A stretch of 64,000 nt of DNA from Reichenbachiella sp. (GTDB lineage: Bacteria; Bacteroidota; Bacteroidia; Cytophagales; Cyclobacteriaceae): positions 3,086,001 to 3,150,000 of the forward strand of contig NZ_JAWPMM010000001.1 in the NCBI RefSeq assembly GCF_033344935.1. Direction: 5' to 3'. Made by a program: the position numbers and the translations under genes. Every line of letters starts with the position of its first letter. The first letter of the stretch is position 1. Below the pieces are notes generated by a model. That model saw only the letters and a program-made list of their open reading frames with translations, searched no databases and was not told where the DNA came from. Below, piece after piece: positions 1 through 64,000 of the stretch.

Positions 1-42
1 TGTGCGCAACAAGATAACTATTTTTCGAGCCAATTGACGGGA

Positions 43-1776
43 TTATCGTCTCCTTCCTCCTCCAGATCGGCCTTGTCGGCCTCCTGATCTGCCTGACCCA
101 GAAGGCCTACCAGATGAACTACGGCGTTTTCTATCCTGATATCCTCTTTGATTGGATCTTCCTGATCTTGGAGGTTCATCATCCTGGTTTACGCGAAGTT
201 CACGACCCTCGAATTCGTAGCCTTTGAACTTACCCATGACATCTTTGGCAATGTCCTTATCCACTTCAAAATAAGCTCTTTTTTGCTGCAGTTCGATTTT
301 TCCGATTTGTCCTTTCTTGGCTCCAGATATATCACAAATCATATGTAATAGTTCTGCATTAGAGATGTCATCGATCTTGCCTAAGTTGATAAACAATCTA
401 GCATGCTTGCCATCGCCTCGATCTCTATCTCGGGCTTCCTTGGCACGACTGCCTTCTGCTTGATTCAGATCACCACTATTCGAAATGCTTACTTTAGATA
501 ACTCCAGCGCCAACAATTTATCAACTAGCTCCTCTTTGGACAAAGAAGCAAACATCTCCTGCGCCTGTTGTTTAAGATCCGCTGGCAATTCCTTTTTTAT
601 TTCATAGTCAGCAATCAACTTCAAAGAATTATCCATTCTAGAAGACATCACTTCGTCAGCGGTTGGGATCAATTCCTTTTCGAATTTAATCTTCAAACGT
701 CTTTCGATCTCTCCGATTCTTCTGACTTCCCCTTTGCTCACTAGGGCAATTGAAATCCCTTTTTTACCTGCTCTTGCTGTTCTACCACTTCTGTGTGTGT
801 AGAATTCCAACTCGTCTGGAAGTCTATGGTGAATCACATGAGTCACATCATTCACATCAATTCCTCTGGCAGCTACATCAGTAGCTACCAACATCGACAA
901 GGTACCATCCTTAAACTTTCTCATGACAGAATCACGCTGCTTCTGAGTCAAATCCCCATGAAGGGCCTCAGCGCGATAGCCGGCTCTACTGATATCATCA
1001 GCCAAGTTCTGTGTATCGATTTTAGTTCGACAAAACATCACACCATAAAAGTTTGGATTCACATCCAACACTCTTTTGATGGCCTCAAGCTTGTCGCTTA
1101 CTTTCACCACCAGGTATTGGTGAGAGATATTTTTATTGACTTCTACCCCACTTTTCACCGAAACTTCCTTCGGATCATTCATGTAGGTATTCACAATACT
1201 TTTGATCGCCGATGGCATGGTAGCAGAAAACAACCAGGTAGTCTTACCAGCTGGTGTATCCGCTAAGATCTTATTCAGCTCTTCTTTGAAACCCATGTTG
1301 AGCATCTCATCCGCTTCATCGAGCACGACATAGTCTAGGGCTTTCATACTGATCACCTTTCGATTGATTAAATCCACCAATCGGCCCGGAGTAGCTACTA
1401 CCACTTGCGGTTTAGCTTTGAGCGCTTTGATTTGATTGGTGATCGCTGCACCACCAAAAACAACCTCTACCTTTAGTTTAGGCTTGTTTTTAGAAAAGTT
1501 CTTTAATTGCTCGGCGATCTGTTGAGCCAATTCACGTGTAGGTGCCAGCACTACGGCCTGACAAGTATTAGAATCTTCGTTTACTGCCTGAAGCAGTGGC
1601 AATCCAAAGGCAGCGGTCTTTCCCGTACCTGTTTGCGCCAAGCCAATAAAATCTTGCATAGAGTCAAGTAATATTGGAATGGCCTCTTGCTGAATCTGTG
1701 TGGGTTTAACAATGCCTAAATCGGTGAGCGCATCAACCAAACGTGGTTCGAGCCCGAGTTCTGAAAAAGTATTCAA
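43..1776 (-). CDS. DEAD-box ATP-dependent RNA helicase with DbpA-type RNA-binding domain
   Basis: Unwinds structured RNA, probably in ribosome assembly or cold adaptation (CsdA/DeaD/DbpA group). Counting from the longest reading (TTG at 1812), motifs run in order: Q-motif region about residues 16-46, Walker A AQTGTGKT at 59-66, DEAD at 165-168, SAT at 196-198, then HRSGRTARAG in the second RecA domain. A DbpA/RRM-like domain follows at about 470-545, and the last 40 residues form an Arg/Gly/Ser-rich tail of the kind that adds non-specific RNA binding. No ATG precedes the conserved start. I chose TTG at 1776, which gives LNTFSELGL, where relatives begin; TTG at 1812 adds 12 residues. It stands alone on the minus strand after a gap containing two hairpin repeats. 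Family is certain; exact orthology is not. Confidence 0.93.
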   Translation of the reverse strand: MNTFSELGLEPRLVDALTDLGIVKPTQIQQEAIPILLDSMQDFIGLAQTGTGKTAAFGLPLLQAVNEDSNTCQAVVLAPTRELAQQIAEQLKNFSKNKPKLKVEVVFGGAAITNQIKALKAKPQVVVATPGRLVDLINRKVISMKALDYVVLDEADEMLNMGFKEELNKILADTPAGKTTWLFSATMPSAIKSIVNTYMNDPKEVSVKSGVEVNKNISHQYLVVKVSDKLEAIKRVLDVNPNFYGVMFCRTKIDTQNLADDISRAGYRAEALHGDLTQKQRDSVMRKFKDGTLSMLVATDVAARGIDVNDVTHVIHHRLPDELEFYTHRSGRTARAGKKGISIALVSKGEVRRIGEIERRLKIKFEKELIPTADEVMSSRMDNSLKLIADYEIKKELPADLKQQAQEMFASLSKEELVDKLLALELSKVSISNSGDLNQAEGSRAKEARDRDRGDGKHARLFINLGKIDDISNAELLHMICDISGAKKGQIGKIELQQKRAYFEVDKDIAKDVMGKFKGYEFEGRELRVNQDDEPPRSGRSNQRGYQDRKRRSSSGRPSGSGRSGGRQGRSGGGRRR

Positions 1777-1882
1777 TCTGAAAATCTTATGATAAGCTGC
1801 AAAGGTAGGCAATTAATAGCCCTGCGCTATCAATTGCCCATAAGATTCTCTCTTTGAGGAAAATTATCCCAGAATTATTGCC

Positions 1883-1907
1883 CTTGTTGGTGTTGTCCAC
1901 CAACAAG
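1883..1907. repeat. Perfect 10-bp hairpin repeat
   Basis: CTTGTTGGTG, loop TTGTC, CACCAACAAG: a perfect stem in the 230-bp gap between the helicase and the saccharopine-dehydrogenase-like gene. It lacks a T-tract, so it resembles a dispersed palindromic element more than an intrinsic terminator. Confidence 0.6.
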
Positions 1908-1936
1908 CCTCCACATCCAGCTACTTGCACGAATTT

Positions 1937-1965
1937 CTCAGAGTTCTCTAACGAGTAACTCTGAG
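1937..1965. repeat. Dispersed hairpin family A, copy 1
   Basis: CTCAGAGTT and AACTCTGAG flank the loop CTCTAACGAGT. The same stem-loop recurs at 5252-5282 and 50256-50285 with conserved loop ends (CTCTA...GAGT), so this is a dispersed palindromic unit and not a gene-specific terminator. Confidence 0.75.
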
Positions 1966-2010
1966 GGAGTAGTTGAATCAAATGCCTTAAAATTCTCTAA
2001 TTAATGAGGT

Positions 2011-3150
2011 TTACCCCAAAATCGTCTCCTTACGATAAACCACTCCTCGTTCGCTCAAGTAGTGTAAAATGAAGTCAAAACATCCTTCATGGTTGCTCAC
2101 TAACTCTGGTGGAAATACCCCTTTTTCAGAGAATTTGTTATCTAACACAAGATTAACAGCTGCTGTAGCTGTATACCCCGTAGTTCGAGCCATCGATGAG
2201 GTCTGAGTCTCAGGATCATAAGCATCATGCAAATGGTAGATAATCGTTTCCTGATCGCCAGACTCATTTTTTCCTGAAACCGTGATTCGCATGACTGTGA
2301 TTTCCTCTTCGGTCTCTCCCAGTTTCCATTCGTCAAACAATACTTTGCAGGTAAAGTCCAAAGGACTTACCGCTGTGCCCTTCACATCAATGGGTTGCTC
2401 GCTGAAAAATCCACTGGACTTCAATACTTGAATATATTCTACATGACCAGGATAGCGTAAGGTCTTCTCTATCATATTTGGGATATGACCCATCGTAAAC
2501 AAGAGTGAACGAAGCCCATCCGAGTTGAAAGACTCCAGGGTACCTACTCCCTCAAATTCTTTCTGTGCTACATCGGACAATGCTGGCTTTGTCAGGATAT
2601 GGCTATTCTCTACATATCTCGCCGGTCGTGTATATTCTTCAATCACATCGATCGGCGAAAAAGGCGCTTTATAAGCAAATGGCCACTTTTTCACCTTTGG
2701 CAAGCCACCTACTAAGCACTCGAAGTTCTCGATTTGCATGGTCTCGTTGTGGTAGCCTAAGACCAGATTGCTCATACCAGGTGCCACGCCACAATCTACG
2801 ATGGCCGTGACTTCCATGGCCTTCGCCAATTCCTTGAGCTGTAAAGCATCTTCTGGAAAGAAGGAAATATCTACCACATCTTTCTTGGCTTCTATAATCC
2901 ATTGAAGGGTTTGATAACCGAGAAAACCCGGTACCGCACACACCACCAGGTCGAAGGAAGAAATCAAAGCCTTCAATTCAGTTTCTTTGGTGACGTCTAG
3001 CTGGGTGACTTCGATCTTGGGGGCTTTAGTTTTCAGTTTATCTAGCGCTGTTTGGTTGAAATCAGCAACGGTGACTTTATGGTTTTTTGCTAAGTCGATA
3101 GCCATGGCGCTTCCCACCATGCCACCGCCTAATACGATGATGTTATTCAT
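2011..3150 (-). CDS. Saccharopine dehydrogenase family oxidoreductase
   Basis: A 379-residue NAD(P)-dependent oxidoreductase of the saccharopine dehydrogenase/carboxynorspermidine-synthase-like family. It opens directly with a Rossmann dinucleotide fold (NNIIVLGGGMVGSAMAIDLA), followed by an acidic beta-2 end (VADFN), and has the central GVAPGMSN stretch and the GxxK-rich catalytic domain usual for the family. The start is the ATG at 3150, because the fold begins there; an in-frame extension to 3198 would run into a dispersed repeat. In Bacteroidota such genes may serve lysine degradation, but the substrate cannot be read from sequence. It is monocistronic by spacing. Confidence 0.88.
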   Translation of the reverse strand: MNNIIVLGGGMVGSAMAIDLAKNHKVTVADFNQTALDKLKTKAPKIEVTQLDVTKETELKALISSFDLVVCAVPGFLGYQTLQWIIEAKKDVVDISFFPEDALQLKELAKAMEVTAIVDCGVAPGMSNLVLGYHNETMQIENFECLVGGLPKVKKWPFAYKAPFSPIDVIEEYTRPARYVENSHILTKPALSDVAQKEFEGVGTLESFNSDGLRSLLFTMGHIPNMIEKTLRYPGHVEYIQVLKSSGFFSEQPIDVKGTAVSPLDFTCKVLFDEWKLGETEEEITVMRITVSGKNESGDQETIIYHLHDAYDPETQTSSMARTTGYTATAAVNLVLDNKFSEKGVFPPELVSNHEGCFDFILHYLSERGVVYRKETILG

Positions 3151-3191
3151 GTTTGATGTTTTTTGTATTGAAATAAAATGATTGGCCTTTT

Positions 3192-3276
3192 GCGTCATAT
3201 CGACCGAAAGGGAGATATCCCTCTCCTGAGGCAGCCCGCTGGGGACTTCTCAGTCATGCTTCCTTCGAAGTGACGC
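3192..3276. repeat. Dispersed inverted repeat, family B (GTCA...TGAC), copy 1
   Basis: An element bounded by GCGTCATATCGA and TCGAAGTGACGC (10 of 12 paired) with a purine-rich interior containing CTCCTGAGG and GGGGACTTCTCAG. It lies in the 454-bp gene-free stretch 3151-3604, just upstream of the oxidoreductase start. Four further elements with GTCA/TGAC ends lie elsewhere in the window. No coding signal is seen here. Confidence 0.65.
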
Positions 3277-3397
3277 CTAGAAAAAAGCTACAACCCCGGT
3301 ATAAGCACCCAGGGCATTTGATTGGAAGAAGGTATGGAGATGTGTATTCTCATTTAATTTTCAGTATGGCTAAACTAAGGATAATTCATTTAACCAC

Positions 3398-3504
3398 CGT
3401 CATTCCACGATCAGATTGCCGCAAGCAAGATGATTCGGGGAATCCGTTCGAATAGCCTTAGTGGTAACCTTAAACAGATACCCCGAATAAATCGGGGTAT
3501 GACG
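3398..3504. repeat. Dispersed inverted repeat, family B, copy 2
   Basis: It starts CGTCATTCC and ends GGTATGACG, and the right arm forms its own hairpin, ATACCCCGA-ataaa-TCGGGGTAT (3478-3500). Together with the element at 3192-3276 it fills most of the gap before the putAbiC-like gene. Short reading frames crossing it look spurious. Confidence 0.7.
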
Positions 3505-3604
3505 AGGTATAATTGCCATTCTCCTCTCCTTTTAATATCCTTGTATGGCAAATCAGTCAGCAGTTGGTTTGTGGCAGCACTTCTGAGAACAAATAACTAC
3601 TGTC

Positions 3605-4285
3605 ATGACATTCAAAACAGCAATTTATTTGTCCAGCGCATGCATTGTAATTCCTTTCGTTGCTTACCTGACGAATTTTTCAGGTGGGGTCTCCCCTCAA
3701 ACATCGGATTGGGCCAATTTCGGCTCATTCCTGGGAGGTATTATCTCCTCCATTTTTTCCTTTCTTAGTTTCATAATGGTCTTACTAATCTATTACAACT
3801 CTCAACTCGAAAAATCAGAAAAGGAAATTGAAGATAGAATCTTTAAATATATTGAGTTGTTAAATAGTAATTTCAATAAAATCAGAGTTTCATTCAATAG
3901 TCAAACTACAATAGGAAATGACGTATTTTCAAGATTCAACGGCGCAGTATTCAAAGCCTTCAGTGACGCACCTCAACTTTCAAATAGTGAAATTCAGGGT
4001 TTGATGCTTCAAAACTCCTTTTTCAAAAATTCTATTATCGAATACATTGATCTTGTCGTAGTAATTTTAAATTATATCGATAAAAAAGGAGGAACAAAAA
4101 AAGAAGATTTCTTAACAATTCTATTATCCCAACTATCAGAACAGCAAAAGGCATCATTTGCAATTCTGAAACATAACCAGTTGTTAGATTTTTTTGATTT
4201 TAAGCAGAAAGCATTCTTGGACACACCTGTAGATGCATATATAAAGCTTGGAGAGAAAATGTCAGCCTTTAAATTTGAGAATTAG
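3605..4285 (+). CDS. Putative phage abortive-infection membrane protein (putAbiC-like)
   Basis: 226 residues. Two hydrophobic helices sit at the N-terminus (about 7-26 and 44-65), joined by the segment SDWANFGSFLGGIISSIFSFLSF. This matches the [F]G.[F/Y][L/I]GGI..[I/P]IFSFL signature I know from the putAbiC family, after which comes a charged helix (NSQLEKSEKEIEDRIFKYIELLNSNFN) and a soluble C-terminal part. Members are proposed to trigger abortive infection, though direct evidence is thin. The gene is AT-rich compared with its neighbours, stands alone, and is preceded by repeat-filled DNA, all consistent with acquisition. The family call rests on one motif and the topology, so it could instead be another two-helix membrane protein. 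Confidence 0.6.
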   Translation: MTFKTAIYLSSACIVIPFVAYLTNFSGGVSPQTSDWANFGSFLGGIISSIFSFLSFIMVLLIYYNSQLEKSEKEIEDRIFKYIELLNSNFNKIRVSFNSQTTIGNDVFSRFNGAVFKAFSDAPQLSNSEIQGLMLQNSFFKNSIIEYIDLVVVILNYIDKKGGTKKEDFLTILLSQLSEQQKASFAILKHNQLLDFFDFKQKAFLDTPVDAYIKLGEKMSAFKFEN

Positions 4286-4290
4286 AGGAC

Positions 4291-4322
4291 AAAAAAATCC
4301 CGCTCTGCAACCAGAACGGGAT
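4291..4322 (-). terminator. Intrinsic terminator of the cold-shock gene
   Basis: Read on the minus strand: ATCCCGTTCTG, loop GTTG, CAGAGCGGGAT (one mismatch), running into seven Ts. It lies about 30 bp past the cold-shock stop codon and also faces the end of the putAbiC-like gene. Confidence 0.85.
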
Positions 4323-4351
4323 CAATACCTTTAATAAAAATGAGATATAAT

Positions 4352-4543
4352 TTAAGCTTGTTTTACGTCTACCGCGTTCAAGCCTTTTTTACCTTCTTTT
4401 AAATCAAACGTCACCGCATCTCCTTCTTTCACTTGGTCGATAAGACCAGAAATGTGAACGAAATACTCTTTTGAATCTTCATCATCAACGATAAACCCAT
4501 ATCCTTTGGACTCGTTGAAGAATTTTACTTTACCTTGTTTCAT
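4352..4543 (-). CDS. Cold-shock protein (CspA family)
   Basis: A 63-residue OB-fold single-stranded RNA/DNA-binding protein acting as an RNA chaperone. Both ribonucleoprotein motifs are present: KGYGFI (RNP1) at about 13-18 and YFVHIS (RNP2) at about 27-32. Length is normal for the family (63-70). The gene is monocistronic, with a clear terminator downstream and an AT-rich leader of roughly 110 bp upstream, as usual for cold-shock genes, whose leader often matters for regulation. Confidence 0.97.
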   Translation of the reverse strand: MKQGKVKFFNESKGYGFIVDDEDSKEYFVHISGLIDQVKEGDAVTFDLKEGKKGLNAVDVKQA

Positions 4544-4569
4544 TGTACTATATTAGAATAAATTATACT

Positions 4570-4600
4570 GTAAAGTATGTAGGTTATATGATAATACAAA
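4570..4600 (-). promoter_or_regulatory. Candidate promoter of the cold-shock gene
   Basis: On the minus strand TTTG is followed after about 19 bp by TACTTTAC, close to the Bacteroidota -33/-7 pattern (TTTG ... TAnnTTTG). It would start transcription roughly 20-25 bp before the ATG at 4543. Pattern match only. Confidence 0.4.
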
Positions 4601-4655
4601 AGAATGATAAATTATTTTTATCTACATTTCCACTAATTAAACAGCGATTCCCGTC

Positions 4656-5240
4656 ATGAAAACATTATCCTTACTCTCTCTATTCGTATTTGTTTCGGCT
4701 TGTACATTTGCACAAACACCCTCTCCGGAAGATCAAATTGCGGCAGCTATTCAGGCCGGCCCTGAAGAACAACGAGCCGATGCTACTGTATTAGGCTACA
4801 ATGCAGAAGGCCAACTCATCGAACTGCGAAAAGGCAGCAATCAATTGGTCTGTCTGGCTGATAATCCAAATAAAGATGGGTTCAATGCCGCCTGCTATCA
4901 TTCCAGTTTATCGGACTTTATGGCTAGAGGCAGAGCATTGAAAGCCGAAGGCAAGTCCAGACAAGAAGTATCGGACATCAGAGAAGCGGAAGCCAAAGCA
5001 GGTACTTTGAAAATGCCCGAAAAACCTGCGACTCTTCATGTGCTATACGGCAAAGAAGCCTTTTACAACCCAAAAACCAAACTGGTAGAAAATGCGAACT
5101 TGAGATATGTGGTTTACATGCCTTGGGCGACTCAAGAAACCAGCGGACTACCACTGAAGCCGATGGTGCCAGGTGGGCCGTGGCTGATGTTTCCTGGTAC
5201 GCATGCGGCTCATATTATGATAACGCCTCCGGGGAAATAG
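4656..5240 (+). CDS. Conserved hypothetical secreted protein or lipoprotein
   Basis: 194 residues with an N-terminal export signal (MKTLSLLSLFVFVSACTFAQ). VSAC could be a lipobox giving a lipoprotein with Cys16, or the cleavage could follow FAQ as is common in Bacteroidota. The mature part has two further cysteines (LVCLADNP and AACYHSS), a charged helix around 90-120 and a Gly/Pro-rich C-terminus (PGGPWLMFPGTHAAHIMITPPGK). I do not recognise a domain with a known function. It is divergent from the cold-shock gene and convergent with the hydrolase; the gap to the hydrolase holds two hairpins. Confidence 0.75.
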   Translation: MKTLSLLSLFVFVSACTFAQTPSPEDQIAAAIQAGPEEQRADATVLGYNAEGQLIELRKGSNQLVCLADNPNKDGFNAACYHSSLSDFMARGRALKAEGKSRQEVSDIREAEAKAGTLKMPEKPATLHVLYGKEAFYNPKTKLVENANLRYVVYMPWATQETSGLPLKPMVPGGPWLMFPGTHAAHIMITPPGK

Positions 5241-5251
5241 AACTCTTATTT

Positions 5252-5282
5252 CCTCAGAGTTCTCTATTGAGTAACTCTGAGG
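5252..5282. repeat. Dispersed hairpin family A, copy 2
   Basis: CCTCAGAGTT, loop CTCTATTGAGT, AACTCTGAGG: a perfect 10-bp stem between convergent genes. The stem and loop ends match the copies at 1937 and 50256. Confidence 0.75.
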
Positions 5283-5349
5283 GGATTATTAACCTTGCCG
5301 CACCTGTTGCAGCATCTGTCTTACATACAACTGCTGTATCCTCAGACAG

Positions 5350-5370
5350 TTCGCGGGACAAGCCCGCGAA
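5350..5370. repeat. GC-rich hairpin between convergent genes
   Basis: TTCGCGGG, loop ACAAG, CCCGCGAA: a perfect 8-bp stem just past the hydrolase stop. It could help end transcription, but no T-run follows on either strand. Confidence 0.5.
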
Positions 5371-5375
5371 AGGTA

Positions 5376-6170
5376 TTAATGCACCCCATTCAAAAACACC
5401 TCCATGGCCTCGATCACTTGTCGAGGCTCTTCGATGGTCGATGAATGACCGGCACGTTTGATGACGGCTAAGTGTGCTTGTGGGATTTTCAATTTAATAT
5501 TTCGAGCCTTTTCTAAAGTGGTGGCTACATCCTCATCACCTGCAATGACTAGTGTAGGCACTGATACCTTCCCTAACTCTTTACTCACACTGTCTCTTTG
5601 AATGACACCAGTAACCGATTTTGTGATGGTCTTTTGATTACTCAAAATTTCCCCTCTCCAATATTCCACTTCATCCTGACGATTAGGGTCATTAAGGAAA
5701 GTCTGACCAAACATGATGGGCATTACTTTGTTGATGACGGCCTTGACACCAAATAGCTTTACAATCGTATTCAGCAGATTATACTTAAACTTATTAGGCT
5801 CTACATCAGCAGAGGTCTCAACAAGCATGATGGACTTCAACAATTCTCTATGTCGTGCCGCCAATCGCATCGTGACAAAACCTCCCATAGAAAGTCCTAC
5901 CATGTGACATGGTCCAAGTTTCAGCTCATTGATCAATCCAATGGCATCCGAAGTTAAGCTCTCCATATCATAACCTTCTTCGGTCACCTCACTTCTGCCC
6001 TGTCCTCTATGATCATAAATCACACATTTGTATCGAGCTTTGAAATAATCGACTTGCGCTTTGAACATCTTCCCGCTCATTAGTAAACCATGACTAAAAA
6101 CTATAGTCTCCGGACCTATGCCGTGTATTTCATAATATATCTCTGCACCGTTAATCTTGATTGATGGCAT
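5376..6170 (-). CDS. Alpha/beta-fold hydrolase
   Basis: 264 residues. The nucleophile elbow GLSMGG puts the serine at residue 94. An oxyanion HG (FSHGLLMSG) is at about 26-34, the acid is probably the Asp in VIAGDEDVAT near residue 215, and the histidine lies in KRAGHSSTIEEP near the end. Length and order are typical of small esterases and related hydrolases such as 3-oxoadipate enol-lactonase-like proteins; the substrate is unknown. There is no signal peptide, so it is cytoplasmic. It is a single gene. Confidence 0.9.
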   Translation of the reverse strand: MPSIKINGAEIYYEIHGIGPETIVFSHGLLMSGKMFKAQVDYFKARYKCVIYDHRGQGRSEVTEEGYDMESLTSDAIGLINELKLGPCHMVGLSMGGFVTMRLAARHRELLKSIMLVETSADVEPNKFKYNLLNTIVKLFGVKAVINKVMPIMFGQTFLNDPNRQDEVEYWRGEILSNQKTITKSVTGVIQRDSVSKELGKVSVPTLVIAGDEDVATTLEKARNIKLKIPQAHLAVIKRAGHSSTIEEPRQVIEAMEVFLNGVH

Positions 6171-6388
6171 TTTGTTAGCTGCTTTGCGACCTAAGTCAGG
6201 TTTATGATTGATTTTATTTTAACCAAAGTTATCAAAATTTATGATTGAGCAATTCATTTCCATTAATACCAATTATCAATGTATAGTTCCACCCAAATGG
6301 GTAATCTGTATGATAAAATCATTCCAGAATCTTACATTCGGTACTGGCTGATTTCTTTCTATTTTTGATTTCAAATAACGATCCCAGA

Positions 6389-8044
6389 ATGAAACGAGTA
6401 GCCATTATCCTTTTTACCACATTATCTTCTTTCATGATTCTTCAATCTTCGAAAGTAGATGTATCACCGGACAACAAATATACAAGACTGGATAGTTTGA
6501 GGGGTTCCATCACACCCGAACGTGCTTGGTGGGATTTGACTTATTATCATTTAGCTATCAGTGTAGACCCGGCTGCCAAAACCATCCAAGGCACCAACCG
6601 AGTAGATTATAAAGTACTAACTGAAAATCAAGTCATTCAAATCGATCTTCAAGCCCCTCTTACACTTAATGAGGCTACTCAAAATGGTCAGAAATTGGAG
6701 TTCACTAATGAAGGGCCAGCCCACTTCATCGTGCTCAAGGACAAACAAGAAATTGGAAGCGTGAATAGTTTGATGCTCTCGTATGGCGGCAAACCCATAG
6801 AGGCGGTTCGTGCGCCCTGGGATGGTGGTATTTCTTGGACAAAAGATTCCAACGGCAATGACTTCGTAGGCTCCTCCTGTCAGGGACTAGGCGCCAGCGT
6901 TTGGTGGCCATGCAAGGATCACATGTACGATGAAGTGGATAGCATGCTGATGAGCATCACAGTGCCTGACCACCTGATGGATGTATCGAATGGCAGACTT
7001 CGTGGCGTAGATGACAACAAAGACGGTACTAAAACCTTTCATTGGTTCGTCAACAATCCAATCAATAACTATGGAGTGAATATCAACATTGGAGACTATG
7101 TTCACTTTGGTGAAGTCTATGAAGGAGAAAACGGGCAGTTAGACATGGACTATTACGTACTTCGAGAGAACCTTAAAAAAGCTAAAAAGCATTTCAAACT
7201 GGCTCCAAAAACTCTGGAAGCATTTGAACATTGGTTTGGACCTTATCCATTTTACGAAGATGGCTTCAAACTTGTGGAAGCGCCTTATTTGGGCATGGAA
7301 CATCAAAGTTCTGTTACCTATGGTAACGACTACCAATATGGCTACAAAGGCACAGATCTGTCAGGCACAGGCTGGGGACTCAAATGGGATTACATCATCA
7401 CCCATGAGACCGGGCATGAATGGTTTGCCAACAACATCACTTACAAAGACATGGCCGACATGTGGGTACATGAAGGTTTTACGTGCTACTCAGAGGGGCT
7501 ATATACCGAATACTTCTTTGGCAAAGAAGCTGGTGCAGAATACGTCAGAGGTCAAAGAGCAGGTATAAAAAATGTAATTCCAATGATTGGGGATTATGAT
7601 GTAAACTCGGAAGAACATGGCAATGTCTATTCTAAAGGAGCCAATGTATTGCATACTATAAGGCAAGCCATTAATGATGACGATAAATGGCGTGGCATTT
7701 TAAGAGGTTTGAATGAGACCTTTTATCACCAAACTGTCACTACACAGCAAATCGAAGAATATATCAGCGAACAAGCTGGCCGAAACTTCCAATACGTTTT
7801 TGATCAGTATTTGAGAAATAGCAGTTTGCCAGTTTTTGAATATGTGATCCGAGATGGCAAAATGGCTTACCGCTGGTCCGGGGTTGTGGAAGGTTTTGAC
7901 CTGCCGCTCAAAGTATATATGAACGGAAAAGAACAATGGTTAGAGACTAAAACCAATTGGCAGTTTATGGATGCCGACGAGGATACCACTATTGAAGTTG
8001 ACCGAAACTTCTATGTGACTGTTTTGAATGTGATGGGGTCTTAA
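6389..8044 (+). CDS. M1 family metallopeptidase (secreted aminopeptidase)
   Basis: 551 residues from the ATG at 6389 (an upstream ATG at 6365 would place eight polar residues before the signal peptide). Zinc site HETGH at about 339-343, with the third ligand Glu in WVHEGF about 19 residues later, is the M1 gluzincin pattern. The exopeptidase motif appears as LGMEHQ, in place of GAMEN, about 37 residues upstream. The N-terminal beta domain contains the conserved WWPCKDHMYDE segment. A signal peptide (MKRVAIILFTTLSSFMIL) sends it to the periplasm or outside. It lacks the long C-terminal domain of PepN, as do related Bacteroidota enzymes. It probably trims peptides during protein feeding. Confidence 0.93.
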   Translation: MKRVAIILFTTLSSFMILQSSKVDVSPDNKYTRLDSLRGSITPERAWWDLTYYHLAISVDPAAKTIQGTNRVDYKVLTENQVIQIDLQAPLTLNEATQNGQKLEFTNEGPAHFIVLKDKQEIGSVNSLMLSYGGKPIEAVRAPWDGGISWTKDSNGNDFVGSSCQGLGASVWWPCKDHMYDEVDSMLMSITVPDHLMDVSNGRLRGVDDNKDGTKTFHWFVNNPINNYGVNINIGDYVHFGEVYEGENGQLDMDYYVLRENLKKAKKHFKLAPKTLEAFEHWFGPYPFYEDGFKLVEAPYLGMEHQSSVTYGNDYQYGYKGTDLSGTGWGLKWDYIITHETGHEWFANNITYKDMADMWVHEGFTCYSEGLYTEYFFGKEAGAEYVRGQRAGIKNVIPMIGDYDVNSEEHGNVYSKGANVLHTIRQAINDDDKWRGILRGLNETFYHQTVTTQQIEEYISEQAGRNFQYVFDQYLRNSSLPVFEYVIRDGKMAYRWSGVVEGFDLPLKVYMNGKEQWLETKTNWQFMDADEDTTIEVDRNFYVTVLNVMGS

Positions 8045-8090
8045 TCCCATTTTTACTGTGAGCGCAAACAAGCATCGCACACTTTTTTAT

Positions 8091-8170
8091 TTGTCATTTC
8101 GAACAATAGTGAGAAATCTCAGTATGCCCATCAGTTGGCATTAAGATTTCTCCTGAAGTCGAAATGACAA
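8091..8170. repeat. Dispersed inverted repeat, family B, copy 3 (80-bp nested hairpin)
   Basis: Outer arms TTGTCATTTCGA / TCGAAATGACAA pair over 12 of 12 positions. Inside, GAGAAATCT (8111) pairs with AGATTTCTC (8144), and ATGCC with GGCAT, so almost the whole element folds into one long hairpin. It sits between the convergent M1 peptidase and NTF2-like genes. Confidence 0.8.
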
Positions 8171-8192
8171 TCAAATTTTAATAATCTCCATT

Positions 8193-8639
8193 CTACGACT
8201 TCAACTTATCCAAAAGCACTCCTCCTTTGAGCTTGAGTTTGTCAAAGGTGGACATATTACTTAGCTGAGCTAGCATCTTCTCTTTTATCAAGTCAATGCC
8301 TTTAAGGGGTCTAACCATTACTTTGAATTCAGTAATCAGGCCATCATCATTCCAGGTGATGATATCCACGCCATCGATCAGAATACCATCAGTTTCGGCA
8401 TTGAACTCAAGCATGGCCTGCTGACCCTGGACAATCTCTTTTATGTATTTAAAATAGTCAGCTTCCTTAAACATCTGGAATGCTGCGGACAAATACATAA
8501 TAGTCAGTCGCTTCCCTTCCTGAGGTTTAAAAACAATAGGTGAATGAAACACGCATTGCTTATCTATCACTTGATCTAATTGGGTAATATCCATGGCATC
8601 CAGCATTTGATGCCATTGGTCTAATGGTGATTTGTTCAT
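8193..8639 (-). CDS. NTF2-like/SnoaL-fold protein
   Basis: 148 residues from the ATG at 8639, giving MNKSPLDQWHQMLDAMD; an in-frame extension to 8681 is unlikely. The pattern of an N-terminal helix pair, CVFHSPIVF, an internal AAFQMF helix, MLEFNAETDGILIDGVDIITWNDDGLITEFKVMVRPLKG matches the NTF2/SnoaL cone fold, where the last strand typically reads GKI.e..... Such proteins are isomerases, hydrolases or ligand binders; no catalytic residue set can be named. No signal peptide. Confidence 0.8.
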   Translation of the reverse strand: MNKSPLDQWHQMLDAMDITQLDQVIDKQCVFHSPIVFKPQEGKRLTIMYLSAAFQMFKEADYFKYIKEIVQGQQAMLEFNAETDGILIDGVDIITWNDDGLITEFKVMVRPLKGIDLIKEKMLAQLSNMSTFDKLKLKGGVLLDKLKS

Positions 8640-8748
8640 TAGACTAAGATAAATGGTTTTTGGGTATGCAAAAATCACCATTCATGTAAAACTAATAACA
8701 GCGCAACCGCATCTCCGTAATAGCTGTTAATCAAAAACTCAACTCATT

Positions 8749-11154
8749 ATGCTCACAGACTATATAAAAGTAACACTCAGAAGCCTAGCCAAAAACAAGC
8801 TGATTTCATCGATCAATATCCTTGGATTAGCCATAAGCCTTTCCGCCTTTATTTTCATTACCCTGTATATCAAAAAGGAACTCAGCTACGATACTGGGCA
8901 TCCTAACTCGGATCGGATGTATCGAGTAGCTGAAGTTATCAAAAGCGATAACTTCACTGAGAATTCATCAAGCTGCCCGCCCAATACAGGAAAGTATATG
9001 TTGAAAGAGTTTCCTGACGACATTGAATACATGGTTCGGTTTTTCGATTTCCAAAATCCAATCGTCACCATACAGTTAGAAAATCAAGAATTGTACAATG
9101 AAAAGTACGTGTACTTCACGGACTCTTCGGTTTTTGACATGATGGATTTCGAATTGATTCAGGGAAATAAAGAAACTGCCCTTACCGCCCCAAACACTAC
9201 CGTGATTTCAGAATCTTTGGCCCAAAAGTACTGGGGTGATGAAGACCCCATGGGCAAAAAAATTACCCGAGTAGGTTTTCAAAATCAATTTGAGATCACT
9301 GGAGTCTATAGACAAAATTCTGTCTCTCACATTAAAACGAGCATGCTTCATTCCTTTGCTACGGTCGATGGTTTTCAGTTCTTACAGCGAAACTGGGTTT
9401 GGAATCCGGCATGGACTTACATCACGCTCAGAGAGAATGTAGATCCTAAGCAATTTGAAGCCAAACTGCCTGAATTTATCGATAAGTTTTACGACGAGAG
9501 AGCAAAAGATGGCACTTCTCATTATTTAATTCCCATCGAAGATGTGCATCTCAAATCTCATCTTGAGTTTGAAATGGCGCCTAATAGCGATATTAAATAC
9601 GTTTACATTTTTGCCTCATGTGCAGTCTTTCTTTTGATCATAGCCATGGTAAACTTTGTGAATTTATCCACCTCCTATTCCCTCTTGCGAGGAAAAGAGA
9701 TTGGCGTAAGAAAAGTGACTGGTGCTACTAAAAGTCAGTTGATCATTCAGTTTTTGGCCGAATCGATCATTATTGCATTCATTGCCTACTTTTTTGCCCT
9801 CATCATTTCGTTTGCTTCTATATCCTATTTAGAACCTACATTAGAAATAGGCCTTGGAGAACTATTCAATTTGAAAATGTTGTCTATTATGACTGGTATA
9901 GTGTTTTTAATAGGCTTTTTATCTGGCGTCTACCCAGCATTCTTTATTTCATCTTTTGACCCACTGGTTGTGTTCAAAGGAAAAATGATATCTCAAGGCA
10001 GTGGTAAGGTACTAAGGAAAGTGCTTGTAATCGCGCAGTTTACCATTGCCATTGTATTGATCATATTCACCTACGTGACTTACAACCAATTGGCTATGAT
10101 GAACAATAAGGATTATGGTTTCGATGCGGATAAGATCATGGTGTTGGATGTAGCCAACACTAGAATAGGGCAAACCTATGATGCTTTTAGAACCCAACTC
10201 ATGAGCAATGCGGCAGTTGAAAATGTAACCGTGATGAGTGATATCCTAGCGGTAAACAATAACAATCATGAATTCAATCATGAAGGAATGACCGCTGGAG
10301 AATGGAACTACTATCCTGCACTAATCGTGGATGAAGAATTTGTTTCGTCTTTAGGTATGGAAATTATTGCAGGTAGAGACTATTCTGTGAAATATGCACG
10401 AGAAGATTCTCTATCTATGATCGTAAACAAATCGATGGTAAAAACTTTGGGATACAGCAACCCTCAGGATGCCATCGGCAAGCGGATGGTTACAAGAAAC
10501 GGGAACGAAAAAATTGTAGGCGTGGTTGAGGATTTCAATTATAAATCCTTACACTCTCCCATTGGGCCATTTGCACTTGATGTCAGAAGAAACAGACAAA
10601 ACAACAATGGCAATTTCTTCACTAGACATATCGCCATTCGACTCAACAATACCGACCAAGCCACGCTTGCTCACTTAGAAGACGTCTGGAAAAAGAATGT
10701 CAACAACGTTCCATTCACTTACAAAATGCTACATGAGGAATTGCGCAAACTCTATCAAGAGGAAAACAATATGGGGTCAATACTAGGGACTTTTGCAGTT
10801 CTGACTGTGATCATCGCTTGCCTTGGCTTGTTTGCTCTGGCTTCATTCTTAGCTCAGCAAAAAATGAAGGAAATAGGTATCAGAAAAGTATTAGGGGCCA
10901 ACTTCTTAAAACTTTTCTATGTGGGTTACAAAGAGCAGTTTATCCTAATTGTAATAGCTTTTGCTTCTGCTATTCCTCTTAGCTATTACTTTGTTGAGGG
11001 ATGGTTAGATGATTTCGCTTACAGAATCAATATTGGCGTATTGCCCTATGTATTGGCAGGCGTGCTTGCTATTGTAATCTCATCGATTACCGTTTTGAGC
11101 AATTTCTATAAAGTGATTGTATCCAATCCGTCAGAGGTATTGAGGGACGAATAG
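8749..11154 (+). CDS. ABC transporter permease, FtsX/MacB type
   Basis: 801 residues: the duplicated permease common in Bacteroidota. An N-terminal helix (about 20-41) anchors a long extracytoplasmic MacB_PCD-like domain, three helices follow around 285-410 with the conserved GKEIGVRKVTGATKSQLI loop, then a second such half with the matching QQKMKEIGIRKVLGAN loop near 705-720. The paired EIG[I/V]RKV loops contact the ATPase. No ATP-binding partner gene lies next to it, so the ATPase must be encoded elsewhere. The role is probably lipoprotein handling, peptide or drug export, or envelope stress sensing; the substrate is not readable. Confidence 0.92.
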   Translation: MLTDYIKVTLRSLAKNKLISSINILGLAISLSAFIFITLYIKKELSYDTGHPNSDRMYRVAEVIKSDNFTENSSSCPPNTGKYMLKEFPDDIEYMVRFFDFQNPIVTIQLENQELYNEKYVYFTDSSVFDMMDFELIQGNKETALTAPNTTVISESLAQKYWGDEDPMGKKITRVGFQNQFEITGVYRQNSVSHIKTSMLHSFATVDGFQFLQRNWVWNPAWTYITLRENVDPKQFEAKLPEFIDKFYDERAKDGTSHYLIPIEDVHLKSHLEFEMAPNSDIKYVYIFASCAVFLLIIAMVNFVNLSTSYSLLRGKEIGVRKVTGATKSQLIIQFLAESIIIAFIAYFFALIISFASISYLEPTLEIGLGELFNLKMLSIMTGIVFLIGFLSGVYPAFFISSFDPLVVFKGKMISQGSGKVLRKVLVIAQFTIAIVLIIFTYVTYNQLAMMNNKDYGFDADKIMVLDVANTRIGQTYDAFRTQLMSNAAVENVTVMSDILAVNNNNHEFNHEGMTAGEWNYYPALIVDEEFVSSLGMEIIAGRDYSVKYAREDSLSMIVNKSMVKTLGYSNPQDAIGKRMVTRNGNEKIVGVVEDFNYKSLHSPIGPFALDVRRNRQNNNGNFFTRHIAIRLNNTDQATLAHLEDVWKKNVNNVPFTYKMLHEELRKLYQEENNMGSILGTFAVLTVIIACLGLFALASFLAQQKMKEIGIRKVLGANFLKLFYVGYKEQFILIVIAFASAIPLSYYFVEGWLDDFAYRINIGVLPYVLAGVLAIVISSITVLSNFYKVIVSNPSEVLRDE

Positions 11155-11176
11155 AATGTTTAGTTAATAATGAAAT

Positions 11177-11201
11177 GCTGCTTGTCAGACGGACAGGCAG
11201 C
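11177..11201. repeat. Hairpin repeat after the permease gene
   Basis: GCTGCTTGTC, loop AGACG, GACAGGCAGC: ten pairs with one G-T. It lies 23 bp past the permease stop and is followed by the stronger terminator at 11218. Confidence 0.5.
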
Positions 11202-11217
11202 TAGAATCTTGGTGATG

Positions 11218-11275
11218 GCGAAGTTCATTTGATCATTTACAAATCTCCCTAATGATCAGGTGGCTTCGCTTTTTT
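11218..11275 (+). terminator. Branched terminator downstream of the permease gene
   Basis: GCGAAG (11218) pairs with CTTCGC (11264) and is followed by six Ts. An inner arm, TGATCATT / AATGATCA, pairs perfectly. It ends the permease transcript before the CBS-domain gene. Confidence 0.65.
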
Positions 11276-11355
11276 ATTGACCAACTCCAAATTTTCACTA
11301 TTGCGATTCATCGTGAAATTGACTAACTTATTACTCCACCAAAACTCCAACTAGC

Positions 11356-11823
11356 ATGGTAAAAAATTATAAAGGCGCACAAATAGAGAAGGACACTTCC
11401 GTAGAGGCACAGCCAGTATCAGTAAGCGATTACATGTCTACCAAACTCATCACGTTTCACCCGGATCAGTGTATGATGGAAGTGGTAGATGAGTTACTCA
11501 AACACCGGATATCAGGAGCCCCTGTAGTCAATGATCAAAAAGAACTTTGCGGAGTAATATCCGAAGGAGATTGCCTTAAAGAAGTAGTGAAAGGCAAATA
11601 CCACAACCATCCGATCATGGACGGCAAAGTAAGTGAGCATATGGCTAAAAATGTAATCACCATTCTTCCCGGCACAAACATTTTCGAAGCTGCCAATATG
11701 TTTCTTGAAAAGAAGATCAGACGCTTTCCGGTATTGGATGAAACAGGAAAATTAGTTGGACAGATTAGTCAAAAGGACATTATGAGGGCCGTTAAAAATA
11801 TAAAAAGCGAGAACTGGCACTAG
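11356..11823 (+). CDS. CBS-domain pair protein
   Basis: 155 residues with two tandem CBS motifs. The first, about 25-85, contains VSDYMSTKLITFHPDQCMMEVVDELLKHRISGAPVVN and GVISEGDCLKEV. The second, about 92-150, contains VSEHMAKNVITILPGTNIFEAANMF, RRFPVLDETGKLVGQISQKDIMRAV. A stand-alone CBS pair binds adenine nucleotides and usually senses energy state or regulates a partner; no partner gene adjoins it. No signal peptide or membrane helix. Confidence 0.95.
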   Translation: MVKNYKGAQIEKDTSVEAQPVSVSDYMSTKLITFHPDQCMMEVVDELLKHRISGAPVVNDQKELCGVISEGDCLKEVVKGKYHNHPIMDGKVSEHMAKNVITILPGTNIFEAANMFLEKKIRRFPVLDETGKLVGQISQKDIMRAVKNIKSENWH

Positions 11824-11838
11824 ACCAACTCTCGCTTT
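11804..11838 (+). terminator. Possible terminator overlapping the CBS gene end
   Basis: AAAGCGAGA (11804) and TCTCGCTTT (11830) form a 9-bp stem that straddles the stop codon, followed only by a short T-tract (TTTAATC). Modest evidence. Confidence 0.45.
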
Positions 11839-11910
11839 AATCAGTTCTTGAGTAAGACTATTTAAGAGCCACCTATTTACCGGATTAGCGTTGCTTCAGA
11901 CTATAGAGTC

Positions 11911-12073
11911 CTTCATTTTTGGCTTAGCCCAAAAACGAAGCAAAAAACCCAAGACTATGAATAAATTTCTAAAATTCAGTCTGTTATCAAAATGAAATCC
12001 AAACTCGCTACGCTCAAACAGTGGATTTCAATAATGATTCTCAAGGCCTGAATTTTTTATCAAAATTTATTCA
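11911..12073. repeat. Nested palindromic element in gene-free DNA
   Basis: The 365-bp stretch 11824-12188 has no credible gene. It holds a hairpin at 11911-11940 (CTTCATTTTTGG / CCCAAAAACGAAG, imperfect), then a compound palindrome: TGAATAAATTT (11958) with AAATTTATTCA (12063), 11 of 11; AAAATTCAG (11971) with CTGAATTTT (12048), 9 of 9; and TGAAATCCA (11993) with TGGATTTCA (12022), 9 of 9. The apex holds AACTCGCTACGCTCAAACAG. The symmetry resembles a MITE or an outsized dispersed repeat; a structured RNA is the alternative. Confidence 0.65.
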
Positions 12074-12188
12074 ATGTCGATTTAAAACCTCATTATTAGT
12101 CTCATCTGCTCAAAAATGAGATGCGTCTGTTATATGCTCAAGAAAACATTCTCTTTTTTTCCAATAGAGATATTTTTATTCCTAAGAA

Positions 12189-13097
12189 TTATCTTAATTC
12201 AGATAGGCCAACAAAGACCTTATCTAAAATAGTCTCGTCTTTGAAGTATCCTAATTCATTGTCAGACGAATGGAAAACCCAGTCTCCTTCCTTCTGATAG
12301 GCATCGAATAAAATAGTCTGACCATTATTCATATCTACAGTAGCAGACATTACTGGTACGGTTAGCTCTTTTTCATCGTCCATAAATTCCTTACCATTCA
12401 CGTAGCCCAGTCCTCCCAGGTATTTTGCAACAGCCGTCGAATCAGTCGCACTACCATTAGCTTGCCAAGCTCCTCCAATTCGCTCCAGTCTAAAGGATGA
12501 ATCTGCTGGATAGTTGAATGTAATTGCCGCAACGGAATCTTTCTTAATTCTGGCCAACACCTGATCTCGATAGGCTGATGCATCCGAAGAAACGGAGAAG
12601 CCCATAAAGTCTTTTGCGACATATACTTCCTTATCTTCAAACAGTCTGACAAAGGTATGATACGCTCGTTGTCCTTCCATTCCAAAGCGGCCAATAACTA
12701 AGTCTAGAGTATTGTTACTTCCTTCATACACTCGAACTCTGGTACCCGCTGAATCTACTTGATAATCCTTCCATTTGGCTTCAGATTTTGTGGCCATTCT
12801 GGACGGTTTAATACTCAACAAGGCGTAAAGCGCGTTGTCTACTGCACTTGGACTGGCCACGACTTTTTTACCGTTGTCTAAGGTGAGTTCCCACTCGCCT
12901 TTTACCTTATCCAATTGCACCTTTTTATTTCCTGGAGCCTCCACTGTGATCTGGCTAACTTTAGCCGTATCAATATCAACAAGCTCTGTTCTTAGAGATT
13001 TGCTTTTACTTTTGCTACCTGTAAAGTCCACCACAAAGTAGATTACGCACAACGCCAGAAGCAATCCTAATAATTTTCCGTTAGATAGTTTTTTCAT
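12189..13097 (-). CDS. DUF4340 domain protein of the gld transporter operon
   Basis: 302 residues. A single N-terminal membrane helix (about 7-25, LLGLLLALCVIYFVVDF) is followed by a periplasmic domain with the DUF4340 pattern: VDIDTAKVSQITVEAPGNK, VQLDKVKGEWEL, VASPSAVDNALYALLSIKPSR and DYQVD. Such proteins commonly sit after GldG-like genes and may act with the transporter. It starts 11 bp after the GldG gene, so it is very probably co-transcribed. Its molecular role is unknown. Confidence 0.85.
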   Translation of the reverse strand: MKKLSNGKLLGLLLALCVIYFVVDFTGSKSKSKSLRTELVDIDTAKVSQITVEAPGNKKVQLDKVKGEWELTLDNGKKVVASPSAVDNALYALLSIKPSRMATKSEAKWKDYQVDSAGTRVRVYEGSNNTLDLVIGRFGMEGQRAYHTFVRLFEDKEVYVAKDFMGFSVSSDASAYRDQVLARIKKDSVAAITFNYPADSSFRLERIGGAWQANGSATDSTAVAKYLGGLGYVNGKEFMDDEKELTVPVMSATVDMNNGQTILFDAYQKEGDWVFHSSDNELGYFKDETILDKVFVGLSELR

Positions 13098-13108
13098 TGT
13101 TTAGCTGA

Positions 13109-14620
13109 TTAAAAATTGCCTTCCATCCATTGTTGTTTCTTGCTCATGTACTGTTGCCTTCTGATAAAAGCATAAATGAAAACCAGAAGAATCGGCACAA
13201 TCACATTTCCATACTTTAGCATTTCACGCGCTCCATCTTCTACTGTTTCTAAAGGTCTGTTCGTTATGCCTTTGGTTCGCAAATCGATCAAGCCGGTATC
13301 ATCAGACAACCAGTCGATGGCATTCGAAGCGAAGTTAACATTATCCTCACTGATCTGCTGAGGCGGATTGCCATTGATGATGAATTGTCCGTTGGCTATC
13401 ACCACCAGTTTAGAATCCTGGTTTCCCACCAGCGAACCTTCCAATGCGACAGCTAACGTTTGAGTTCCCTCTCTGAAATCATTTTCATTCCATCTTTTTT
13501 GGATATCCAAACCAGATGGCGTCGGTGCCAACCCAGACATTTCCGAGGTTAGCATTAACGGACTGTAATTGACTGTAGTATCATTTCCTGTATAATTGAT
13601 CGCACTCACAAAGGGTAGCATCAATGTTTCCAATCCATTGGTAGTTGGGTGCTCAGGAAAGTCGCTAATCATCGGGAAGTAAGGAAATTTCAGTTGAGAT
13701 CGGTAAGTAAACACGCCGTTATTTTGCTGTACACTCACAGATCCACTCTGCGCATCTACAACAAACTGGCTACCTAAATTCACATTCTTATTTCTTAACC
13801 AGCCTTCTAAACCAATATCATCTCCTTTGCTCAGATAGCCTTGCTGCAAATCGCCGTTCATATTAGAGTAAGCGACAAAGACTGCCCCACCCTTGCTCAT
13901 AAAATCGTCGATTCTCGAAAACTCAACTGAAGAAATGGTATCACTAGGATTAATGATTGCCAAAGTTCTTACATAGGAAGGAACTTCAGTCTTTTCAGAC
14001 AAATCAATCGTCTCCACTTCATAAAGCACAGAAAGCTGCTGTGCTAACTGAGCTACTTCCTGGAGAGAAGGTTCTCCATGCCCTTGGAGCAAGGCAACTT
14101 TTGGCTTATCAGTTACAGATAGCTTCTTGATGGAAGTCGTCAAACCATATTCCATATCGACACCGGGCTGCACCACAGGAATGATTTCCTTCTTGTCACC
14201 CATCATCAATACGGCACCCATATAAGCTTTCAACTGCTGTACCTGATCTTTCTCTGATACATTGATAATGATCGGTTGGATACCGCTTTGCTGGGCTTCA
14301 GCTTCCAATGTTTCATCTTCATTGGGACTAATAAATTCATAGACGATGTTTCCTTCACTTCTATTTTCGTACTCCAAAAGCAAATCCTCAAAATCCTGAC
14401 GATTGCTGATTAGCTGAGTAGGCAAATCCTCCGAAAAATAAGCTTTCACCGTAATGACATCGTCCAAATTGGTAAGGATATCATCGGTCGCTTTACTCAA
14501 GGTATATCTTTGATCTTCTGTAAAATCCAGTCGGAAATACAGTTTAGAAGAAATCATGTTTACCACTACCAAAATGAGTGCAAACACCATCAATCTGATT
14601 ATTACAGTATTTTTCTTCAT
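13109..14620 (-). CDS. gldG: Gliding-motility-associated ABC transporter component GldG
   Basis: 503 residues: an N-terminal helix (about 8-26), a large extracytoplasmic Gldg/IFT52-like domain starting YTLSKATDDILTNLDDVITVKAYFSEDLP with a later VALLQGHGEPSL segment, and a C-terminal helix (about 472-488, VIVPILLVFIYAFI). With GldA and GldF it forms an ABC transporter needed for gliding in Flavobacterium. In many Cytophagia the genes persist although the link to motility is less direct. It follows the GldF gene after 44 bp and precedes the DUF4340 gene. Symbol by family and gene order. Confidence 0.88.
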   Translation of the reverse strand: MKKNTVIIRLMVFALILVVVNMISSKLYFRLDFTEDQRYTLSKATDDILTNLDDVITVKAYFSEDLPTQLISNRQDFEDLLLEYENRSEGNIVYEFISPNEDETLEAEAQQSGIQPIIINVSEKDQVQQLKAYMGAVLMMGDKKEIIPVVQPGVDMEYGLTTSIKKLSVTDKPKVALLQGHGEPSLQEVAQLAQQLSVLYEVETIDLSEKTEVPSYVRTLAIINPSDTISSVEFSRIDDFMSKGGAVFVAYSNMNGDLQQGYLSKGDDIGLEGWLRNKNVNLGSQFVVDAQSGSVSVQQNNGVFTYRSQLKFPYFPMISDFPEHPTTNGLETLMLPFVSAINYTGNDTTVNYSPLMLTSEMSGLAPTPSGLDIQKRWNENDFREGTQTLAVALEGSLVGNQDSKLVVIANGQFIINGNPPQQISEDNVNFASNAIDWLSDDTGLIDLRTKGITNRPLETVEDGAREMLKYGNVIVPILLVFIYAFIRRQQYMSKKQQWMEGNF

Positions 14621-14664
14621 GTTTCTTATTCTTTAATCTTATTGGTAATTCCTTTCTTTAGGTT

Positions 14665-15390
14665 TTATGATTGCCAGTTTCTTCTGGACAACATCGCTTG
14701 TGCAAACGTCAGCCCCACACCTATCACTGAAAAGAAATAAATCAGATCACGACTATCTATCACTCCTCTTGACAAGGAATCGAAATGTGTTCTCATACTC
14801 AGGTAGTTCAATACATTACCTACAGCTCCTCTAAATGTGAAGCCCATAATGTCAAATAGTAGCTGAAAGAATATCCCTATCAATAAGGCAATCAAAAAGG
14901 CTACGATCTGATTGTTGGTAATAGAGCTCGCAAACAGTCCGATACTGATGTAACCGGCAGACAATAACAATAACCCCATATAGCCACCTATTACTGCTCC
15001 GTGATCCACCGATCCCAACTGACTCACAGTTGCATAATAAGGAATGGTACAAGTGAGCGCAATCAATACAAGCAGCAAACAAGCCATGAACTTGCCTGTT
15101 ACTATCTCCCAATCAGAAATGGCCTTTGTACTGAGCAATTCAATCGTTCCTGACCTAGTTTCTTCGGCCAGCATTTTCATTGTCAACGCTGGAATGAAAA
15201 AGAATAATGTCCAGAATCCTATTTGAAAGAATACCTGCAAATCGGCCTGTCCCATAAGGAATATATTATTGCCGGCCAACCAGGTGAAAAATCCTGTGAA
15301 CCCCAAAAACATGATGATGATTACATAGGCAATCAACGAATCAAAAAATGAGGCTAGTTCTCTTCTAGTGATAATCCAAATTTTGTTCAT
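14665..15390 (-). CDS. gldF: ABC transporter permease GldF (ABC-2 type)
   Basis: 241 residues with about six membrane helices. It begins MNKIWIITRRELASFFDSLIAYVIII, the usual GldF/ABC-2 start with a cytoplasmic amphipathic helix before helix 1, and has the coupling stretch KMLAEETRSGTIELLSTKAISDWEIVTGKF. It gives the membrane channel for the GldA ATPase. It lies 11 bp after the GldA gene, an operon-like spacing. Confidence 0.9.
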   Translation of the reverse strand: MNKIWIITRRELASFFDSLIAYVIIIMFLGFTGFFTWLAGNNIFLMGQADLQVFFQIGFWTLFFFIPALTMKMLAEETRSGTIELLSTKAISDWEIVTGKFMACLLLVLIALTCTIPYYATVSQLGSVDHGAVIGGYMGLLLLSAGYISIGLFASSITNNQIVAFLIALLIGIFFQLLFDIMGFTFRGAVGNVLNYLSMRTHFDSLSRGVIDSRDLIYFFSVIGVGLTFAQAMLSRRNWQS

Positions 15391-15401
15391 TTCTTATGTT
15401 T

Positions 15402-16325
15402 TTAGTTCGTTAAATCTCTAAATACATCCTCGAGTTGAGTTTCTATTCCTCTCAATTCTGTGAGATACCATTTCTTGCTGACACACAAATCGAAAATCGC
15501 CTTACGAGATTCTTGTTCAGGCTTACTTTGCACAGTAAATAACCCTGATTTGCCATCCACAGCTGTGACCGTCTCAACAGTTGCCAATGCCAACAACTCC
15601 TTCTTCACTACTTCGTCTGCTGCTTCAATACTTACGTTTAGAAGTTCTTGCCCTTGAGATTGTTTTCTCAAAGTTTCTGAAGAACCATCCGCTACAATTC
15701 TACCTCTATTGATGATCAAGATTCGATCACACGTAGCCTCCACCTCTGAGAGAATGTGCGAACTCAAAATCACCGTTTTTTCTTTACCAAGCTTTTTAAT
15801 GAGCTTTCGAATCTCTATGATCTGATTAGGATCAAGTCCTGTGGTAGGCTCATCTAGAATTAGTACTTCAGGATCATGAATCATGGCTTGGGCCAATCCC
15901 ACCCTTTGTCGGTAGCCTTTAGACAGTTCGTTGATCTTCTTGTGCTTTTCCAATCCCAAACCACACATATCAATCATTTCAGCTATGCGCGAAGAGATTT
16001 TAGCTTTCTCGACCCCTTGAATTTCAGCTGCAAACCGTAGATATTCTACGATAGGCATTTCTGTATAGAGTGGATTATTTTCTGGCAGGTAGCCAATTTT
16101 CTTCTTCACTTCTTCTGGTTGATCAAGAATAGACAGGTTGTCCAATCTTACATCGCCAGAACTTGGAGACATGTAGCAGGTGATCATTTTCATGGTCGTA
16201 CTCTTTCCTGCACCATTTGGCCCAAGAAAACCAACCACCTCTCCCGTTTTGATTTCAAACGAGATATTGTTGACCGCTTTTTGTTCTCCGTACTTCTTAG
16301 TCAGATTTTCAATTACTATCGACAT
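15402..16325 (-). CDS. gldA: ABC transporter ATP-binding protein GldA
   Basis: 307 residues. Walker A GPNGAGKS at 35-42, ABC signature LSKGYRQRVGLAQAM near 134-148, Walker B VLILDEPTTGLDP near 155-167, and switch histidine SSHILSE. The C-terminal extension of about 90 residues (DUF4162-like) is typical of GldA and NatA-type drug or gliding ATPases. It is the first gene of the gldA-gldF-gldG-DUF4340 run on the minus strand; the 214-bp gap upstream contains a long inverted repeat, and the thioesterase gene beyond reads the same way. Confidence 0.92.
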   Translation of the reverse strand: MSIVIENLTKKYGEQKAVNNISFEIKTGEVVGFLGPNGAGKSTTMKMITCYMSPSSGDVRLDNLSILDQPEEVKKKIGYLPENNPLYTEMPIVEYLRFAAEIQGVEKAKISSRIAEMIDMCGLGLEKHKKINELSKGYRQRVGLAQAMIHDPEVLILDEPTTGLDPNQIIEIRKLIKKLGKEKTVILSSHILSEVEATCDRILIINRGRIVADGSSETLRKQSQGQELLNVSIEAADEVVKKELLALATVETVTAVDGKSGLFTVQSKPEQESRKAIFDLCVSKKWYLTELRGIETQLEDVFRDLTN

Positions 16326-16446
16326 GTACTAAACAGATTGAGTTTAATAATTTTTTATACTGAGTCCGCAAGTATAGAAATGGGAAACAATTTTTTCAAG
16401 AGTTGGAAATATGGTTGGTGTTAAATTTTGTTAAGCTTGGTCGGGA

Positions 16447-16540
16447 GTGGAGGCACGACTTGTTGCCAAAGACTCCTACCAATCAAATGTAGTCTGAAAC
16501 TTAAATCAAAGCTGAATTTTAGAGCGAGTCGTACCTCCAC
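16447..16540. repeat. 14-bp inverted repeat with long spacer
   Basis: GTGGAGGCACGACT (16447-16460) is mirrored by AGTCGTACCTCCAC (16527-16540), one mismatch, around 66 bp. The right arm touches the stop codon of the thioesterase gene, and the element sits between it and gldA. It could end or process the thioesterase transcript; it has no T-tract. Confidence 0.55.
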
Positions 16541-17286
16541 TATTCTGCAAACCAACTTTTTGCGACGATATGAGACACACCAGTTTCGGCATGATCTAGC
16601 GAGTGCATCCAGACATTTGACTCTTCACTTTGAAAAGAATTGGAGATAAAAGTGTCGCCATATTTCCCTTCATGCTTGAAGGTGATATCAATCTTTTTTA
16701 GGTTATGGCTATCCAAATATTCACCTCCCAGACTGTCCAAGACCCACTGATAATATTTGATATTATTTACGTGATCATTGATATCTATATCAAACCAGGA
16801 CACTTGAATATCTCTCGATCGTTCCGTATTATTTGGAATGTATTTTACTTTCTCCGAAATGGGTGAAATGTTATTTCGATCCACTATGAAATTGGCCTCT
16901 TTTATATAGTCTGGTATAGCGATAAGCTTTCGTTCCCTAATATCCATCACCAGCCAGTTGGAAGTAGCTTCTACAAGCAATTCGCCATCATTGCTCCAAA
17001 CTCTAAAATCCCGCTTTGTAAAATACTTATCCATAGCGGCCGGCCACGTTTCTACCTTTATCTCCTCTTTATGCTCAGGTAAGCGTAAAATTTCTAAACA
17101 CATACGATTCATCACCCAGGTGATGTTATTTTCCATCAGGTCAATGGTAGAGAATCCCAACTTGGTGGCATTGGACCAGGCTGCTTCTTGCATATGATCC
17201 AACAGGTTGGGCAACTTAATGGTTTTATGCTTGGTGCAGTCTTTTGACGAAACCTGTATGTTGTGAAAATAGATAGAGTCGTTCAT
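16540..17286 (-). CDS. Acyl-ACP thioesterase
   Basis: 248 residues: a FatA/FatB-like double-hotdog thioesterase that frees fatty acids from acyl carrier protein. Seen: an N-terminal hotdog with LLDHMQEAAWSNATKLGF and WVMNRMCLEILRLPEHKEEIKVETWP, then RDFRVWSNDGELLVEATSNWLVMDI, and the second hotdog with SWFDIDINDHVNNIKYYQWVLDSL, where the N-x-H-x-N catalytic pattern (DHVNN) is recognisable. Length matches bacterial members (about 245-260). Cytoplasmic. It is upstream of gldA on the same strand but separated by 214 bp. Confidence 0.92.
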   Translation of the reverse strand: MNDSIYFHNIQVSSKDCTKHKTIKLPNLLDHMQEAAWSNATKLGFSTIDLMENNITWVMNRMCLEILRLPEHKEEIKVETWPAAMDKYFTKRDFRVWSNDGELLVEATSNWLVMDIRERKLIAIPDYIKEANFIVDRNNISPISEKVKYIPNNTERSRDIQVSWFDIDINDHVNNIKYYQWVLDSLGGEYLDSHNLKKIDITFKHEGKYGDTFISNSFQSEESNVWMHSLDHAETGVSHIVAKSWFAE

Positions 17287-17363
17287 TAGGCAGATTAGAA
17301 TAATAAGGTAGAAAATTAATTATTCGAACGATAACAATTCACTACTCATTCAAAATTGGGCAT

Positions 17364-17396
17364 AAAAAAACCATTCCGATAGCTATCAGAATGGTT
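17364..17396 (-). terminator. Intrinsic terminator of the Lys/Ala-rich protein gene
   Basis: On the minus strand: AACCATTC, loop, GAATGGTT, then seven Ts, lying about 25 bp past the stop at 17421. The loop contains the palindrome ATAGCTAT. Confidence 0.85.
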
Positions 17397-17420
17397 CTTT
17401 GAGTGTAAGCTTGATGCTTA

Positions 17421-17798
17421 TTATTTTTCTTCTTTGTCTTCCTTCTTAGGGGCAGCTTTCTTAGCAGCTGGCTTCTTAGCTGCAGTTTTCTTAGCTGCAG
17501 GCTTTTTTTCTTCCTTAGCTTCAGCTTCCTTTTTAGGAGCAGCCTCGGCTGCCGCAGCCTTTTTCTTAGGAGCAGCTTTTTCTACTGGAGCTTCTACTAC
17601 AGCATCTTTCGGTGCCTCTTCTTTTTTAGCAGCGGCTTTCTTAGGTGCTTTAGCAGCAGATTTGAACTCCTCTTTCATTTGCTCAATATCTACTTGCTTG
17701 ATCACTGGAGTAGCGCCTAATCTCTGGATTGTAGCCACTTTAGTCTTAGCGACCACTTTATTTCTTCTTCCTTTTCTTTTTAATCTTGTTACAGCCAT
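17421..17798 (-). CDS. Lys/Ala-rich histone-H1-like protein
   Basis: 125 residues. A basic N-terminus (MAVTRLKRKGRRNKVVAKTK) and a short acidic segment (DIEQMKEEF) are followed from about residue 50 by low-complexity AAKKPAAKKAAPKK-type repeats with scattered Glu. The composition resembles histone-H1-tail proteins such as AlgP or the bacterial Hc1/Hc2 group, so nucleic-acid binding is a reasonable inference. The start is the ATG at 17798. It has its own terminator. The low-complexity tail also opens a long reading frame on the other strand, which I take as an artefact. Confidence 0.8.
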   Translation of the reverse strand: MAVTRLKRKGRRNKVVAKTKVATIQRLGATPVIKQVDIEQMKEEFKSAAKAPKKAAAKKEEAPKDAVVEAPVEKAAPKKKAAAAEAAPKKEAEAKEEKKPAAKKTAAKKPAAKKAAPKKEDKEEK

Positions 17799-17904
17799 TG
17801 TTCTGCTATTAATTTTCGAGGTGCAAATCTATGGTAATAGATTTTTAATTCAAAGGGGAGGTGTAGGATATTTGAATTATTTCAAGATTGATTTCAATAC
17901 TTAC

Positions 17905-17938
17905 AAAAAAAGCCGAATCACACAACGGTGATTCGGCT
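17905..17938 (-). terminator. Terminator of the aromatic amino acid operon
   Basis: AGCCGAATCAC / GTGATTCGGCT (11 of 11) with loop ACAACG, and a run of seven Ts on the minus strand. It lies 22 bp after the last operon gene. Confidence 0.92.
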
Positions 17939-17959
17939 CGAATTTGAGTTAGAAAATTC

Positions 17960-19072
17960 TTAGACTGCTTCGCCTGTTGCTTTTTCTGAATTCATTATTT
18001 CTGTCTGACGTTTGATCGAATTGTCATGGATCAATTCATACAAATGTTTCACAAACTCCTCTTTCAGCAATACACTCTTACCTTTCTTGATTCGATCGTT
18101 CATAATCTCTTCATATCTATTGACCTGAAGGATCGTAATGTTATGCTCCTTCTTATGAAGCGCAATCTCTTCAGCCACCTGCATTCTGGCTCCCATCACT
18201 TCTAGCAATTCGCTGTCAATCTTATCAATTTTAGAACGTAACTCTTTCAATCTTAACTCGAAATCAACATTCTCAGTTTCTGGTTCTCTGATAATCAATC
18301 GGTCCAAAATGCCAGCCAATGTTTTTGGAGTAATCTGCTGCTTGGCATCGCTCAATGCATTGTCAGGATCGATATGCGATTCGATCATGATTCCGTTCAT
18401 CTGCATATCAAATGCTTTTTGAGAAATAGGCTCGATTAACGTTCTGTTTCCTGCAATATGACTTGGGTCACATACCATTGGGAGCTCAGGCACAATTCTT
18501 TTCAATTCGATCGGAATCTCCCAAGACGGATCATTTCTGTACTGCGAACCACTCATTGGAGAGAAACCTCTGTGAATACCACCCAACTTAGTGATACCCG
18601 CCTGGTTGATTCTTTCCAAAGCACCAATCCACAATTGTAAATCAGGGTTGATTGGATTCTTAACTAATACAGGTACGTCGTAACCTCTCAATGCATCAGC
18701 CACTTCTTGTACTGCGAAAGGATTCACCGTTGTTCTAGCACCCACCCATAGGATGTCCACACCGAATTTCAAAGCCAATTCCACGTGCTCTGCAGTAGCT
18801 ACTTCCACAGCTGTTAATAATCCGGTTTCTTCTTTGGCTTTCTTCAACCACTTCAAACCTACGACACCGATCCCTTCGAAAGCGCCCGGTCTGGTTCTTG
18901 GCTTCCAAATACCCGCTCTCAACACTTTGATGTTGGTATGTTCTTTCAGTTGTCTGGCAGTTTCCAATACCTGCTCTTCGCTCTCTGCACTACAGGGTCC
19001 AGATATCACTAGTGGTTGGTCGAGTCCTTCGATCCAGTTTTCCAGTGGGGATAAAGTTAATTTTACGTCCAT
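17960..19072 (-). CDS. Bifunctional DAHP synthase / chorismate mutase
   Basis: 370 residues. Residues about 1-265 form a type I-beta-like DAHP synthase (entry step of the shikimate pathway, joining PEP and erythrose-4-phosphate): ISGPCSAES at the substrate site, VLRAGIWKPRTRPGAFEG, VCDPSHIAGNR and MIESHIDP. Residues about 270-355 form an AroQ-type chorismate mutase (LRSKIDKIDSELLEVMGARMQVAEEIALHKKEHN...RYEEIMNDRIKKG), which commits chorismate to prephenate. This fusion order is common in Bacteroidota. Fourth gene of the aromatic operon, 13 bp after tyrA. The fused mutase may also feedback-regulate the synthase. Confidence 0.96.
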   Translation of the reverse strand: MDVKLTLSPLENWIEGLDQPLVISGPCSAESEEQVLETARQLKEHTNIKVLRAGIWKPRTRPGAFEGIGVVGLKWLKKAKEETGLLTAVEVATAEHVELALKFGVDILWVGARTTVNPFAVQEVADALRGYDVPVLVKNPINPDLQLWIGALERINQAGITKLGGIHRGFSPMSGSQYRNDPSWEIPIELKRIVPELPMVCDPSHIAGNRTLIEPISQKAFDMQMNGIMIESHIDPDNALSDAKQQITPKTLAGILDRLIIREPETENVDFELRLKELRSKIDKIDSELLEVMGARMQVAEEIALHKKEHNITILQVNRYEEIMNDRIKKGKSVLLKEEFVKHLYELIHDNSIKRQTEIMNSEKATGEAV

Positions 19073-19085
19073 GTCTATGTATACT

Positions 19086-19976
19086 CTAAATAATTTGATT
19101 CAGTTTTTCTCTTTCTTTTGATTTATCATTGATTCCATCCAATACTCGACGGATCTCATTGGCATTCTCCATACAATCCATCATGGCTTCTTCTTGCCCT
19201 TCGTCGATCATATTTTTAAATGCTTGCAAATTTTCTATATAAGCTCCTAGGGAGTCGGATATGTGTTTTTGATTTTGTTTGAAAATAGGCCCCCACATTT
19301 TCGGAGAACTTTTCGCCAAACGAACGGTAGATTCAAATCCACTCCCCGCCATATTGAAAATGGTAGCTTCATCTTTTTCAATCTCCAATACTGTTTGTCC
19401 TAAGACAAACGAACTGATGTGAGACAAATGTGAGACGTAAGCAATATGTAAATCATGTGACTTACTATCCATCTCTACCACGTGCATGTCTAGCGCTTCC
19501 AGACAAGCTTTCGCTAAAAGAAACGAAGACTCCTGACTCTCTTCTCGATCACATAAGATTCCAGTTTTACCATCAAACAAAGAATCGAATGCTGCCTCTG
19601 GCCCAGAATTCTCCGTACCTGCAATGGGGTGAGCCGCTACAAAGTTCTTCCTATTGGGGTGGCCTAATACTGCACCGCAAATACCCGCCTTGGTAGAACC
19701 TAAGTCGATGACTGTAGTCCCCTCTTCTATTCGGTCCAACACACTTGGTAATAACTTTCTTATCGAATCCACAGGAATAGCCAAAATCACCAAATCTGAA
19801 ATGGCTAATGCTTTTGGCAAAACCAAAGTATCATCTACCAAACCTAGTTGGATCGCCTTTTCTGCATGCTCATCGTTCACATCCACACCAATCACCTGAC
19901 GGGCAAACCCACTTTTCTTGAGCTTCAGTGCTACAGACCCACCAATCAATCCAAGACCAATTATTGATACGATCAT
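19086..19976 (-). CDS. tyrA: Prephenate dehydrogenase
   Basis: 296 residues. N-terminal Rossmann domain (MIVSIIGLGLIGGSVALKLKKSG, ending VIGVDVN), then the dehydrogenase motifs VDLGSTKAGIC, AAHPIAGTENSGPEAAFDSLFDG and the helical C-terminal domain with SHLSHISSFVLGQ and AGSGFESTVRLAKSSP. It oxidatively decarboxylates prephenate to 4-hydroxyphenylpyruvate for tyrosine. No ACT domain. Its start overlaps the aminotransferase stop by 4 bp (ATGA), so the two are translationally coupled. Confidence 0.95.
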   Translation of the reverse strand: MIVSIIGLGLIGGSVALKLKKSGFARQVIGVDVNDEHAEKAIQLGLVDDTLVLPKALAISDLVILAIPVDSIRKLLPSVLDRIEEGTTVIDLGSTKAGICGAVLGHPNRKNFVAAHPIAGTENSGPEAAFDSLFDGKTGILCDREESQESSFLLAKACLEALDMHVVEMDSKSHDLHIAYVSHLSHISSFVLGQTVLEIEKDEATIFNMAGSGFESTVRLAKSSPKMWGPIFKQNQKHISDSLGAYIENLQAFKNMIDEGQEEAMMDCMENANEIRRVLDGINDKSKEREKLNQII

Positions 19977-21130
19977 GCTTTCACCATTTCAAGCCTTTCT
20001 ATGGCTGTGTTAAACATTTTTTTATTCGAACAAAGCGAGATTCTGATGTACCCTTCACCGTTCGACCCGAATATGGTTCCTGGAGTGATAAAGACAAATC
20101 GCTCTTGCAGTATCTCTTCGATAAACTCTTCGCTCTTTCTTCCTGCCGGGACTTTCGCCCACATAAACATACCCGATTGCTTACTATCATAGGTGCATCC
20201 TAAAATGTCCAAAATCCGTTCGGCCAATTTTCTTCTCTGAGCATATTCGATATTGATATCTTCAAACCACGAATCAGGTAAATTCAACGCCTCAACAGAA
20301 GCCTCTTGTACCGGTTTGAACATGCCTGAGTCCACATTTGATTTTACTCTTAATATGGCATTCACATACTCTTCGCGTCCGCAAACCATACCTACTCTCC
20401 AGCCTGCCATATTAAATGCTTTACTCATGGAATTCAGTTCCAGACAGTTTTCTTTCGCGGCAGGCGCAGACAACAGACTCATCGGCGTTTCATTAAGAAT
20501 GAAGCTATATGGGTTATCATTCACCACCAGAATATTGTGCTCCTGAGCAAATGCTGCCAATTGCTCAAACAACACGCTAGAAGCTTTTTGTCCTGTCGGC
20601 ATGTTTGGGTAGTTGACCCACATCATTTTGGCGGAAGCCAATACCTCTGGGTCCAATTTCTCTAAATCAGGAAACCAGTTGTTGTCCTCTTTCAAATCAA
20701 AGTTCACAACATTCGCCCCCATCATATCCGCAGCTGTTTTATAGGCTGGGTAACCAGGGTTAGGAATCAAAACCGTATCTCCTGGATTCAAAAACGCCAT
20801 AGAGATGTACATCACCCCTTCTTTAGAACCTAGCAACGGCAAGATCTCGGTGGTACTGTTCAGATTAACATTGTAGTGTCTTCTGTAGAAATTGCCAATC
20901 GCCTCTCTCAACTCAGGGATAGATCGATAAGACTGATAGGCATGCGTATTCGCTTGGCTGGCACTGTCCACCAATTTGTCCGTTACCTGTTTAGCAGGTG
21001 GCAAATCAGGACTTCCAATACCTAAATTGAGCACATCACACCCTCGACTGTTCATCTCCCTGATCTCGTCGAGTTTCTTGGAGAAGTAATATTCTTTTAC
21101 TTCCGCAATTCTGTTAGCTACTTCTATCAT
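19973..21130 (-). CDS. PLP-dependent aminotransferase of aromatic synthesis
   Basis: 385 residues, fold type I, class I/II. Motifs: LNLGIGSPDLPP near the N-terminus, PLLGSKEGVMYISMAFLNPGD, the NYPNMPTGQKAS substrate loop, and the PLP lysine in ELNSMSKAFNMAGWRVGM. Being between pheA and tyrA, it probably transaminates phenylpyruvate and hydroxyphenylpyruvate (or prephenate) to give Phe and Tyr. 4-bp overlaps on both sides. A close relative of LL-diaminopimelate/aspartate aminotransferases, so specificity comes from context. Confidence 0.92.
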   Translation of the reverse strand: MIEVANRIAEVKEYYFSKKLDEIREMNSRGCDVLNLGIGSPDLPPAKQVTDKLVDSASQANTHAYQSYRSIPELREAIGNFYRRHYNVNLNSTTEILPLLGSKEGVMYISMAFLNPGDTVLIPNPGYPAYKTAADMMGANVVNFDLKEDNNWFPDLEKLDPEVLASAKMMWVNYPNMPTGQKASSVLFEQLAAFAQEHNILVVNDNPYSFILNETPMSLLSAPAAKENCLELNSMSKAFNMAGWRVGMVCGREEYVNAILRVKSNVDSGMFKPVQEASVEALNLPDSWFEDINIEYAQRRKLAERILDILGCTYDSKQSGMFMWAKVPAGRKSEEFIEEILQERFVFITPGTIFGSNGEGYIRISLCSNKKMFNTAIERLEMVKA

Positions 21131-21957
21131 ACCGCTGGTATATTTCCTTTTTTATATTCTCCATGCACCTTCACGAGTTCAGCCTTTGTGCTCAACGCAT
21201 GCAGTGCGTCTTTGTAATTGTCATAATCTTCCCAAACCACATCTATATTAAATGCATATTGGTAGGGCTTACCTAATATAGGCATAGATTGAATTTTGGT
21301 CATGTTGATGCCATTGAGTTTGAAGATCAATAGTACATCAGCCAAAGCTCCCGGATCATGTTTTGTGATCACTCTGAGAGAAGCTTTTTGAGGCACTTGG
21401 TCATGTCCATTCATTCGGCTTTTCATGATCAAAAACCTCGTGTAGTTCTTTTTGTTGGTTTCGATATTGCTATCTAAGATATCCATATCAAAGATCGACG
21501 CGGCTGATTTACTGGCAATAGCTCCTGCATTCACCAACTTCTTGTCCCGAATCATTCTAACACTATCAGCCGTATCATCGTATTCTGATAATTTGATCTG
21601 AGGATAGTTCGCTAGAAAATCAGCGCACTGCAGCAATGCCATAGGATGCGAAAACACCTGATCCAGATCTGAAGCTTTTTTACCTTTGTGGGCGATGAGG
21701 TTCATTTCGATTCGCGTATATATCTCTCCAGTGATCTTCAAATCGTATTCGTTGATCAAGGCATAATTGGGAAGTATGGTGCCTGCGATGGTGTTCTCTA
21801 TGGCCATCACACCATAGTCCATCTTTTTGGCCTGAATAGATTTAGCCAATGACCGAAAGTCATGAAATGGCTGGATCGAAATTTCCTTATCCACGAAGTA
21901 CGAACTTGCCGCTTCGTTGTGAAATGATCCCTCTACTCCTTGTATGCCTATTTCCAT
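21127..21957 (-). CDS. pheA: Prephenate dehydratase
   Basis: 276 residues. Catalytic domain (about 1-180): GIQGVEGSFHNEAASSYF, YGVMAIENTIAGTILPNYALI, SHPMALLQCADFL, and the NKKNYTRFLIM segment, where the conserved T-R-F is visible. C-terminal ACT domain (about 195-270; KASLRVITKHDPGALADVLLIFKLNGINMTKIQSMP), which binds Phe for feedback. It turns prephenate into phenylpyruvate. First structural gene of the operon, 86 bp after the leader peptide stop, with the attenuator hairpin between them. Confidence 0.96.
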   Translation of the reverse strand: MEIGIQGVEGSFHNEAASSYFVDKEISIQPFHDFRSLAKSIQAKKMDYGVMAIENTIAGTILPNYALINEYDLKITGEIYTRIEMNLIAHKGKKASDLDQVFSHPMALLQCADFLANYPQIKLSEYDDTADSVRMIRDKKLVNAGAIASKSAASIFDMDILDSNIETNKKNYTRFLIMKSRMNGHDQVPQKASLRVITKHDPGALADVLLIFKLNGINMTKIQSMPILGKPYQYAFNIDVVWEDYDNYKDALHALSTKAELVKVHGEYKKGNIPAV

Positions 21958-21983
21958 TAGATTCTAAAATTCAAATTTTTGGT

Positions 21984-22015
21984 AAAAAAAAAGCCCCGAA
22001 TAATTTCGGGGCTTT
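21984..22015 (-). terminator. Attenuator terminator before pheA
   Basis: On the minus strand: AAAGCCCCGAA, loop ATTA, TTCGGGGCTTT, then nine Ts in total: a perfect 11-bp intrinsic terminator placed before pheA's start, not after a gene. With the leader peptide just upstream it marks transcriptional attenuation of the aromatic operon. The end of the leader gene reads GGGGTT (plus 22054-22059), which can pair with AGCCCC of the terminator's first arm, a plausible antiterminator when a ribosome stalls upstream. Confidence 0.9.
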
Positions 22016-22043
22016 GCTATATTTCTTCAAAAACACTAAAGAA

Positions 22044-22121
22044 CTATTCTTTCAACCCCTTTGCTATCGCATAGAAATAAAAGTAATAATAGTTCCAGAA
22101 AAATGTTCTTGTGTTGTTCAT
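22044..22121 (-). CDS. Aromatic-rich leader peptide of the phe/tyr operon
   Basis: An unlabelled 25-codon gene: ATG at 22121, TAG at 22046-22044. Residues 6-17 read TFFWNYYYFYFY: four Phe, five Tyr and one Trp, so about 10 of 12 are aromatic; the remaining residues are an ordinary short tail (AIAKGLKE). Such clustering next to a terminator and a phe/tyr synthesis operon is the classic attenuation arrangement: scarce charged tRNA-Phe/Tyr/Trp stalls the ribosome in the cluster and the downstream terminator does not form. Trp codons make sense because DAHP synthase also feeds tryptophan. The mechanism is inference; the ORF and hairpin are seen directly. Confidence 0.88.
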   Translation of the reverse strand: MNNTRTFFWNYYYFYFYAIAKGLKE

Positions 22122-22181
22122 CTTGTTATTTAACGATTCAAATGTGCTCATCAAATTTTTAATATCAAAACATCTGCAAGA

Positions 22182-22209
22182 AAAAAATAGCACATTTTCA
22201 ATAATTCAA
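22182..22209 (-). promoter_or_regulatory. Candidate promoter of the aromatic operon leader
   Basis: On the minus strand TTG (22209-22207) is followed after about 17 bp by TATTTTTT (consensus TAnnTTTG). It would leave a leader of about 50-60 nt before the ATG at 22121. The 390-bp stretch 21958-22347 is otherwise AT-rich and has no other gene. Confidence 0.3.
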
Positions 22210-22347
22210 GAAAACACTATCATATTTTGCAATTATTCTATCAAAAACTGATTAGTTACTCTAATTTGCAACTTTGTTTAATGTCATTGCATTAAGATAA
22301 GTAGTTTGATCGCAGCGTTCAATTTTCCTTTTACATTAAAAAAATAT

Positions 22348-22935
22348 ATGTCCTCAATTAAGACACTCTTCGTAATCATTCTTTTCACCTGCCTGGGACA
22401 AGCATCTTTTGCGCAAGGCATCATCAAGCGCGAAGCACTGACTAGTATGGACCGTGGTGTGGAGGCTATGGAGGCCGGGTACTACGAAGCGGCAGATCAG
22501 TTTTTTAGGGACGCCTTGAGTAAAATGACCAAACTACCAAGTAATCTGGCTTACTATTTTGGCAGAAACTCTTATCATCTAGGCAAATACAAACAAGCCA
22601 TCAACTGGTTGAATAAGTATGTAGAACTCAAAGGGACTACCGGCCAATTCAATGATGAGGTCCGAGAATATTTGGAGTTAGCGAATGAGGCATTTAAGAA
22701 TCAACGAGAAGCTGAGATTGGAAGAACGCAAAAACAATTGACCACACAAGGCTATTTTGATTGTCCTTCAGATTATATGCATTGTCCGCTCTGTAATGGA
22801 ACCGGCGTCTTGATTACCCCTGGCAAGTTTGGCGCTGTTTATCAAACTTGCCCTTACTCTGGACTATCCGGAAAACTTACCTGCGACGAGTACAACTTAT
22901 ACCTCCGAGGAGAGTTGGAGAAGAAAGTAGAATAA
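22348..22935 (+). CDS. Secreted TPR protein with DnaJ-like zinc-finger motif
   Basis: 195 residues from the ATG at 22348 (MSSIKTLFVIILFTCLGQASFAQ, a clean signal peptide; an in-frame extension to 22306 is unlikely). Two or three tetratricopeptide helices follow (GVEAMEAGYYEAADQFFRDALSK; NSYHLGKYKQAINWLNKYV). The C-terminal part is cysteine-rich: FDCPSDYMHCPLCNGTGVLI...CPYSG..GKLTC, containing a CxxCxGxG-like motif as in DnaJ. Metal binding is inferred. The role is unknown. It is divergent from the aromatic operon and convergent with the next gene, with 4 bp between them. Confidence 0.8.
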   Translation: MSSIKTLFVIILFTCLGQASFAQGIIKREALTSMDRGVEAMEAGYYEAADQFFRDALSKMTKLPSNLAYYFGRNSYHLGKYKQAINWLNKYVELKGTTGQFNDEVREYLELANEAFKNQREAEIGRTQKQLTTQGYFDCPSDYMHCPLCNGTGVLITPGKFGAVYQTCPYSGLSGKLTCDEYNLYLRGELEKKVE

Positions 22936-22939
22936 GCGA

Positions 22940-23746
22940 TTAATGTATCGGGATATCCCGTTTCTCTCGATGGTTGTCGAGATGGAAGTCCAAATGATGA
23001 TATAAGCTCAAACGAAAAATGCTCCTATTCTCATAAACATGGGGAGCACCAAAATGACGAAAAGAGTACATATAACCTGCCTGCACTTGTAGCTTCTCGC
23101 TAAGATTATAACCCATACCTAGATAGGTTCTACTGTCCTCCAAATGATTGTAGACGATACTCTCACCCGCTTGGATAAATATCTCTTCATAAAAACTTAA
23201 GAACAAGGTGTGATTTTCAAATGCTGGTTTATTCAGCGGTACATATAAAGTGATTTTATATCTGAATCGATGCGTCAATTTGAAATCGGAGCCTTTTTCA
23301 TAACCTCGCTTATATCGCTGTTCGAACCTTAGCTGATGATACAATTTAATGTGATCAAAAGGTGTCGCAAAAACCAACTGTTCCCAGGTTCGGAACTGAG
23401 GCACCACGTTGTCAAGGTCTGGATCATCCTGATCTGGGGCCCAATAGTAAGGATTGACGATTCCAACCGTCAGATCTGCATACTTGGCCAGGGTGTAAGT
23501 AACCCCAAACCTCAAATAAAGCTGCGCCATATCTTTGAACCCGTTTCTTCGACGGATGTGATATTCGCCATAGTAAGCCCACTTATCATTAAAATGGTAT
23601 TTGGTGTAAAGGCCGAACCAGACGCCGGTACTTTTGATTTTTACTTTTTCGGGAGGTGGTTGATAGCTCAGCGATTGTGCTGATAATTGAGAGGCAGTGC
23701 CCACACAAAACAGTGCAAGCCAGATAATTACACGAAAATTACCCAT
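22940..23746 (-). CDS. DUF2490 family outer-membrane protein
   Basis: 268 residues with a signal peptide (ending TASQLSAQ). The rest is a run of amphipathic beta-strands with aromatic ends: STGVWFGLYTKYHFNDKWAYYGEYHIRR, LYLRFGVTYTLAKYADLTVGIV, YHQLRFEQRY, KLTHRFRYKITLYVPLN, HTLFLSFYEEIFIQAG and LQVQAGYMYSFRHF. The order of motifs matches DUF2490, a predicted 12-14-strand barrel common in Bacteroidota. No substrate is known. Confidence 0.85.
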   Translation of the reverse strand: MGNFRVIIWLALFCVGTASQLSAQSLSYQPPPEKVKIKSTGVWFGLYTKYHFNDKWAYYGEYHIRRRNGFKDMAQLYLRFGVTYTLAKYADLTVGIVNPYYWAPDQDDPDLDNVVPQFRTWEQLVFATPFDHIKLYHQLRFEQRYKRGYEKGSDFKLTHRFRYKITLYVPLNKPAFENHTLFLSFYEEIFIQAGESIVYNHLEDSRTYLGMGYNLSEKLQVQAGYMYSFRHFGAPHVYENRSIFRLSLYHHLDFHLDNHREKRDIPIH

Positions 23747-23948
23747 GAGCTAGTTGAGAGTATTGGAATGACAGTTGAATTATTTCAAGTAATTAAGGTA
23801 ATATTTTGATAGAATAAAAAGTATTCATGCAATTAGGCACCATAATTATCATTCGTTCAGAAATGACTCTTCTGATTTTCGTAGACTTCATCACATGGTT
23901 TTAGTATTCTTGCTGGAAACTTAAAATAGATCAATCCTACACCAACCT

Positions 23949-24362
23949 ATGCAACCAAAAATCACCGAGATAACCCCAGATAAAACTTTACCCATTCGTC
24001 ATGAAGTCATGTGGCCAGATCGCCCCATCGATTATGTCGAGCTGCCCAACGACGATCAAGGCCAGCACTTTGGTCTTTTTATCAATGGCCAATTAATATC
24101 TGTGACCTCTTTGTTTATAGAAAACCAGCAGGCTCAGTTTCGGAAATTTGCTACCCTCAACGAACATCAAGGCCAGGGCTATGGCTCGCTATTATTGAAG
24201 CATGTATTTCGCCTAGCAGAGCAACAACAATTCAAAAGAATATGGTGTAATGCTAGAATGGATAAGTCTTCATATTATGCCAAATTCGGCATGAAACTGA
24301 CGGACAATACTTTCAACAAAGGAGGTATTGACTATGTGATCATGGAGAAAACTTTTGATTAA
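23949..24362 (+). CDS. GNAT family N-acetyltransferase
   Basis: 137 residues. The acetyl-CoA loop appears as EHQGQGYGSLLLKHVFRLAE (compare Q/RxxGxG/A), preceded by the beta strand AQFRKFATL and followed by FKRIWCNARMDKSSYYAKFGMKL, the usual motif B with YxxxGF/M. Small, single domain, cytoplasmic. The acetylated substrate cannot be told. It reads toward the SpoU methyltransferase gene 47 bp downstream. Confidence 0.9.
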   Translation: MQPKITEITPDKTLPIRHEVMWPDRPIDYVELPNDDQGQHFGLFINGQLISVTSLFIENQQAQFRKFATLNEHQGQGYGSLLLKHVFRLAEQQQFKRIWCNARMDKSSYYAKFGMKLTDNTFNKGGIDYVIMEKTFD

Positions 24363-24409
24363 ATCACGAATCGTTTTCATTTGAAATCCTCATTACTTTT
24401 GCTCTTATC

Positions 24410-24868
24410 ATGATCGTTGATAATTTAAAACAAGGTTATTTCGGGATAGGTATTCAAAACGGCAAGACACCTGAGAATCTAGGTGTGTTGTGGCGATCGG
24501 CACAAAACATGGGCGCCAGCTATATCTTCACCATTGGTAAGCGATACGCCAAACAAGCCAGTGATACACACAAAGCCACTGGTGCCATGCCCTACTTTCA
24601 TTACAAAGATTTTGATGAGTTTTATGAACAACTGCCCAAAGGCGCCATGCTCGTGGGTATAGAACTCGATGATCGTGCCGTTCCCCTTGAAACTTTCGAA
24701 CACCCTAAAAATTGCGTCTATCTTCTCGGCGCTGAGGATCATGGCTTACCTAAAAAAGCACTAGAAAAATCACATCATTTAATCAAATTCAATACTACAC
24801 TCAGCATTAATGTAGCCGTGGCCGGCAGCATTGTGATGTATGATCGGAATTTGAAGAGTAACAGCTAA
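24410..24868 (+). CDS. SpoU/TrmH family RNA methyltransferase
   Basis: 152 residues, SPOUT superfamily. Motif 1 PENLGVLWRSAQNMGASYIFTIG (N and R of the NxGxxxR class), motif 2 VYLLGAEDHGLPKKALE and motif 3 LSINVAVAGSIVMYDR form the SAM-binding knot. It probably 2'-O-methylates tRNA or rRNA. At about 150 residues it is the minimal catalytic domain without the N-terminal substrate-binding part of RlmB/TrmH, as in TrmL-type enzymes; the exact target is uncertain. Confidence 0.9.
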   Translation: MIVDNLKQGYFGIGIQNGKTPENLGVLWRSAQNMGASYIFTIGKRYAKQASDTHKATGAMPYFHYKDFDEFYEQLPKGAMLVGIELDDRAVPLETFEHPKNCVYLLGAEDHGLPKKALEKSHHLIKFNTTLSINVAVAGSIVMYDRNLKSNS

Positions 24869-25008
24869 TTGATTTACAACTTTCGCTGGCCTTTTGGCCA
24901 AACAAGTTAGCTGCTACCGGTAGCTGGCAGTAGAGATAATTCCAATAAAGGTGTAAAGTCAAAAAATGGGATTGCGAGAAGTTCCATTCAAAAACTACCA
25001 CTCCTCAA

Positions 25009-25115
25009 GTCATTCCGTAGGAAGGAACGACCAAAGGAATCTTCTTAGCTCTTAGCAGCTAATTAACTTTGCTGCAATCTGCTAAGAAGATCTCTCCGCA
25101 AAGCTACGAGATGAC
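25009..25115. repeat. Dispersed inverted repeat, family B, copy 4
   Basis: Ends GTCATTCC and GAGATGAC. Inside, AATCTTCTTAGC is mirrored by GCTAAGAAGAT, and AGCAGC by GCTGC near the apex, so the element folds as a long branched hairpin. It fills much of the 276-bp gap 24869-25144, which also carries TGGCC-TTTT-GGCCA (24887-24900) and the palindrome CTACCGGTAG. No gene is seen in that gap. Confidence 0.65.
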
Positions 25116-25144
25116 TTCAGACACGAAAACATTTGACTCTCCGC

Positions 25145-26146
25145 CTACTTCGAAAAGTAGTCTGGAATTACCTCCTTCAGGTGTGCTAGAGCTTCTGCAA
25201 CAGACTCCTTGCTCATTCCTCCCGCAGCATTGGCATGCCCGCCACCATCGAAATGATCCGCCGCTAACGTATTGACTGGATTCTCCTCTCCTTTGGATCG
25301 GAAAGACATTTTTACGATACCGTCGCGTTCGGCCATCATCACTGCGGCCTTCATGCCTTTGATTGACAACGCCAGATTAGCCAGATTATCGGTATCACCT
25401 TTTTTGTAGTTGTACTTGACCAACTCCTCCTTGGTCAACGGAATGATTGCCAACTTGTAATCTTCCAGGATCTCCAACTTCTCCGCCATCGCGTAGCCCT
25501 GCAGGCGCAGACGATCGGCAGTATTGTTGTCATTGAGTACTTCGTGAATGAGATGATGCTCCACGCCAGCCGCCAACAGTTTGGCGATCAACTCATGGGT
25601 CCTGGGCTCTACGGCCGGGAATCGAAAACTACCAGTATCTGTGAGAATACCCAGATACAAAGGCGTGCCTATATGAGCATCCAACAAAGTCTCATGCCCC
25701 GACTGTACGATCAACTCAACAATAAGCTGCGCAGTAGACGAAGACGACGTCTCAGACACCATCAGCGTGGCAAAGTCTTGTGGATTCAGATGATGATCGA
25801 TCATCACTTTCTTACAAGTAGCCGCTTCCAACAACGCCTGCATGTCGGGTCCAATACGATCCGTGCCATTGTAGTCCAAACAGAAAATTAAATCCGCTTT
25901 TTCGAAGGCAGCTGTCACTTCAGCTGGCTGATCAGTCATAAGTAATATCGGCTCCAAGCCTACCCACTCCAGAAAATCTGGCGCAGCATCTGGATGACAA
26001 ACCACAGCCGAATATCCCAGCTTCTCGATAAATCGCAACAAGCCCAGCGAGCTCCCAATCGAATCGCCATCGGGTGACTTGTGAGAAGTGATCACTATAT
26101 GTTTGGCTGAGCGAATTTCAGCGACGATCTGTTCGTATATATTCAT
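25145..26146 (-). CDS. nrnA: Bifunctional oligoribonuclease / PAP phosphatase NrnA (DHH family)
   Basis: 333 residues from the ATG at 26146 (MNIYEQIVAEIRSAKHIVITSHKSPDGDSIGSSLG). The DHH phosphoesterase domain shows HKSPDGDS at about 21-28, the second metal motif LIFCLDYNGTDRIG, and DHHLNPQ. The DHHA1 C-terminal domain ends in FDGGGHANAAGG, the substrate glycine motif. It degrades 2-5 nt RNA to mononucleotides and dephosphorylates 3'-phosphoadenosine phosphate. Extending to 26185 is less likely. It runs leftward away from the Gabija cassette. Confidence 0.93.
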   Translation of the reverse strand: MNIYEQIVAEIRSAKHIVITSHKSPDGDSIGSSLGLLRFIEKLGYSAVVCHPDAAPDFLEWVGLEPILLMTDQPAEVTAAFEKADLIFCLDYNGTDRIGPDMQALLEAATCKKVMIDHHLNPQDFATLMVSETSSSSTAQLIVELIVQSGHETLLDAHIGTPLYLGILTDTGSFRFPAVEPRTHELIAKLLAAGVEHHLIHEVLNDNNTADRLRLQGYAMAEKLEILEDYKLAIIPLTKEELVKYNYKKGDTDNLANLALSIKGMKAAVMMAERDGIVKMSFRSKGEENPVNTLAADHFDGGGHANAAGGMSKESVAEALAHLKEVIPDYFSK

Positions 26147-26278
26147 GATGTCCGATACTAACTTTAGAAGAGCGCGAAGGTACAAAAGCGGGGATCAAAC
26201 TTTTACGATCCCTGTACTAATATTAGCATCCCAGGCCAGTTGCCTCTTGCGATCTTCCTTTTATTTAGGTAATCTTGT

Positions 26279-26344
26279 TATAGGCCTGTCTAGCAGCAAG
26301 GCCTTGCCAGCCAAATGGCTGGCCTAACCGCAGCACTTCTGAGA
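26279..26344. repeat. Hairpin repeat ending in a 16-mer shared with 3574-3589
   Basis: TAGGCC...GGCCTA with an inner perfect hairpin GCCAGCC-AAAT-GGCTGGC (26305-26322), followed by GCAGCACTTCTGAGAA (26329-26344). The same 16 bases occur at 3574-3589 just before the putAbiC-like gene. The 26147-26465 gap otherwise shows no gene, only AT-rich DNA toward the cassette edge. Confidence 0.6.
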
Positions 26345-26509
26345 AATTTCATAAACGTTTAAAAAAATGCTTAACCATCCTCTATTTGATTTGAACTATG
26401 ATTTTATGCAAAATCAAACGATCAAATACATATAGTAAATAATACGCATGTGTATTATTCGGACGTTGGCGGTAATGCAAAAGTGACGTAATCCCAAAAA
26501 GAACAATAG

Positions 26510-28282
26510 ATGTATTTAGAGAAGTTTATAATCAAGAATTTTAGAGGAATAAACAACGTTTCTCTGACATTCAACAAAGGACTAAATGTTCTTATTGGTG
26601 AGAACAATGCAGGTAAATCAGCAATAATTGATGCACTTCGTATTTGTTTGAGTTACGGAAATCAAAGACGAGACATTTACATCACAAAATCGGACTTTCA
26701 TCTTGACAAAAACGCTATATCAGAAAATGCAGACAGCATTGAATTTCATTTACATTTTCATATTGATGTTCCCGAAGAAGTAGCTTGGTTCAACGACCTT
26801 CTAAGCGTTCAAGAGGACGGAACGCAAGACTTACAACTTCATTTTAAATTTTACCTTGACGATAACGAAAGAGTTAAGTACAAAGTATGGGGCGGAACAA
26901 ATGAAGGACAAGCAATTGCACCCGAAGTATTGTATTTAATATATCATGTTCACTTAGACGCTTTAAGAGATGCTGAACAATTTTTACGACCAATCAGGGG
27001 AAATCGCTTAGGGCAACTATACACAAATATTCAAATTGACCCAGACATTGAAAAAGACCAAGAAAAGAAAAGTGAATTAGCAAAAAAAGTTCGCTCTGCC
27101 GTTGACAGCGATGCAGAATGGGTAGGACATGTAGATAAAGGAAAAGAAAAAATCAATGAGCATTTAAAAGAAACAAGTTTTTCAAACAAGCAACACCAAG
27201 TTGATATTTCATTTTTGCCGTTTGACTTCAATAGATTGGTAGATAATTTGAAAATTCAAATGCCATTATACTCTGACGAACTATTAGAAGGCGACCCAAC
27301 AAAACAAAAATATTTTGAGCTTTACCAAAATGGTCTTGGCTACAACAATCTAATTTATACAGCAACAGTTTTAGGTGATTTAAAGCAAAGAAAACAGAAA
27401 CAAAAGGAAACGTATGCAGCATTGCTCATAGAAGAACCAGAATCACATCTTCACCCACAATTACAAAATTTATTCTTCAATTACCTAAATAAACTTGATA
27501 CCGAACACGGCTTTCAAATTTTCATTTCATCTCATTCGCCAACGATAACGGCAAAAGCAAGTTTAAAGTCGGTAATAGTTCTTCAAAACCAAGAAAACAA
27601 AGTAAACGCACTCTCATTGCAAAAATCAGGACTTACAGAGGTCAATCATAAGTATTTGCATAAATTCTTGGACGTAACAAAATCACAGATATTTTTCTCT
27701 AATGGAGCAATTTTGGTTGAAGGTATTTCAGAAGCATTGCTCCTACCTATTTTTAGTCGCATTGTCGGAGAAAGAGAAGAATATGACATTGACAAGGCAG
27801 GAGTTGAATTAGTGAACTTAAACGGTGTTGCATTTTCTCATTTCGCCAACCTTTTCAATAACGATGATGATAGCAAGAATTTAAAGACAAAATGCTCTTT
27901 AATAACAGACGATGATACAGCGGAAGAAACAGACGAAATTACTTCAAGAGCAAAATCAGCGAAAGAACTTGAAAAGAATAACCTAAAGGTTTTCCTTGCT
28001 GAAAGGACTTTTGAATTTGAACTTTTCATTACAGGTAATAAAGACATTCTGCTGGAACTATTTAAAGAAATGCACCCTGTTGCAGCTGGAAGAATTGTTG
28101 CTGATGCTAACATCAAAACTCACGCAGCTAATTTTTTAGAGAAAGTTATTTCGAACAAGGCAAAGTCCGAATTAGCTCACAGATTAGCCGTTAAACTGTC
28201 AACAGATGAAGTAGCAAGGGATGCGTTCAAAGTACCAAGCTACATAGAAAACGCTATAAAATTTGCAGTTAAAGGAGAGTAA
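26510..28282 (+). CDS. gajA: Gabija anti-phage protein GajA (class 2 OLD family nuclease)
   Basis: 590 residues. N-terminal SMC/ABC-like ATPase: IIKNFRGINNVSLTFNKGLNVLIGENNAGKSAIID, Walker A at about 31-39. ABC-type Walker B LLIEEPESHLHPQLQ with D-loop/switch IFISSHSPTITAKA at about 310-350. The C-terminal Toprim nuclease shows the acidic ILVEGISEALLLPIF and LITDDDTAEETDE. With a UvrD-like helicase as the immediate partner this is Gabija; GajA senses nucleotides and nicks DNA during phage infection. Length agrees with the family (about 580). The stop and the gajB start share TAATG. Codon use is AT-rich, unlike flanking genes. Confidence 0.92.
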   Translation: MYLEKFIIKNFRGINNVSLTFNKGLNVLIGENNAGKSAIIDALRICLSYGNQRRDIYITKSDFHLDKNAISENADSIEFHLHFHIDVPEEVAWFNDLLSVQEDGTQDLQLHFKFYLDDNERVKYKVWGGTNEGQAIAPEVLYLIYHVHLDALRDAEQFLRPIRGNRLGQLYTNIQIDPDIEKDQEKKSELAKKVRSAVDSDAEWVGHVDKGKEKINEHLKETSFSNKQHQVDISFLPFDFNRLVDNLKIQMPLYSDELLEGDPTKQKYFELYQNGLGYNNLIYTATVLGDLKQRKQKQKETYAALLIEEPESHLHPQLQNLFFNYLNKLDTEHGFQIFISSHSPTITAKASLKSVIVLQNQENKVNALSLQKSGLTEVNHKYLHKFLDVTKSQIFFSNGAILVEGISEALLLPIFSRIVGEREEYDIDKAGVELVNLNGVAFSHFANLFNNDDDSKNLKTKCSLITDDDTAEETDEITSRAKSAKELEKNNLKVFLAERTFEFELFITGNKDILLELFKEMHPVAAGRIVADANIKTHAANFLEKVISNKAKSELAHRLAVKLSTDEVARDAFKVPSYIENAIKFAVKGE

Positions 28283-29967
28283 TGTTTGAGTCGCTATCAG
28301 AAAAACAAAAGGAAATTGTCTTTGGCAAATCTGGCAAATTCGTTGTTCGAGCTTGCCCCGGTAGTGGTAAAACATATTGTGTAAGTGCAAGACTTGCAAG
28401 ATTAATTTTAGATTGGAAAAATGATTATGCGGGAATTGCAGCAGTTTCATTTACAAATGTTGCTTGGCAGGAAATAGAAAAAAAATATTCTGATGAATTC
28501 AAACTTGGTGACAGAATTTCATTTCCTCATTTTTTAGGAACAATAGATAGTTTTATTAATAAATATATTTTTCTCCCTTACGGTCACTTGATACTAAAAT
28601 GCAAGAACAGACCAATTTTAGTTGGCGAACCTCACGGTATTTGGACAGGAAAATATTTTAATGACAGTTTCTTTGATAATTTAAGTTACAATATTGACGG
28701 TAGTATTTATGCTGTGGTTAAAGATAAAATGCCTAGAAATTGGGAACAAAACAGATATATAATTCCGTCAAAGAAGAAATGGAATAAGGCAGGTTATGCC
28801 ACTCAATCTGATGCCAACTACTTTGCAATGAAAATTCTTGAAACCTATCCGAGCATTGCAAAAGCAGTTGCGTTAAGGTTTCCGTATTTAATCGTTGACG
28901 AAGCACAAGACACGTCGGCTATCCAAATGCGTATTATTGATTTGCTTATTGAAAATGGATTAAATGAAGTAATGCTTGTTGGCGACCCCGACCAAGCAAT
29001 TTTTGAATGGAATGATGCACGTCCTGATTTGCTAAATGAAAAGTACAATAGTTGGATAAATTCAGTAGTTCTAAATGAAAGTCGCAGAAGCTCACAACAT
29101 ATCTGCAATTATACTTATAATATATCCTCTCTTGCTGAAATTTCAACAGCAGTAAGTGATGTCAAAGATTTTGCTCATCAACCGGGAGTAATTTTATATG
29201 ACAATAATCTGCCGCAAATTGTTACAGATTTCGTTGCTGAATGTGAACAGAATGGTATTATACCAACAGAAGAATCCATTGCCGTAATTTATAGAAGTAA
29301 AAATCTTGTAAACGATATTACAGGAATACCTGAAATTCCATTTAATGGAAGTCCTTGGGTAACACAGGACAATTACACTAAAGACTTTGCAAAAGGGAAA
29401 TTTCTTTACGACAATGGTGATTTTAAAAGTGGATTTAAAGCAATTGAAAAAGCAATCTTAAAGCAAGTAAATAATCTTTCCTTTTGTTCAGAGGAGAATG
29501 TTGCTAGTATGATTGACAAACTCGGATTTGTCAAGTTCAAATCATTGGTTTACCAATTTATCAATTTGCTACCCAAAACGGACATCGCACTTGGACAGTG
29601 GATAACAGCTGCTAATGAGGCATTAACAAAAAACAATATAAACTTTCAATTAAGCATTAAAAATGCAGGAAAAGATTATAGTTTCAACCAAGTATTCTTG
29701 TATGAGAAAGAAAAAATTTTTGATAGAAATTATCGTCTTGGGACTGTTCATAGTGTGAAGGGAGAAACCTTTGATGCAACACTCTTGATTTTAAAAACCA
29801 GAGGTGTTGGTAAGGCTTACAAAACAATTTTGAGAGACAATATTTCCATTGCAGATAGTGAAGAATTGAGAATAGCCTATGTAGGAATGACAAGACCAAG
29901 AAAAATTTTGGTGATTGCAGTACCTAACCAAGAAAACAAAACTGCGTGGGAAAATAAATTAAATTGA
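28282..29967 (+). CDS. gajB: Gabija anti-phage protein GajB (UvrD/Rep-like helicase)
   Basis: 561 residues, superfamily 1A. Walker A CPGSGKTYCVSARLARLI near the N-terminus; motif Ib region VSFTNVAWQEI; motif II LIVDEAQDTSAIQMR; motif III VGDPDQAIFEWNDARP; then GTVHSVKGETFDATLLIL and LRIAYVGMTRPRKILVIAVP for motifs V-VI. In Gabija, GajB binds DNA ends made by GajA and hydrolyses nucleotides, lowering the pool that restrains GajA. Starts at the ATG overlapping the gajA stop. The closing stop is about 15 bp before the attC-like site. Confidence 0.92.
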   Translation: MFESLSEKQKEIVFGKSGKFVVRACPGSGKTYCVSARLARLILDWKNDYAGIAAVSFTNVAWQEIEKKYSDEFKLGDRISFPHFLGTIDSFINKYIFLPYGHLILKCKNRPILVGEPHGIWTGKYFNDSFFDNLSYNIDGSIYAVVKDKMPRNWEQNRYIIPSKKKWNKAGYATQSDANYFAMKILETYPSIAKAVALRFPYLIVDEAQDTSAIQMRIIDLLIENGLNEVMLVGDPDQAIFEWNDARPDLLNEKYNSWINSVVLNESRRSSQHICNYTYNISSLAEISTAVSDVKDFAHQPGVILYDNNLPQIVTDFVAECEQNGIIPTEESIAVIYRSKNLVNDITGIPEIPFNGSPWVTQDNYTKDFAKGKFLYDNGDFKSGFKAIEKAILKQVNNLSFCSEENVASMIDKLGFVKFKSLVYQFINLLPKTDIALGQWITAANEALTKNNINFQLSIKNAGKDYSFNQVFLYEKEKIFDRNYRLGTVHSVKGETFDATLLILKTRGVGKAYKTILRDNISIADSEELRIAYVGMTRPRKILVIAVPNQENKTAWENKLN

Positions 29968-29981
29968 TTGAAGAAAGCACA

Positions 29982-30111
29982 TACCGCCAACATTGGCTAT
30001 ACGTAATGCGGGTGAAAATGCTAATATTAAAGCAATTACATTAAACAAACTTTATGGTAAGAGGAAAGTGAAGTGCTTTGAAATCCCGCACTACGCATAG
30101 CCGAGACCGTT
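29982..30111 (+). repeat. attC-like folded recombination site
   Basis: TACCGCCAAC (29982), then GGCTATACGTAATGCGGG (29995-30012) mirrored by CCCGCACTACGCATAGCC (30085-30102), 16 of 18 paired, with a 72-nt variable terminal loop, an unpaired spacer of 3 versus 6 nt beside the outer boxes, and GTT at 30109-30111. Imperfect arms, an AAC...GTT outer pair and a long loop are how attC sites look. It lies 15 bp after gajB and ends about 30 bp before the next gene. Confidence 0.6.
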
Positions 30112-30141
30112 ATCATTCACCATCTCACATCATCCCACCCT

Positions 30142-30750
30142 TTGAAAAAATCTCTTCTACTTCTCATTATCTTCACGAACCATACCCTAGTATGGGCTCA
30201 AATCATGGATCACTCGACACCAAACCTTAAAGAACTCCCAAAAGACGAGTTAATCGAGCATGCATATAAAATGCTTGCTAGCAAGTACCCTGATTTCACT
30301 TTCGATGTCAAGGATTACGAAATCACGGCATGGGCCAACACCGAAAAGGTAGTGGTCTTATTTAGGCGTATCATCCGATTTACTCCCCTAGACAGAAAAG
30401 ATGAAGATTTGAGTTTTGATTTTGAATTGGATCTCACCCACCAGCGCATATTACCCTTTGATACTTGGGGAATGAAGCGCTTTTACATCCCAACAAAGGA
30501 CGAACAAAAGAAAATTGATTTTGTTGTTAACTCATTCGGTATGCCACGATTGGGCTTCAACAATAGTATAGTAGAGGATACAGCGATGTACAAAATCCAA
30601 ATCGACAATGAAGTCGCCTTTGGACATTACTTCATTGACAAAATCACCGGAGAAGAATGTATAGGATCTATAGAAGGGAGTTATGCGCCTATGCCTGATG
30701 ATATTCCTGAGCTCATTGATCCAGATCCTTTGGTTGAAATCAAGGAGTGA
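30142..30750 (+). CDS. Hypothetical secreted protein
   Basis: 202 residues starting at a TTG (30142), giving KKSLLLLIIFTNHTLVWAQ, an apparent signal peptide; no ATG fits better. The mature protein has an alpha/beta, PepSY-like look: YKMLASKYPDFTFDVKDYEITAWANTEKVVVLFRRIIRF, LSFDFELDLTHQRILPF, YKIQIDNEVAFGHYFIDKITGEECIGSIEGSYAP. I do not recognise the family. The Gabija cassette appears to have inserted about 33 bp upstream and probably separated this gene from its original promoter region. Confidence 0.75.
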   Translation: MKKSLLLLIIFTNHTLVWAQIMDHSTPNLKELPKDELIEHAYKMLASKYPDFTFDVKDYEITAWANTEKVVVLFRRIIRFTPLDRKDEDLSFDFELDLTHQRILPFDTWGMKRFYIPTKDEQKKIDFVVNSFGMPRLGFNNSIVEDTAMYKIQIDNEVAFGHYFIDKITGEECIGSIEGSYAPMPDDIPELIDPDPLVEIKE

Positions 30751-30772
30751 GGCAAGCCGCTCTTTCCTTCCG

Positions 30773-31171
30773 TCAAACCCAAAGGAGGTACAAGATCAGC
30801 AGAATCCACATCACAGTCAGCATGGGCGGTATCACTTTACTGAGCAGTTGGTTAACCGAAAATTTCGACAAATAATTGACGTACAGCTTTCTACGCTCCC
30901 GGTAGTTTTCATCGTGGTCACGGAGGTAATTTTTCACTGAATGGAGCATATGATATTCTTTAGATTGGATCAACCACCAGATGATGGTAACGACTCCGCC
31001 AAAAATGCAAATGGCATATAAAATAATATGGTCGTTGCCCTGGCCAATTCCATTGACAGTAGCAGCCAAGAGAATAGACTGAAACAACAAGAAAAAATTG
31101 AGTCGATTATTAAAGTTCAATTCAAGAATCTGCCGATGGGTCCAAGCCCTGTTGATATCTTCTGGTTTCAT
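30773..31171 (-). CDS. Hypothetical inner-membrane protein
   Basis: 132 residues. Three hydrophobic helices: about 24-42 (LNFFLLFQSILLAATVNGI), 48-67 (HIILYAICIFGGVVTIIWWL) and 112-131 (KVIPPMLTVMWILLILYLLW). A basic and acidic soluble loop lies between helices 2 and 3 (YHMLHSVKNYLRDHDENYRERRKLY). Start ATG at 31171. I cannot assign a family. It is convergent with the preceding hypothetical gene. Confidence 0.75.
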   Translation of the reverse strand: MKPEDINRAWTHRQILELNFNNRLNFFLLFQSILLAATVNGIGQGNDHIILYAICIFGGVVTIIWWLIQSKEYHMLHSVKNYLRDHDENYRERRKLYVNYLSKFSVNQLLSKVIPPMLTVMWILLILYLLWV

Positions 31172-31277
31172 AATGCTATATTGAATTCGGCTGTTTTATT
31201 ATATAAAGATACTTTACGGTAACATAAAAGACATCATTATAGATCAGTCGCAGCACTTTCTATTCGTCAATTTACGA

Positions 31278-32519
31278 CTACACCCTCCTATCCACACTTC
31301 TCAACTCATCCAACTTTATTTTCAAATCCCAAGTCTTGGAATCCTTCCCTAAAGTTCCAAACAACCAATCCACTCCATCAGCCACTGGCACATTAGGATA
31401 AAACTCATCCCGTGCGAAGTGTACAAATTTCAGTGCTTTGAATCCATCAAACCACTGGTAGAATCGCTTTTGAAAAGTCACCATAGAATTGGCTTGGCTA
31501 TTAAATTCCTGGATATGAGATTTGAACTCTTCAAAAGGGACAAACTGCCTAATGGATTCGGAAAAATTCTGCCATTGCTTTTCCAGGTCCGTCAACTGAT
31601 ACAGTCCATCTACGGCAGAAAAGAAAACTTTCAGGTCTTCAAAAACCTGCGGATTATAACTGAGCAATTCGGACTTGCCTTCATCCAACCAACTACCAAT
31701 CGCTCGACCGGTACCAAAGGGCACTCGATCCGACCGTCTGGGCGACGGTATAATTTTGGTCGTGTTGAGTTCTTTGAAATTCCCCAAAGGAATGATTTTG
31801 TGTAGAAAATAAAAGTCCTCGCCCGCTTTTCGGCGATTCATCCCTCCCTGCTTTTGATAGGCCGAAGAGCGAGCAGCCATACTCGACCCGATCGTCTGAA
31901 AGGCATAAGGAAACCCAGCATATTTCAACCCATCCACGTAGTATCGCAGGTGCAGTTCGTAGTTGAGAATGCCCTCATACACTTCTGGAGCTTGCTCACC
32001 TTCCAGCGGATGTTCGAAATGAATCGAGCAGCCAGGCACTTTAGGGTTCTCCTCAAATACCTTTTCTACTTCTATTAGTAGATTTGGCTCACAAGTACTA
32101 TCTGCATCGAAGCAGAGAATCACACCGCCCTTCTCTTGGGATTCAAACATCCGAACAGCCTCATCCATTCCAATCTTTCGGGCAAGCCCTACACCGGCAT
32201 GTTTCTTGGGTAATTCGTTTTCTAAAATGAAATGATATTGGTATTTTCTGTTAGATACTGCAAACCACTTCTGGCAAGCACCAAGTGTATGTTCGTTGCG
32301 TTTTTTGATTTCTTCATCCGCTTGTGCAGAAGCATTGATCACCACAATCACAGAAACTTCCCCCTCAGGTGTTTCGCATGCTTCTATCGCCTCTAATGAG
32401 GTAAGCAAATCCGGTTCATTGTGGCATGGCAAGACTACAATTAAATCCGGCTTTCCGTAGTCTTCGAGTGCTATATAGGTCTGCGGATAAGCATAACGCT
32501 CTAAGTAAATATTGCTCAA
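31278..32519 (-). CDS. Family 2 glycosyltransferase
   Basis: 413 residues. GT-A fold: an N-terminal strand LIVVLPCHNEPDLLTSLEAIEACE (nucleotide-sugar site), VIVVINAS, the metal motif GVILCFDADSTCEP near 140, and AGEDFYFLHKIIPLG near 240, the acceptor ED acid region. No membrane helix is evident, so a cytoplasmic or peripheral enzyme. Sugar and acceptor are unknown; not part of a visible polysaccharide cluster. It starts 3 bp after pdxH on the same strand, suggesting an operon. Confidence 0.88.
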   Translation of the reverse strand: MSNIYLERYAYPQTYIALEDYGKPDLIVVLPCHNEPDLLTSLEAIEACETPEGEVSVIVVINASAQADEEIKKRNEHTLGACQKWFAVSNRKYQYHFILENELPKKHAGVGLARKIGMDEAVRMFESQEKGGVILCFDADSTCEPNLLIEVEKVFEENPKVPGCSIHFEHPLEGEQAPEVYEGILNYELHLRYYVDGLKYAGFPYAFQTIGSSMAARSSAYQKQGGMNRRKAGEDFYFLHKIIPLGNFKELNTTKIIPSPRRSDRVPFGTGRAIGSWLDEGKSELLSYNPQVFEDLKVFFSAVDGLYQLTDLEKQWQNFSESIRQFVPFEEFKSHIQEFNSQANSMVTFQKRFYQWFDGFKALKFVHFARDEFYPNVPVADGVDWLFGTLGKDSKTWDLKIKLDELRSVDRRV

Positions 32520-32522
32520 AAC

Positions 32523-33170
32523 TTAAGGCGCCAGTCTTTTGGTTACCCATTGTCCGTCCATCAGATCATAGACTATCCGATCGTGCAATCTGCTAGGCCT
32601 TCCCTGCCAAAATTCGATTTTGACTGGAGTCAATAAATACCCTCCCCAAAACTCTGGACGTGGTATTTCATTCTGATTTTCAAATTTATCTTGAATCTCT
32701 TCCACTCGATCTTCCAGAAAATCACGGTTGGGTATTTCCTGACTTTGTGGCGAAGCCCATGCTCCTATTCTACTACCATAAGGTCGCTCATTGAAATAAG
32801 CATCTGAGATTTCAGCTGGCACTTTGGAAATACTACCCTTGATCCTAACCTGACGTTCCTGCGATTTCCAATGAAAAGTCATCGAGGCGTACGGATGTTT
32901 TTCCAGCTGCTTGGCCTTGTTGCTGGTGTAGTTGGTATAGAAAGTAAAACCGTCCTCGGCATAGAACTTCAACAACACGATACGGCCTTCTGGAATTTGA
33001 TCTTCCCCAAGCGTAGAAAGTGTCAGCACGTTGGCCTCATCGCCATCAGACTTCATGGCGTCTTTAAACCACGCTTCAAATTGCATCATAGGGTCCTGGT
33101 GCACGCTTTCTTTAGTCAAAGAGTCCTTGCCATAATCCTTTCTCATCCCGGGTAAAAATTCTTTCGCCAT
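32523..33170 (-). CDS. pdxH: Pyridoxamine 5'-phosphate oxidase
   Basis: 215 residues: FMN enzyme of vitamin B6 synthesis and salvage turning PNP/PMP into PLP. Seen: MRKDYGKDSLTKESVHQDPMMQFEAWF, PEGRIVLLKFYAEDGFTFYTNYTSNKAKQLEKHPYASMTFHW with the phosphate/FMN residues, QVRIKGSISKVP, SRIGAWASPQSQEI and the C-terminal EFWQGRPSRLHDRIVYD...WVTKRLAP, which is diagnostic. Start ATG at 33170; the 130-bp upstream region is shared with the divergent miaE gene. Confidence 0.97.
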   Translation of the reverse strand: MAKEFLPGMRKDYGKDSLTKESVHQDPMMQFEAWFKDAMKSDGDEANVLTLSTLGEDQIPEGRIVLLKFYAEDGFTFYTNYTSNKAKQLEKHPYASMTFHWKSQERQVRIKGSISKVPAEISDAYFNERPYGSRIGAWASPQSQEIPNRDFLEDRVEEIQDKFENQNEIPRPEFWGGYLLTPVKIEFWQGRPSRLHDRIVYDLMDGQWVTKRLAP

Positions 33171-33218
33171 CTCTTATTATTAGTATTCTATGGTATGTGC
33201 TACAAATATCACCAAATG

Positions 33219-33281
33219 TTAGACTTTGATGATATATTTTAGACTTAAGATGTTAAACTTGAAACTTTAGAGTTTAAACTT
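33219..33281. promoter_or_regulatory. Four direct TTARACTT repeats in a divergent promoter region
   Basis: TTAGACTT at 33219 and 33239, TTAAACTT at 33253 and 33274, at spacings of 20, 14 and 21 bp, between pdxH and miaE. The even 20-21 bp spacing would put three sites on one face of the helix. This looks like a repressor or activator site array, unproven. Confidence 0.35.
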
Positions 33282-33300
33282 AATTCACTATCTTAAAAAT

Positions 33301-33885
33301 ATGCAGTTACGAGTTCCCCTATGCTACGACAGTTCGCCCGAATGGGTTGAAACGGTGATGAATGATTTCGATTCTTTTTTACAAGATCATGCCGACTGCG
33401 AGCGCAAAGCTTCTTCGATGGCCATGAGCTTTGTAGCTAAATTTCCTGATCGACTTGAAATCCTTCCCGAACTCATCGACACCGCTGTGGAGGAATTAGA
33501 ACACTTTCGTTCGGTCTATGAGATCATGCAAGAACGAGGCATCAAACTGAACCATGAAATCCAAGAAGACCAATACGTCAAACAACTCATTAAGAGCTGT
33601 AGAAGCGGAAGAGAAGAGCGTTTTATGGATCGCTTGCTTTTAGCCTCTATTGTGGAAAACAGAGGTGCCGAACGTTTCCGTCTGGTTTATGAAAATTTAC
33701 CTCAGGGAAAACTCAAAGAGTTTTATCAAGACCTCTGGGCCTCAGAAGCCAAACACGGAGAAGTATTCGTAAAAATGGCATTGATCTACTTTGATGAAGA
33801 CGACGTATACAAACGATTAAAAGAAATGAATGAGATAGAAGGCAAAATCATGGAAGCTATGCCTTTATCTCCAAGATTACACTAA
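33301..33885 (+). CDS. miaE: tRNA-(ms2io6A)-hydroxylase MiaE-like
   Basis: 194 residues, all-helical non-heme di-iron fold. Carboxylate/His iron ligands are visible in order: DHADCERKASSMAM, DTAVEELEHFRSVYEIM (E-x2-H), DRLLLASIVENRGAERF and ASEAKHGEVF (E-x2-H). It adds a hydroxyl to the hypermodified adenosine 37 of tRNAs reading U-initial codons. Start ATG at 33301. Followed after 11 bp by the YqgE/AlgH gene. Confidence 0.9.
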   Translation: MQLRVPLCYDSSPEWVETVMNDFDSFLQDHADCERKASSMAMSFVAKFPDRLEILPELIDTAVEELEHFRSVYEIMQERGIKLNHEIQEDQYVKQLIKSCRSGREERFMDRLLLASIVENRGAERFRLVYENLPQGKLKEFYQDLWASEAKHGEVFVKMALIYFDEDDVYKRLKEMNEIEGKIMEAMPLSPRLH

Positions 33886-33896
33886 GCATATAGCCT

Positions 33897-34475
33897 ATGG
33901 ATTACTTTCATTCAAAACAAAAATTCAATCCCGAAAAGGGAGATGTATTGATTTCTGAGCCTTATCTCCCGGATCCCAATTTCGAGAGAACTGTTGTTCT
34001 CATTTGCGAACACGATGAAAATGGAACATTCGGGTATGTTTTGAATAAAGCATCCAACGCCACTTTCGAAGAAGTAATTGATCAGGTTTCTGACTTTCAG
34101 GAAAAACTGTTTATTGGAGGTCCTGTACAGCAAGACACTTTACATTTTATTCACCGAGCGCCAGACCTCATGCCAGAAGGCAAGGCGGTAGGTGGTGGCA
34201 TCTATTGGGGGGGTGATTACGACAAGCTACTGTCTATGATCGACCTGAAGCAAATCAATCCCCGTGACTTCCGTTTCTTTCTAGGATATTCAGGTTGGGC
34301 TGCTGGTCAGTTGGAAGAGGAATTGGAGGCAAAGTCTTGGATTGTATGTAAGGGTATCTCCGCACAACGTGTATTTGATATAGACGAACGCCTATTGTGG
34401 AAAGATGTATTGGAAAGTTTAGGTGGTAAGTTTAAAATGTTTGCGAACTATCCAGCTGATCCCAATATGAACTAA
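33897..34475 (+). CDS. YqgE/AlgH family protein
   Basis: 192 residues with the family pattern PEKGDVLISEPYLPDPNFERTVVLICEHDENGTFGYVLNKA, FIGGPVQQDTLHFIHRAPD, FRFFLGYSGWAAGQLEEELEAKSWI. The role is not known in biochemical terms; members affect regulation of exopolysaccharide or stress genes. 11 bp after miaE and 45 bp before the DUF349 gene, so the three may form a transcription unit. Confidence 0.95.
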   Translation: MDYFHSKQKFNPEKGDVLISEPYLPDPNFERTVVLICEHDENGTFGYVLNKASNATFEEVIDQVSDFQEKLFIGGPVQQDTLHFIHRAPDLMPEGKAVGGGIYWGGDYDKLLSMIDLKQINPRDFRFFLGYSGWAAGQLEEELEAKSWIVCKGISAQRVFDIDERLLWKDVLESLGGKFKMFANYPADPNMN

Positions 34476-34520
34476 TGCCACAAAAATTGCATAAATTGCA
34501 TGGTGTAGAGAAAAAGTATT

Positions 34521-36635
34521 ATGACTAACGAGAATGAAATGACTGGATCAACAGATGAAAAATCGACGAATCCGGGGGCTGTTCAGGAAAACCCTGAATT
34601 AACAAATGAGAATGAAACTAAGATTGATTCCACCTCCGATTCTAGTGAAACCGAAGTACCACAAGCAGAAGTAATTGCAGAAGCCTCAACTACAGAAGAG
34701 ACCACTTCTCAAGAGGAAACTCCTGTAGCCGAGCAAACGACTGAAGAAGCGGAAACCGCTCCTGAAGAAAAAGAAGAGGTAGCAGAATCCCCTCAAGCAG
34801 AATCAAAAGAAGAACCCACCGTTCCAACTGAAGAAAAAAAAGCGGCTGATGCTCCAGCAGAACCTGTCGCACCAAACCCTCCTGCTTCTGACACCAAAGA
34901 AGAGGAAGAAGTTGAAGAAGAAGTAGATTACTCCACTTTCTCCAAAGAACAATTAACCACTGCCTTAGCTGACTTGTCTAGTCAGGATGATGGATATAAG
35001 AAAGGCAAAAAAATCAGCGACATCAAGAAGGCTTACGATGAGATATTCCAAGCGGAAAGAGCTGAAGCCTTAAAGAAATTTGAAGCAGACGGTGGTTCAA
35101 AAGATGATTTCCAATACAAGCTCGATGAGTTCTCCATAAAGTTTGAAGCCTATTTCAAAATCCTCCGTGAGAAAAAATCCAAAAACGCTAAAGAGCAAGA
35201 AAAGCAAAAAGAGCGAAATCTTGAGCTCAAAAATGCATTACTTGAAAGACTAAGAGCTTTCGTTGATGATGATGAAAATACTTCCAGCATCAACGCCTTG
35301 AAAAAAATGCAGGAGGAATGGAAAGCCATCGGTCCAGTCCACCACCAGCACAATCGCACCCTTTGGGCCAATTACAATGCGTTGATGGATCGTTATTATG
35401 ACCACAGAAGCATCTATTTCGAACTCAAAGAGCTCGACAGAAAGAAAAACCTTGAAGCTAAACTCGAGCTTTGTAAGCAAGCAGAATCTCTCGATGCGCT
35501 CGAAAACTTAAACGAAGCCATCAAAAGATTAAATGAGCTGCACGAAGAATACAAGCATATTGGGCCTATCCCTAAAGAAGTTCAGGAAGAAACCTGGCAA
35601 AGGTTCAAAGCAGCTTCTGATCTAGTCTATGCTAAGCGTAAAGACTATGTATCTCACCTCAAAGAAGAATTGGGTGAGAATTATGAGAAGAAAGTCAAAA
35701 TCGCAGAGAAGATTGCAGCATATTCGAATTTCACCTCTGATAGCATTGGCGAATGGAATTCAAAAACAAAAGAACTCCTAGCCATTCAGAAAGAATGGGA
35801 AGCTGTGGGTGCCATGCCAAAAGATCAGGCGAAATCGGTAAACAAAAAATTCTGGGGAGATTTCAAATCTTTCTTCCATAATAAGTCTGCCTTCTTCAAA
35901 ACATTGGATTCACAGCGCGAAGACAATCTGAAGAAGAAACAAGAGTTGGTAGACAAAGCGATTGAGCTACAAACCAGTGAAGACTGGAACGAAACAGCTA
36001 ATGCTTATAAGTCTTTGCAAAAAGAATGGAAAGAAATTGGGCCAGTGCCAGGCAAAGAGAGAGAAAAGATCTACAAGAAGTTTAAGGCTGCTTGTGATGA
36101 GTTTTTCAATAAGAAAAGAGGCCATAACAAAGAAATGGAGTCGTCTTACGATGACAACTTGAAGAAGAAAGAAGATATCTGTGCGTCTTTGGAGGCATTA
36201 GCCGGAGCGGAAGATCTTCATCCGGAACAAGTTTACGAATTGCAAGATGCCTTCAACGCTATTGGCTTTGTGCCAAAGAAAACCATCAAAGCAATTCAAA
36301 ATCGCTATCAGGAAGCGCTCAACAAAGTCATAGCACAAGCTAAAGATTTTGATGAAGAAGAATTGGCAGAATTGAAATCTCTGGTACGAATCAACAAAAT
36401 TAAATCCGGACCGCATGGAGATCATAAGCTGCAGCGTAAGGAGCATTCGATCAAAAGAAAGATACAAACCCTGGAGAAAGATGTTTCTACCTGGAAGAAC
36501 AATCTGAGCTTCTTTGCTTCCTCCAAAACGGCTAATGAAATGCTGAAAGATTTTGAAGAAAAAATCAAAAAAGCAGAAGCTGAATTAGAAGAACTGAAAG
36601 AAGAATTAAAGTTGATTACTTACGCGGAACATTGA
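34521..36635 (+). CDS. DUF349 repeat protein
   Basis: 704 residues. A long acidic, Glu/Thr/Pro/Ala-rich disordered N-terminus (about 1-135) is followed by four or more DUF349 helical repeats with the signature [W]K.IGPV, e.g. MQEEWKAIGPVHHQHNRTLWANYNALMDRYYDHR, HEEYKHIGPIPKEVQEETWQRFK, IQKEWEAVGAMPKDQAKSVNKKFWGDF and LQKEWKEIGPVPGKEREKIYKKFKAACDEFF, then a C-terminal coiled coil (about 625-700). Function is unknown; Bacteroidota members often precede or follow housekeeping loci. No signal peptide. Confidence 0.95.
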   Translation: MTNENEMTGSTDEKSTNPGAVQENPELTNENETKIDSTSDSSETEVPQAEVIAEASTTEETTSQEETPVAEQTTEEAETAPEEKEEVAESPQAESKEEPTVPTEEKKAADAPAEPVAPNPPASDTKEEEEVEEEVDYSTFSKEQLTTALADLSSQDDGYKKGKKISDIKKAYDEIFQAERAEALKKFEADGGSKDDFQYKLDEFSIKFEAYFKILREKKSKNAKEQEKQKERNLELKNALLERLRAFVDDDENTSSINALKKMQEEWKAIGPVHHQHNRTLWANYNALMDRYYDHRSIYFELKELDRKKNLEAKLELCKQAESLDALENLNEAIKRLNELHEEYKHIGPIPKEVQEETWQRFKAASDLVYAKRKDYVSHLKEELGENYEKKVKIAEKIAAYSNFTSDSIGEWNSKTKELLAIQKEWEAVGAMPKDQAKSVNKKFWGDFKSFFHNKSAFFKTLDSQREDNLKKKQELVDKAIELQTSEDWNETANAYKSLQKEWKEIGPVPGKEREKIYKKFKAACDEFFNKKRGHNKEMESSYDDNLKKKEDICASLEALAGAEDLHPEQVYELQDAFNAIGFVPKKTIKAIQNRYQEALNKVIAQAKDFDEEELAELKSLVRINKIKSGPHGDHKLQRKEHSIKRKIQTLEKDVSTWKNNLSFFASSKTANEMLKDFEEKIKKAEAELEELKEELKLITYAEH

Positions 36636-36681
36636 TAATCAGCGGCTTAAAAAAAACTTTAAAATTAAATTATTGAGAAAC

Positions 36682-36711
36682 TTGCAGAAGAAAAATTCTG
36701 CTTTACTTTTG
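36682..36711 (+). promoter_or_regulatory. Consensus Bacteroidota promoter for the tRNA locus
   Basis: TTG (36682), 19-bp spacer, TACTTTTG (36704-36711), an exact match to TAnnTTTG. It should start transcription near 36718, ahead of the decayed tRNA copy and tRNA-Thr. The spacer contains CAGAA...TTCTG. Confidence 0.7.
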
Positions 36712-36756
36712 CACTCGCAATTAGCCAAAAGGGCTAACAAGAATTAAGATTTTATT

Positions 36757-36816
36757 GCCTTCCATCGCTTAGTTGCGGTTCGACGATTCGACCAGAGCAA
36801 CTAACTTGGAATCTCC
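36757..36816 (+). pseudogene. Degenerate tRNA-Thr-like copy
   Basis: GCCT-t-CCATcGCTtAGTTG matches the first 20 bases of the intact tRNA 90 bp downstream, then a roughly 16-base insert (CGGTTCGACGATTCGA, T-arm-like), then CCAGAGCAACTaACTTGgAATC, matching the D-arm and anticodon arm. The 3' part beyond the anticodon arm is not aligned, so it cannot fold into a normal cloverleaf. It probably came from a tandem duplication that then decayed; the shared promoter is upstream of it. Not an expressed tRNA as far as can be judged. Confidence 0.6.
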
Positions 36817-36846
36817 TCAAAAGAAGAGAAGGCCGCAAAAAATTTT

Positions 36847-36920
36847 GCCTCCATAGCTCAGTTGGCCAGAGCAACTGACTTGTAATCAGTAGGTCGTTGG
36901 TTCGAATCCGACTGGGGGCT
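36847..36920 (+). tRNA. tRNA-Thr (TGT anticodon)
   Basis: Complete cloverleaf: acceptor GCCTCCA / TGGGGGC (one G-T), D-stem GCTC / GAGC, anticodon stem ACTGA / TCAGT with loop CTTGTAA (anticodon TGT, reading ACN codons), T-stem GTTGG / CCGAC around TTCGAAT. 74 nt to the discriminator base T; CCA is not encoded. It reads toward recQ and ends at the terminator at 36928. Confidence 0.97.
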
Positions 36921-36927
36921 CTTATAG

Positions 36928-36960
36928 AAAGCAGCACTTGAAAAAGTTGCTGCTTTTTTT
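36928..36960 (+). terminator. Terminator of the tRNA-Thr transcript
   Basis: AAAGCAGCACTT and AAGTTGCTGCTTT pair (one bulged T) around GAAA, followed by seven Ts. It ends the tRNA transcript before the recQ start at 36986, so recQ needs its own promoter or read-through. Confidence 0.85.
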
Positions 36961-36985
36961 ATGTTTAAGAACGAAGAACTTTGAT

Positions 36986-39127
36986 ATGACCAACCCGTCC
37001 TCCCTCCTTTTATCCAAAGCTCGTAAAGTTTTAAAAAACACCTTTGGATACGATGAATTTCGGCTACGCCAAGAGCAAGCGATAACTGAAGCATTAGAAA
37101 ATAAAGACGCTTTAGTTATTATGCCCACCGGTGGTGGAAAATCGATTTGTTACCAAATCCCTGCTTTAATTCGAGATGGTGCTTGTTTGGTTATCTCCCC
37201 TTTGATTTCTCTGATGAAAGACCAGGTAGAAGCGCTGAGACAAAACGGTGTTTCTGCTGCCTTTCTAAACAGCTCAATCAGTGCAGCAGCTCAACGACAA
37301 GTAGAGGAAGAGTTTATGGCAGGCAAGATCAAACTCCTCTACGTCTCCCCTGAAAAACTCATGACGAGAGACTTTTTTAATATCATGAAGTCTAGCACAC
37401 TTAACCTGATAGCTGTAGATGAAGCGCACTGTATTTCTCAATGGGGACATGACTTTAGGCCTGAGTATACCAAACTCAAATTCCTAAAAGAGCAGTTTCC
37501 AGAAGTTCCAATTATGGCACTTACTGCTACTGCCGATAAAGCCACGAGAAACGATATTTTGAATCAACTGAATATATCGCATGCACAGACCTTTCTATCC
37601 TCATTCGATCGCCCCAACCTCAGCCTGGCGGTAAGGCCAGCACAAAAACGAGTCGATGCCATTATCGATTGGATCAAAAATCAACCAGAGGAATCCGGGA
37701 TCATCTACTGTCTGTCTAGAAAAAGCACAGAATCACTGGCTCTGAAATTGCAAAAGCAAGGAATAGATGCAGATTTCTATCATGCAGGCATGGACCCACA
37801 AGTAAAAGACAAGGTACAAGAGAGATTCATACGAGACGACCTGAAAGTAGTCTGCGCTACGATTGCCTTTGGGATGGGAATAGATAAGTCCAATGTACGC
37901 TGGGTCATCCATCACAACTTACCCAAAAACCTGGAGAGCTATTACCAAGAGATTGGTCGTGCAGGTCGAGACGGCGTAGATTCCAAAACTTTACTTTTTT
38001 ATAGCTATAGTGATGTGATGCAGTTGAAACAGTTTATAGAAGAAGGCGAACAAAAACAACTGTTGGAAGCCAAACTGCAGCGTATGCAACAATTTGCGGA
38101 AGCGACTTCCTGCAGACGCAAACTACTACTTAGCTATTTCGGTGAGCAATTAGAAAAGGACTGTGGCAACTGCGACATCTGTAGAAACCCGCCGGAGTTT
38201 ATCGACGGACTCAAGCTGGCACAAATGGCACTATCGGCTGTGGCTCGTACCCAACAGAAAGTTGGAACTCGGATGCTTATCGATATTTTACGTGGTTCGG
38301 GTAGAAATGACTTGTTCCAGCTCGGCTATCAGAACATCAAAACCTACGGTATAGGTAAAGAACATAGCTATGTAGAATGGCAACATTACATTGGTCAGTT
38401 TCTCAACCTGGGACTGCTAGAAATTGCCTTTGACCAACACAATGTATTAAGAATTACAGATTTAGGAAAAAAAGCGCTCTATAGCAAAATTGAAGTAAAA
38501 ATCAGCAAACCAGAGACGCACGAGCAACGGAAGCAACGACTCACTCCTGCTCAACCTACCAAAAAAGTACAGCAAACCAATGCACTATTCGAACGACTCA
38601 GGGCTCTAAGGAAACAAATCGCAGAATCTCAGGGCGTACCTGCCTATGTGGTATTTAGTGATTCTACTTTACAGGAATTGTCTACTCACAAACCTACCAC
38701 AGATGATGAGTTATTAAATATCTCAGGAATTGGCGAACGCAAAGCCGCTCAATATGGAAGAGAGTTTATAGATGAGATCATCACATTCATCAAAGAAAAA
38801 TCATTAGAAGGTGAAAAAATCAAAGGCGCCACTCATTTAGTTACTTATGAATTGATCAAAGAAGGGCTAACGCCGGAAGAGATCGCCACCAAAAGGAATT
38901 TAAACATCGTAACCATTCATTCTCATTTGGCTACTATTTATGAGCAGGGGAAAGACATTGACCTTCGCCAATACGTGACCGAACAAGAGCTGGCTTTAAT
39001 TTTCAAAGCGATTAAAGAAACCGGTGAAATAGAAAAGTTAAAACCGATATTCGATTTTCTCGATCAGCAGGTGTCTTATGACAAACTCAGATTGGGCTTG
39101 GCTCTGTATAAAAAACCTAAAATCTAA
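36986..39127 (+). CDS. recQ: ATP-dependent DNA helicase RecQ
   Basis: 713 residues from the ATG at 36986 (MTNPSSLLLSKARKVLKNTFGYDEFR); an in-frame ATG at 36938 lies inside the tRNA terminator and is unlikely. Walker A MPTGGGKSICYQ, DEAH box AVDEAHCISQWGHDF, motif VI QEIGRAGRDG, zinc cysteines CRRKLLLSYFGEQLEKDCGNCDIC, RQC winged helix, HRDC about 530-600 (LFERLRALRKQIAES...YVVFSDSTLQEL) and a C-terminal extension with an HTH_40-like motif (LTPEEIATKRNLNIVTIHSHL). It unwinds 3'-to-5' at recombination intermediates. The last extension is common in Bacteroidota RecQ. Confidence 0.97.
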   Translation: MTNPSSLLLSKARKVLKNTFGYDEFRLRQEQAITEALENKDALVIMPTGGGKSICYQIPALIRDGACLVISPLISLMKDQVEALRQNGVSAAFLNSSISAAAQRQVEEEFMAGKIKLLYVSPEKLMTRDFFNIMKSSTLNLIAVDEAHCISQWGHDFRPEYTKLKFLKEQFPEVPIMALTATADKATRNDILNQLNISHAQTFLSSFDRPNLSLAVRPAQKRVDAIIDWIKNQPEESGIIYCLSRKSTESLALKLQKQGIDADFYHAGMDPQVKDKVQERFIRDDLKVVCATIAFGMGIDKSNVRWVIHHNLPKNLESYYQEIGRAGRDGVDSKTLLFYSYSDVMQLKQFIEEGEQKQLLEAKLQRMQQFAEATSCRRKLLLSYFGEQLEKDCGNCDICRNPPEFIDGLKLAQMALSAVARTQQKVGTRMLIDILRGSGRNDLFQLGYQNIKTYGIGKEHSYVEWQHYIGQFLNLGLLEIAFDQHNVLRITDLGKKALYSKIEVKISKPETHEQRKQRLTPAQPTKKVQQTNALFERLRALRKQIAESQGVPAYVVFSDSTLQELSTHKPTTDDELLNISGIGERKAAQYGREFIDEIITFIKEKSLEGEKIKGATHLVTYELIKEGLTPEEIATKRNLNIVTIHSHLATIYEQGKDIDLRQYVTEQELALIFKAIKETGEIEKLKPIFDFLDQQVSYDKLRLGLALYKKPKI

Positions 39128-39174
39128 GTGATAATCACTGTTGGTTAGAGTTCAACTTCTGAAACGGAATACAA

Positions 39175-39258
39175 TATTGGCTTATGCATCAATATTGTAT
39201 TTTATTGGCTAAAATGCCAATATTTGTAATTATTGGTAAAATAGCCGATATTTACTGA
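39175..39258 (+). promoter_or_regulatory. Array of three 28-bp iterons before the SatD-like gene
   Basis: TATTGG begins at 39175, 39203 and 39231, exactly 28 bp apart, and each repeat ends with an ATATT block about 16 bases later. The middle one is a perfect palindrome, TATTGGC-TAAAAT-GCCAATA (39203-39222); the third has TATTGG/CCGATA arms. They end at the ATG at 39262. A possible promoter (TTG at 39195 and AATATTTG at 39219-39226) overlaps the middle repeat, fitting autoregulation by the SatD-like protein. Confidence 0.6.
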
Positions 39259-39261
39259 AAT

Positions 39262-39864
39262 ATGACAAGTATCCTCACTGGAGATATCATCAATTCAAGA
39301 AAGGTAGACAGCCAAATATGGCTACCCATACTAAAGGGTACACTCATAAAATATGGCACTACACCAAAAACTTGGGAGATCTACCGCGGGGACAGTTTTC
39401 AGCTAGAAGTAGAACCTACAGCTGCCCTACTCGCCGCTATTCACCTAAAGTCTAGTATCAAACAAATAGCCTCTTTAGATATCCGACTTGGCATAGGTGT
39501 AGGCGAAAAAGACCATAACTCACCCAAAATTACCGAATCTAATGGCGAAGCCTTCGTACATTCAGGAGAAGCATTCAATCGATTGAACAACAAAAAGACG
39601 CTTGCTCTGATCACTCCCTCCTCAAGCATCAATGAACAAATGGAACTGGCCATAGACCTTGCCTTGCTCACCATGAACAACTGGCCAGTAAATGCTGCAC
39701 ATTACATTCAGGCCTCCATTGAGCATCCAGACTGGAAACAACTTCAACTGGCCAAACATCTAGGAAAAAGTCAAGGGACGATTAGTCAAAGTCTCATTCG
39801 TGCTGGGTTTGAGGATATAATGAAACTGGAAAAAAGATATCGTGAATTAATAACCAACCTATGA
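39262..39864 (+). CDS. SatD-like protein with C-terminal helix-turn-helix
   Basis: 200 residues. N-terminal ILTGDIINSRKVD matches the SatD family start, followed by WEIYRGDSFQLEVEP and LDIRLGIGVGEKDHNSPKITESNGEAFVHSGEAFNRLNNKK, a nucleotide-cyclase-like fold pattern. The C-terminal LQLAKHLGKSQGTISQSLIRAGFEDIMKLE (about 158-187) is a helix-turn-helix that could bind the iterons upstream. It overlaps the DUF3307 gene by 4 bp. Function is not established; the pairing of SatD-like and DUF3307 genes is common in Bacteroidota. Confidence 0.85.
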   Translation: MTSILTGDIINSRKVDSQIWLPILKGTLIKYGTTPKTWEIYRGDSFQLEVEPTAALLAAIHLKSSIKQIASLDIRLGIGVGEKDHNSPKITESNGEAFVHSGEAFNRLNNKKTLALITPSSSINEQMELAIDLALLTMNNWPVNAAHYIQASIEHPDWKQLQLAKHLGKSQGTISQSLIRAGFEDIMKLEKRYRELITNL

Positions 39865-40589
39865 TTGCCTTAACCCTCAAATTACTTTTAGCTCACCTCA
39901 TTGGAGACTTTCTGATTCAACCGACTCATTGGATCAAAGACAAAGAAGAAAAAAAACACAAATCAAAATACTTGTATGTTCATTTGCTCACTCATACACT
40001 AGCGATACTTCTACTGCTACAATTTGATTTCTCCTTCTGGAAAGGTTTGGCGATCATCATAGCCTCTCATTTTATCATTGATTTAATGAAAATCAACTTT
40101 CAAAACTCGTCGAACAAACGATGGTTATTTTTCTTAGATCAGCTTGCCCATCTTTTTGTACTTGCTTGGGTGGTCAATTTATACGAGCCCTACTCTCTTA
40201 TTCAGGCTGGCTCATTTTTAATGAGTAATCAAATAATTCTATTTGTGATAGCCCTACTCACGACCACTGTGGTTTCATCAATTTTTATGAAAGTAATCAT
40301 AACCAAATGGGAATTGGAAGAAGATATCAATAGCGCCTCGCTGGAGCATGCTGGTAAATACATTGGCATGCTCGAGCGCCTCTTTATCTTTGGTTTTATT
40401 GCACTTGGTCAGTGGCAATCCATAGGATTCTTATTGGCAGCTAAATCAGTTTTTAGATTTGGTGACCTATCAAAAGCAAAGGACAGAAAACTTACTGAAT
40501 ACATATTGATTGGCACATTGCTGAGCTTTGGATTTGCCATTCTTTGCGGCCTGGCTTACGTATACTTTTCGGGAATAATTGATCGTTAA
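39861..40589 (+). CDS. DUF3307 integral membrane protein
   Basis: 242 residues with about six membrane helices. The DUF3307 pattern is at the N-terminus: LKLLLAHLIGDFLIQPTHWIKDKEEKK, then HLLTHTLAILLLL and SHFIIDLMKINF, with conserved H/D residues in or near the membrane (HLIGD, HFIID). The C-terminal half gives four further hydrophobic stretches. Co-translated with the SatD-like gene (4-bp overlap) and convergent with the protease gene, overlapping its end by 4 bp. Role unknown. Confidence 0.88.
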   Translation: MIALTLKLLLAHLIGDFLIQPTHWIKDKEEKKHKSKYLYVHLLTHTLAILLLLQFDFSFWKGLAIIIASHFIIDLMKINFQNSSNKRWLFFLDQLAHLFVLAWVVNLYEPYSLIQAGSFLMSNQIILFVIALLTTTVVSSIFMKVIITKWELEEDINSASLEHAGKYIGMLERLFIFGFIALGQWQSIGFLLAAKSVFRFGDLSKAKDRKLTEYILIGTLLSFGFAILCGLAYVYFSGIIDR

Positions 40590-41611
40590 ATTCCTCCTAC
40601 AGTTCCTTTCAATTTGTGTTTTTTACCATCGCGCCAAACGATAAGCGTAAATGAATCACCTTTTTTAAGCTTAGAAAATTCATCAGCAATTTTCTCGATT
40701 CCTGCTTCTGTAGTTAACGGCGTTCCATTTACAGCCAGAATAATATCCCCACCGATCAGAATAGTCTCACCATTGTATTCCATAGGAATGGTACCACCTT
40801 CTATACCTAATGCACCAATTGGGGAAAAAAGTGTAACCTTCTGCACCAACAGCCCAATGTTTTGAGGGATATTGAGTGCACTGCCTAATTCTCCTCCAAC
40901 TAACACTGCTTCCATTCCAGTCCAAGGCGTTGCTTCTTCCAATAATAATTTTTTGCACACATTAGATGTCGCTGCAAAACCTAACCCTTGAAATCCACCG
41001 GATTCTGATAAAATATAACTGGCAAGTCCTACTACTTCACCATTCATATTGAACATCGGCCCTCCAGAATTTCCATGATTAATTGATGCATCCGTTTGAA
41101 AGAACTCAATCACATGAGCGCCATGAGCAAAACGCTTTTTTATATGCCTGCCACTAATATAGCCCACTGAAAGACTGAAGTCTAATCCATAAGGTGAACC
41201 CACCATGAATATCTCGTCTCCTACTCTCACTTGATCAGAATCACCTAGTTTGGCTACCACCTTATTCTTCGGCGCCCAGGACAACTGAATAGCTGCTACA
41301 TCTGCAAATGGAGCTGAGCTAACCACTTTGGCGGGTATAGTTTCGCCATCATTGAATTGCACTCTTATGTTTTCTGCTGTTTGTACCACATGTGAAGCCG
41401 TAAGTATTAAACCATTAGCATCGATCAATACACCTGACCCGATACCCTCATTGGTTACTATTTGACCTTCTCTCACATTAAAATCCTTTTCTTCAATAAT
41501 GATTTTAACTACAGATTTAGAAAGTGTTTCATACAAATCACTGAGTGTCTGAGCCTCGGATTGAAATACGATTAAAACAGAAAAAGCGAATAATGATAAA
41601 ATTTTCTTCAT
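40586..41611 (-). CDS. Secreted trypsin-like serine protease with PDZ domain (S1C)
   Basis: 341 residues with a signal peptide (MKKILSLFAFSVLIVFQSEAQ). The chymotrypsin-fold triad is intact: His74 in LTASHV, Asp104 in FADVAAI, Ser182 in NHGNSGGP. A single PDZ domain follows at about 245-335 (IGLLVQKVTLFSPIGALGIEGG...GDIILAVNGTPLT). HtrA-like, periplasmic. It is the last gene in the run after acrA-acrB-tolC-channel, 19 bp after the channel, so it may be co-expressed. The substrate is unknown. Confidence 0.92.
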   Translation of the reverse strand: MKKILSLFAFSVLIVFQSEAQTLSDLYETLSKSVVKIIIEEKDFNVREGQIVTNEGIGSGVLIDANGLILTASHVVQTAENIRVQFNDGETIPAKVVSSAPFADVAAIQLSWAPKNKVVAKLGDSDQVRVGDEIFMVGSPYGLDFSLSVGYISGRHIKKRFAHGAHVIEFFQTDASINHGNSGGPMFNMNGEVVGLASYILSESGGFQGLGFAATSNVCKKLLLEEATPWTGMEAVLVGGELGSALNIPQNIGLLVQKVTLFSPIGALGIEGGTIPMEYNGETILIGGDIILAVNGTPLTTEAGIEKIADEFSKLKKGDSFTLIVWRDGKKHKLKGTVGGI

Positions 41612-41630
41612 TTCGAGATTAGATAAATTA

Positions 41631-42290
41631 CTATTTTGTGTTTGAGTCTCTTAAAAATTTTCCAACAAATGTGGCTACTACAACCACTAGATAAAACTGT
41701 CCTACAAGCCCTAAAACGATCGATAAACCTTTCGATGCAGATAATAGAGGTGCTATGTCTCCATAGCCGATAGTCAGCATGGTGATATAACTAAAATAGA
41801 GTAAATCCTGAGATCCTTCTCGTCCCTCAGCAATATTTGAATAAGCTGCAGGTTCTATAAAGTGAATAGCCAATGACAATAGTGCGCCGATGTAACCAAT
41901 AAGCATATAGCCGTCAAAAGCTCCAAAAATCTCACTAACTCCAATATTTTTTTTAGCCACCAAATCCGAAAACAATTCGAAGGCTACAATGCCAATAAAA
42001 AATGAAAAGATCACCAAACCAATCAAGCCAGCGTATCCTTCAAACCAATTAAACACAACTCCCAGTATACCCAACATCAATATATAAAGCGCTGTTTTTC
42101 TATGTTTCTGGATCACCAAAAAACAAGATCCCAACATCAATATATTCAAAGCAGGAGATACAAATGCATACCTCATCTCTTGGGGGAAAAAACCTGGCAA
42201 CAAAATATTCACCAACATGATGAAAAAAAGTATTTGATACTTGTAACTAGTGATCAATGACTCTCTTATGTCCTCTTTTACAAAAAGCAT
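41631..42290 (-). CDS. Two-pore-helix potassium channel family protein
   Basis: 219 residues. Several hydrophobic helices (about 18-40, 44-63, 66-82, 86-108, 126-145) are followed by the pore helix and selectivity filter TIGYGD at 173-178 and a last helix at 188-212. The filter and the two flanking helices identify an ion-channel-2-type K+ channel; the N-terminal helices are extra. Its ATG directly follows the tolC stop (TAAATG), a strong sign of translational coupling. An efflux-linked K+ channel is unusual; the function is inferred only from the pore. Confidence 0.88.
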   Translation of the reverse strand: MLFVKEDIRESLITSYKYQILFFIMLVNILLPGFFPQEMRYAFVSPALNILMLGSCFLVIQKHRKTALYILMLGILGVVFNWFEGYAGLIGLVIFSFFIGIVAFELFSDLVAKKNIGVSEIFGAFDGYMLIGYIGALLSLAIHFIEPAAYSNIAEGREGSQDLLYFSYITMLTIGYGDIAPLLSASKGLSIVLGLVGQFYLVVVVATFVGKFLRDSNTK

Positions 42291-43697
42291 TTATTCGGTC
42301 GGTTGGTTTCCATATTCTTCTGCTCTTAACCATCCACCACCTAAGGCTTTATATAGCTGAATGTAAGATGCCAACAATTCGCTACGGACGGCAGTAAGCG
42401 CTAACTCAGCTTCAAAAGCTTGTCGCTGAGACTCCAGATACTCCAAGTAACTTGTAATCCCCTTGTCATACCTTTCAGAGCTCAAGTACTGTGCATTGGT
42501 AGCAGCACGCACATGATTTTGTCTGGCTTCAATTTCCTGATCATAGGTTTCAATAGCTATCAGTGCGTCCTCTACTTCCCGGAAAGCGTTGAAAACCACA
42601 GCCTCATAATTCAGGTAAGCAGACTCGGTTCTGACTCGCTCTATTTCTACTTTCCTCTTATTTTTACCCCAATTGAAAATGGGCCCAACCAAACTGGCTC
42701 CAGCATTCCAAGCTAAACCACCAGAATTGAAATCATTCAATTCGTTACTAACCCCTAGCACACCTGTTAATGAAATGGAAGGAAATCGAGCAGCCTGTGC
42801 AACACCTATTCTTGCATTCTGCGCTACGATAAGCTGCGTAGCGAGAGCAACATCTGGTCTACTAAGCAAAATCTCCGAAGGAAGTCCAATTGGAATATCT
42901 ACCGCTACGGTCAAGCTATCCAATGGCAAACTCTCTTCAATTGATGTCGGAAATCCTCCTAATAATACACTTAAGGCATTCTCGGTTTGTACCGCAGCCC
43001 GAACATACAAAGGAACAGCGGATGCAGCAATGGCTTGTTGGATTTGAGCTTGGTTTAGATCTATTTCAGCAACGATGCCCTTATCATATCTTGCCTGAAT
43101 CAAGTTAACAGAACTATCACGTAGCGCCACCGTTCGTTCAGATATTTCAATGCTGGCCTCGTATCTTCTTAGTTCAAAATATAAAAAGGCCACCTCACTA
43201 GCTATTGCCAACCTAAGGTTTTGATAACCTGCCTCAGAAGCTAAATACTCCGCCATTGCGGCCTCATTTAATCTTCTGAGTTTTCCCCAAAAATCCAACT
43301 CCCAACTCACTGCTCCAAGTCCAGCATAGTTGCCATTGGCTTCAGTGCCTAAAAATCCTGCATAGTTGCCGTAAGTAATATTGCCTTGTGCATTGAGCTG
43401 AGGTAGCATTTCTACTTTTTGAATTTTATAAAGCAACTGTGCTTGTTTTAAGTCGTTGGCTGCAATACTTACATTTCTATTACTATCAAGGGCTACAATA
43501 ATCAAGGAATCTAAAACCGGATCATTAAATAACTCCCACCACTTGATATCTCCAAGGGAATCTGTTTTATTTTCTGCGTATTGATATGCATCAGGAGTCT
43601 CCATTTCTGGGCTCTTAAATGCCGGTCCCATTTTGCACGAATACAAAAACAGACCTGTTAAAAACCAAATCGCGATATTTTTTACCATCTTCTTCAT
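42291..43697 (-). CDS. RND efflux outer-membrane lipoprotein (NodT/OprM type)
   Basis: 468 residues. Lipobox LYSC near residue 20 gives a lipid-anchored factor. The TolC-like fold repeats twice: LDSLIIVALDSNRNVSIAANDLKQAQLLYKIQKVEMLPQLNAQGN in the first half and LLSRPDVALATQLIVAQNARIGVAQAARFPSISLTGVLG in the second, with ARYDKGI(V/T) repeats. It completes the tripartite pump with the adjacent RND and adaptor genes; 2 bp after acrB. Confidence 0.95.
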   Translation of the reverse strand: MKKMVKNIAIWFLTGLFLYSCKMGPAFKSPEMETPDAYQYAENKTDSLGDIKWWELFNDPVLDSLIIVALDSNRNVSIAANDLKQAQLLYKIQKVEMLPQLNAQGNITYGNYAGFLGTEANGNYAGLGAVSWELDFWGKLRRLNEAAMAEYLASEAGYQNLRLAIASEVAFLYFELRRYEASIEISERTVALRDSSVNLIQARYDKGIVAEIDLNQAQIQQAIAASAVPLYVRAAVQTENALSVLLGGFPTSIEESLPLDSLTVAVDIPIGLPSEILLSRPDVALATQLIVAQNARIGVAQAARFPSISLTGVLGVSNELNDFNSGGLAWNAGASLVGPIFNWGKNKRKVEIERVRTESAYLNYEAVVFNAFREVEDALIAIETYDQEIEARQNHVRAATNAQYLSSERYDKGITSYLEYLESQRQAFEAELALTAVRSELLASYIQLYKALGGGWLRAEEYGNQPTE

Positions 43698-43699
43698 AC

Positions 43700-46600
43700 T
43701 TATTGATCTGTTGAAGGCTCGATGCTTCGGTTTTTTTCGTAATTAAAAAGTTTGCCTATAAACACGAAGAGCATTGGATATAAAAATACGCCAAGGAATG
43801 TAGCCAATGCCATCCCTCCCAGTAGCGCCATACCCATTACTTTTCTAGCCTCTGCTCCTGATCCACTGGCAACAACCAAGGGAAATACTCCTAATATAAA
43901 TGAAAAGGCTGTCATTAAAATTGGCCTGAACCGTGACTTGGCTGCAGCAATGGCCGAGTCAAAAAGAGAAAGTCCCTTTTGAAATTCCTCATTAGCAAAT
44001 TCTACGATAAGGATCGCATTTTTAGCAGCCATACCTATCAACATCACAAATGATACTTGTGCGAAAATGTTATTCTCAAAGGTTGGACTGAATTGCCTGG
44101 ATACCCAGAGCGCAAACAAAGCCCCAAAAATGGCAAATGGTGTTCCTAAAAGAATACTGAGTGGTAAGGACCAACTTTCATACTGAGCAGACAGAATCAA
44201 AAACACAAAAACCAGTGAGAATGTTAAGATTACACCCAAAGAACCTGAGGCCTTTTTTTCCTGAAAAGACATGGCATTCCAAGAAAAGCTCATATCTGCA
44301 GGTAGCACTTCACCTGCGACTCTTTCTAAAGCTTCCATGGCCTGTGCAGAAGTAAAACCAGGCGCTGGACTACCGGTTACTTCCACAGATCTAAAAAGAT
44401 TAAACCTATTAGTATAGTCCGGACCAGATATCGCTTCTATATCGACCAACGTGGCGAGCGGCACCATATCGCCTCGATTGTTTTTAATAAAGAAGTTACT
44501 TATCTGAGTCTCATCTACTCGGTACTCTGGTTCCGCTTGAATGTAGGTCTTGTAGAGACGTCCAAATCTTGTAAAATCATTGACATAAGCACCACCCATA
44601 AATGCTCCAACCGTAGTATAAAGATCGTTGAGTTTCACTCCCATTTTTAGCGCCTTCTCTTTATCCACATTCATATAGCGCTGGGGTACTGTAGCTTGGA
44701 AGGTTGTAAATGCACGTCCAATCTCAGGAGCCTCATTGGCCGCCTGGATAAACTTCATCGTATTTTGAGACAAATAAGCTGGCGAGTTCCCCAATTTATC
44801 CTGTATCATAATACTAAATCCAGATCCATTTCCTAGCCCAGGTATAGCCGGTGGGCCGAAAGCAAATGCCTGAGCACCCTTAATAGCAAAGTAGAGTTTT
44901 TTGTTCACGTCATCCACAATCTCTTTGGCCGTGCGATCTCGTTCTGCCCAATCGGTGAGCGTAACGAACATGAAACCATTATTTGAAGACATGGCACCTG
45001 ACAATAGACTAAAACCAGTGGCAGTTGTCACATATTGCACCTCAGGTACAGTAGCCATGATTTCTTCAATTTTTTTGGCTATCACGTCAGACCTCTGCAG
45101 GGATGCAGCGTTTGGCAGCTGCATGTTTACAAAGAAATAGCCCATATCCTCTTCAGGTATAAAACCTCCTGGAACCATCTTTCCAAAAATACCAGCACCC
45201 ACAGTCATGATGACAATGAAAATCACTCCTCTTTTAATCTTTCGAGTCACTACATTGGTAAAACTCATGTAAGCATCCGTGCTTTTATCCATGCCTTGAT
45301 TAAACTTTCCAAAGAACCAACCTAAAGGCCCGCCGTATTTCTCTGGCTTCTTAAGCAGGATAGAACATAGTGCCGGACTTAGCGTCAATGCATTGACCGA
45401 AGAAACCATCACAGATACAACAATCGTGATAGCGAACTGTTGATAGAGCAATCCCGTAATTCCGGCCATACCCGCGACAGGAATAAATACCGCGATCAAA
45501 ACTAGAGTCGTAGCAATAACTGGAGCAGTCACTTTACGCATCGCATCCAGCGTGGCCTCTTTGGTACTCATGCCTTTTTCAATATTCACCTGTACGGCTT
45601 CAACCACAACAATCGCATCATCCACCACAATACCAATCGCCAATACCAAACCTAACAACGAAAGCACATTGATGGTAAAACCTAATGCAGGAAAAAACAT
45701 GAAAGCTCCGATCAATGAAACTGGTATAGCCATAGTTGGTATCAAAGTAGCCCTCCAATCTTGGATAAAAATGAATACCACCAATACTACCAAGATCAAA
45801 GCAACAATCAATGTGACGATGATATCTCGTATACCTGCTGTAATCGGTGCTGTAGAATCCAATGAAACATCATACTGCATGCCTTCTGGAAATGCACTTT
45901 TAAGCTCTTCCATGTCCGAAATTACATCTTTGGCTAATTCAACCGCATTAGAACCTGGCGCTTGATAAAGTGCTACAATAGAGCAAGTTTCACCATTCAA
46001 ACGAGTAAAAGAATTATACGTTTCTACTCCAAGACTAACCTCTGCGATGTCTCCAAGTTTTACCTGAGACCCATCCTCTTTAGTTCTCACAACTATCTCT
46101 TCAAATTCCTTAGGTGAATTGAATCGTTCTGGCAAACGCACAGTATAAGTAAACTCAGTCCCTGGCGGCGCTGGTTCTGCACCAAATTTACCACCTGGTA
46201 CGATGATGTTTTGTTCGTTAATGGCAGTCAATATTTCCGGCACAGTAAGTCCCAAGTGAGACAAACGATCTGGCTTGATCCATATTCTCATAGAGTAATC
46301 CGAAGCACCTAATACATTCACTCGACCAATACCTTTGATCCGAGATAGTCTATCCTTGATATTGATCAACGCATAGTTTCCTAAAAAATCCTGATCGTAT
46401 CTGCCATCAGAAGTCAAAGCCACCAACATCAAAATATTAGGCAGTGATTTTTCGGTAGTAACACCCAATTTCTTAACAGCTTCTGGAAGTTTAGCCGTAG
46501 CAGCTGATACCCGATTTTGAGCCAATACGGTATTCATATCTGGATCAGTACCAACATCAAATGATATATCAATAACCATCGACCCATCATTCGCATTGGT

Positions 46601-46852
46601 CGACTTCATATAAATCATATTGTCTACTCCATTGATTTGCTGCTCCAGCGGTGTAGCTACCGACTCCTCAACATTAATGGCATTTGCACCTGTATAATTG
46701 GCCCTTACCTGAACAATTGGTGGCGTAAGGTTGGGATATTGCTCAATCGGTAAATCAATGACTGATACCGCCCCTACAATCACAATAATAATCGCAATAA
46801 CCATGGCCACAATCGGCCGATGCACGAAGAAATTTCCTTTCTGATCTGACAT
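43700..46852 (-). CDS. RND multidrug efflux inner-membrane transporter (AcrB/HAE-1 type)
   Basis: 1050 residues, the family's usual length. Twelve helices in two halves with large periplasmic loops. The proton-relay motif in TM4 reads LAIGIVVDDAIVVVEAVQ, with the paired Asp. N-terminal FFVHRPIVAMVIAIIIVIVGAVSVIDLPIEQYPNLTPP and LPGGFIPEEDMGYFFV are characteristic. A proton-driven exporter of drugs, dyes or lipophilic compounds. Middle gene of the pump operon. Confidence 0.97.
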   Translation of the reverse strand: MSDQKGNFFVHRPIVAMVIAIIIVIVGAVSVIDLPIEQYPNLTPPIVQVRANYTGANAINVEESVATPLEQQINGVDNMIYMKSTNANDGSMVIDISFDVGTDPDMNTVLAQNRVSAATAKLPEAVKKLGVTTEKSLPNILMLVALTSDGRYDQDFLGNYALINIKDRLSRIKGIGRVNVLGASDYSMRIWIKPDRLSHLGLTVPEILTAINEQNIIVPGGKFGAEPAPPGTEFTYTVRLPERFNSPKEFEEIVVRTKEDGSQVKLGDIAEVSLGVETYNSFTRLNGETCSIVALYQAPGSNAVELAKDVISDMEELKSAFPEGMQYDVSLDSTAPITAGIRDIIVTLIVALILVVLVVFIFIQDWRATLIPTMAIPVSLIGAFMFFPALGFTINVLSLLGLVLAIGIVVDDAIVVVEAVQVNIEKGMSTKEATLDAMRKVTAPVIATTLVLIAVFIPVAGMAGITGLLYQQFAITIVVSVMVSSVNALTLSPALCSILLKKPEKYGGPLGWFFGKFNQGMDKSTDAYMSFTNVVTRKIKRGVIFIVIMTVGAGIFGKMVPGGFIPEEDMGYFFVNMQLPNAASLQRSDVIAKKIEEIMATVPEVQYVTTATGFSLLSGAMSSNNGFMFVTLTDWAERDRTAKEIVDDVNKKLYFAIKGAQAFAFGPPAIPGLGNGSGFSIMIQDKLGNSPAYLSQNTMKFIQAANEAPEIGRAFTTFQATVPQRYMNVDKEKALKMGVKLNDLYTTVGAFMGGAYVNDFTRFGRLYKTYIQAEPEYRVDETQISNFFIKNNRGDMVPLATLVDIEAISGPDYTNRFNLFRSVEVTGSPAPGFTSAQAMEALERVAGEVLPADMSFSWNAMSFQEKKASGSLGVILTFSLVFVFLILSAQYESWSLPLSILLGTPFAIFGALFALWVSRQFSPTFENNIFAQVSFVMLIGMAAKNAILIVEFANEEFQKGLSLFDSAIAAAKSRFRPILMTAFSFILGVFPLVVASGSGAEARKVMGMALLGGMALATFLGVFLYPMLFVFIGKLFNYEKNRSIEPSTDQ

Positions 46853-46861
46853 ATCGGACGA

Positions 46862-48013
46862 TTATTTTAAGCTAACACTTTTGAATTCGGTCACTTCCGG
46901 AACAATCTTAACACCGGATTGTACTTTCTGAACACCTTCCAGAACAACCATCTCTCCTTCTTTCAAACCTTCGCTAATCAACCAAAGGTCATCTATACGT
47001 TCGCTCACTTTTACTGATCTGGCCTGAACCGTTCCATCGCTTTCCACTATAAATACGGAATACTGCCCTTGTAATTCAATCACACATCTTTGAGGGATAA
47101 TAATGGCATCCTTTTTATCATCCATTTTGACACGGACTCTACCAAACTGCCCTGGGCGAACGATTAAGTTTGGGTTTGGAAAAGAGCCCTGCACTAATAT
47201 AGCACCTGTCGTAGCATCTACTTCTCTATTGATAAAGTCTACGGTACCTTTAAATGGGTGCTCTATTCCATCGGATAATATTAAAGTCAGCGCGTCTTTT
47301 CGTCCCTTCCCTCCTCTAGGGTTTAATTCCTCCTGGTTCTTGTGCACATATCTCGCAACGGTGAGGTATTCACTTTCAGTTAAGAAAAATTGTACTCGTA
47401 TTGTATCAATTCTTGACACAGTATTAAGAATAACCGGATTCGGGTCTCTTCCTACAAATTCACCCTCCCTGGCATTCGTTTTACCAATAAACCCTGTAAT
47501 TGGAGAAGATATTCTGCAGTACCCCAGATTGATTTGACTCATTCTCAGGTTGCCCTTCGCAGCGTTGACAGAAGCCACAGCAGCATCTCTTTTTGACTGG
47601 GCATAATCCAAATCACTTTTACTCACCGCATTTATTTCAGCTAATGGCTTGTATCGCTCCAATTCGTTTTCTGCATTGGCAAGCATCGTTTGAGCTTCAG
47701 CCAATTTTGCTTGCATGGCCGACACCTCCGCTTTAAAAGGTTCTGGATCTATAGAGTAAAGTAGTTTCCCTTTTTCTACACGAACCCCTTCTGTAAAATA
47801 GATACCCTCCAAAAAGCCTTCAACCCTTGCACGGATAGGAATATCCTTTAAACCATAAACCTGCCCGACAAACTGCTTAAAAACAGGCACATCTTGTTTG
47901 GAAACTTTTACAACCGGTAGTTTTTGAGGTGGAATGACGGCGGCTTGCTTTTCTTTGCAGCTATACATGATCACAGGCAGGATCAAAACCATCAGCGTCT
48001 GGCGAAGTTTCAT
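46862..48013 (-). CDS. RND efflux periplasmic adaptor (membrane fusion protein)
   Basis: 383 residues. Lipoprotein signal with lipobox MYSC near residue 19. Adaptor order: FKQFVGQVYGLKDIPIRARVEGFLEGIYFTEGVRVEKGKLLYSID, a helical hairpin (about 95-145), the lipoyl return strand ISSPITGFIGKTNAREGEFVG, a beta-barrel and membrane-proximal domain ending IIIPQRCVIELQGQYSVFIVESDGTVQARSVKV. First gene of the pump operon; the region upstream (48014-48153) is shared with a divergent lipoprotein gene. Confidence 0.96.
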   Translation of the reverse strand: MKLRQTLMVLILPVIMYSCKEKQAAVIPPQKLPVVKVSKQDVPVFKQFVGQVYGLKDIPIRARVEGFLEGIYFTEGVRVEKGKLLYSIDPEPFKAEVSAMQAKLAEAQTMLANAENELERYKPLAEINAVSKSDLDYAQSKRDAAVASVNAAKGNLRMSQINLGYCRISSPITGFIGKTNAREGEFVGRDPNPVILNTVSRIDTIRVQFFLTESEYLTVARYVHKNQEELNPRGGKGRKDALTLILSDGIEHPFKGTVDFINREVDATTGAILVQGSFPNPNLIVRPGQFGRVRVKMDDKKDAIIIPQRCVIELQGQYSVFIVESDGTVQARSVKVSERIDDLWLISEGLKEGEMVVLEGVQKVQSGVKIVPEVTEFKSVSLK

Positions 48014-48153
48014 TTGGTGAGTTTAGGATATTTCAAATTAAATTTTTAATGATGTATGATTTCCATCTGTCTTCGAAAATAAAAACTAATGGTTAATAAT
48101 TCTTTTTAATATCAAATTTTCATATTCTTTTGTTAACCTTTTCTCAAATCAAT

Positions 48154-48837
48154 ATGAAACTTAAGCAAATACCAGTATTCTCATTATTTCTATTTTTATC
48201 AGCACTCCTTTTAGATTCATGTGCACCATCGCACCCATTAGTATTAGATGCTGCCTGGGAAAACGCGGTGTACGAACCTCGAAACTTTAGAAAAGTAGCT
48301 GTTTTTGGTATGTCCAAAGACATCAAAACAAAAAAGGAATTTGAGAAAGATGCCGTGAAGTATTTCAAAAGCAAAGGTGTGCCAGCAGTGGCTGGGTATA
48401 CCCTTTTCGAACATGAGCCAGAAGGCGATGAGGTCAATCGGTCAGATATTAAGAAAGAATTATTTGCTCAGGGTTTTGATGGCGTACTGACTGCTTCGTC
48501 TATTGAAAACATCTCTACAGATGACGATGATATCACTGATGAAGAATTAGCCAGGCACGCAGAAGGAATCTACAAGTTTGGTCAATATTTTGAAGCGAGA
48601 TATGATCACTTGCAGTCAGATGTGGATCATAGTCATCATAAATACTCCATTTTAGAGGCCAATTTTTACTATTTGATGGATTATAATGAATTCGACGGCA
48701 ACGGATTGGTCTGGATCTCACATTTCAAATATGATCTGGAAAAGAAATCCGATGTAGCTATAGAAATAGACAACTATGCACACGTGATCGTCAATGCCTT
48801 ATTTGAGGACCAGGTGATTTTGGAGAGAGGGAATTAA
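48154..48837 (+). CDS. Hypothetical lipoprotein
   Basis: 227 residues from the ATG at 48154 (MKLKQIPVFSLFLFLSALLLDSC); an upstream TTG at 48130 is less likely. The lipobox LDSC puts the lipid Cys at about 23. The mature protein has an alpha/beta pattern resembling a small periplasmic domain: RKVAVFGMSKDIKTKKEFEKDAVKYFKSKGVPAVAGYTLFE, DIKKELFAQGFDGVLTASSIEN, later HHKYSILEANFYYLMDYNEFDGNGLVWIS. I do not recognise a named family. It is divergent from the pump operon, so they may be co-regulated. Confidence 0.7.
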   Translation: MKLKQIPVFSLFLFLSALLLDSCAPSHPLVLDAAWENAVYEPRNFRKVAVFGMSKDIKTKKEFEKDAVKYFKSKGVPAVAGYTLFEHEPEGDEVNRSDIKKELFAQGFDGVLTASSIENISTDDDDITDEELARHAEGIYKFGQYFEARYDHLQSDVDHSHHKYSILEANFYYLMDYNEFDGNGLVWISHFKYDLEKKSDVAIEIDNYAHVIVNALFEDQVILERGN

Positions 48838-48892
48838 TCTGTAATATTGACTAATACCTTGACTAACTAAAACAACCAAATTTCAAGAAATC

Positions 48893-49393
48893 ATGAAGAA
48901 AATTTCAATCCTTGTACTAGCTACAGCATGGCTGATTGGGTGTGACTCCTCCAAAGCAGTACAAGAGCAAAATGTAAAACTAATCGAATCCTATATCCAG
49001 GCGGTAGAGAATAAAGATTACGATACAATGGAATCTCTACTTGCTGAAAATTATGTCGGTATTGGCCCATCTGTTTCTGATACTACCACCAAGAAACTCG
49101 CACTTGAAGCCTGGAAGATCAATAGCAGTGAATTGTATGAGTCTATCAAGTATACCAAGTCCAGGGTTTTTCCTATATCTGTTGCAGGCGGAGATTATCC
49201 GGGAGAATGGGTTTCTAATTTTGCCTTGTTAGATATCAATTATAAAAATGGAAAATCCATAAACCTTTTGACCAACACTTCTTATAAAATTGAAGGTGGA
49301 AAAATCGTGAATAGCTTCACCTTTTACAATGAAGCAGACGCCTTGGAGCAACTCGATTATGTATTCATAGACCTCAACGATTTAAATCAATAA
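48893..49393 (+). CDS. NTF2-like/SnoaL-fold lipoprotein
   Basis: 166 residues with lipobox LIGC (Cys17). The mature part: LIESYIQAVENKDYDTMESLLAENYVGIGPSVSDT, WKINSSELYESIKYTKSRVFPI, then FALLDINYKNGKSINLLTNTSYKIEGGKIVNSFTFYNE: a cone-shaped NTF2 fold. Close to the next gene (4 bp), so probably in one operon. Ligand unknown. Confidence 0.8.
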   Translation: MKKISILVLATAWLIGCDSSKAVQEQNVKLIESYIQAVENKDYDTMESLLAENYVGIGPSVSDTTTKKLALEAWKINSSELYESIKYTKSRVFPISVAGGDYPGEWVSNFALLDINYKNGKSINLLTNTSYKIEGGKIVNSFTFYNEADALEQLDYVFIDLNDLNQ

Positions 49394-49397
49394 CCAG

Positions 49398-49889
49398 ATG
49401 AAGAATTTATTAACCTTACTATTAATATTGTTTGGATTGAATGCATTCGCGCAATCGGATCAAAACTTAGCGAAGGGCTTGGGGCTTTTTGTTTTCCCTG
49501 CGAAGGATCAAGATGAAGCTACACAAAACAATGACGAATACGCGTGCTACAAATGGGCTATGAAGGAGACCGGAGTCAATCCGTTGAACCCTCCTAAAGT
49601 AGAGGCCGAAAAAGTAGAAACCGGACCTGATGGTTCTGCCGTGGTTGGCGCAGCAGGAGGCGCAGCAGCAGGAGCTGCAATTGGTGCCATAGCAGGAGAT
49701 ACTGGAAAAGGCGCAGCCATTGGAGCTGTGGTAGGCGGTCTTCGAGGACGTAGGGCTCGCAAATATGGTGAGTACAAAGAAGCCGAGCAAAATCAAGCAG
49801 CAGCCAAAGCCACCGAAGAGGAAATGATGAATAACTTCAAAAAAGCCTTCACTGCCTGTATGACAGCTAAAGGCTATACCGTTCAATAG
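49398..49889 (+). CDS. Secreted glycine-zipper protein
   Basis: 163 residues with a signal peptide (ending NAFAQ). A glycine-zipper segment GSAVVGAAGGAAAGAAIGAIAGDTGKGAAIGAVVGGLRGR lies at about 78-116, the small-residue helix pattern of membrane-inserting YMGG/OmpA-associated proteins. It also has Cys in EYACYKWAMKE and ACMTAKGY. Outer-membrane or periplasmic localisation is likely. It ends at a perfect palindromic terminator. Confidence 0.85.
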   Translation: MKNLLTLLLILFGLNAFAQSDQNLAKGLGLFVFPAKDQDEATQNNDEYACYKWAMKETGVNPLNPPKVEAEKVETGPDGSAVVGAAGGAAAGAAIGAIAGDTGKGAAIGAVVGGLRGRRARKYGEYKEAEQNQAAAKATEEEMMNNFKKAFTACMTAKGYTVQ

Positions 49890-49902
49890 AACATTCATAA
49901 CT

Positions 49903-49938
49903 AAAAGAAAAGGCTGTCCATGGACAGCCTTTTCTTTT
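49903..49938. terminator. 36-bp perfect palindromic bidirectional terminator
   Basis: Two mirrored 18-base arms: AAAAGAAAAGGCTGTCCA and TGGACAGCCTTTTCTTTT. A/T tracts on both sides, so it could end the plus-strand lipoprotein/zipper operon as well as the minus-strand small gene at 49999. Confidence 0.88.
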
Positions 49939-49998
49939 ATACATACAGTAAAGCAAATTAGATTAAATCCATTCTGCTTTACGATTAGTTCCTTTCAT

Positions 49999-50238
49999 CT
50001 AACTAATTCTCCTCACCTTCTGTTGCTCCGTACTGGCGTCAATCATTTTGGCGTAACTCACTTTTTCGCCGGACGCTGATTCGTAATAGTAATGCACTCC
50101 CTCAAGCGTCAATGTGCATTCACCCAACTCATAGCGAAGTACTTCCACCCTATCCCCTTCATTCAACGGTTCTCCATTGATATCCAATAGTTGTGGAGCC
50201 TTTTTTTCTTTTTTCTTCTTCTTGAATAGTCCAAACAT
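49999..50238 (-). CDS. Small hypothetical soluble protein
   Basis: 79 residues from the ATG at 50238, giving MFGLFKKKKKEKKAPQLLD, a very basic N-terminus, then a compact beta-rich part: INGEPLNEGDRVEVLRYELGECTLTLEGVHYYYESASGEKVSYAKMIDASTEQQKVRRIS. A longer frame to 50352 would include a dispersed hairpin, so I dismiss it. KOW/SH3-like folds resemble the central GDRVEVL, but I make no family claim. Confidence 0.65.
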   Translation of the reverse strand: MFGLFKKKKKEKKAPQLLDINGEPLNEGDRVEVLRYELGECTLTLEGVHYYYESASGEKVSYAKMIDASTEQQKVRRIS

Positions 50239-50255
50239 ATAATTTCTTAAATAGT

Positions 50256-50285
50256 CATCAGAGTTCTCTACGAGTAACTCTGATG
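50256..50285. repeat. Dispersed hairpin family A, copy 3
   Basis: CATCAGAGTT, loop CTCTACGAGT, AACTCTGATG. Compared with copies 1 and 2 the outer stem changes from CTC to ATC and correspondingly from GAG to GAT, keeping the pair intact. Confidence 0.75.
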
Positions 50286-50340
50286 GACAAAGTAAATTCT
50301 TCTTCTCACTACGAAACGACTCAAAGAAACTCATATTTTC

Positions 50341-50370
50341 TCTCAGAGTCACCTAAAAGGGACTCTGAGA
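50341..50370. repeat. Related hairpin with different loop
   Basis: TCTCAGAGTC, loop ACCTAAAAGG, GACTCTGAGA: a perfect 10-bp stem sharing the CAGAGT/ACTCTG core of family A but not the loop, in the intergenic stretch 50239-50520. Confidence 0.6.
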
Positions 50371-50520
50371 ATTAAGGATAGCACCCGCCGTGAAACTCTG
50401 ATTTAGCTACGCCGTTGTCGTCCGTGCTGGGTTGTCGCAAATTATTTATTTCTTATTATAAAATTGGCTGGTTATACTCTAATTTTATCCTCACAATAAG
50501 ACCATAACTAAATCAACAAA

Positions 50521-51066
50521 ATGAGATACTTAAGTCTAATCATAGCAGGCCTGTTTATTACAGCTTGTAACAGCAATCCAAAATCAAATACAGAAGCAGC
50601 ATCTGAACCTACAGAAATTGAGGAAGTAGCTGCAGACATAGAAGAAACTACGGAAACACCAACCGTTAAATTCAAAAGCAAAGGCATACAAACCATCTAC
50701 AGTGCTTACGAAAAACTCCGAGACGCTTTAGTAGCTACAGACTACGAAACAGCAAAAGCTTTTGCTAAAGATCTAAGTGAAGCTTTGAAAGCGGATGAAA
50801 GCACCTGGCAACAGGCCAGTATTGCAGATGGCATCATGAATGCAGGAGATGTAGAAAAGGCCCGAGCAGTATTTTCTGAGTTAAACAACTCTATGGAAAG
50901 CGTATTCGAAGGTGCTATTGAATCTGGTGAAATCAATAAGTGTTTCTGTCCTATGGCTTTAGACAATGAGGGCGCTTCCTGGTTTAGTACCACCAAAGAA
51001 ATCAAGAACCCATATTTCGGGGATAAGATGCTGAAGTGCGGCATGGTAAAGAAGACGATTAAGTAA
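50521..51066 (+). CDS. DUF3347-like lipoprotein
   Basis: 181 residues with lipobox FITAC (Cys16) and an acidic linker (residues 20-46). The C-terminal domain shows IQTIYSAYEKLRDALVATDYETAKAFAKDLSEAL and KCFCPMALDNEGASWFSTTKEIKNPYFGDKMLKCG, the CxCPMA...NPYFGDKMLxCG signature of DUF3347, found in copper/heavy-metal efflux adaptors. Cys/Met metal binding is inferred. The gap before etfB (51067-51424, 358 bp) holds no gene, only the repeat at 51108. Confidence 0.85.
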   Translation: MRYLSLIIAGLFITACNSNPKSNTEAASEPTEIEEVAADIEETTETPTVKFKSKGIQTIYSAYEKLRDALVATDYETAKAFAKDLSEALKADESTWQQASIADGIMNAGDVEKARAVFSELNNSMESVFEGAIESGEINKCFCPMALDNEGASWFSTTKEIKNPYFGDKMLKCGMVKKTIK

Positions 51067-51107
51067 GGCGAGCAAATCAACTCACTGTCTCAATTGCCAT
51101 TGAGCAA

Positions 51108-51202
51108 CGTCATCGCGAGGAACGAAGCGATCTTAGCGTTCGAAAACGAATCTTAGACCTAGATTGCCTCAGACTTCGCGCCCCGCGGGGTTCGCAATGA
51201 CG
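51108..51202. repeat. Dispersed inverted repeat, family B, copy 5
   Basis: CGTCATCGCGA at the left and TCGCAATGACG at the right (10 of 11 paired), with an interior palindrome CCCCGCGGGG. Part of the 358-bp gene-free stretch before etfB, which also contains AT-rich DNA but no promoter I can name with confidence. Confidence 0.65.
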
Positions 51203-51424
51203 GATGACAATTCATACCGTTACTCTTGGCAAATCCATTCTATCTACATTCAATTTTACCCTCCTTTTCAATTCCTAAATTAATATTTAGGGTCTACCGT
51301 GATCTTGAACCTGTTTTTGCTATATTCGTGGCTTATTGAACCTCGGATTTTAGTCAGCTAATAATTCGCAATTGGGTTCAAAATTTAATAGATTAAATAG
51401 CAACATTAATTAATAGATAAGCAC

Positions 51425-52162
51425 ATGAAGATTCTTGTTTGTATTACGCATGTTCCAGACACGACTTCCAAAATTGCCTTCACTGATGGCAATACCAAGT
51501 TTGATCAGACAGGTGTTCAGTATATCATTGGACCATACGACGATTACGCTTTGGCTAGAGCCGTGGAACTCAAGGAGCAATCTGGAGGAAGTATCACCGT
51601 ATTGAATGTAGGAGAAGCCGAAACTGAACCTACTTTGAGAAAGGCATTAGCCATCGGCGCTGATGACGCGATTCGCGTAAATGCTTTTCCTAAAGATTCG
51701 TTTTTTGTAGCTAATCAAATTGCGAATGCAGCTAAGGAAGGTGGATATGATTTAATACTAATGGGTAGAGAATCGATCGACTTCAACAGTGGCGTAGTAC
51801 ACAGTATGGTGGGCGAATTACTCGGCATGCCTTCCCTATCTCCTGTTATGACCTTAGATATCGAAGGTAGCAAAGCTAAGATGACTAGAGAGATCGAAGG
51901 CGGAAAAGAATATTTGGAAGCTGATTTGCCATTGGTGCTTGGATGTCAGGAGCCTATCGCTGAGTGGAAAATTCCTAACATGAGAGGAATCATGACAGCA
52001 AGAACGAAACCATTGAATGTAGTAGAACCTGCTGACGACACGGTTAGAACTCAGTTGAGTACTTACGAAATGCCTCCTGCCAAAGGAGCAGTAAAAATGA
52101 TCGATGCGGACAACGTATCTGAACTGGTTGATTTGTTGAAAAACGAAGCCAAAGTACTCTAA
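51425..52162 (+). CDS. etfB: Electron transfer flavoprotein beta subunit
   Basis: 245 residues. Start MKILVCITHVPDTTSKI, then GPYDDYALARAVELKEQSGGSITVLNVG, the adenine-nucleotide fold; DLILMGRESIDFNSGVVHSMVGELLGMPSLS and LGCQEPIAEWKIPNMRGIMTARTKP are strongly diagnostic. Pairs with EtfA to carry electrons from acyl-CoA and other dehydrogenases to ETF-ubiquinone oxidoreductase. 25 bp before etfA. Confidence 0.97.
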   Translation: MKILVCITHVPDTTSKIAFTDGNTKFDQTGVQYIIGPYDDYALARAVELKEQSGGSITVLNVGEAETEPTLRKALAIGADDAIRVNAFPKDSFFVANQIANAAKEGGYDLILMGRESIDFNSGVVHSMVGELLGMPSLSPVMTLDIEGSKAKMTREIEGGKEYLEADLPLVLGCQEPIAEWKIPNMRGIMTARTKPLNVVEPADDTVRTQLSTYEMPPAKGAVKMIDADNVSELVDLLKNEAKVL

Positions 52163-52187
52163 TTAACAAGCCCAAAAAATTATAGAA

Positions 52188-53144
52188 ATGAGCATATTAG
52201 TATTCATAGAAATATCAGAAGGCGAAATCAAAAAATCGTCATTGGAAGCCATAAGCTATGCCGCAGGTATCGGCGGTGATGTCACTGCCATTGCATTCGG
52301 CGAAGCAAGCAACGACGCACTATCGGCAGCTGGAAAAGCCGGCGCTACCAAAGTACTGCATGTAGCAGACGAAAAATACAAACAAGGAAATATTCAGGCT
52401 TATGCTTCAGCTTTAGCTGCAGCCGTAGAAAGCACTGGAGCCGAAACAGTAGTTTTAGCGAAATCATCACTTGGTGATCCAGTATCTGCCAGATTAGCCA
52501 TCAAAATCGGTGCTTCATTAGCTACCAATGTTACCGAATTACCTGATACATCAAACGGATTCACGGTAAAGAGAAGCATCTATACAGGTAAGGCATTCGC
52601 TAACGTTGATTTGACAGAAGGTAAAAGAATAATAGGCATTAAGAAGAATGCGGCAATCATCAAAGAAGATGGTGCAGACGCGGCAGTAGAGGCATTTAGC
52701 GTCAGTGCAGATGATGCAGATTTTAAAGTAACGGTAACTTCTCAAGAAAAAGCTACTGGTGAAATTTTACTTCCTGAAGCTGACTTGGTAGTTTCAGGTG
52801 GTAGAGGATTGAAAGGCCCTGAAAACTGGGGAATGATTGAAGATTTAGCTAAGGCGTTAGGTGCTGCGACTGGATGTAGTAAACCAGTTTCCGATATGGA
52901 CTGGAGACCTCACCATGAGCACGTAGGACAAACAGGTATCAAAGTGGCTCCTACCCTATATATCGCTGTCGGTATATCTGGAGCAATTCAACATTTAGCC
53001 GGTGTAAACTCTTCGAAGTTTATCGTGGTGATCAACAAAGATCCAGAGGCACCATTCTTCAAGGCAGCAGACTACGGAATCGTAGGTGATGCATTTGAAG
53101 TAGTTCCAAAATTAACAGAAGCTATCAAGGCACTAAACAATTAA
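52188..53144 (+). CDS. etfA: Electron transfer flavoprotein alpha subunit
   Basis: 318 residues. N-terminal domain similar to EtfB, then FAD-binding C-terminal domain: ADLVVSGGRGLKGPENWGMIEDLAKALGAATGCSKPVSD, GQTGIKVAPTLYIAVGISGAIQHLAGVNSSKFIVVINKDPEAPFFKAADYGIVGD, the classic SxxR/GQTG...GISGAIQH motifs. Heterodimer with EtfB. Confidence 0.98.
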   Translation: MSILVFIEISEGEIKKSSLEAISYAAGIGGDVTAIAFGEASNDALSAAGKAGATKVLHVADEKYKQGNIQAYASALAAAVESTGAETVVLAKSSLGDPVSARLAIKIGASLATNVTELPDTSNGFTVKRSIYTGKAFANVDLTEGKRIIGIKKNAAIIKEDGADAAVEAFSVSADDADFKVTVTSQEKATGEILLPEADLVVSGGRGLKGPENWGMIEDLAKALGAATGCSKPVSDMDWRPHHEHVGQTGIKVAPTLYIAVGISGAIQHLAGVNSSKFIVVINKDPEAPFFKAADYGIVGDAFEVVPKLTEAIKALNN

Positions 53145-53151
53145 CAGACAG

Positions 53152-53751
53152 TTGGAGAAAATAAAACTAGACATTATAGGATTATCCTCCAGCCATGCAC
53201 AATCGGGCTCATTTGCGCTGGTGTTAGGCGAATCGGAAGGTGGTCGAAGACTACCGATTATCATTGGCATGTTTGAGGCGCAAGCCATTGCCATAGAGAT
53301 TGAGAAGATTACGCCTAACCGGCCCATGACCCATGATTTATTCAAATCATTTGCCGGCCATTTCGAAATTGACGTTAAAGAAATCATCATTTCTGATTTA
53401 AAGGAAGGCGTTTTCTTTGCCAAGATCGTTTGCGTAGACAACAATGGAAAAAAAGTAGAAATCGATGCCAGGCCCTCTGATGCCATTGCCATTGGTATAC
53501 GTTTCGATGCAGAAATCTATACCAATCCAGCAGTGATGGAAGAAGCGGGGATTGTTGTCACTGATGAATTCGAAGAAGAGCTGGATACTTTGTCGTCACC
53601 TGAAGACGAGCCAAAGGAAGAATCTAAAAAAAGCAAAGGCATAAAAAAACATTCGGTAGAAGAACTGAATCGTTTGCTTGATAAAGCACTGGCAGAAGAA
53701 GACTATGAGAAAGCCGCTCAGCTTCGCGACGAATTGAATCGCAGGAACTGA
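53152..53751 (+). CDS. Bifunctional nuclease family protein (DUF151) with UVR motif
   Basis: 199 residues beginning at a TTG (53152), with no suitable ATG. The DUF151/BFN domain, about 1-125: LDIIGLSSSHAQSGSFALVLGESEGGRRLPIIIGMFEAQAIAIEIE, PMTHDLFKSFAGHF, IDARPSDAIAIGIRF. A C-terminal UvrB/UvrC-type motif (about 168-197, VEELNRLLDKALAEEDYEKAAQLRDEL) follows a charged linker. Family members were described as nucleases acting on DNA and RNA, but evidence is limited. 7 bp after etfA, so probably co-transcribed, perhaps only by position. Confidence 0.93.
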   Translation: MEKIKLDIIGLSSSHAQSGSFALVLGESEGGRRLPIIIGMFEAQAIAIEIEKITPNRPMTHDLFKSFAGHFEIDVKEIIISDLKEGVFFAKIVCVDNNGKKVEIDARPSDAIAIGIRFDAEIYTNPAVMEEAGIVVTDEFEEELDTLSSPEDEPKEESKKSKGIKKHSVEELNRLLDKALAEEDYEKAAQLRDELNRRN

Positions 53752-53789
53752 CACTAGTTTAAAGTAGAAAAGTAAAAAGTTGGGACTAC

Positions 53790-54455
53790 ATGCTAGTATC
53801 AGATCGTATACTTGAATTCTATCAATCTTTAGCACCACCAGCTAAACTCCCCAAGAAAGTTGAGACCATGAATCCCTACCAATCGCAGGATGGCTGGGAA
53901 GCGACTACCAAATTTTATAAGAAATACTATTCAGACAACAACGCCAGAAGAATGCTCTTCGGTATCAATCCTGGTCGTTTTGGAGGTGGTATTACCGGAG
54001 TACCATTTACAGATCCATTGCTCCTTGAGGAAGTCTGCGAGATTCCAAACCCATTCAACAAAAGAGCAGAACTCAGCTCCAGATTTATCTACGAAATGAT
54101 AGATAACTATGGAGGTCCAAAGGCATTTTATGACAAATTCTACATTACAGGAATGTCTCCATTAGGCTACGTCATGGATGGCAAAAACCTCAACTATTAT
54201 GATCTAAAGGATTGGCAAAAGATATTCGAAAAGGATATTGTCAGATGGATTAAAGATCAGCTAAATTTTAATATCGACTCTACGGTCGCCTATAGTATAG
54301 GTCAAGGTCAAAACCTAAGGTTGCTCAAACAACTCAACGACAAGCATCAGTTTTTCGAAGACATTGTACCTGTGCCCCACCCCCGATGGGTCATGCAGTA
54401 TCAACTCAAACGAAAACAAGAGTTTATTGACGAATATTTGCAAAAACTAAGCTGA
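53790..54455 (+). CDS. SMUG2-like uracil-DNA glycosylase family protein
   Basis: 221 residues. The UDG-superfamily active-site loop appears as RMLFGINPGRFGGGITGVPFTDP (NPGRFG / GV.F) and the second motif as VPVPHPRWVMQYQLKRK (HPS/HPR type). SMUG2 enzymes remove deaminated bases; proteins of this length in Bacteroidota fit. Start ATG at 53790 (MLVSDRILEFYQSL). Substrate specificity is not shown by sequence alone. Confidence 0.88.
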   Translation: MLVSDRILEFYQSLAPPAKLPKKVETMNPYQSQDGWEATTKFYKKYYSDNNARRMLFGINPGRFGGGITGVPFTDPLLLEEVCEIPNPFNKRAELSSRFIYEMIDNYGGPKAFYDKFYITGMSPLGYVMDGKNLNYYDLKDWQKIFEKDIVRWIKDQLNFNIDSTVAYSIGQGQNLRLLKQLNDKHQFFEDIVPVPHPRWVMQYQLKRKQEFIDEYLQKLS

Positions 54456-54557
54456 TATTTGCCGCTTATCAAACTCATTACCATTTTGAATTTGATCTTT
54501 CTAAGATTTTATATCTTCGGATTTGAAATCATCAAGCATTTATTAATTCAATCAAAC

Positions 54558-55679
54558 ATGAGAAAGTTAGCTATTCTGGTTGTCCTATTTGCAACGCTGT
54601 CGTTGCAGGCGCAAGACCCATACGAATTCACGACTGTTATCGACCTGGAAGCCACTCCTATTATCAGTCAAGGAAGAACCGGTACCTGTTGGAGCTTTTC
54701 AGCTTCTTCGTTTATAGAATCTGAAATTATCAGAAAGACAGGTAAGACTATCGATTTGTCAGAAATGTACACGGTTCGACAGACTTACATGGACAAGGCA
54801 GAAAACTACGTCATGAGACAAGGCCTAGCCAACTTCAGTGAAGGTGGGCTGGCGCATGATGTATTGAATTCAATCAAAGCCAATGGTCTCGTACCCAATG
54901 AGGCTTACAGCGGGTTGGATGAAGGAAACAACTATCACAACCATGCAGAAATGGTAGCTGTTTTAGAATCCATGGTAAAAACCTATGCAGACAACCCCGG
55001 CAAAAAGCTCAGCAAAAAATGGAGACCAGCAGTAAGTGCCGTATTAGACGTTTATCTAGGAAAAGCACCAAAAACATTTACCTATGAGGGGAAAACCTAT
55101 ACCCCACAGTCCTTTTTGGAAATGACCAAAATTAATCCAGATGACTATGTTTCTATTACTTCATTTAGTCACGCTGATTTCTATTCATCATTCATATTGA
55201 ACATACCTGATAACTTCAGCAATGGCAGTTTTTATAACCTGCCACTAGATGACTTTATCAAAATATTGGACAACTCGTTAGCGAATGGTTACTCTGTAGA
55301 GTTTGATTGTGATGTAAGTGAGCCTACTTTCTCAGCTAAATATGGTTTAGCCATTATTCCAGAAGATGAACAAAACAACAAGACCGCATTGGAAGGGCTA
55401 TATCCAGAACTATCTGTGAGCCAGCAATACCGTCAAGATGAGTTTGAAAATTTTACTACAACAGATGACCACTTGATGCATATTATGGGTCTGGTTAAAG
55501 ATCAGAATGACAATAAATACTACAAAGTAAAAAACAGTTGGGGCAACAACTCAGACAGAATCGGAAATAACGGGTTTATCCATATGAGTGAGTCGTACAT
55601 GAGATTGAAGACAATTAGCATCACTGTTCATAAGGATGCGATTCCCAAGGACATTGCTAAGAAATTAGGGCTTAAGTAA
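54558..55679 (+). CDS. Secreted C1-family cysteine peptidase (bleomycin-hydrolase-like)
   Basis: 373 residues from the ATG at 54558 (MRKLAILVVLFATLSLQAQ signal peptide); an in-frame extension to 54459 is not credible. Papain-type triad: Cys44 in QGRTGTCWSFSA, His308 in DDHLMHIMGL, Asn326 in KVKNSWGNNS. The insertions and lack of a propeptide resemble the bleomycin hydrolase/aminopeptidase C branch. Signal peptide suggests a periplasmic or extracellular role in peptide breakdown. 102 bp after the SMUG2-like gene. Confidence 0.93.
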   Translation: MRKLAILVVLFATLSLQAQDPYEFTTVIDLEATPIISQGRTGTCWSFSASSFIESEIIRKTGKTIDLSEMYTVRQTYMDKAENYVMRQGLANFSEGGLAHDVLNSIKANGLVPNEAYSGLDEGNNYHNHAEMVAVLESMVKTYADNPGKKLSKKWRPAVSAVLDVYLGKAPKTFTYEGKTYTPQSFLEMTKINPDDYVSITSFSHADFYSSFILNIPDNFSNGSFYNLPLDDFIKILDNSLANGYSVEFDCDVSEPTFSAKYGLAIIPEDEQNNKTALEGLYPELSVSQQYRQDEFENFTTTDDHLMHIMGLVKDQNDNKYYKVKNSWGNNSDRIGNNGFIHMSESYMRLKTISITVHKDAIPKDIAKKLGLK

Positions 55680-55692
55680 GTCTATCGAAATA

Positions 55693-56631
55693 CTAGGGGT
55701 TACTTATCTTCTGAAGATAATACCCCAGTATTTTCCACTCATCATCCTTTTTACCTAAGAGCCAGGTGGTTTGTTCCCTCTTCCACTTTCTAAACTTGTT
55801 TTGCCCGGTATCACGGGTAATAACCAAGGCGGCATTGGCTCTGACATTAACCGATAGGATATCAAACTCATTCGAATAAGGTCCCGCTTGCTCTACCATC
55901 CAACCTGGCCATTCCTTCAAATCATCACCAGACAAAGCCATATGCGCTTGCCAGTTGATAGGGTCTGAAGAATAGTTTCCATTCCACATGATAAATTGAT
56001 CGCCAAGTGCAGACAGAACGAGTTCGGGTTTATTCTCTATTAAACCCTGGTGATAATTACTTATGATTTCATTCAGTTCGACATGTTCCGCGTTGACAGG
56101 AACAAAAGAAGCAACTCTAGTATACTCCCAATAATGGGTCATTTGCCAGCTTTCCCCATAGTCGGTAGAAAGGTGAGTAGTCCATTCAAAAACATCTGGG
56201 GTCTTAAACTCAAGATTGAACCTCACTTGCATTTTCTTTTTGGCTAGGTCTCCAACCCAATATAATTCAAATCCACCCTCTTTGATCACACCCTCCATCA
56301 CCATTATATTGGAGTGCTCGGAATCATAATACACACGCTGAAGCTACATAGAATCTTTCATATAGAAACTTGTTTCCACTGCGTACAATTTTTCTCTAAA
56401 AATTCCTTGATAAGATTCTTTGATCGAACATCCCTTTAAACCAGTGGAGATCACCGATACCCCAACATTATTCTCATAATTACCTGGAGAAGTTCTATCT
56501 TTTGCCTCAACTTTCCATGTACCAATTAGCTTTGCTAGCATCTGATTTCCCGTATACTGACAGGGGCAATTAATAGATTGGGAGAAACCGTTGAGGCTGA
56601 GTGTGAGAAATATTGACAGTAGTAATTTCAT
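55693..56631 (-). pseudogene. DUF1579-like secreted protein with an in-frame amber stop
   Basis: One continuous frame (56631 down to 55693) would encode 312 residues, but a TAG at 56346-56344 interrupts after residue 95. Before it: signal peptide (MKLLLSIFLTLSLNGFSQ) and LIGTWKVEAKDRTSPGNY...KGCSIKESYQG. After it the frame goes straight on with LQRVYYDSEHSNIMVMEGVIKEGGFELYWVG, the natural continuation of this fold, then an NTF2-like domain (ISNYHQGLIENKPELVLSALGDQFIMWNG). A restart ATG at 56334 would give a leaderless 213-residue piece. A mutation (perhaps Trp to stop), a sequencing error, or stop read-through are possible. Confidence 0.75.
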
Positions 56632-56699
56632 CTTTTGAGTATTGATCAGCTATAGAAACGGGTCTCCTGTTCATATACATATGACGCCAGAACCATCAA

Positions 56700-57050
56700 C
56701 CAATTACTAATAACGAACTGGTAAAATCACAGGTCTAAATAAGAAGAAATTTGAAGTTAAGACTCTATATTTTATTAGAGAAATGCTTATTATCAATATA
56801 ATACAATTACTTATTGATATTATACCTAATCACTCAATAGTACAATTACACTCATTATATTCTACAATAAACTGAGTAGTTATTTAAATACCGATTATTA
56901 GTATTATACAATCTATTACTCATAATTACAATGTTTTATTAGAAAAGTACTAATTAGGAATTTTACCTAATCCATTATTTAGGTAAATCTACGAATTACA
57001 ATTGTTCAAGTATTAACACATATTTGTACTAGATACTTAAACAAACTGTT
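56700..57050 (+). promoter_or_regulatory. AT-rich intergenic region with recurring short motifs
   Basis: The gap 56632-57050 has no ordinary gene. It holds ACAATTAC/AATTACAAT copies, and ATTAGG (56953) facing CCTAAT (56966), plus ACCTAA (56965) facing TTAGGT (56979), overlapping palindromes about 70 bp before a small gene. CATATTTG near 57020 is a near match to a -7 box. These may be regulator sites for the small peptide gene at 57051; no operator is proven. Confidence 0.35.
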
Positions 57051-57134
57051 ATGAATCTCGTCAGAAAATCAATTATCATCGGTACACTTTTAATGAAAGC
57101 GATTCCATTAGCCTTGTACTTGATATTCGTTTGA
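57051..57134 (+). CDS. 27-residue hydrophobic peptide gene
   Basis: ATG at 57051, TGA at 57132. The peptide has a basic start (MNLVRKS), then a hydrophobic stretch broken by Lys and Pro (IIIGTLLMKAIPLALYLIFV), enough for one membrane helix. A terminator follows 12 bp after the stop and a repeated-motif region precedes it, so it forms a self-contained transcription unit. I know no family. Options: a small membrane protein, a type I toxin-like peptide, or a translated leader. The ORF is short, so chance is possible, but unit boundaries argue otherwise. Confidence 0.5.
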   Translation: MNLVRKSIIIGTLLMKAIPLALYLIFV

Positions 57135-57146
57135 TAAAAGAAATTT

Positions 57147-57167
57147 AAAGACCGCAAGGTCTTTTTT
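57147..57167 (+). terminator. Terminator after the small peptide gene
   Basis: AAAGACC, loop GCAA, GGTCTTT and T-run (six Ts from 57162), a textbook intrinsic terminator directly after the 27-codon gene and not near any larger plus-strand gene. Confidence 0.9.
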
Positions 57168-57188
57168 ATTAGCTATAGAAGAAGATAG

Positions 57189-58103
57189 TCAGAATATTGA
57201 CGACTCTGTTTTTGTCGTCAATAATTCCAGACTATGAAAGCCACGAACAGAATTGCCCTTCTTATTTAGTTTAGGGCTCCAAACCGCCACTGCAAATTCT
57301 TCTGGATATACTGCAGCAATTCCGCCCCCTACTCCACTCTTACCTGCCAATCCAACCTTGAAAGCAAACTGACCAGACTCGTCGTAAAAACCACAAGACA
57401 GCATTAAGGCATTCAATCTTTTCACTTGACTTTTCGTCAAGCTAAATCCAGCATGTTCGTAAGACAAACCATTTTCACCAAAATGTAGAAAGGCAGCAGC
57501 GAGCTCACGACAGTTCATCTCAATGGAGCATTGCTTATAGTAGAAATCTAAAATCTCATCTGTATCATTTACGATATTGCCTTTGGCTTTCATCATATTT
57601 ACAAATGCCGCATTGAGGTACCCAGTTTCCTTTTCAGACTGAGCTACTATCTTGTTATAAGTGATATTACTAGAACCGGTAAGTGACTGCACAAAAGCAA
57701 ATAGCTCCCCTTCAGGATCTTTCAATTCAGACAGCAGCACATCAACAACCACAAGAGCGCCTGCATTCACAAAAGGGTTCCTGGGAATACCGTTTTCATA
57801 TTCAAGCTGAACAATAGAATTGAAAGGATTTCCAGACGGCTCCACTCCCACTCGTTTCCAGAGTTTTTCACCAAGAAGCGAAAAGGCCATAGCCAGACTA
57901 AATACTTTGGATATACTTTGAATAGAAAATTTCTCTTCAGAATCACCAGTAGCGTAGTGTTCATTATTCATTGTCGTCAGGTGAATGCCAAATTTGTCTG
58001 CGTTTACCTTAGCTAATTCAGGTATGTAGTTGGCCACTTCACCACTATTTTCAAGTGCATTAACTTCAATGACAATTTCGTTGAGTATTTTCTGATAATC
58101 CAT
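57189..58103 (-). CDS. glsA: Glutaminase
   Basis: 304 residues from the ATG at 58103; a TTG 6 bp upstream is possible. Beta-lactamase-like fold: the catalytic S-x-x-K is in EKFSIQSISKVFSLAMAF at about 59-76; further diagnostics are GVEPSGNPFNSIVQLEYENGIPRNPFVNAGALVV, SEKETGYLNAAFVNMMKAKGN, YYKQCSIEMNCRELAAAFLHFGENG and KVGLAGKSGVGGGIAAVYP. Converts glutamine to glutamate and ammonia. Alone on the minus strand. Confidence 0.97.
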   Translation of the reverse strand: MDYQKILNEIVIEVNALENSGEVANYIPELAKVNADKFGIHLTTMNNEHYATGDSEEKFSIQSISKVFSLAMAFSLLGEKLWKRVGVEPSGNPFNSIVQLEYENGIPRNPFVNAGALVVVDVLLSELKDPEGELFAFVQSLTGSSNITYNKIVAQSEKETGYLNAAFVNMMKAKGNIVNDTDEILDFYYKQCSIEMNCRELAAAFLHFGENGLSYEHAGFSLTKSQVKRLNALMLSCGFYDESGQFAFKVGLAGKSGVGGGIAAVYPEEFAVAVWSPKLNKKGNSVRGFHSLELLTTKTESSIF

Positions 58104-58175
58104 ATTCAAAATTGACAGGATAAATTGATACCACGAAATTCCGGTCTTCTTTTTTTAAAAGAAATTTAGCATTAA

Positions 58176-60983
58176 TCATTCATTGTTCACCATGACAAAT
58201 GCGGCCCAATAGTACGGATCTTCATACTCTTCTTTCACTGCCTTTTGAGCCTGATTAAATGCGGTTTTTATCTCTTCTCCGGCCAACCAGTTTTTATAAA
58301 AAGTACTCATCAGTTTCATCGTAGCCTGGTCGTCCACTTTCCACAAACTCATTACCAAATGTTTAGCTCCCGCTACACTAAATGCCCTAGACAAACCATA
58401 GACCCCTTCACCATTTACCACTTCACCGGTACCCGTTTCACAAGCGCTCAACACGACTAGTTCTGTATCGCTAAGATTCATGTTCATGGCGTCGTAAGCC
58501 GTAAACACTCCGTCTGAAGGGTTTTCAACACTAGGCTCATCTTGCTGACCAGCTCCCGCAAGCAGCAGCCCTGACCTCATCAAAGGATTCGCTGATCGCA
58601 AAGTACGGCTGGCAATATTTCCTTCGTTCGACACTTTGTCTCCCATAAAAAATCCATGTGTAGCGATATGCAAAATGGAAGGGTTGGAAACTTGTTTTAA
58701 AGATTTTTCGGTAGCCCGAGCTTGTTCATAAAAGCGGGTATTGATATTATTCTCATTGAGCAATTCATCAATCGTTTTAATTTCCGCAGCGGTACCAGGC
58801 AATGGGGCAATCTCAGCAGAGCCAAACACCGGATTGCCCATTAGTACACCTTTATTGATAGAAGAACCACTATTCTTATTAGAAACTAAAACCGCGCTGT
58901 TCGGTATAATCTCAATCTGACGCCTGTCCAATAAGTACTGCCCGTTAGTCATCAGTGAATTTAGATTCAATAGATTATACACACCATCGAGAGAAACATA
59001 AACTCGAGTAGTACCTGCTGTTTCGGCAGCTAGTGGTTTCCAGAATTTATCATAGGATAGACTATCCTTCCATTTCAATCTTACTGCATTTTTATAATAC
59101 TTAATCATTCTAGTTTCTAGCAAGTTGGCTGCTCCAATTATTTCAAATTCCAAGTGACCATCTCGCACAATCCATGCGCCGTATTGAGCATTTTCATTCT
59201 TGCCCTGATCACTCAATCTGATAATTTCAATGGCGGCCTCTTCCTCACCAAGACTGGCTGCGACCATCTCAAAGGTGATTTTTTCGGACTGTTCATTGAT
59301 CTTCCCTGAAACTGCGAGATTGATTGCCTTTTCTATTTCATTGGCCTCTGTTTCCAACAATGAAACATCGATTTGCATCTCCTCGATGGTAGCCTGGCTC
59401 ATACTGTAATAATTGGATAGATCGTGCTTAAGTGAAAGCCAGTCATTATATTGTTTCTTGACTTCGGTATCTTGAATGTTATTGATTTCTTCGAGTACTT
59501 TGTTTGAGTTATGCAACAAAAGGCCCTTTGTTCTTAACCTCACTTCATAGGCGTAGGCTATTGCTCCTTCTAATTCGAATCCATCCGATGCGACGAAAAC
59601 ATACATTTCTTCCAGCGATGGTTTGATAGTATTCCAAAATCGAGTTTTTTCCTTCTCGCTCATATTGAAAAAGAATTTATCAATCACCTGCAGATAACCA
59701 TCCGTTGCTTCTTTGTATTTGTTGAAAGCCGGTACATTTTGTCCCAATCGCCAGGCGCAGGCTCCTTGCTTCTGAATAACGGAGAGATATCCCTTGTGCA
59801 ATACACCCAAATTGGCCTTCCTTATCGCCGCCACCTTTTCGTACTGAGAATAAGCTTGATGGTAATTGGATGATTGCCTCAAATAGTCTGCTTGTAACTC
59901 CAAAGCATTGGCATAGGGCAAAGAGTTTGCACCATAATTCTTCTCTAGCCCATTAAGTGCATGCTGAACCAACTCCTCCAATTCGCTCGTCTTTCCAAGA
60001 CTCAAATAGACTTCACCCAAGTAAAGCGAAATCTGCACATAGTCAGGATCCTTTTCTTTACCCGTCTGCTCATATTTTTTTAATGATGCCTTCAAAAAAA
60101 CCTCCGCTTCGTATGTGCGCCCTTCTTCCAGCAATAAAAGTGCATAATTGGCCCGCACTCTGGATGGATCGAAAGACCCACCAGGAAATTCAATTTGATC
60201 CAAAATGGATTCCTGACTTTCCAGCAACTGAACCGATTGCTTGCTACGTCCCATTTCGTTGAGTAGCATCGCATGATTGTTGGCTACGATGCTATATTCA
60301 GTACTGTTCTTTGATTTTTTATGCAGATAATAGCGAGACACATATTTCAGCATATCTTCAGCTGCATTGTACCTTCCTTGATCCTTTCTGAGTATGGCCA
60401 GATTGTGCAGACAGCTAACGTAATGCTCGCTGGTATTTCCAATATATTCCTTTCTTACTTCTAATGCTCTTAAATAGAGCTTCTCTGCTACTTTATAGTT
60501 GCCAATTCCATGATAATAAATGGCTAATGCATTAACTGCTCTTGCAAAATACACCCATTGCTCCTTCGACAACTCAGAACTACGGGAGATCTTCTTTAAG
60601 ATACGCTCCGTCCGAGTAAATCGAAAATCACGATTTTCAGAAATAGAGAAAACATCGATGGTTCGTGGATCTTTATCCGTTTTTACTTCTGGAGCGAGCC
60701 TATCCAGCACTTTATGATAATAGCTAATGGCGGTGCTGTAATTTCCTTTATACATATGGAAATCTCCCATATTCAGCTGATAGGAAATTGAACCATCCGC
60801 ATTGGATTGAGAGATTTCTCTTGATGAAGATCTCGACACATTGTCATAGGCCATCCGTACCTGATCACCTATACTGATCACAAATTTGATGTCATCAATT
60901 TTTAGCCGTTGCTGTGCAACTAAAGGAGATACAATAAAAAAGGAGCAACAAATTATTGCTCCTTGGTATAGTCTTTTTACCAT
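58176..60983 (-). CDS. Secreted CHAT-domain caspase-like protein with TPR repeats
   Basis: 935 residues. A signal peptide (MVKRLYQGAIICCSFFIVSPLVAQ) is followed by a TPR array over about 70-430 (SYYHKVLDRLAP, YYHGIGNYKVAEKLYLRALEVRKEYIG, LAILRKDQGRYNAAEDML, and more), a coiled-coil/helical stretch, then the CHAT protease domain (about 600-935). The catalytic dyad is intact: His776 in HIATHGFF and Cys848 in LSACETGTGEV. Usual TPR-CHAT relatives in Bacteroidota are similarly large; some act in defence when cytoplasmic, but this one carries an export signal. The next gene upstream begins 10 bp before it, so they are co-transcribed. Confidence 0.93.
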   Translation of the reverse strand: MVKRLYQGAIICCSFFIVSPLVAQQRLKIDDIKFVISIGDQVRMAYDNVSRSSSREISQSNADGSISYQLNMGDFHMYKGNYSTAISYYHKVLDRLAPEVKTDKDPRTIDVFSISENRDFRFTRTERILKKISRSSELSKEQWVYFARAVNALAIYYHGIGNYKVAEKLYLRALEVRKEYIGNTSEHYVSCLHNLAILRKDQGRYNAAEDMLKYVSRYYLHKKSKNSTEYSIVANNHAMLLNEMGRSKQSVQLLESQESILDQIEFPGGSFDPSRVRANYALLLLEEGRTYEAEVFLKASLKKYEQTGKEKDPDYVQISLYLGEVYLSLGKTSELEELVQHALNGLEKNYGANSLPYANALELQADYLRQSSNYHQAYSQYEKVAAIRKANLGVLHKGYLSVIQKQGACAWRLGQNVPAFNKYKEATDGYLQVIDKFFFNMSEKEKTRFWNTIKPSLEEMYVFVASDGFELEGAIAYAYEVRLRTKGLLLHNSNKVLEEINNIQDTEVKKQYNDWLSLKHDLSNYYSMSQATIEEMQIDVSLLETEANEIEKAINLAVSGKINEQSEKITFEMVAASLGEEEAAIEIIRLSDQGKNENAQYGAWIVRDGHLEFEIIGAANLLETRMIKYYKNAVRLKWKDSLSYDKFWKPLAAETAGTTRVYVSLDGVYNLLNLNSLMTNGQYLLDRRQIEIIPNSAVLVSNKNSGSSINKGVLMGNPVFGSAEIAPLPGTAAEIKTIDELLNENNINTRFYEQARATEKSLKQVSNPSILHIATHGFFMGDKVSNEGNIASRTLRSANPLMRSGLLLAGAGQQDEPSVENPSDGVFTAYDAMNMNLSDTELVVLSACETGTGEVVNGEGVYGLSRAFSVAGAKHLVMSLWKVDDQATMKLMSTFYKNWLAGEEIKTAFNQAQKAVKEEYEDPYYWAAFVMVNNE

Positions 60984-60993
60984 TTCGTTTTAA

Positions 60994-63528
60994 TCAGAAA
61001 GTAGTATCCAAATATTTCAAAGTCTCTGCTGGATTATTCATTTTACGCAGCCCTTTTTGTTCTTCGGTGTCCATTTTTAGATAATCTATCGATCCCATCA
61101 ATTCTGCTTCCACTTGCTGATAATTGGCTCCTGGAATGTACATAGAATGTCTTCCCTGCTCAGTATCCATAATAATATGTTCCTTGGCATAAATGGCGAA
61201 TTGATCATAGGACATAAAATCAGTTCTTTCTCTTTTAAGGAAATTATCTGCGGCTCGAACAGCTTCGTCATTCCCCTCGAGTGCCGCCTTCACCCTACCT
61301 TCAGCCACTTTCTGATCAACATAGTCCTGCCCGGCTGTCATGGCCGCTCCAGAGAAATAATTCAATAGATCACTACCCAAAGTAGGTGTAGTAGGATGTG
61401 GATTTCTAAAATGTACCCAATCTCCTTCGCGTTGTAAAACCTCTACATAAGCATTATCAAAAGCTATGAATTCCTTTTGCTGACCATCCACAGTAACAAA
61501 AACCTGACTAAGCGCGCCATCACTTGTATATTCGCTTACTGTACCTGTAACATCAGTAATAATCACGTCTGTGGCAAACCATAATTTTGGCGGAAAGGAA
61601 ATTTGTACTTCTCCGTCAATGCGATGTCCATCAGCAGTAATTATATAACCATTGCTCACCACGTCTGTTTCGATCGTCTTGGTCATCAAGAAGCTATCAT
61701 CTGCGGGGTCATAGGCCGCAAATTCTTCTTCAATATTCTGAACAACATCTGACGCTCCATTACTCACATAAAATACATTGGCTGTGCTATTTATATCCTC
61801 TGCAAAAAAGAAGGCATCGTAATCACCTTTTTTCACAGGTTTTGCCCAAGCTATCCAACCGTTTTTGGAAACTCCATGTTCGTTGAATGAACCGGGGTGA
61901 AAGTTCTGTTTCTTATCGTCGAACACAATTACTCCATCGTTAGTTAAATCGCTAACTGCAACATCAGTCAGTCCATAAACGTCAATGCTAGACTCTTCAA
62001 ATTTTCTTTTATCCCCATCTACTTTTACAATAAAAGTTTTGAGCATGACGCCATCTTGGAATCCGTTTCTTGAATTGGCCTCTTCTATCCTTATTGTCAA
62101 CTCCCCTACTACTCTCTCGCCAGATCCCATCAAAACTACGAATCCAGGTTTCGGTTCATTAAATAGCCTTTGTGGAAATGCCGTTTTAGGTTCGTGTTGA
62201 ATAAGCCCATATCGTGCTACTTCCTTCGCTGGATATTTCTCCGGCTTATTGTCTCCTATTTTAATTAGGTATTTCACAATCGTCCCTTGACTTACAATGG
62301 AAAAAGAACCCACCTTAGTTTCTCCAGATTTCAATACCACATATCCAGGCTGGAATTCTGTTTCGAATATGTTCTGCATATCTGGGTTTTTGAATTTGTA
62401 GATATACTGAGGGGGATATTGAATCAGATAATCATTGACATGCCAAGAATCATAAACATACTGATCATAGGTGTCTATCTCTTCTTGTCCTATTTCTTGT
62501 GTCACTTCCTCCACATCCTCAGATGAAAAGCCTTGTACGCTACCATTGTCACTCTCTGCAAACAATACATCACCCAAATCACTATTTGTAGCAAAAGCTA
62601 CCCATCCCTTTAATTCGGACTCATCAGTTAACAAAACTGTACCCTGATGAAATTTTCTCATAGGAAGATATTGTTCGAGCGGCCTTACGTTGGCCAAAAC
62701 ATCATGATAGCTTTGAACTGTTAGGTTCGCTCCATAAGACTTAATGTCACCATATTTAAGCTTTACAGGTTTCTTTACGTTCGGTTTTGAAATGTTTACT
62801 CCAGTTATCATGGTTGCCTTTTTGATCAACTGAATAGACCCTTCGTGTTTTTGCCCATTGTTCGTAATCACATATCCAGGCATGGGTACTGATTTCACAT
62901 TTGCAAATGAGCTGTAGTACGAATTTGATTCCCATGATATTAACGACCAGCTATTCTCAAATTTCGGATCCTTATATACTCTAACACCATAGTTGGACAC
63001 TTCATCTGACTCAAATTTAAACGTCTCCTTTTTTGAATCTCGGATCTCCATGCTCACCACTTTGCCATTCACCTCCTTCAATCTCAACCTCCCTTCTATT
63101 TCATTTCCAGACCTGGTTTTAACATATCCAAAACTGGTAGAGCCAGTTCGAACATTTTTATATGCGGTAAATGGTGATTTTTCAACAGCTCCCCAACTAA
63201 ACAGTGTTGGTGTATCATTTATACTCGAATTAGAAAGTCCATATTCTTTCAAGCTTTTAACCATGAAGTAATATTTATCTCCTGAATTAGTTTTAATTCG
63301 TACGCCAGAAACCTTCTCATAAGACGATCCCAAAAGAGAGATCTGCCCATCAAGAACAGTTCCATCACGCAGCGTGACATAGCCGTTGTCATAAACCGTC
63401 TTATAGTATCCAGATTTATTCTGTTTTACTTTGTAATTGCTTTCGGTACTTGTATTAGTTTGTGCTACTGTCTGAATGGTCAGAAACAAAGACAGTATGC
63501 CTAAAAGCATTTTTGATGAGTGCATCAT
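60994..63528 (-). CDS. Large secreted protein with eight beta-repeat units
   Basis: 844 residues with a signal peptide (ending QTVAQ). A unit starting G[YF]V..[R/N/S]G....G.I/V.. recurs near residues 49, 134, 218, 296, 395, 462, 546 and 627, about 80 residues apart, each often closing with V..YG(L/V/A). Examples: GYVTLRDGTVLDGQISL, GYVKTRSGNEIEGRLRL, GYVITNNGQKHEGSIQL, GYVVLKSGETKVGSFSI. The C-terminal 150 residues are helical and charged. It looks like a surface or periplasmic scaffold. 10 bp upstream of the CHAT-TPR gene, so it may be the partner or substrate of that protease. No known family named. Confidence 0.8.
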   Translation of the reverse strand: MMHSSKMLLGILSLFLTIQTVAQTNTSTESNYKVKQNKSGYYKTVYDNGYVTLRDGTVLDGQISLLGSSYEKVSGVRIKTNSGDKYYFMVKSLKEYGLSNSSINDTPTLFSWGAVEKSPFTAYKNVRTGSTSFGYVKTRSGNEIEGRLRLKEVNGKVVSMEIRDSKKETFKFESDEVSNYGVRVYKDPKFENSWSLISWESNSYYSSFANVKSVPMPGYVITNNGQKHEGSIQLIKKATMITGVNISKPNVKKPVKLKYGDIKSYGANLTVQSYHDVLANVRPLEQYLPMRKFHQGTVLLTDESELKGWVAFATNSDLGDVLFAESDNGSVQGFSSEDVEEVTQEIGQEEIDTYDQYVYDSWHVNDYLIQYPPQYIYKFKNPDMQNIFETEFQPGYVVLKSGETKVGSFSIVSQGTIVKYLIKIGDNKPEKYPAKEVARYGLIQHEPKTAFPQRLFNEPKPGFVVLMGSGERVVGELTIRIEEANSRNGFQDGVMLKTFIVKVDGDKRKFEESSIDVYGLTDVAVSDLTNDGVIVFDDKKQNFHPGSFNEHGVSKNGWIAWAKPVKKGDYDAFFFAEDINSTANVFYVSNGASDVVQNIEEEFAAYDPADDSFLMTKTIETDVVSNGYIITADGHRIDGEVQISFPPKLWFATDVIITDVTGTVSEYTSDGALSQVFVTVDGQQKEFIAFDNAYVEVLQREGDWVHFRNPHPTTPTLGSDLLNYFSGAAMTAGQDYVDQKVAEGRVKAALEGNDEAVRAADNFLKRERTDFMSYDQFAIYAKEHIIMDTEQGRHSMYIPGANYQQVEAELMGSIDYLKMDTEEQKGLRKMNNPAETLKYLDTTF

Positions 63529-63608
63529 GGGAACTTTAGTTAGAAATTATTGATCTTGGAAGATAGATAATGTACCTAACTAATCTGCAATAATTTGGGA
63601 TAGTTCTA

Positions 63609-64000
63609 TCATTCGGTGATTGCTGTAGACAGCTGCCTAAGCTTATTAATATAGTCATCACCAATGCTTCCATCCTCAATAGACACATGTACGTGTCCCT
63701 TAAAATCCATTCCGAGATACTCCGCAGTTAACTTGATGGGCTCTGCAAACCATTTGTGGAAAAAGTCTCCTTCGGTTTGACTGATCAGAGCCATGGACTT
63801 CCCTCTCAATTGACGACCTGTCTCTTTTTCGATAGTCAATAGATCTGAAATGCGATCAAGAAAAGTTTTCACCTCTGCACTCATGGTATACCAATAGATA
63901 GGCGTTACGATCACCAATGTGTCATAATTATCAATAAAATCATTGATCAAGGGCAGAAAATCATCATTTCTGTTTTTATGATCATAGTCGTAATAGGAAA
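63609..64000 (-). CDS. NAD(P)H-dependent flavodoxin-like reductase, 5'-truncated by the window
   Basis: The reading frame stays open to the window edge (SYYDYDHKNRNDDFLPLINDF...), so the true start lies outside; an apparent start at 63950 is a TTG inside the fold. Visible: DTLVIVTPIYWYTMSAEVKTFLDRISDLL, the FMN-binding strand and K.FIDR-like motif of NADPH-dependent FMN reductases (flavodoxin-2/5 class), GKSMALISQTEGDFFHKW. About 130 residues seen. FMN-dependent oxidoreductase, substrate unknown. Confidence 0.85.
   Translation of the reverse strand, partial: SYYDYDHKNRNDDFLPLINDFIDNYDTLVIVTPIYWYTMSAEVKTFLDRISDLLTIEKETGRQLRGKSMALISQTEGDFFHKWFAEPIKLTAEYLGMDFKGHVHVSIEDGSIGDDYINKLRQLSTAITE

Follow-up and report, generated by a model that had tools for sequence, protein, structure and literature searches.

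How is transcription controlled in the four-gene aromatic operon that lies in our window, the whole stretch of 64,000 nucleotides of Reichenbachiella sp. DNA analysed here? A first-pass annotation of the letters had proposed that an unlabelled, aromatic-rich leader peptide and a terminator placed before pheA attenuate transcription of the operon, and that three amino acids are sensed by the one leader. We read the element as a ribosome-mediated transcription attenuator of a known kind, and put the probability of this reading at about 0.9.

All of the parts lie on the minus strand. The operon begins with pheA, encoding prephenate dehydratase (21957-21127; Pfam PF00800 (PDT), E 4e-52), and continues with a class I/II aminotransferase gene (21130-19973; PF00155, E 2e-62), tyrA, encoding prephenate dehydrogenase (19976-19086; NCBIfam NF006307, above its cut-off) and aroFQ, encoding a DAHP synthase/chorismate mutase (19072-17960; PF00793 and PF01817). 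The aminotransferase drew 71 NCBIfam matches and, among the 25 listed, all fell under their cut-offs. The joints between pheA and the aminotransferase gene and between that gene and tyrA are 4-base overlaps. These Pfam and NCBIfam assignments bear out the order leader, terminator, pheA-aminotransferase-tyrA-DAHPS/CM that had been proposed. The genome is a single contig of 4.88 Mb; it gave one PF00793 match, that of aroFQ, and zero PF01474 matches, so a single DAHP synthase was found in it. Its PheA and the one of Reichenbachiella faecimaris (order Cytophagales) share 95% identity. Past the operon there is a 125-residue Lys/Ala-rich ORF (17421-17798, minus) with no Pfam or NCBIfam match.

The leader ORF has 25 codons (MNNTRTFFWNYYYFYFYAIAKGLKE) and occupies 22121-22044, with its ATG at 22121-22119 and a TAG stop at 22046-22044. 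Ten of 12 residues in the stretch TFFWNYYYFYFY are aromatic, and the control codons that we used in stall modelling (F7 F8 W9 N10 Y11 Y12 Y13 F14 Y15 F16 Y17) span 22071..22103; the only Trp codon in the leader is W9, at 22095..22097. The terminator that follows is a perfect 11-bp stem with an ATTA loop. Its 5' arm, region 3 (AAAGCCCCGAA, 22015-22005), would also serve as the 3' strand of the antiterminator, its 3' arm is region 4 (TTCGGGGCTTT, 22000-21990), and it ends in a run of nine T residues (21992-21984), three of which are shared with the stem. Its folding energy is -17.7 kcal/mol (z -4.9), a value equalled by none of 200 shuffles. The leader ORF, its 10/12 aromatic stretch and the terminator with its nine T residues at 22015-21984 thus agree base for base with the first-pass annotation. 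Product codons are clustered in the ORF, and the terminator lies between the ORF and the first structural gene, as in known attenuators.

Two further segments complete the set. Region 2, GGGGTT (22059-22054), lies within the last leader codons as the 5' strand of the putative antiterminator and is complementary to AGCCCC (22013-22008) within region 3. Region 1 (22073..22096) pairs, in both the minimum free energy and the centroid fold, in two places: GGAACUAUU (22096-22088) with AAUAGUUCU (22048-22040), and CUUUUAUUUCU (22083-22073) with 22060-22049, the stretch that contains region 2. From this arrangement we infer a transcription start, translation of the leader, ribosome stalling and a response to amino acids that would fit together as follows. 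RNA polymerase would start some 10-15 nt ahead of the leader ATG, with a ribosome trailing it. A shortage of charged Phe- or Tyr-tRNA would stall the ribosome in the aromatic run, at codons up to Y17, disrupting the region 1 hairpin and leaving region 2 (GGGGUU) exposed just past its leading edge; pairing of regions 2 and 3 would then block the terminator and allow pheA-aminotransferase-tyrA-DAHPS/CM to be transcribed. Scarcity of Trp may act in the same way through W9. With charged tRNAs available, the ribosome would pass A18 and mask region 2, and the terminator would form from regions 3 and 4; termination is predicted as well when the leader is not translated, region 1 then sequestering region 2.

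A start of transcription in the expected place has indirect evidence from the DNA just ahead of the leader. The Bacteroidota -7 consensus is TAnnTTTG. A probable promoter of this type lies at 22139..22169, with a -33 box TTTG (22169-22166), a 19-nt spacer and a -7 box CACATTTG (22146-22139) that is one change from the consensus; it ends 17 nt ahead of the leader ATG. Boxes with an identical 19-nt spacing are found in a second Reichenbachiella locus (L002), and they are legible by eye in the alignment of four species. Across a non-redundant set of 71 leaders, described below, the pattern TTG-N17-23-YANNTTTG was present in 33, at a median of 20 nt ahead of the ATG, whereas 200 shuffles gave 0.96 on average.

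To ask how far the arrangement extends, we collected 153 pheA loci, the window's included (30 from a search within the same family, 23 from named contigs and 100 more), and scored as a leader any ORF ahead of pheA with at least 7 aromatic residues in 12. An equivalent leader was present in 75 of the 153, a count in which three loci with less than 150 nt of upstream DNA (L006, L048 and L053) are scored as having no leader. A scripted search found a terminator in 73 of these 75, and the remaining two (L081 and L088) show imperfect hairpins on inspection by eye. An aromatic run at the same place in so many loci is beyond chance. Leaders occur in the orders Cytophagales, Flavobacteriales, Sphingobacteriales, Marinilabiliales and Bacteroidales; named carriers include Reichenbachiella, Zunongwangia (Flavobacteriales), Mucilaginibacter (Sphingobacteriales) and Carboxylicivirga (Marinilabiliales), joined by metagenome-assembled genomes titled Bacteroidales. 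Among the 100 loci L054-L153 a leader was found in 45 and not found in 55, with 12 of 27 family labels represented, and in a later sample none was found near most aroFQ genes. Judged from these sequences, the leader is common but not universal in Bacteroidota. Removal of two duplicates (L045 and L051) from the 73 gave the 71 leaders used hereafter. In two loci (L034 and L055) there are two tandem aromatic leader ORFs less than 400 nt upstream of pheA, which are possible double attenuators.

The aromatic run is common to the four Reichenbachiella genomes in alignment; over the phylum the leader is too variable for a single alignment. This pattern of conservation bears on whether the RNA itself is the sensor, as a riboswitch, a T-box or a protein-binding attenuator in which the peptide is secondary. 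The leader RNA is strongly structured, the whole 147 nt folding with a z of -6.5, as such an element would be. Against it, an Rfam search of the window matched a tRNA and nothing else, so that the leader is indeed unlabelled as far as Rfam goes: it matched no T-box model and did not reach the gathering score of the amino-acid leader families such as Phe_leader. Moreover, both the sequence and the region 1 structure vary among families while the aromatic codons and their spacing persist. We consider an RNA sensor of this sort very improbable, and the attenuator in which the ribosome reads the aromatic codons far the better account.

For the antiterminator, we searched the spacer that follows the last aromatic codon of each leader, as far as the terminator, for the best ungapped complement of the terminator 5' arm, with 300 dinucleotide shuffles apiece. 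A complement was found at p<=0.05 in 62 of the 71 leaders and at p<=0.01 in 37. Region 2 fits the arm of its own species (score 20.8) better than the arms of other species (mean 15.2; Wilcoxon 3e-13), a better fit that amounts, at the level of sequence, to natural covariation; the pairs include GGGACT/AGTCCC, GAGGCTTTGT/ATAAAGCCTC, GAGGTGGG/CCCGCCTC and GAGCAGGAT/GTCCTGCTC, among others. Counted from the start of the last aromatic codon, region 2 begins at 12.8 +/- 2.6 nt, and in 66 of the 71 leaders it begins at 9-17 nt, against 15.2 for shuffled and 4 for reversed spacers. Distances to the stop codon are scattered, at -11.1 +/- 9.4 nt (range -31 to +4). What stays constant is how far a ribosome stalled in the run would reach, the position of the stop not being held, and this geometry matches what ribosome stalling needs.

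In the window itself the GGGGUU/AGCCCC helix is 6 bp long and is not significant when taken alone (p 0.25), and the same is true of the other Reichenbachiella helices (p 0.26 for L002, 0.23 for L031 and 0.14 for L032). It is credible because of its position and its relatives: region 2 begins 14 nt from the start of the last Tyr codon, which is the family spacing. A composite antiterminator with an inner hairpin has a predicted energy of -15.8 kcal/mol, near that of the terminator. The GGGGTT-AGCCCC pairing suggested at the outset is supported in this way by position and relatives; the general proposal of attenuation by stalling draws its support from the recurrence of leader and terminator in many families, the complementarity of region 2 to its own arm and the fixed spacing.

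These data also bear on the idea that the terminator is constitutive, acting as an insulator or as the end of a neighbouring transcript, while the ORF is a product of chance or a small functional protein. The nearest large ORF upstream of the leader (22306-22935, plus) is divergent, so its transcript is not terminated here. Complementarity of region 2 to its own terminator arm, in register with the aromatic run rather than with the stop codon, speaks against the idea, as do peptide sequences outside the run that, by eye, differ between families. We give this idea very little weight.

To examine the attenuator as a switch, we folded each leader with a mask that stood for the ribosome and extended 12 nt beyond the first A-site base, an assumed edge in a model that is of equilibrium and not kinetic. 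In the window the modelled probability of pairing between regions 2 and 3, P(2:3), is 0.90 for a stall at F7, 0.97 at F8, 0.97-0.98 from W9 to Y17, 0.64 at A18 and 0 from I19 onwards. Moving the leading edge from +10 to +16 nt shifts this cut by about one codon either way, with W9-F16 staying at 0.97 or above. With the ribosome left out of the model, region 1 sequesters region 2 and P(2:3) falls to 0.00. Over the whole set the mean was 0.88-0.95 for stalls 10 to 1 codons ahead of the last aromatic codon and 0.84 at that codon, falling to 0.53, 0.16 and 0.03 at one, two and three codons beyond it (n 71, 71 and 69). Across the 71 leaders, then, the model predicts an antiterminator that is exclusive with the terminator and is freed by a stall at the control codons. 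The no-ribosome mean over the same leaders was 0.69; therefore, within the model, the region 1 lock of Reichenbachiella is not general. The contrary expectation, no antitermination from a stall at W9 on the grounds that region 1 would stay free, is contradicted by the modelled value of 0.97. For stalls at the Trp codon of the other Reichenbachiella leaders, P(2:3) was 0.98 (L031), 0.91 (L002) and 0.42 (L032).

The leader is also associated with a DAHP synthase gene. Among 98 of the 100 additional loci (L094 and L128 were too short), 44 have the leader together with a downstream DAHPS/CM gene and 52 have neither. Each kind of mismatch occurs once: L090 has a leader and an operon ORF weakly similar to DAHP synthase (115 bits), and in L092, in which PheA and aroFQ are fused in one 719-codon frame, no leader was found. 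For a proposal that could be undone by relatives keeping the operon but lacking leader and hairpin, these figures are mostly favourable. Less favourably, 14 of the 20 same-family loci in this set keep pheA-aminotransferase(-tyrA) with no leader and no aroFQ behind. Among 18 same-family genomes in which pheA lacks a leader, nine have an aromatic leader directly ahead of a copy of aroFQ, eight of them with a scripted terminator; coordinates place these aroFQ genes on the strand of pheA and a few kb ahead of it. The remaining nine mostly have tandem aroFQ genes, and no leader was found within 500 nt of the copies examined. Thus the leader, where found, heads the cluster with the DAHP synthase gene. 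Among L154-L183, part of the window's family has two tandem aroFQ genes, and other members have a TYFSFFYFYFRPQGRIGAAYCL-type leader ahead of aroFQ.

Which amino acids does the leader sense? The claim of three holds well for two of them, Phe and Tyr codons both being present in all 71 leaders, and less well for Trp, which occurs in the run of just 28 of the 71 (27 by the stricter F/Y rule). An attenuator that senses Phe and Tyr alone, with a Trp codon as incidental as the Asn, Thr and Gly codons of the run, has in our judgement even odds. In its favour, Asn, for which no role is evident, is likewise enriched strictly inside F/Y runs (37 where 6.5 are expected); trpE has a leader of its own, with at least two Trp residues in eight, in 29 of the 29 genomes in which trpE was located; and an excerpt of PMC11802643 describes the Corynebacterium leader AroR as having Tyr codons even though Tyr is without effect. 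Against it, the 124 non-F/Y residues of the runs include 17 Trp where 1.4 are expected, a comparison that treats related leaders as independent, and because Asn is enriched too, the Trp enrichment alone is no proof of Trp sensing. The TGG codon is kept in all four Reichenbachiella leaders, and in the window it stands at a site where, in the folding model, a stall would free region 2. Sensing of Trp, in addition to Phe and Tyr, is thus a possibility. A third point against an incidental Trp codon is that Trp is rare in the leaders of genomes with a second DAHP synthase, and exceptions to this exist.

By a second synthase we mean an extra AroF-like synthase scoring 76-111 bits. It is a protein of about 340 residues, present in other genomes. 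In all 12 cases in which its gene and trpE were both located, coordinates place the gene on the strand of trpE, about 5-6 kb past where trpE ends. Among the first 57 genomes, Trp was in the run in 0 of 19 with a second synthase, one of which (G182) has two AroF-like synthases and no aroFQ, and in 18 of 38 without. Two genomes with two aroFQ genes each (G065, with Trp, and G169, without) had been scored as having a single synthase, and rescoring them as having a second gives 1/21 vs 17/36 (P 0.0009).

Later samples give a weaker picture. The first fresh sample (52 regions, 51 genomes) yielded pheA-side leaders in three single-synthase and five second-synthase genomes, few because aroFQ is mostly not behind pheA there; two leaders (L221 and L231) are without a scripted terminator. 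It also held a leader ahead of aroFQ without Trp (L263) and another (MNWHKAYFFYYSPSRD, L259/G426) whose Trp precedes a weak run by four residues, which makes it a counter-example if the rule is applied literally. A weak leader (MLFICLYSGYFCWFCQ, L262/G410), with a terminator, ahead of pheA in a second-synthase genome has Trp inside and is likely a further counter-example; a six-F/Y filter had excluded it. The second sample comprised, first, the 18 named contigs that have a leader (five of the 23 have none). One of these, L034, is a clear counter-example, a metagenome-assembled genome with two aroFQ genes, a further DAHP synthase and Trp in the run; the other 17 are all single-synthase, with Trp in nine. 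Secondly, 29 regions gave 23 usable leaders (five had no pheA leader, and G375, the genome of L044, was dropped), with Trp in 0 of 4 second-synthase and 8 of 19 single-synthase genomes; here L276, L284 and L285 are without a scripted terminator and L298 was scored as having Trp by eye, the rule having missed it through a tie. The later samples alone give 1/10 vs 18/39 (P 0.066), 2/12 for the first figure when L263 and L259 are added (P 0.095) and 3/13 with L262 as well (P 0.20); their exceptions are one clear and two weaker. In the pooled data Trp is found in 1 of 29 second-synthase genomes against 36 of 77 others (P 0.0018 by simulated Trp evolution on the PheA tree; in the window's family, 0 of 12 against 9 of 13), or in 3/33 vs 34/73 after the rescoring (P 0.0001), where the pooled figures include the data that prompted the idea and keep the duplicates L045 and L051 as separate species. 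The rarity of Trp codons where a second synthase exists is therefore a lead only, significant when pooled but not in validation alone. One might imagine that leader codons are tuned to the wiring of the pathway, an operon with the sole DAHP synthase tending to keep the Trp codon and sensing all three amino acids, and the codon being lost where a second synthase, linked to a Trp-attenuated trp operon, exists; this is a tentative proposal, made somewhat less likely by L262, that we would sooner bet against.

Other leaders and codons were recorded along the way. The Asn codons in the runs of the 71 leaders are mostly AAC. Of the 29 trpE leaders, 25 have three Trp residues in the eight and 27 have a scripted terminator. 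The window's own genome has a Trp leader (L184, MINNNTNWWWSILQAKCDRT) with a terminator ahead of trpE (G000:C1:2941137-2942483) and a His leader (L188, MNIRTQHHLHHMIAQAR) with a terminator ahead of hisG (G000:C1:96086-96628).

Our findings point to attenuation, with trpE leaders alongside, as a widespread but non-universal control of aromatic amino-acid synthesis in Bacteroidota. About 100 natural variants make the geometry of the ribosome readable from sequence, with some 13 nt between the last control codon and region 2, and the same set allows one to test whether leader codons track pathway wiring. In the open PMC literature, a scope outside which many subscription papers lie, we recognised no description of the phylum-wide element. 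Vitreschak and colleagues (FEMS Microbiol Lett 2004) are said to have predicted some attenuators in Bacteroidetes/Chlorobi, a prediction that may have priority for part of the finding.

Among known systems, the pheL-pheA and trpL leaders consist of a short ORF rich in product codons and mutually exclusive antiterminator and terminator structures ahead of a biosynthetic operon, and the window element resembles them in all of these respects. It differs in mixing Phe and Tyr (and Trp) codons and in its operon, pheA-aminotransferase-tyrA-DAHPS/CM; in Bacteroidota, moreover, region 2 lies inside or just past the ORF with no set place relative to the stop, and Rfam gives no match. In E. coli the leaders of ilvGMEDA (Leu, Val, Ile) and thr (Thr, Ile) are multivalent. 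Reportedly, AroR of Corynebacterium glutamicum was first described by Neshat (2014). The excerpt of PMC11802643 that covers the enterobacterial pheL and trpL also describes AroR, a Phe-Tyr-Phe leader before aroF (DAHP synthase), in which stalling raises transcription under Phe limitation and Tyr is without effect. Like AroR, ours is a Phe/Tyr leader; it lies ahead of pheA in the window and, in the nine genomes noted above, directly ahead of aroFQ. Unlike AroR, it belongs to another phylum and another operon and has more than the three aromatic codons described there. In an excerpt of PMC9723704, pheA of Flavobacterium psychrophilum and other Flavobacteriaceae has a transcribed, structured 5' element that is conserved between genera and has no Rfam hit, and 'strong clues' are noted for leader-peptide attenuation ahead of amino-acid operons. 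For Bacteroides thetaiotaomicron, an excerpt of PMC7366714 mentions long 5' UTRs that contain short ORFs resembling leaders and does not name pheA, and PMC2965389, as far as its excerpt goes, counts among the closest literature. The F. psychrophilum element shares gene and phylum with ours, and Zunongwangia, of the Flavobacteriaceae, has the aromatic leader; the section of PMC9723704 on 5' cis-regulatory RNAs gives no aromatic run or antiterminator and is confined to Flavobacteriaceae. As in ilvGMEDA and thr, a single leader in the window brings together codons for several related products, the difference being that here the set is aromatic.
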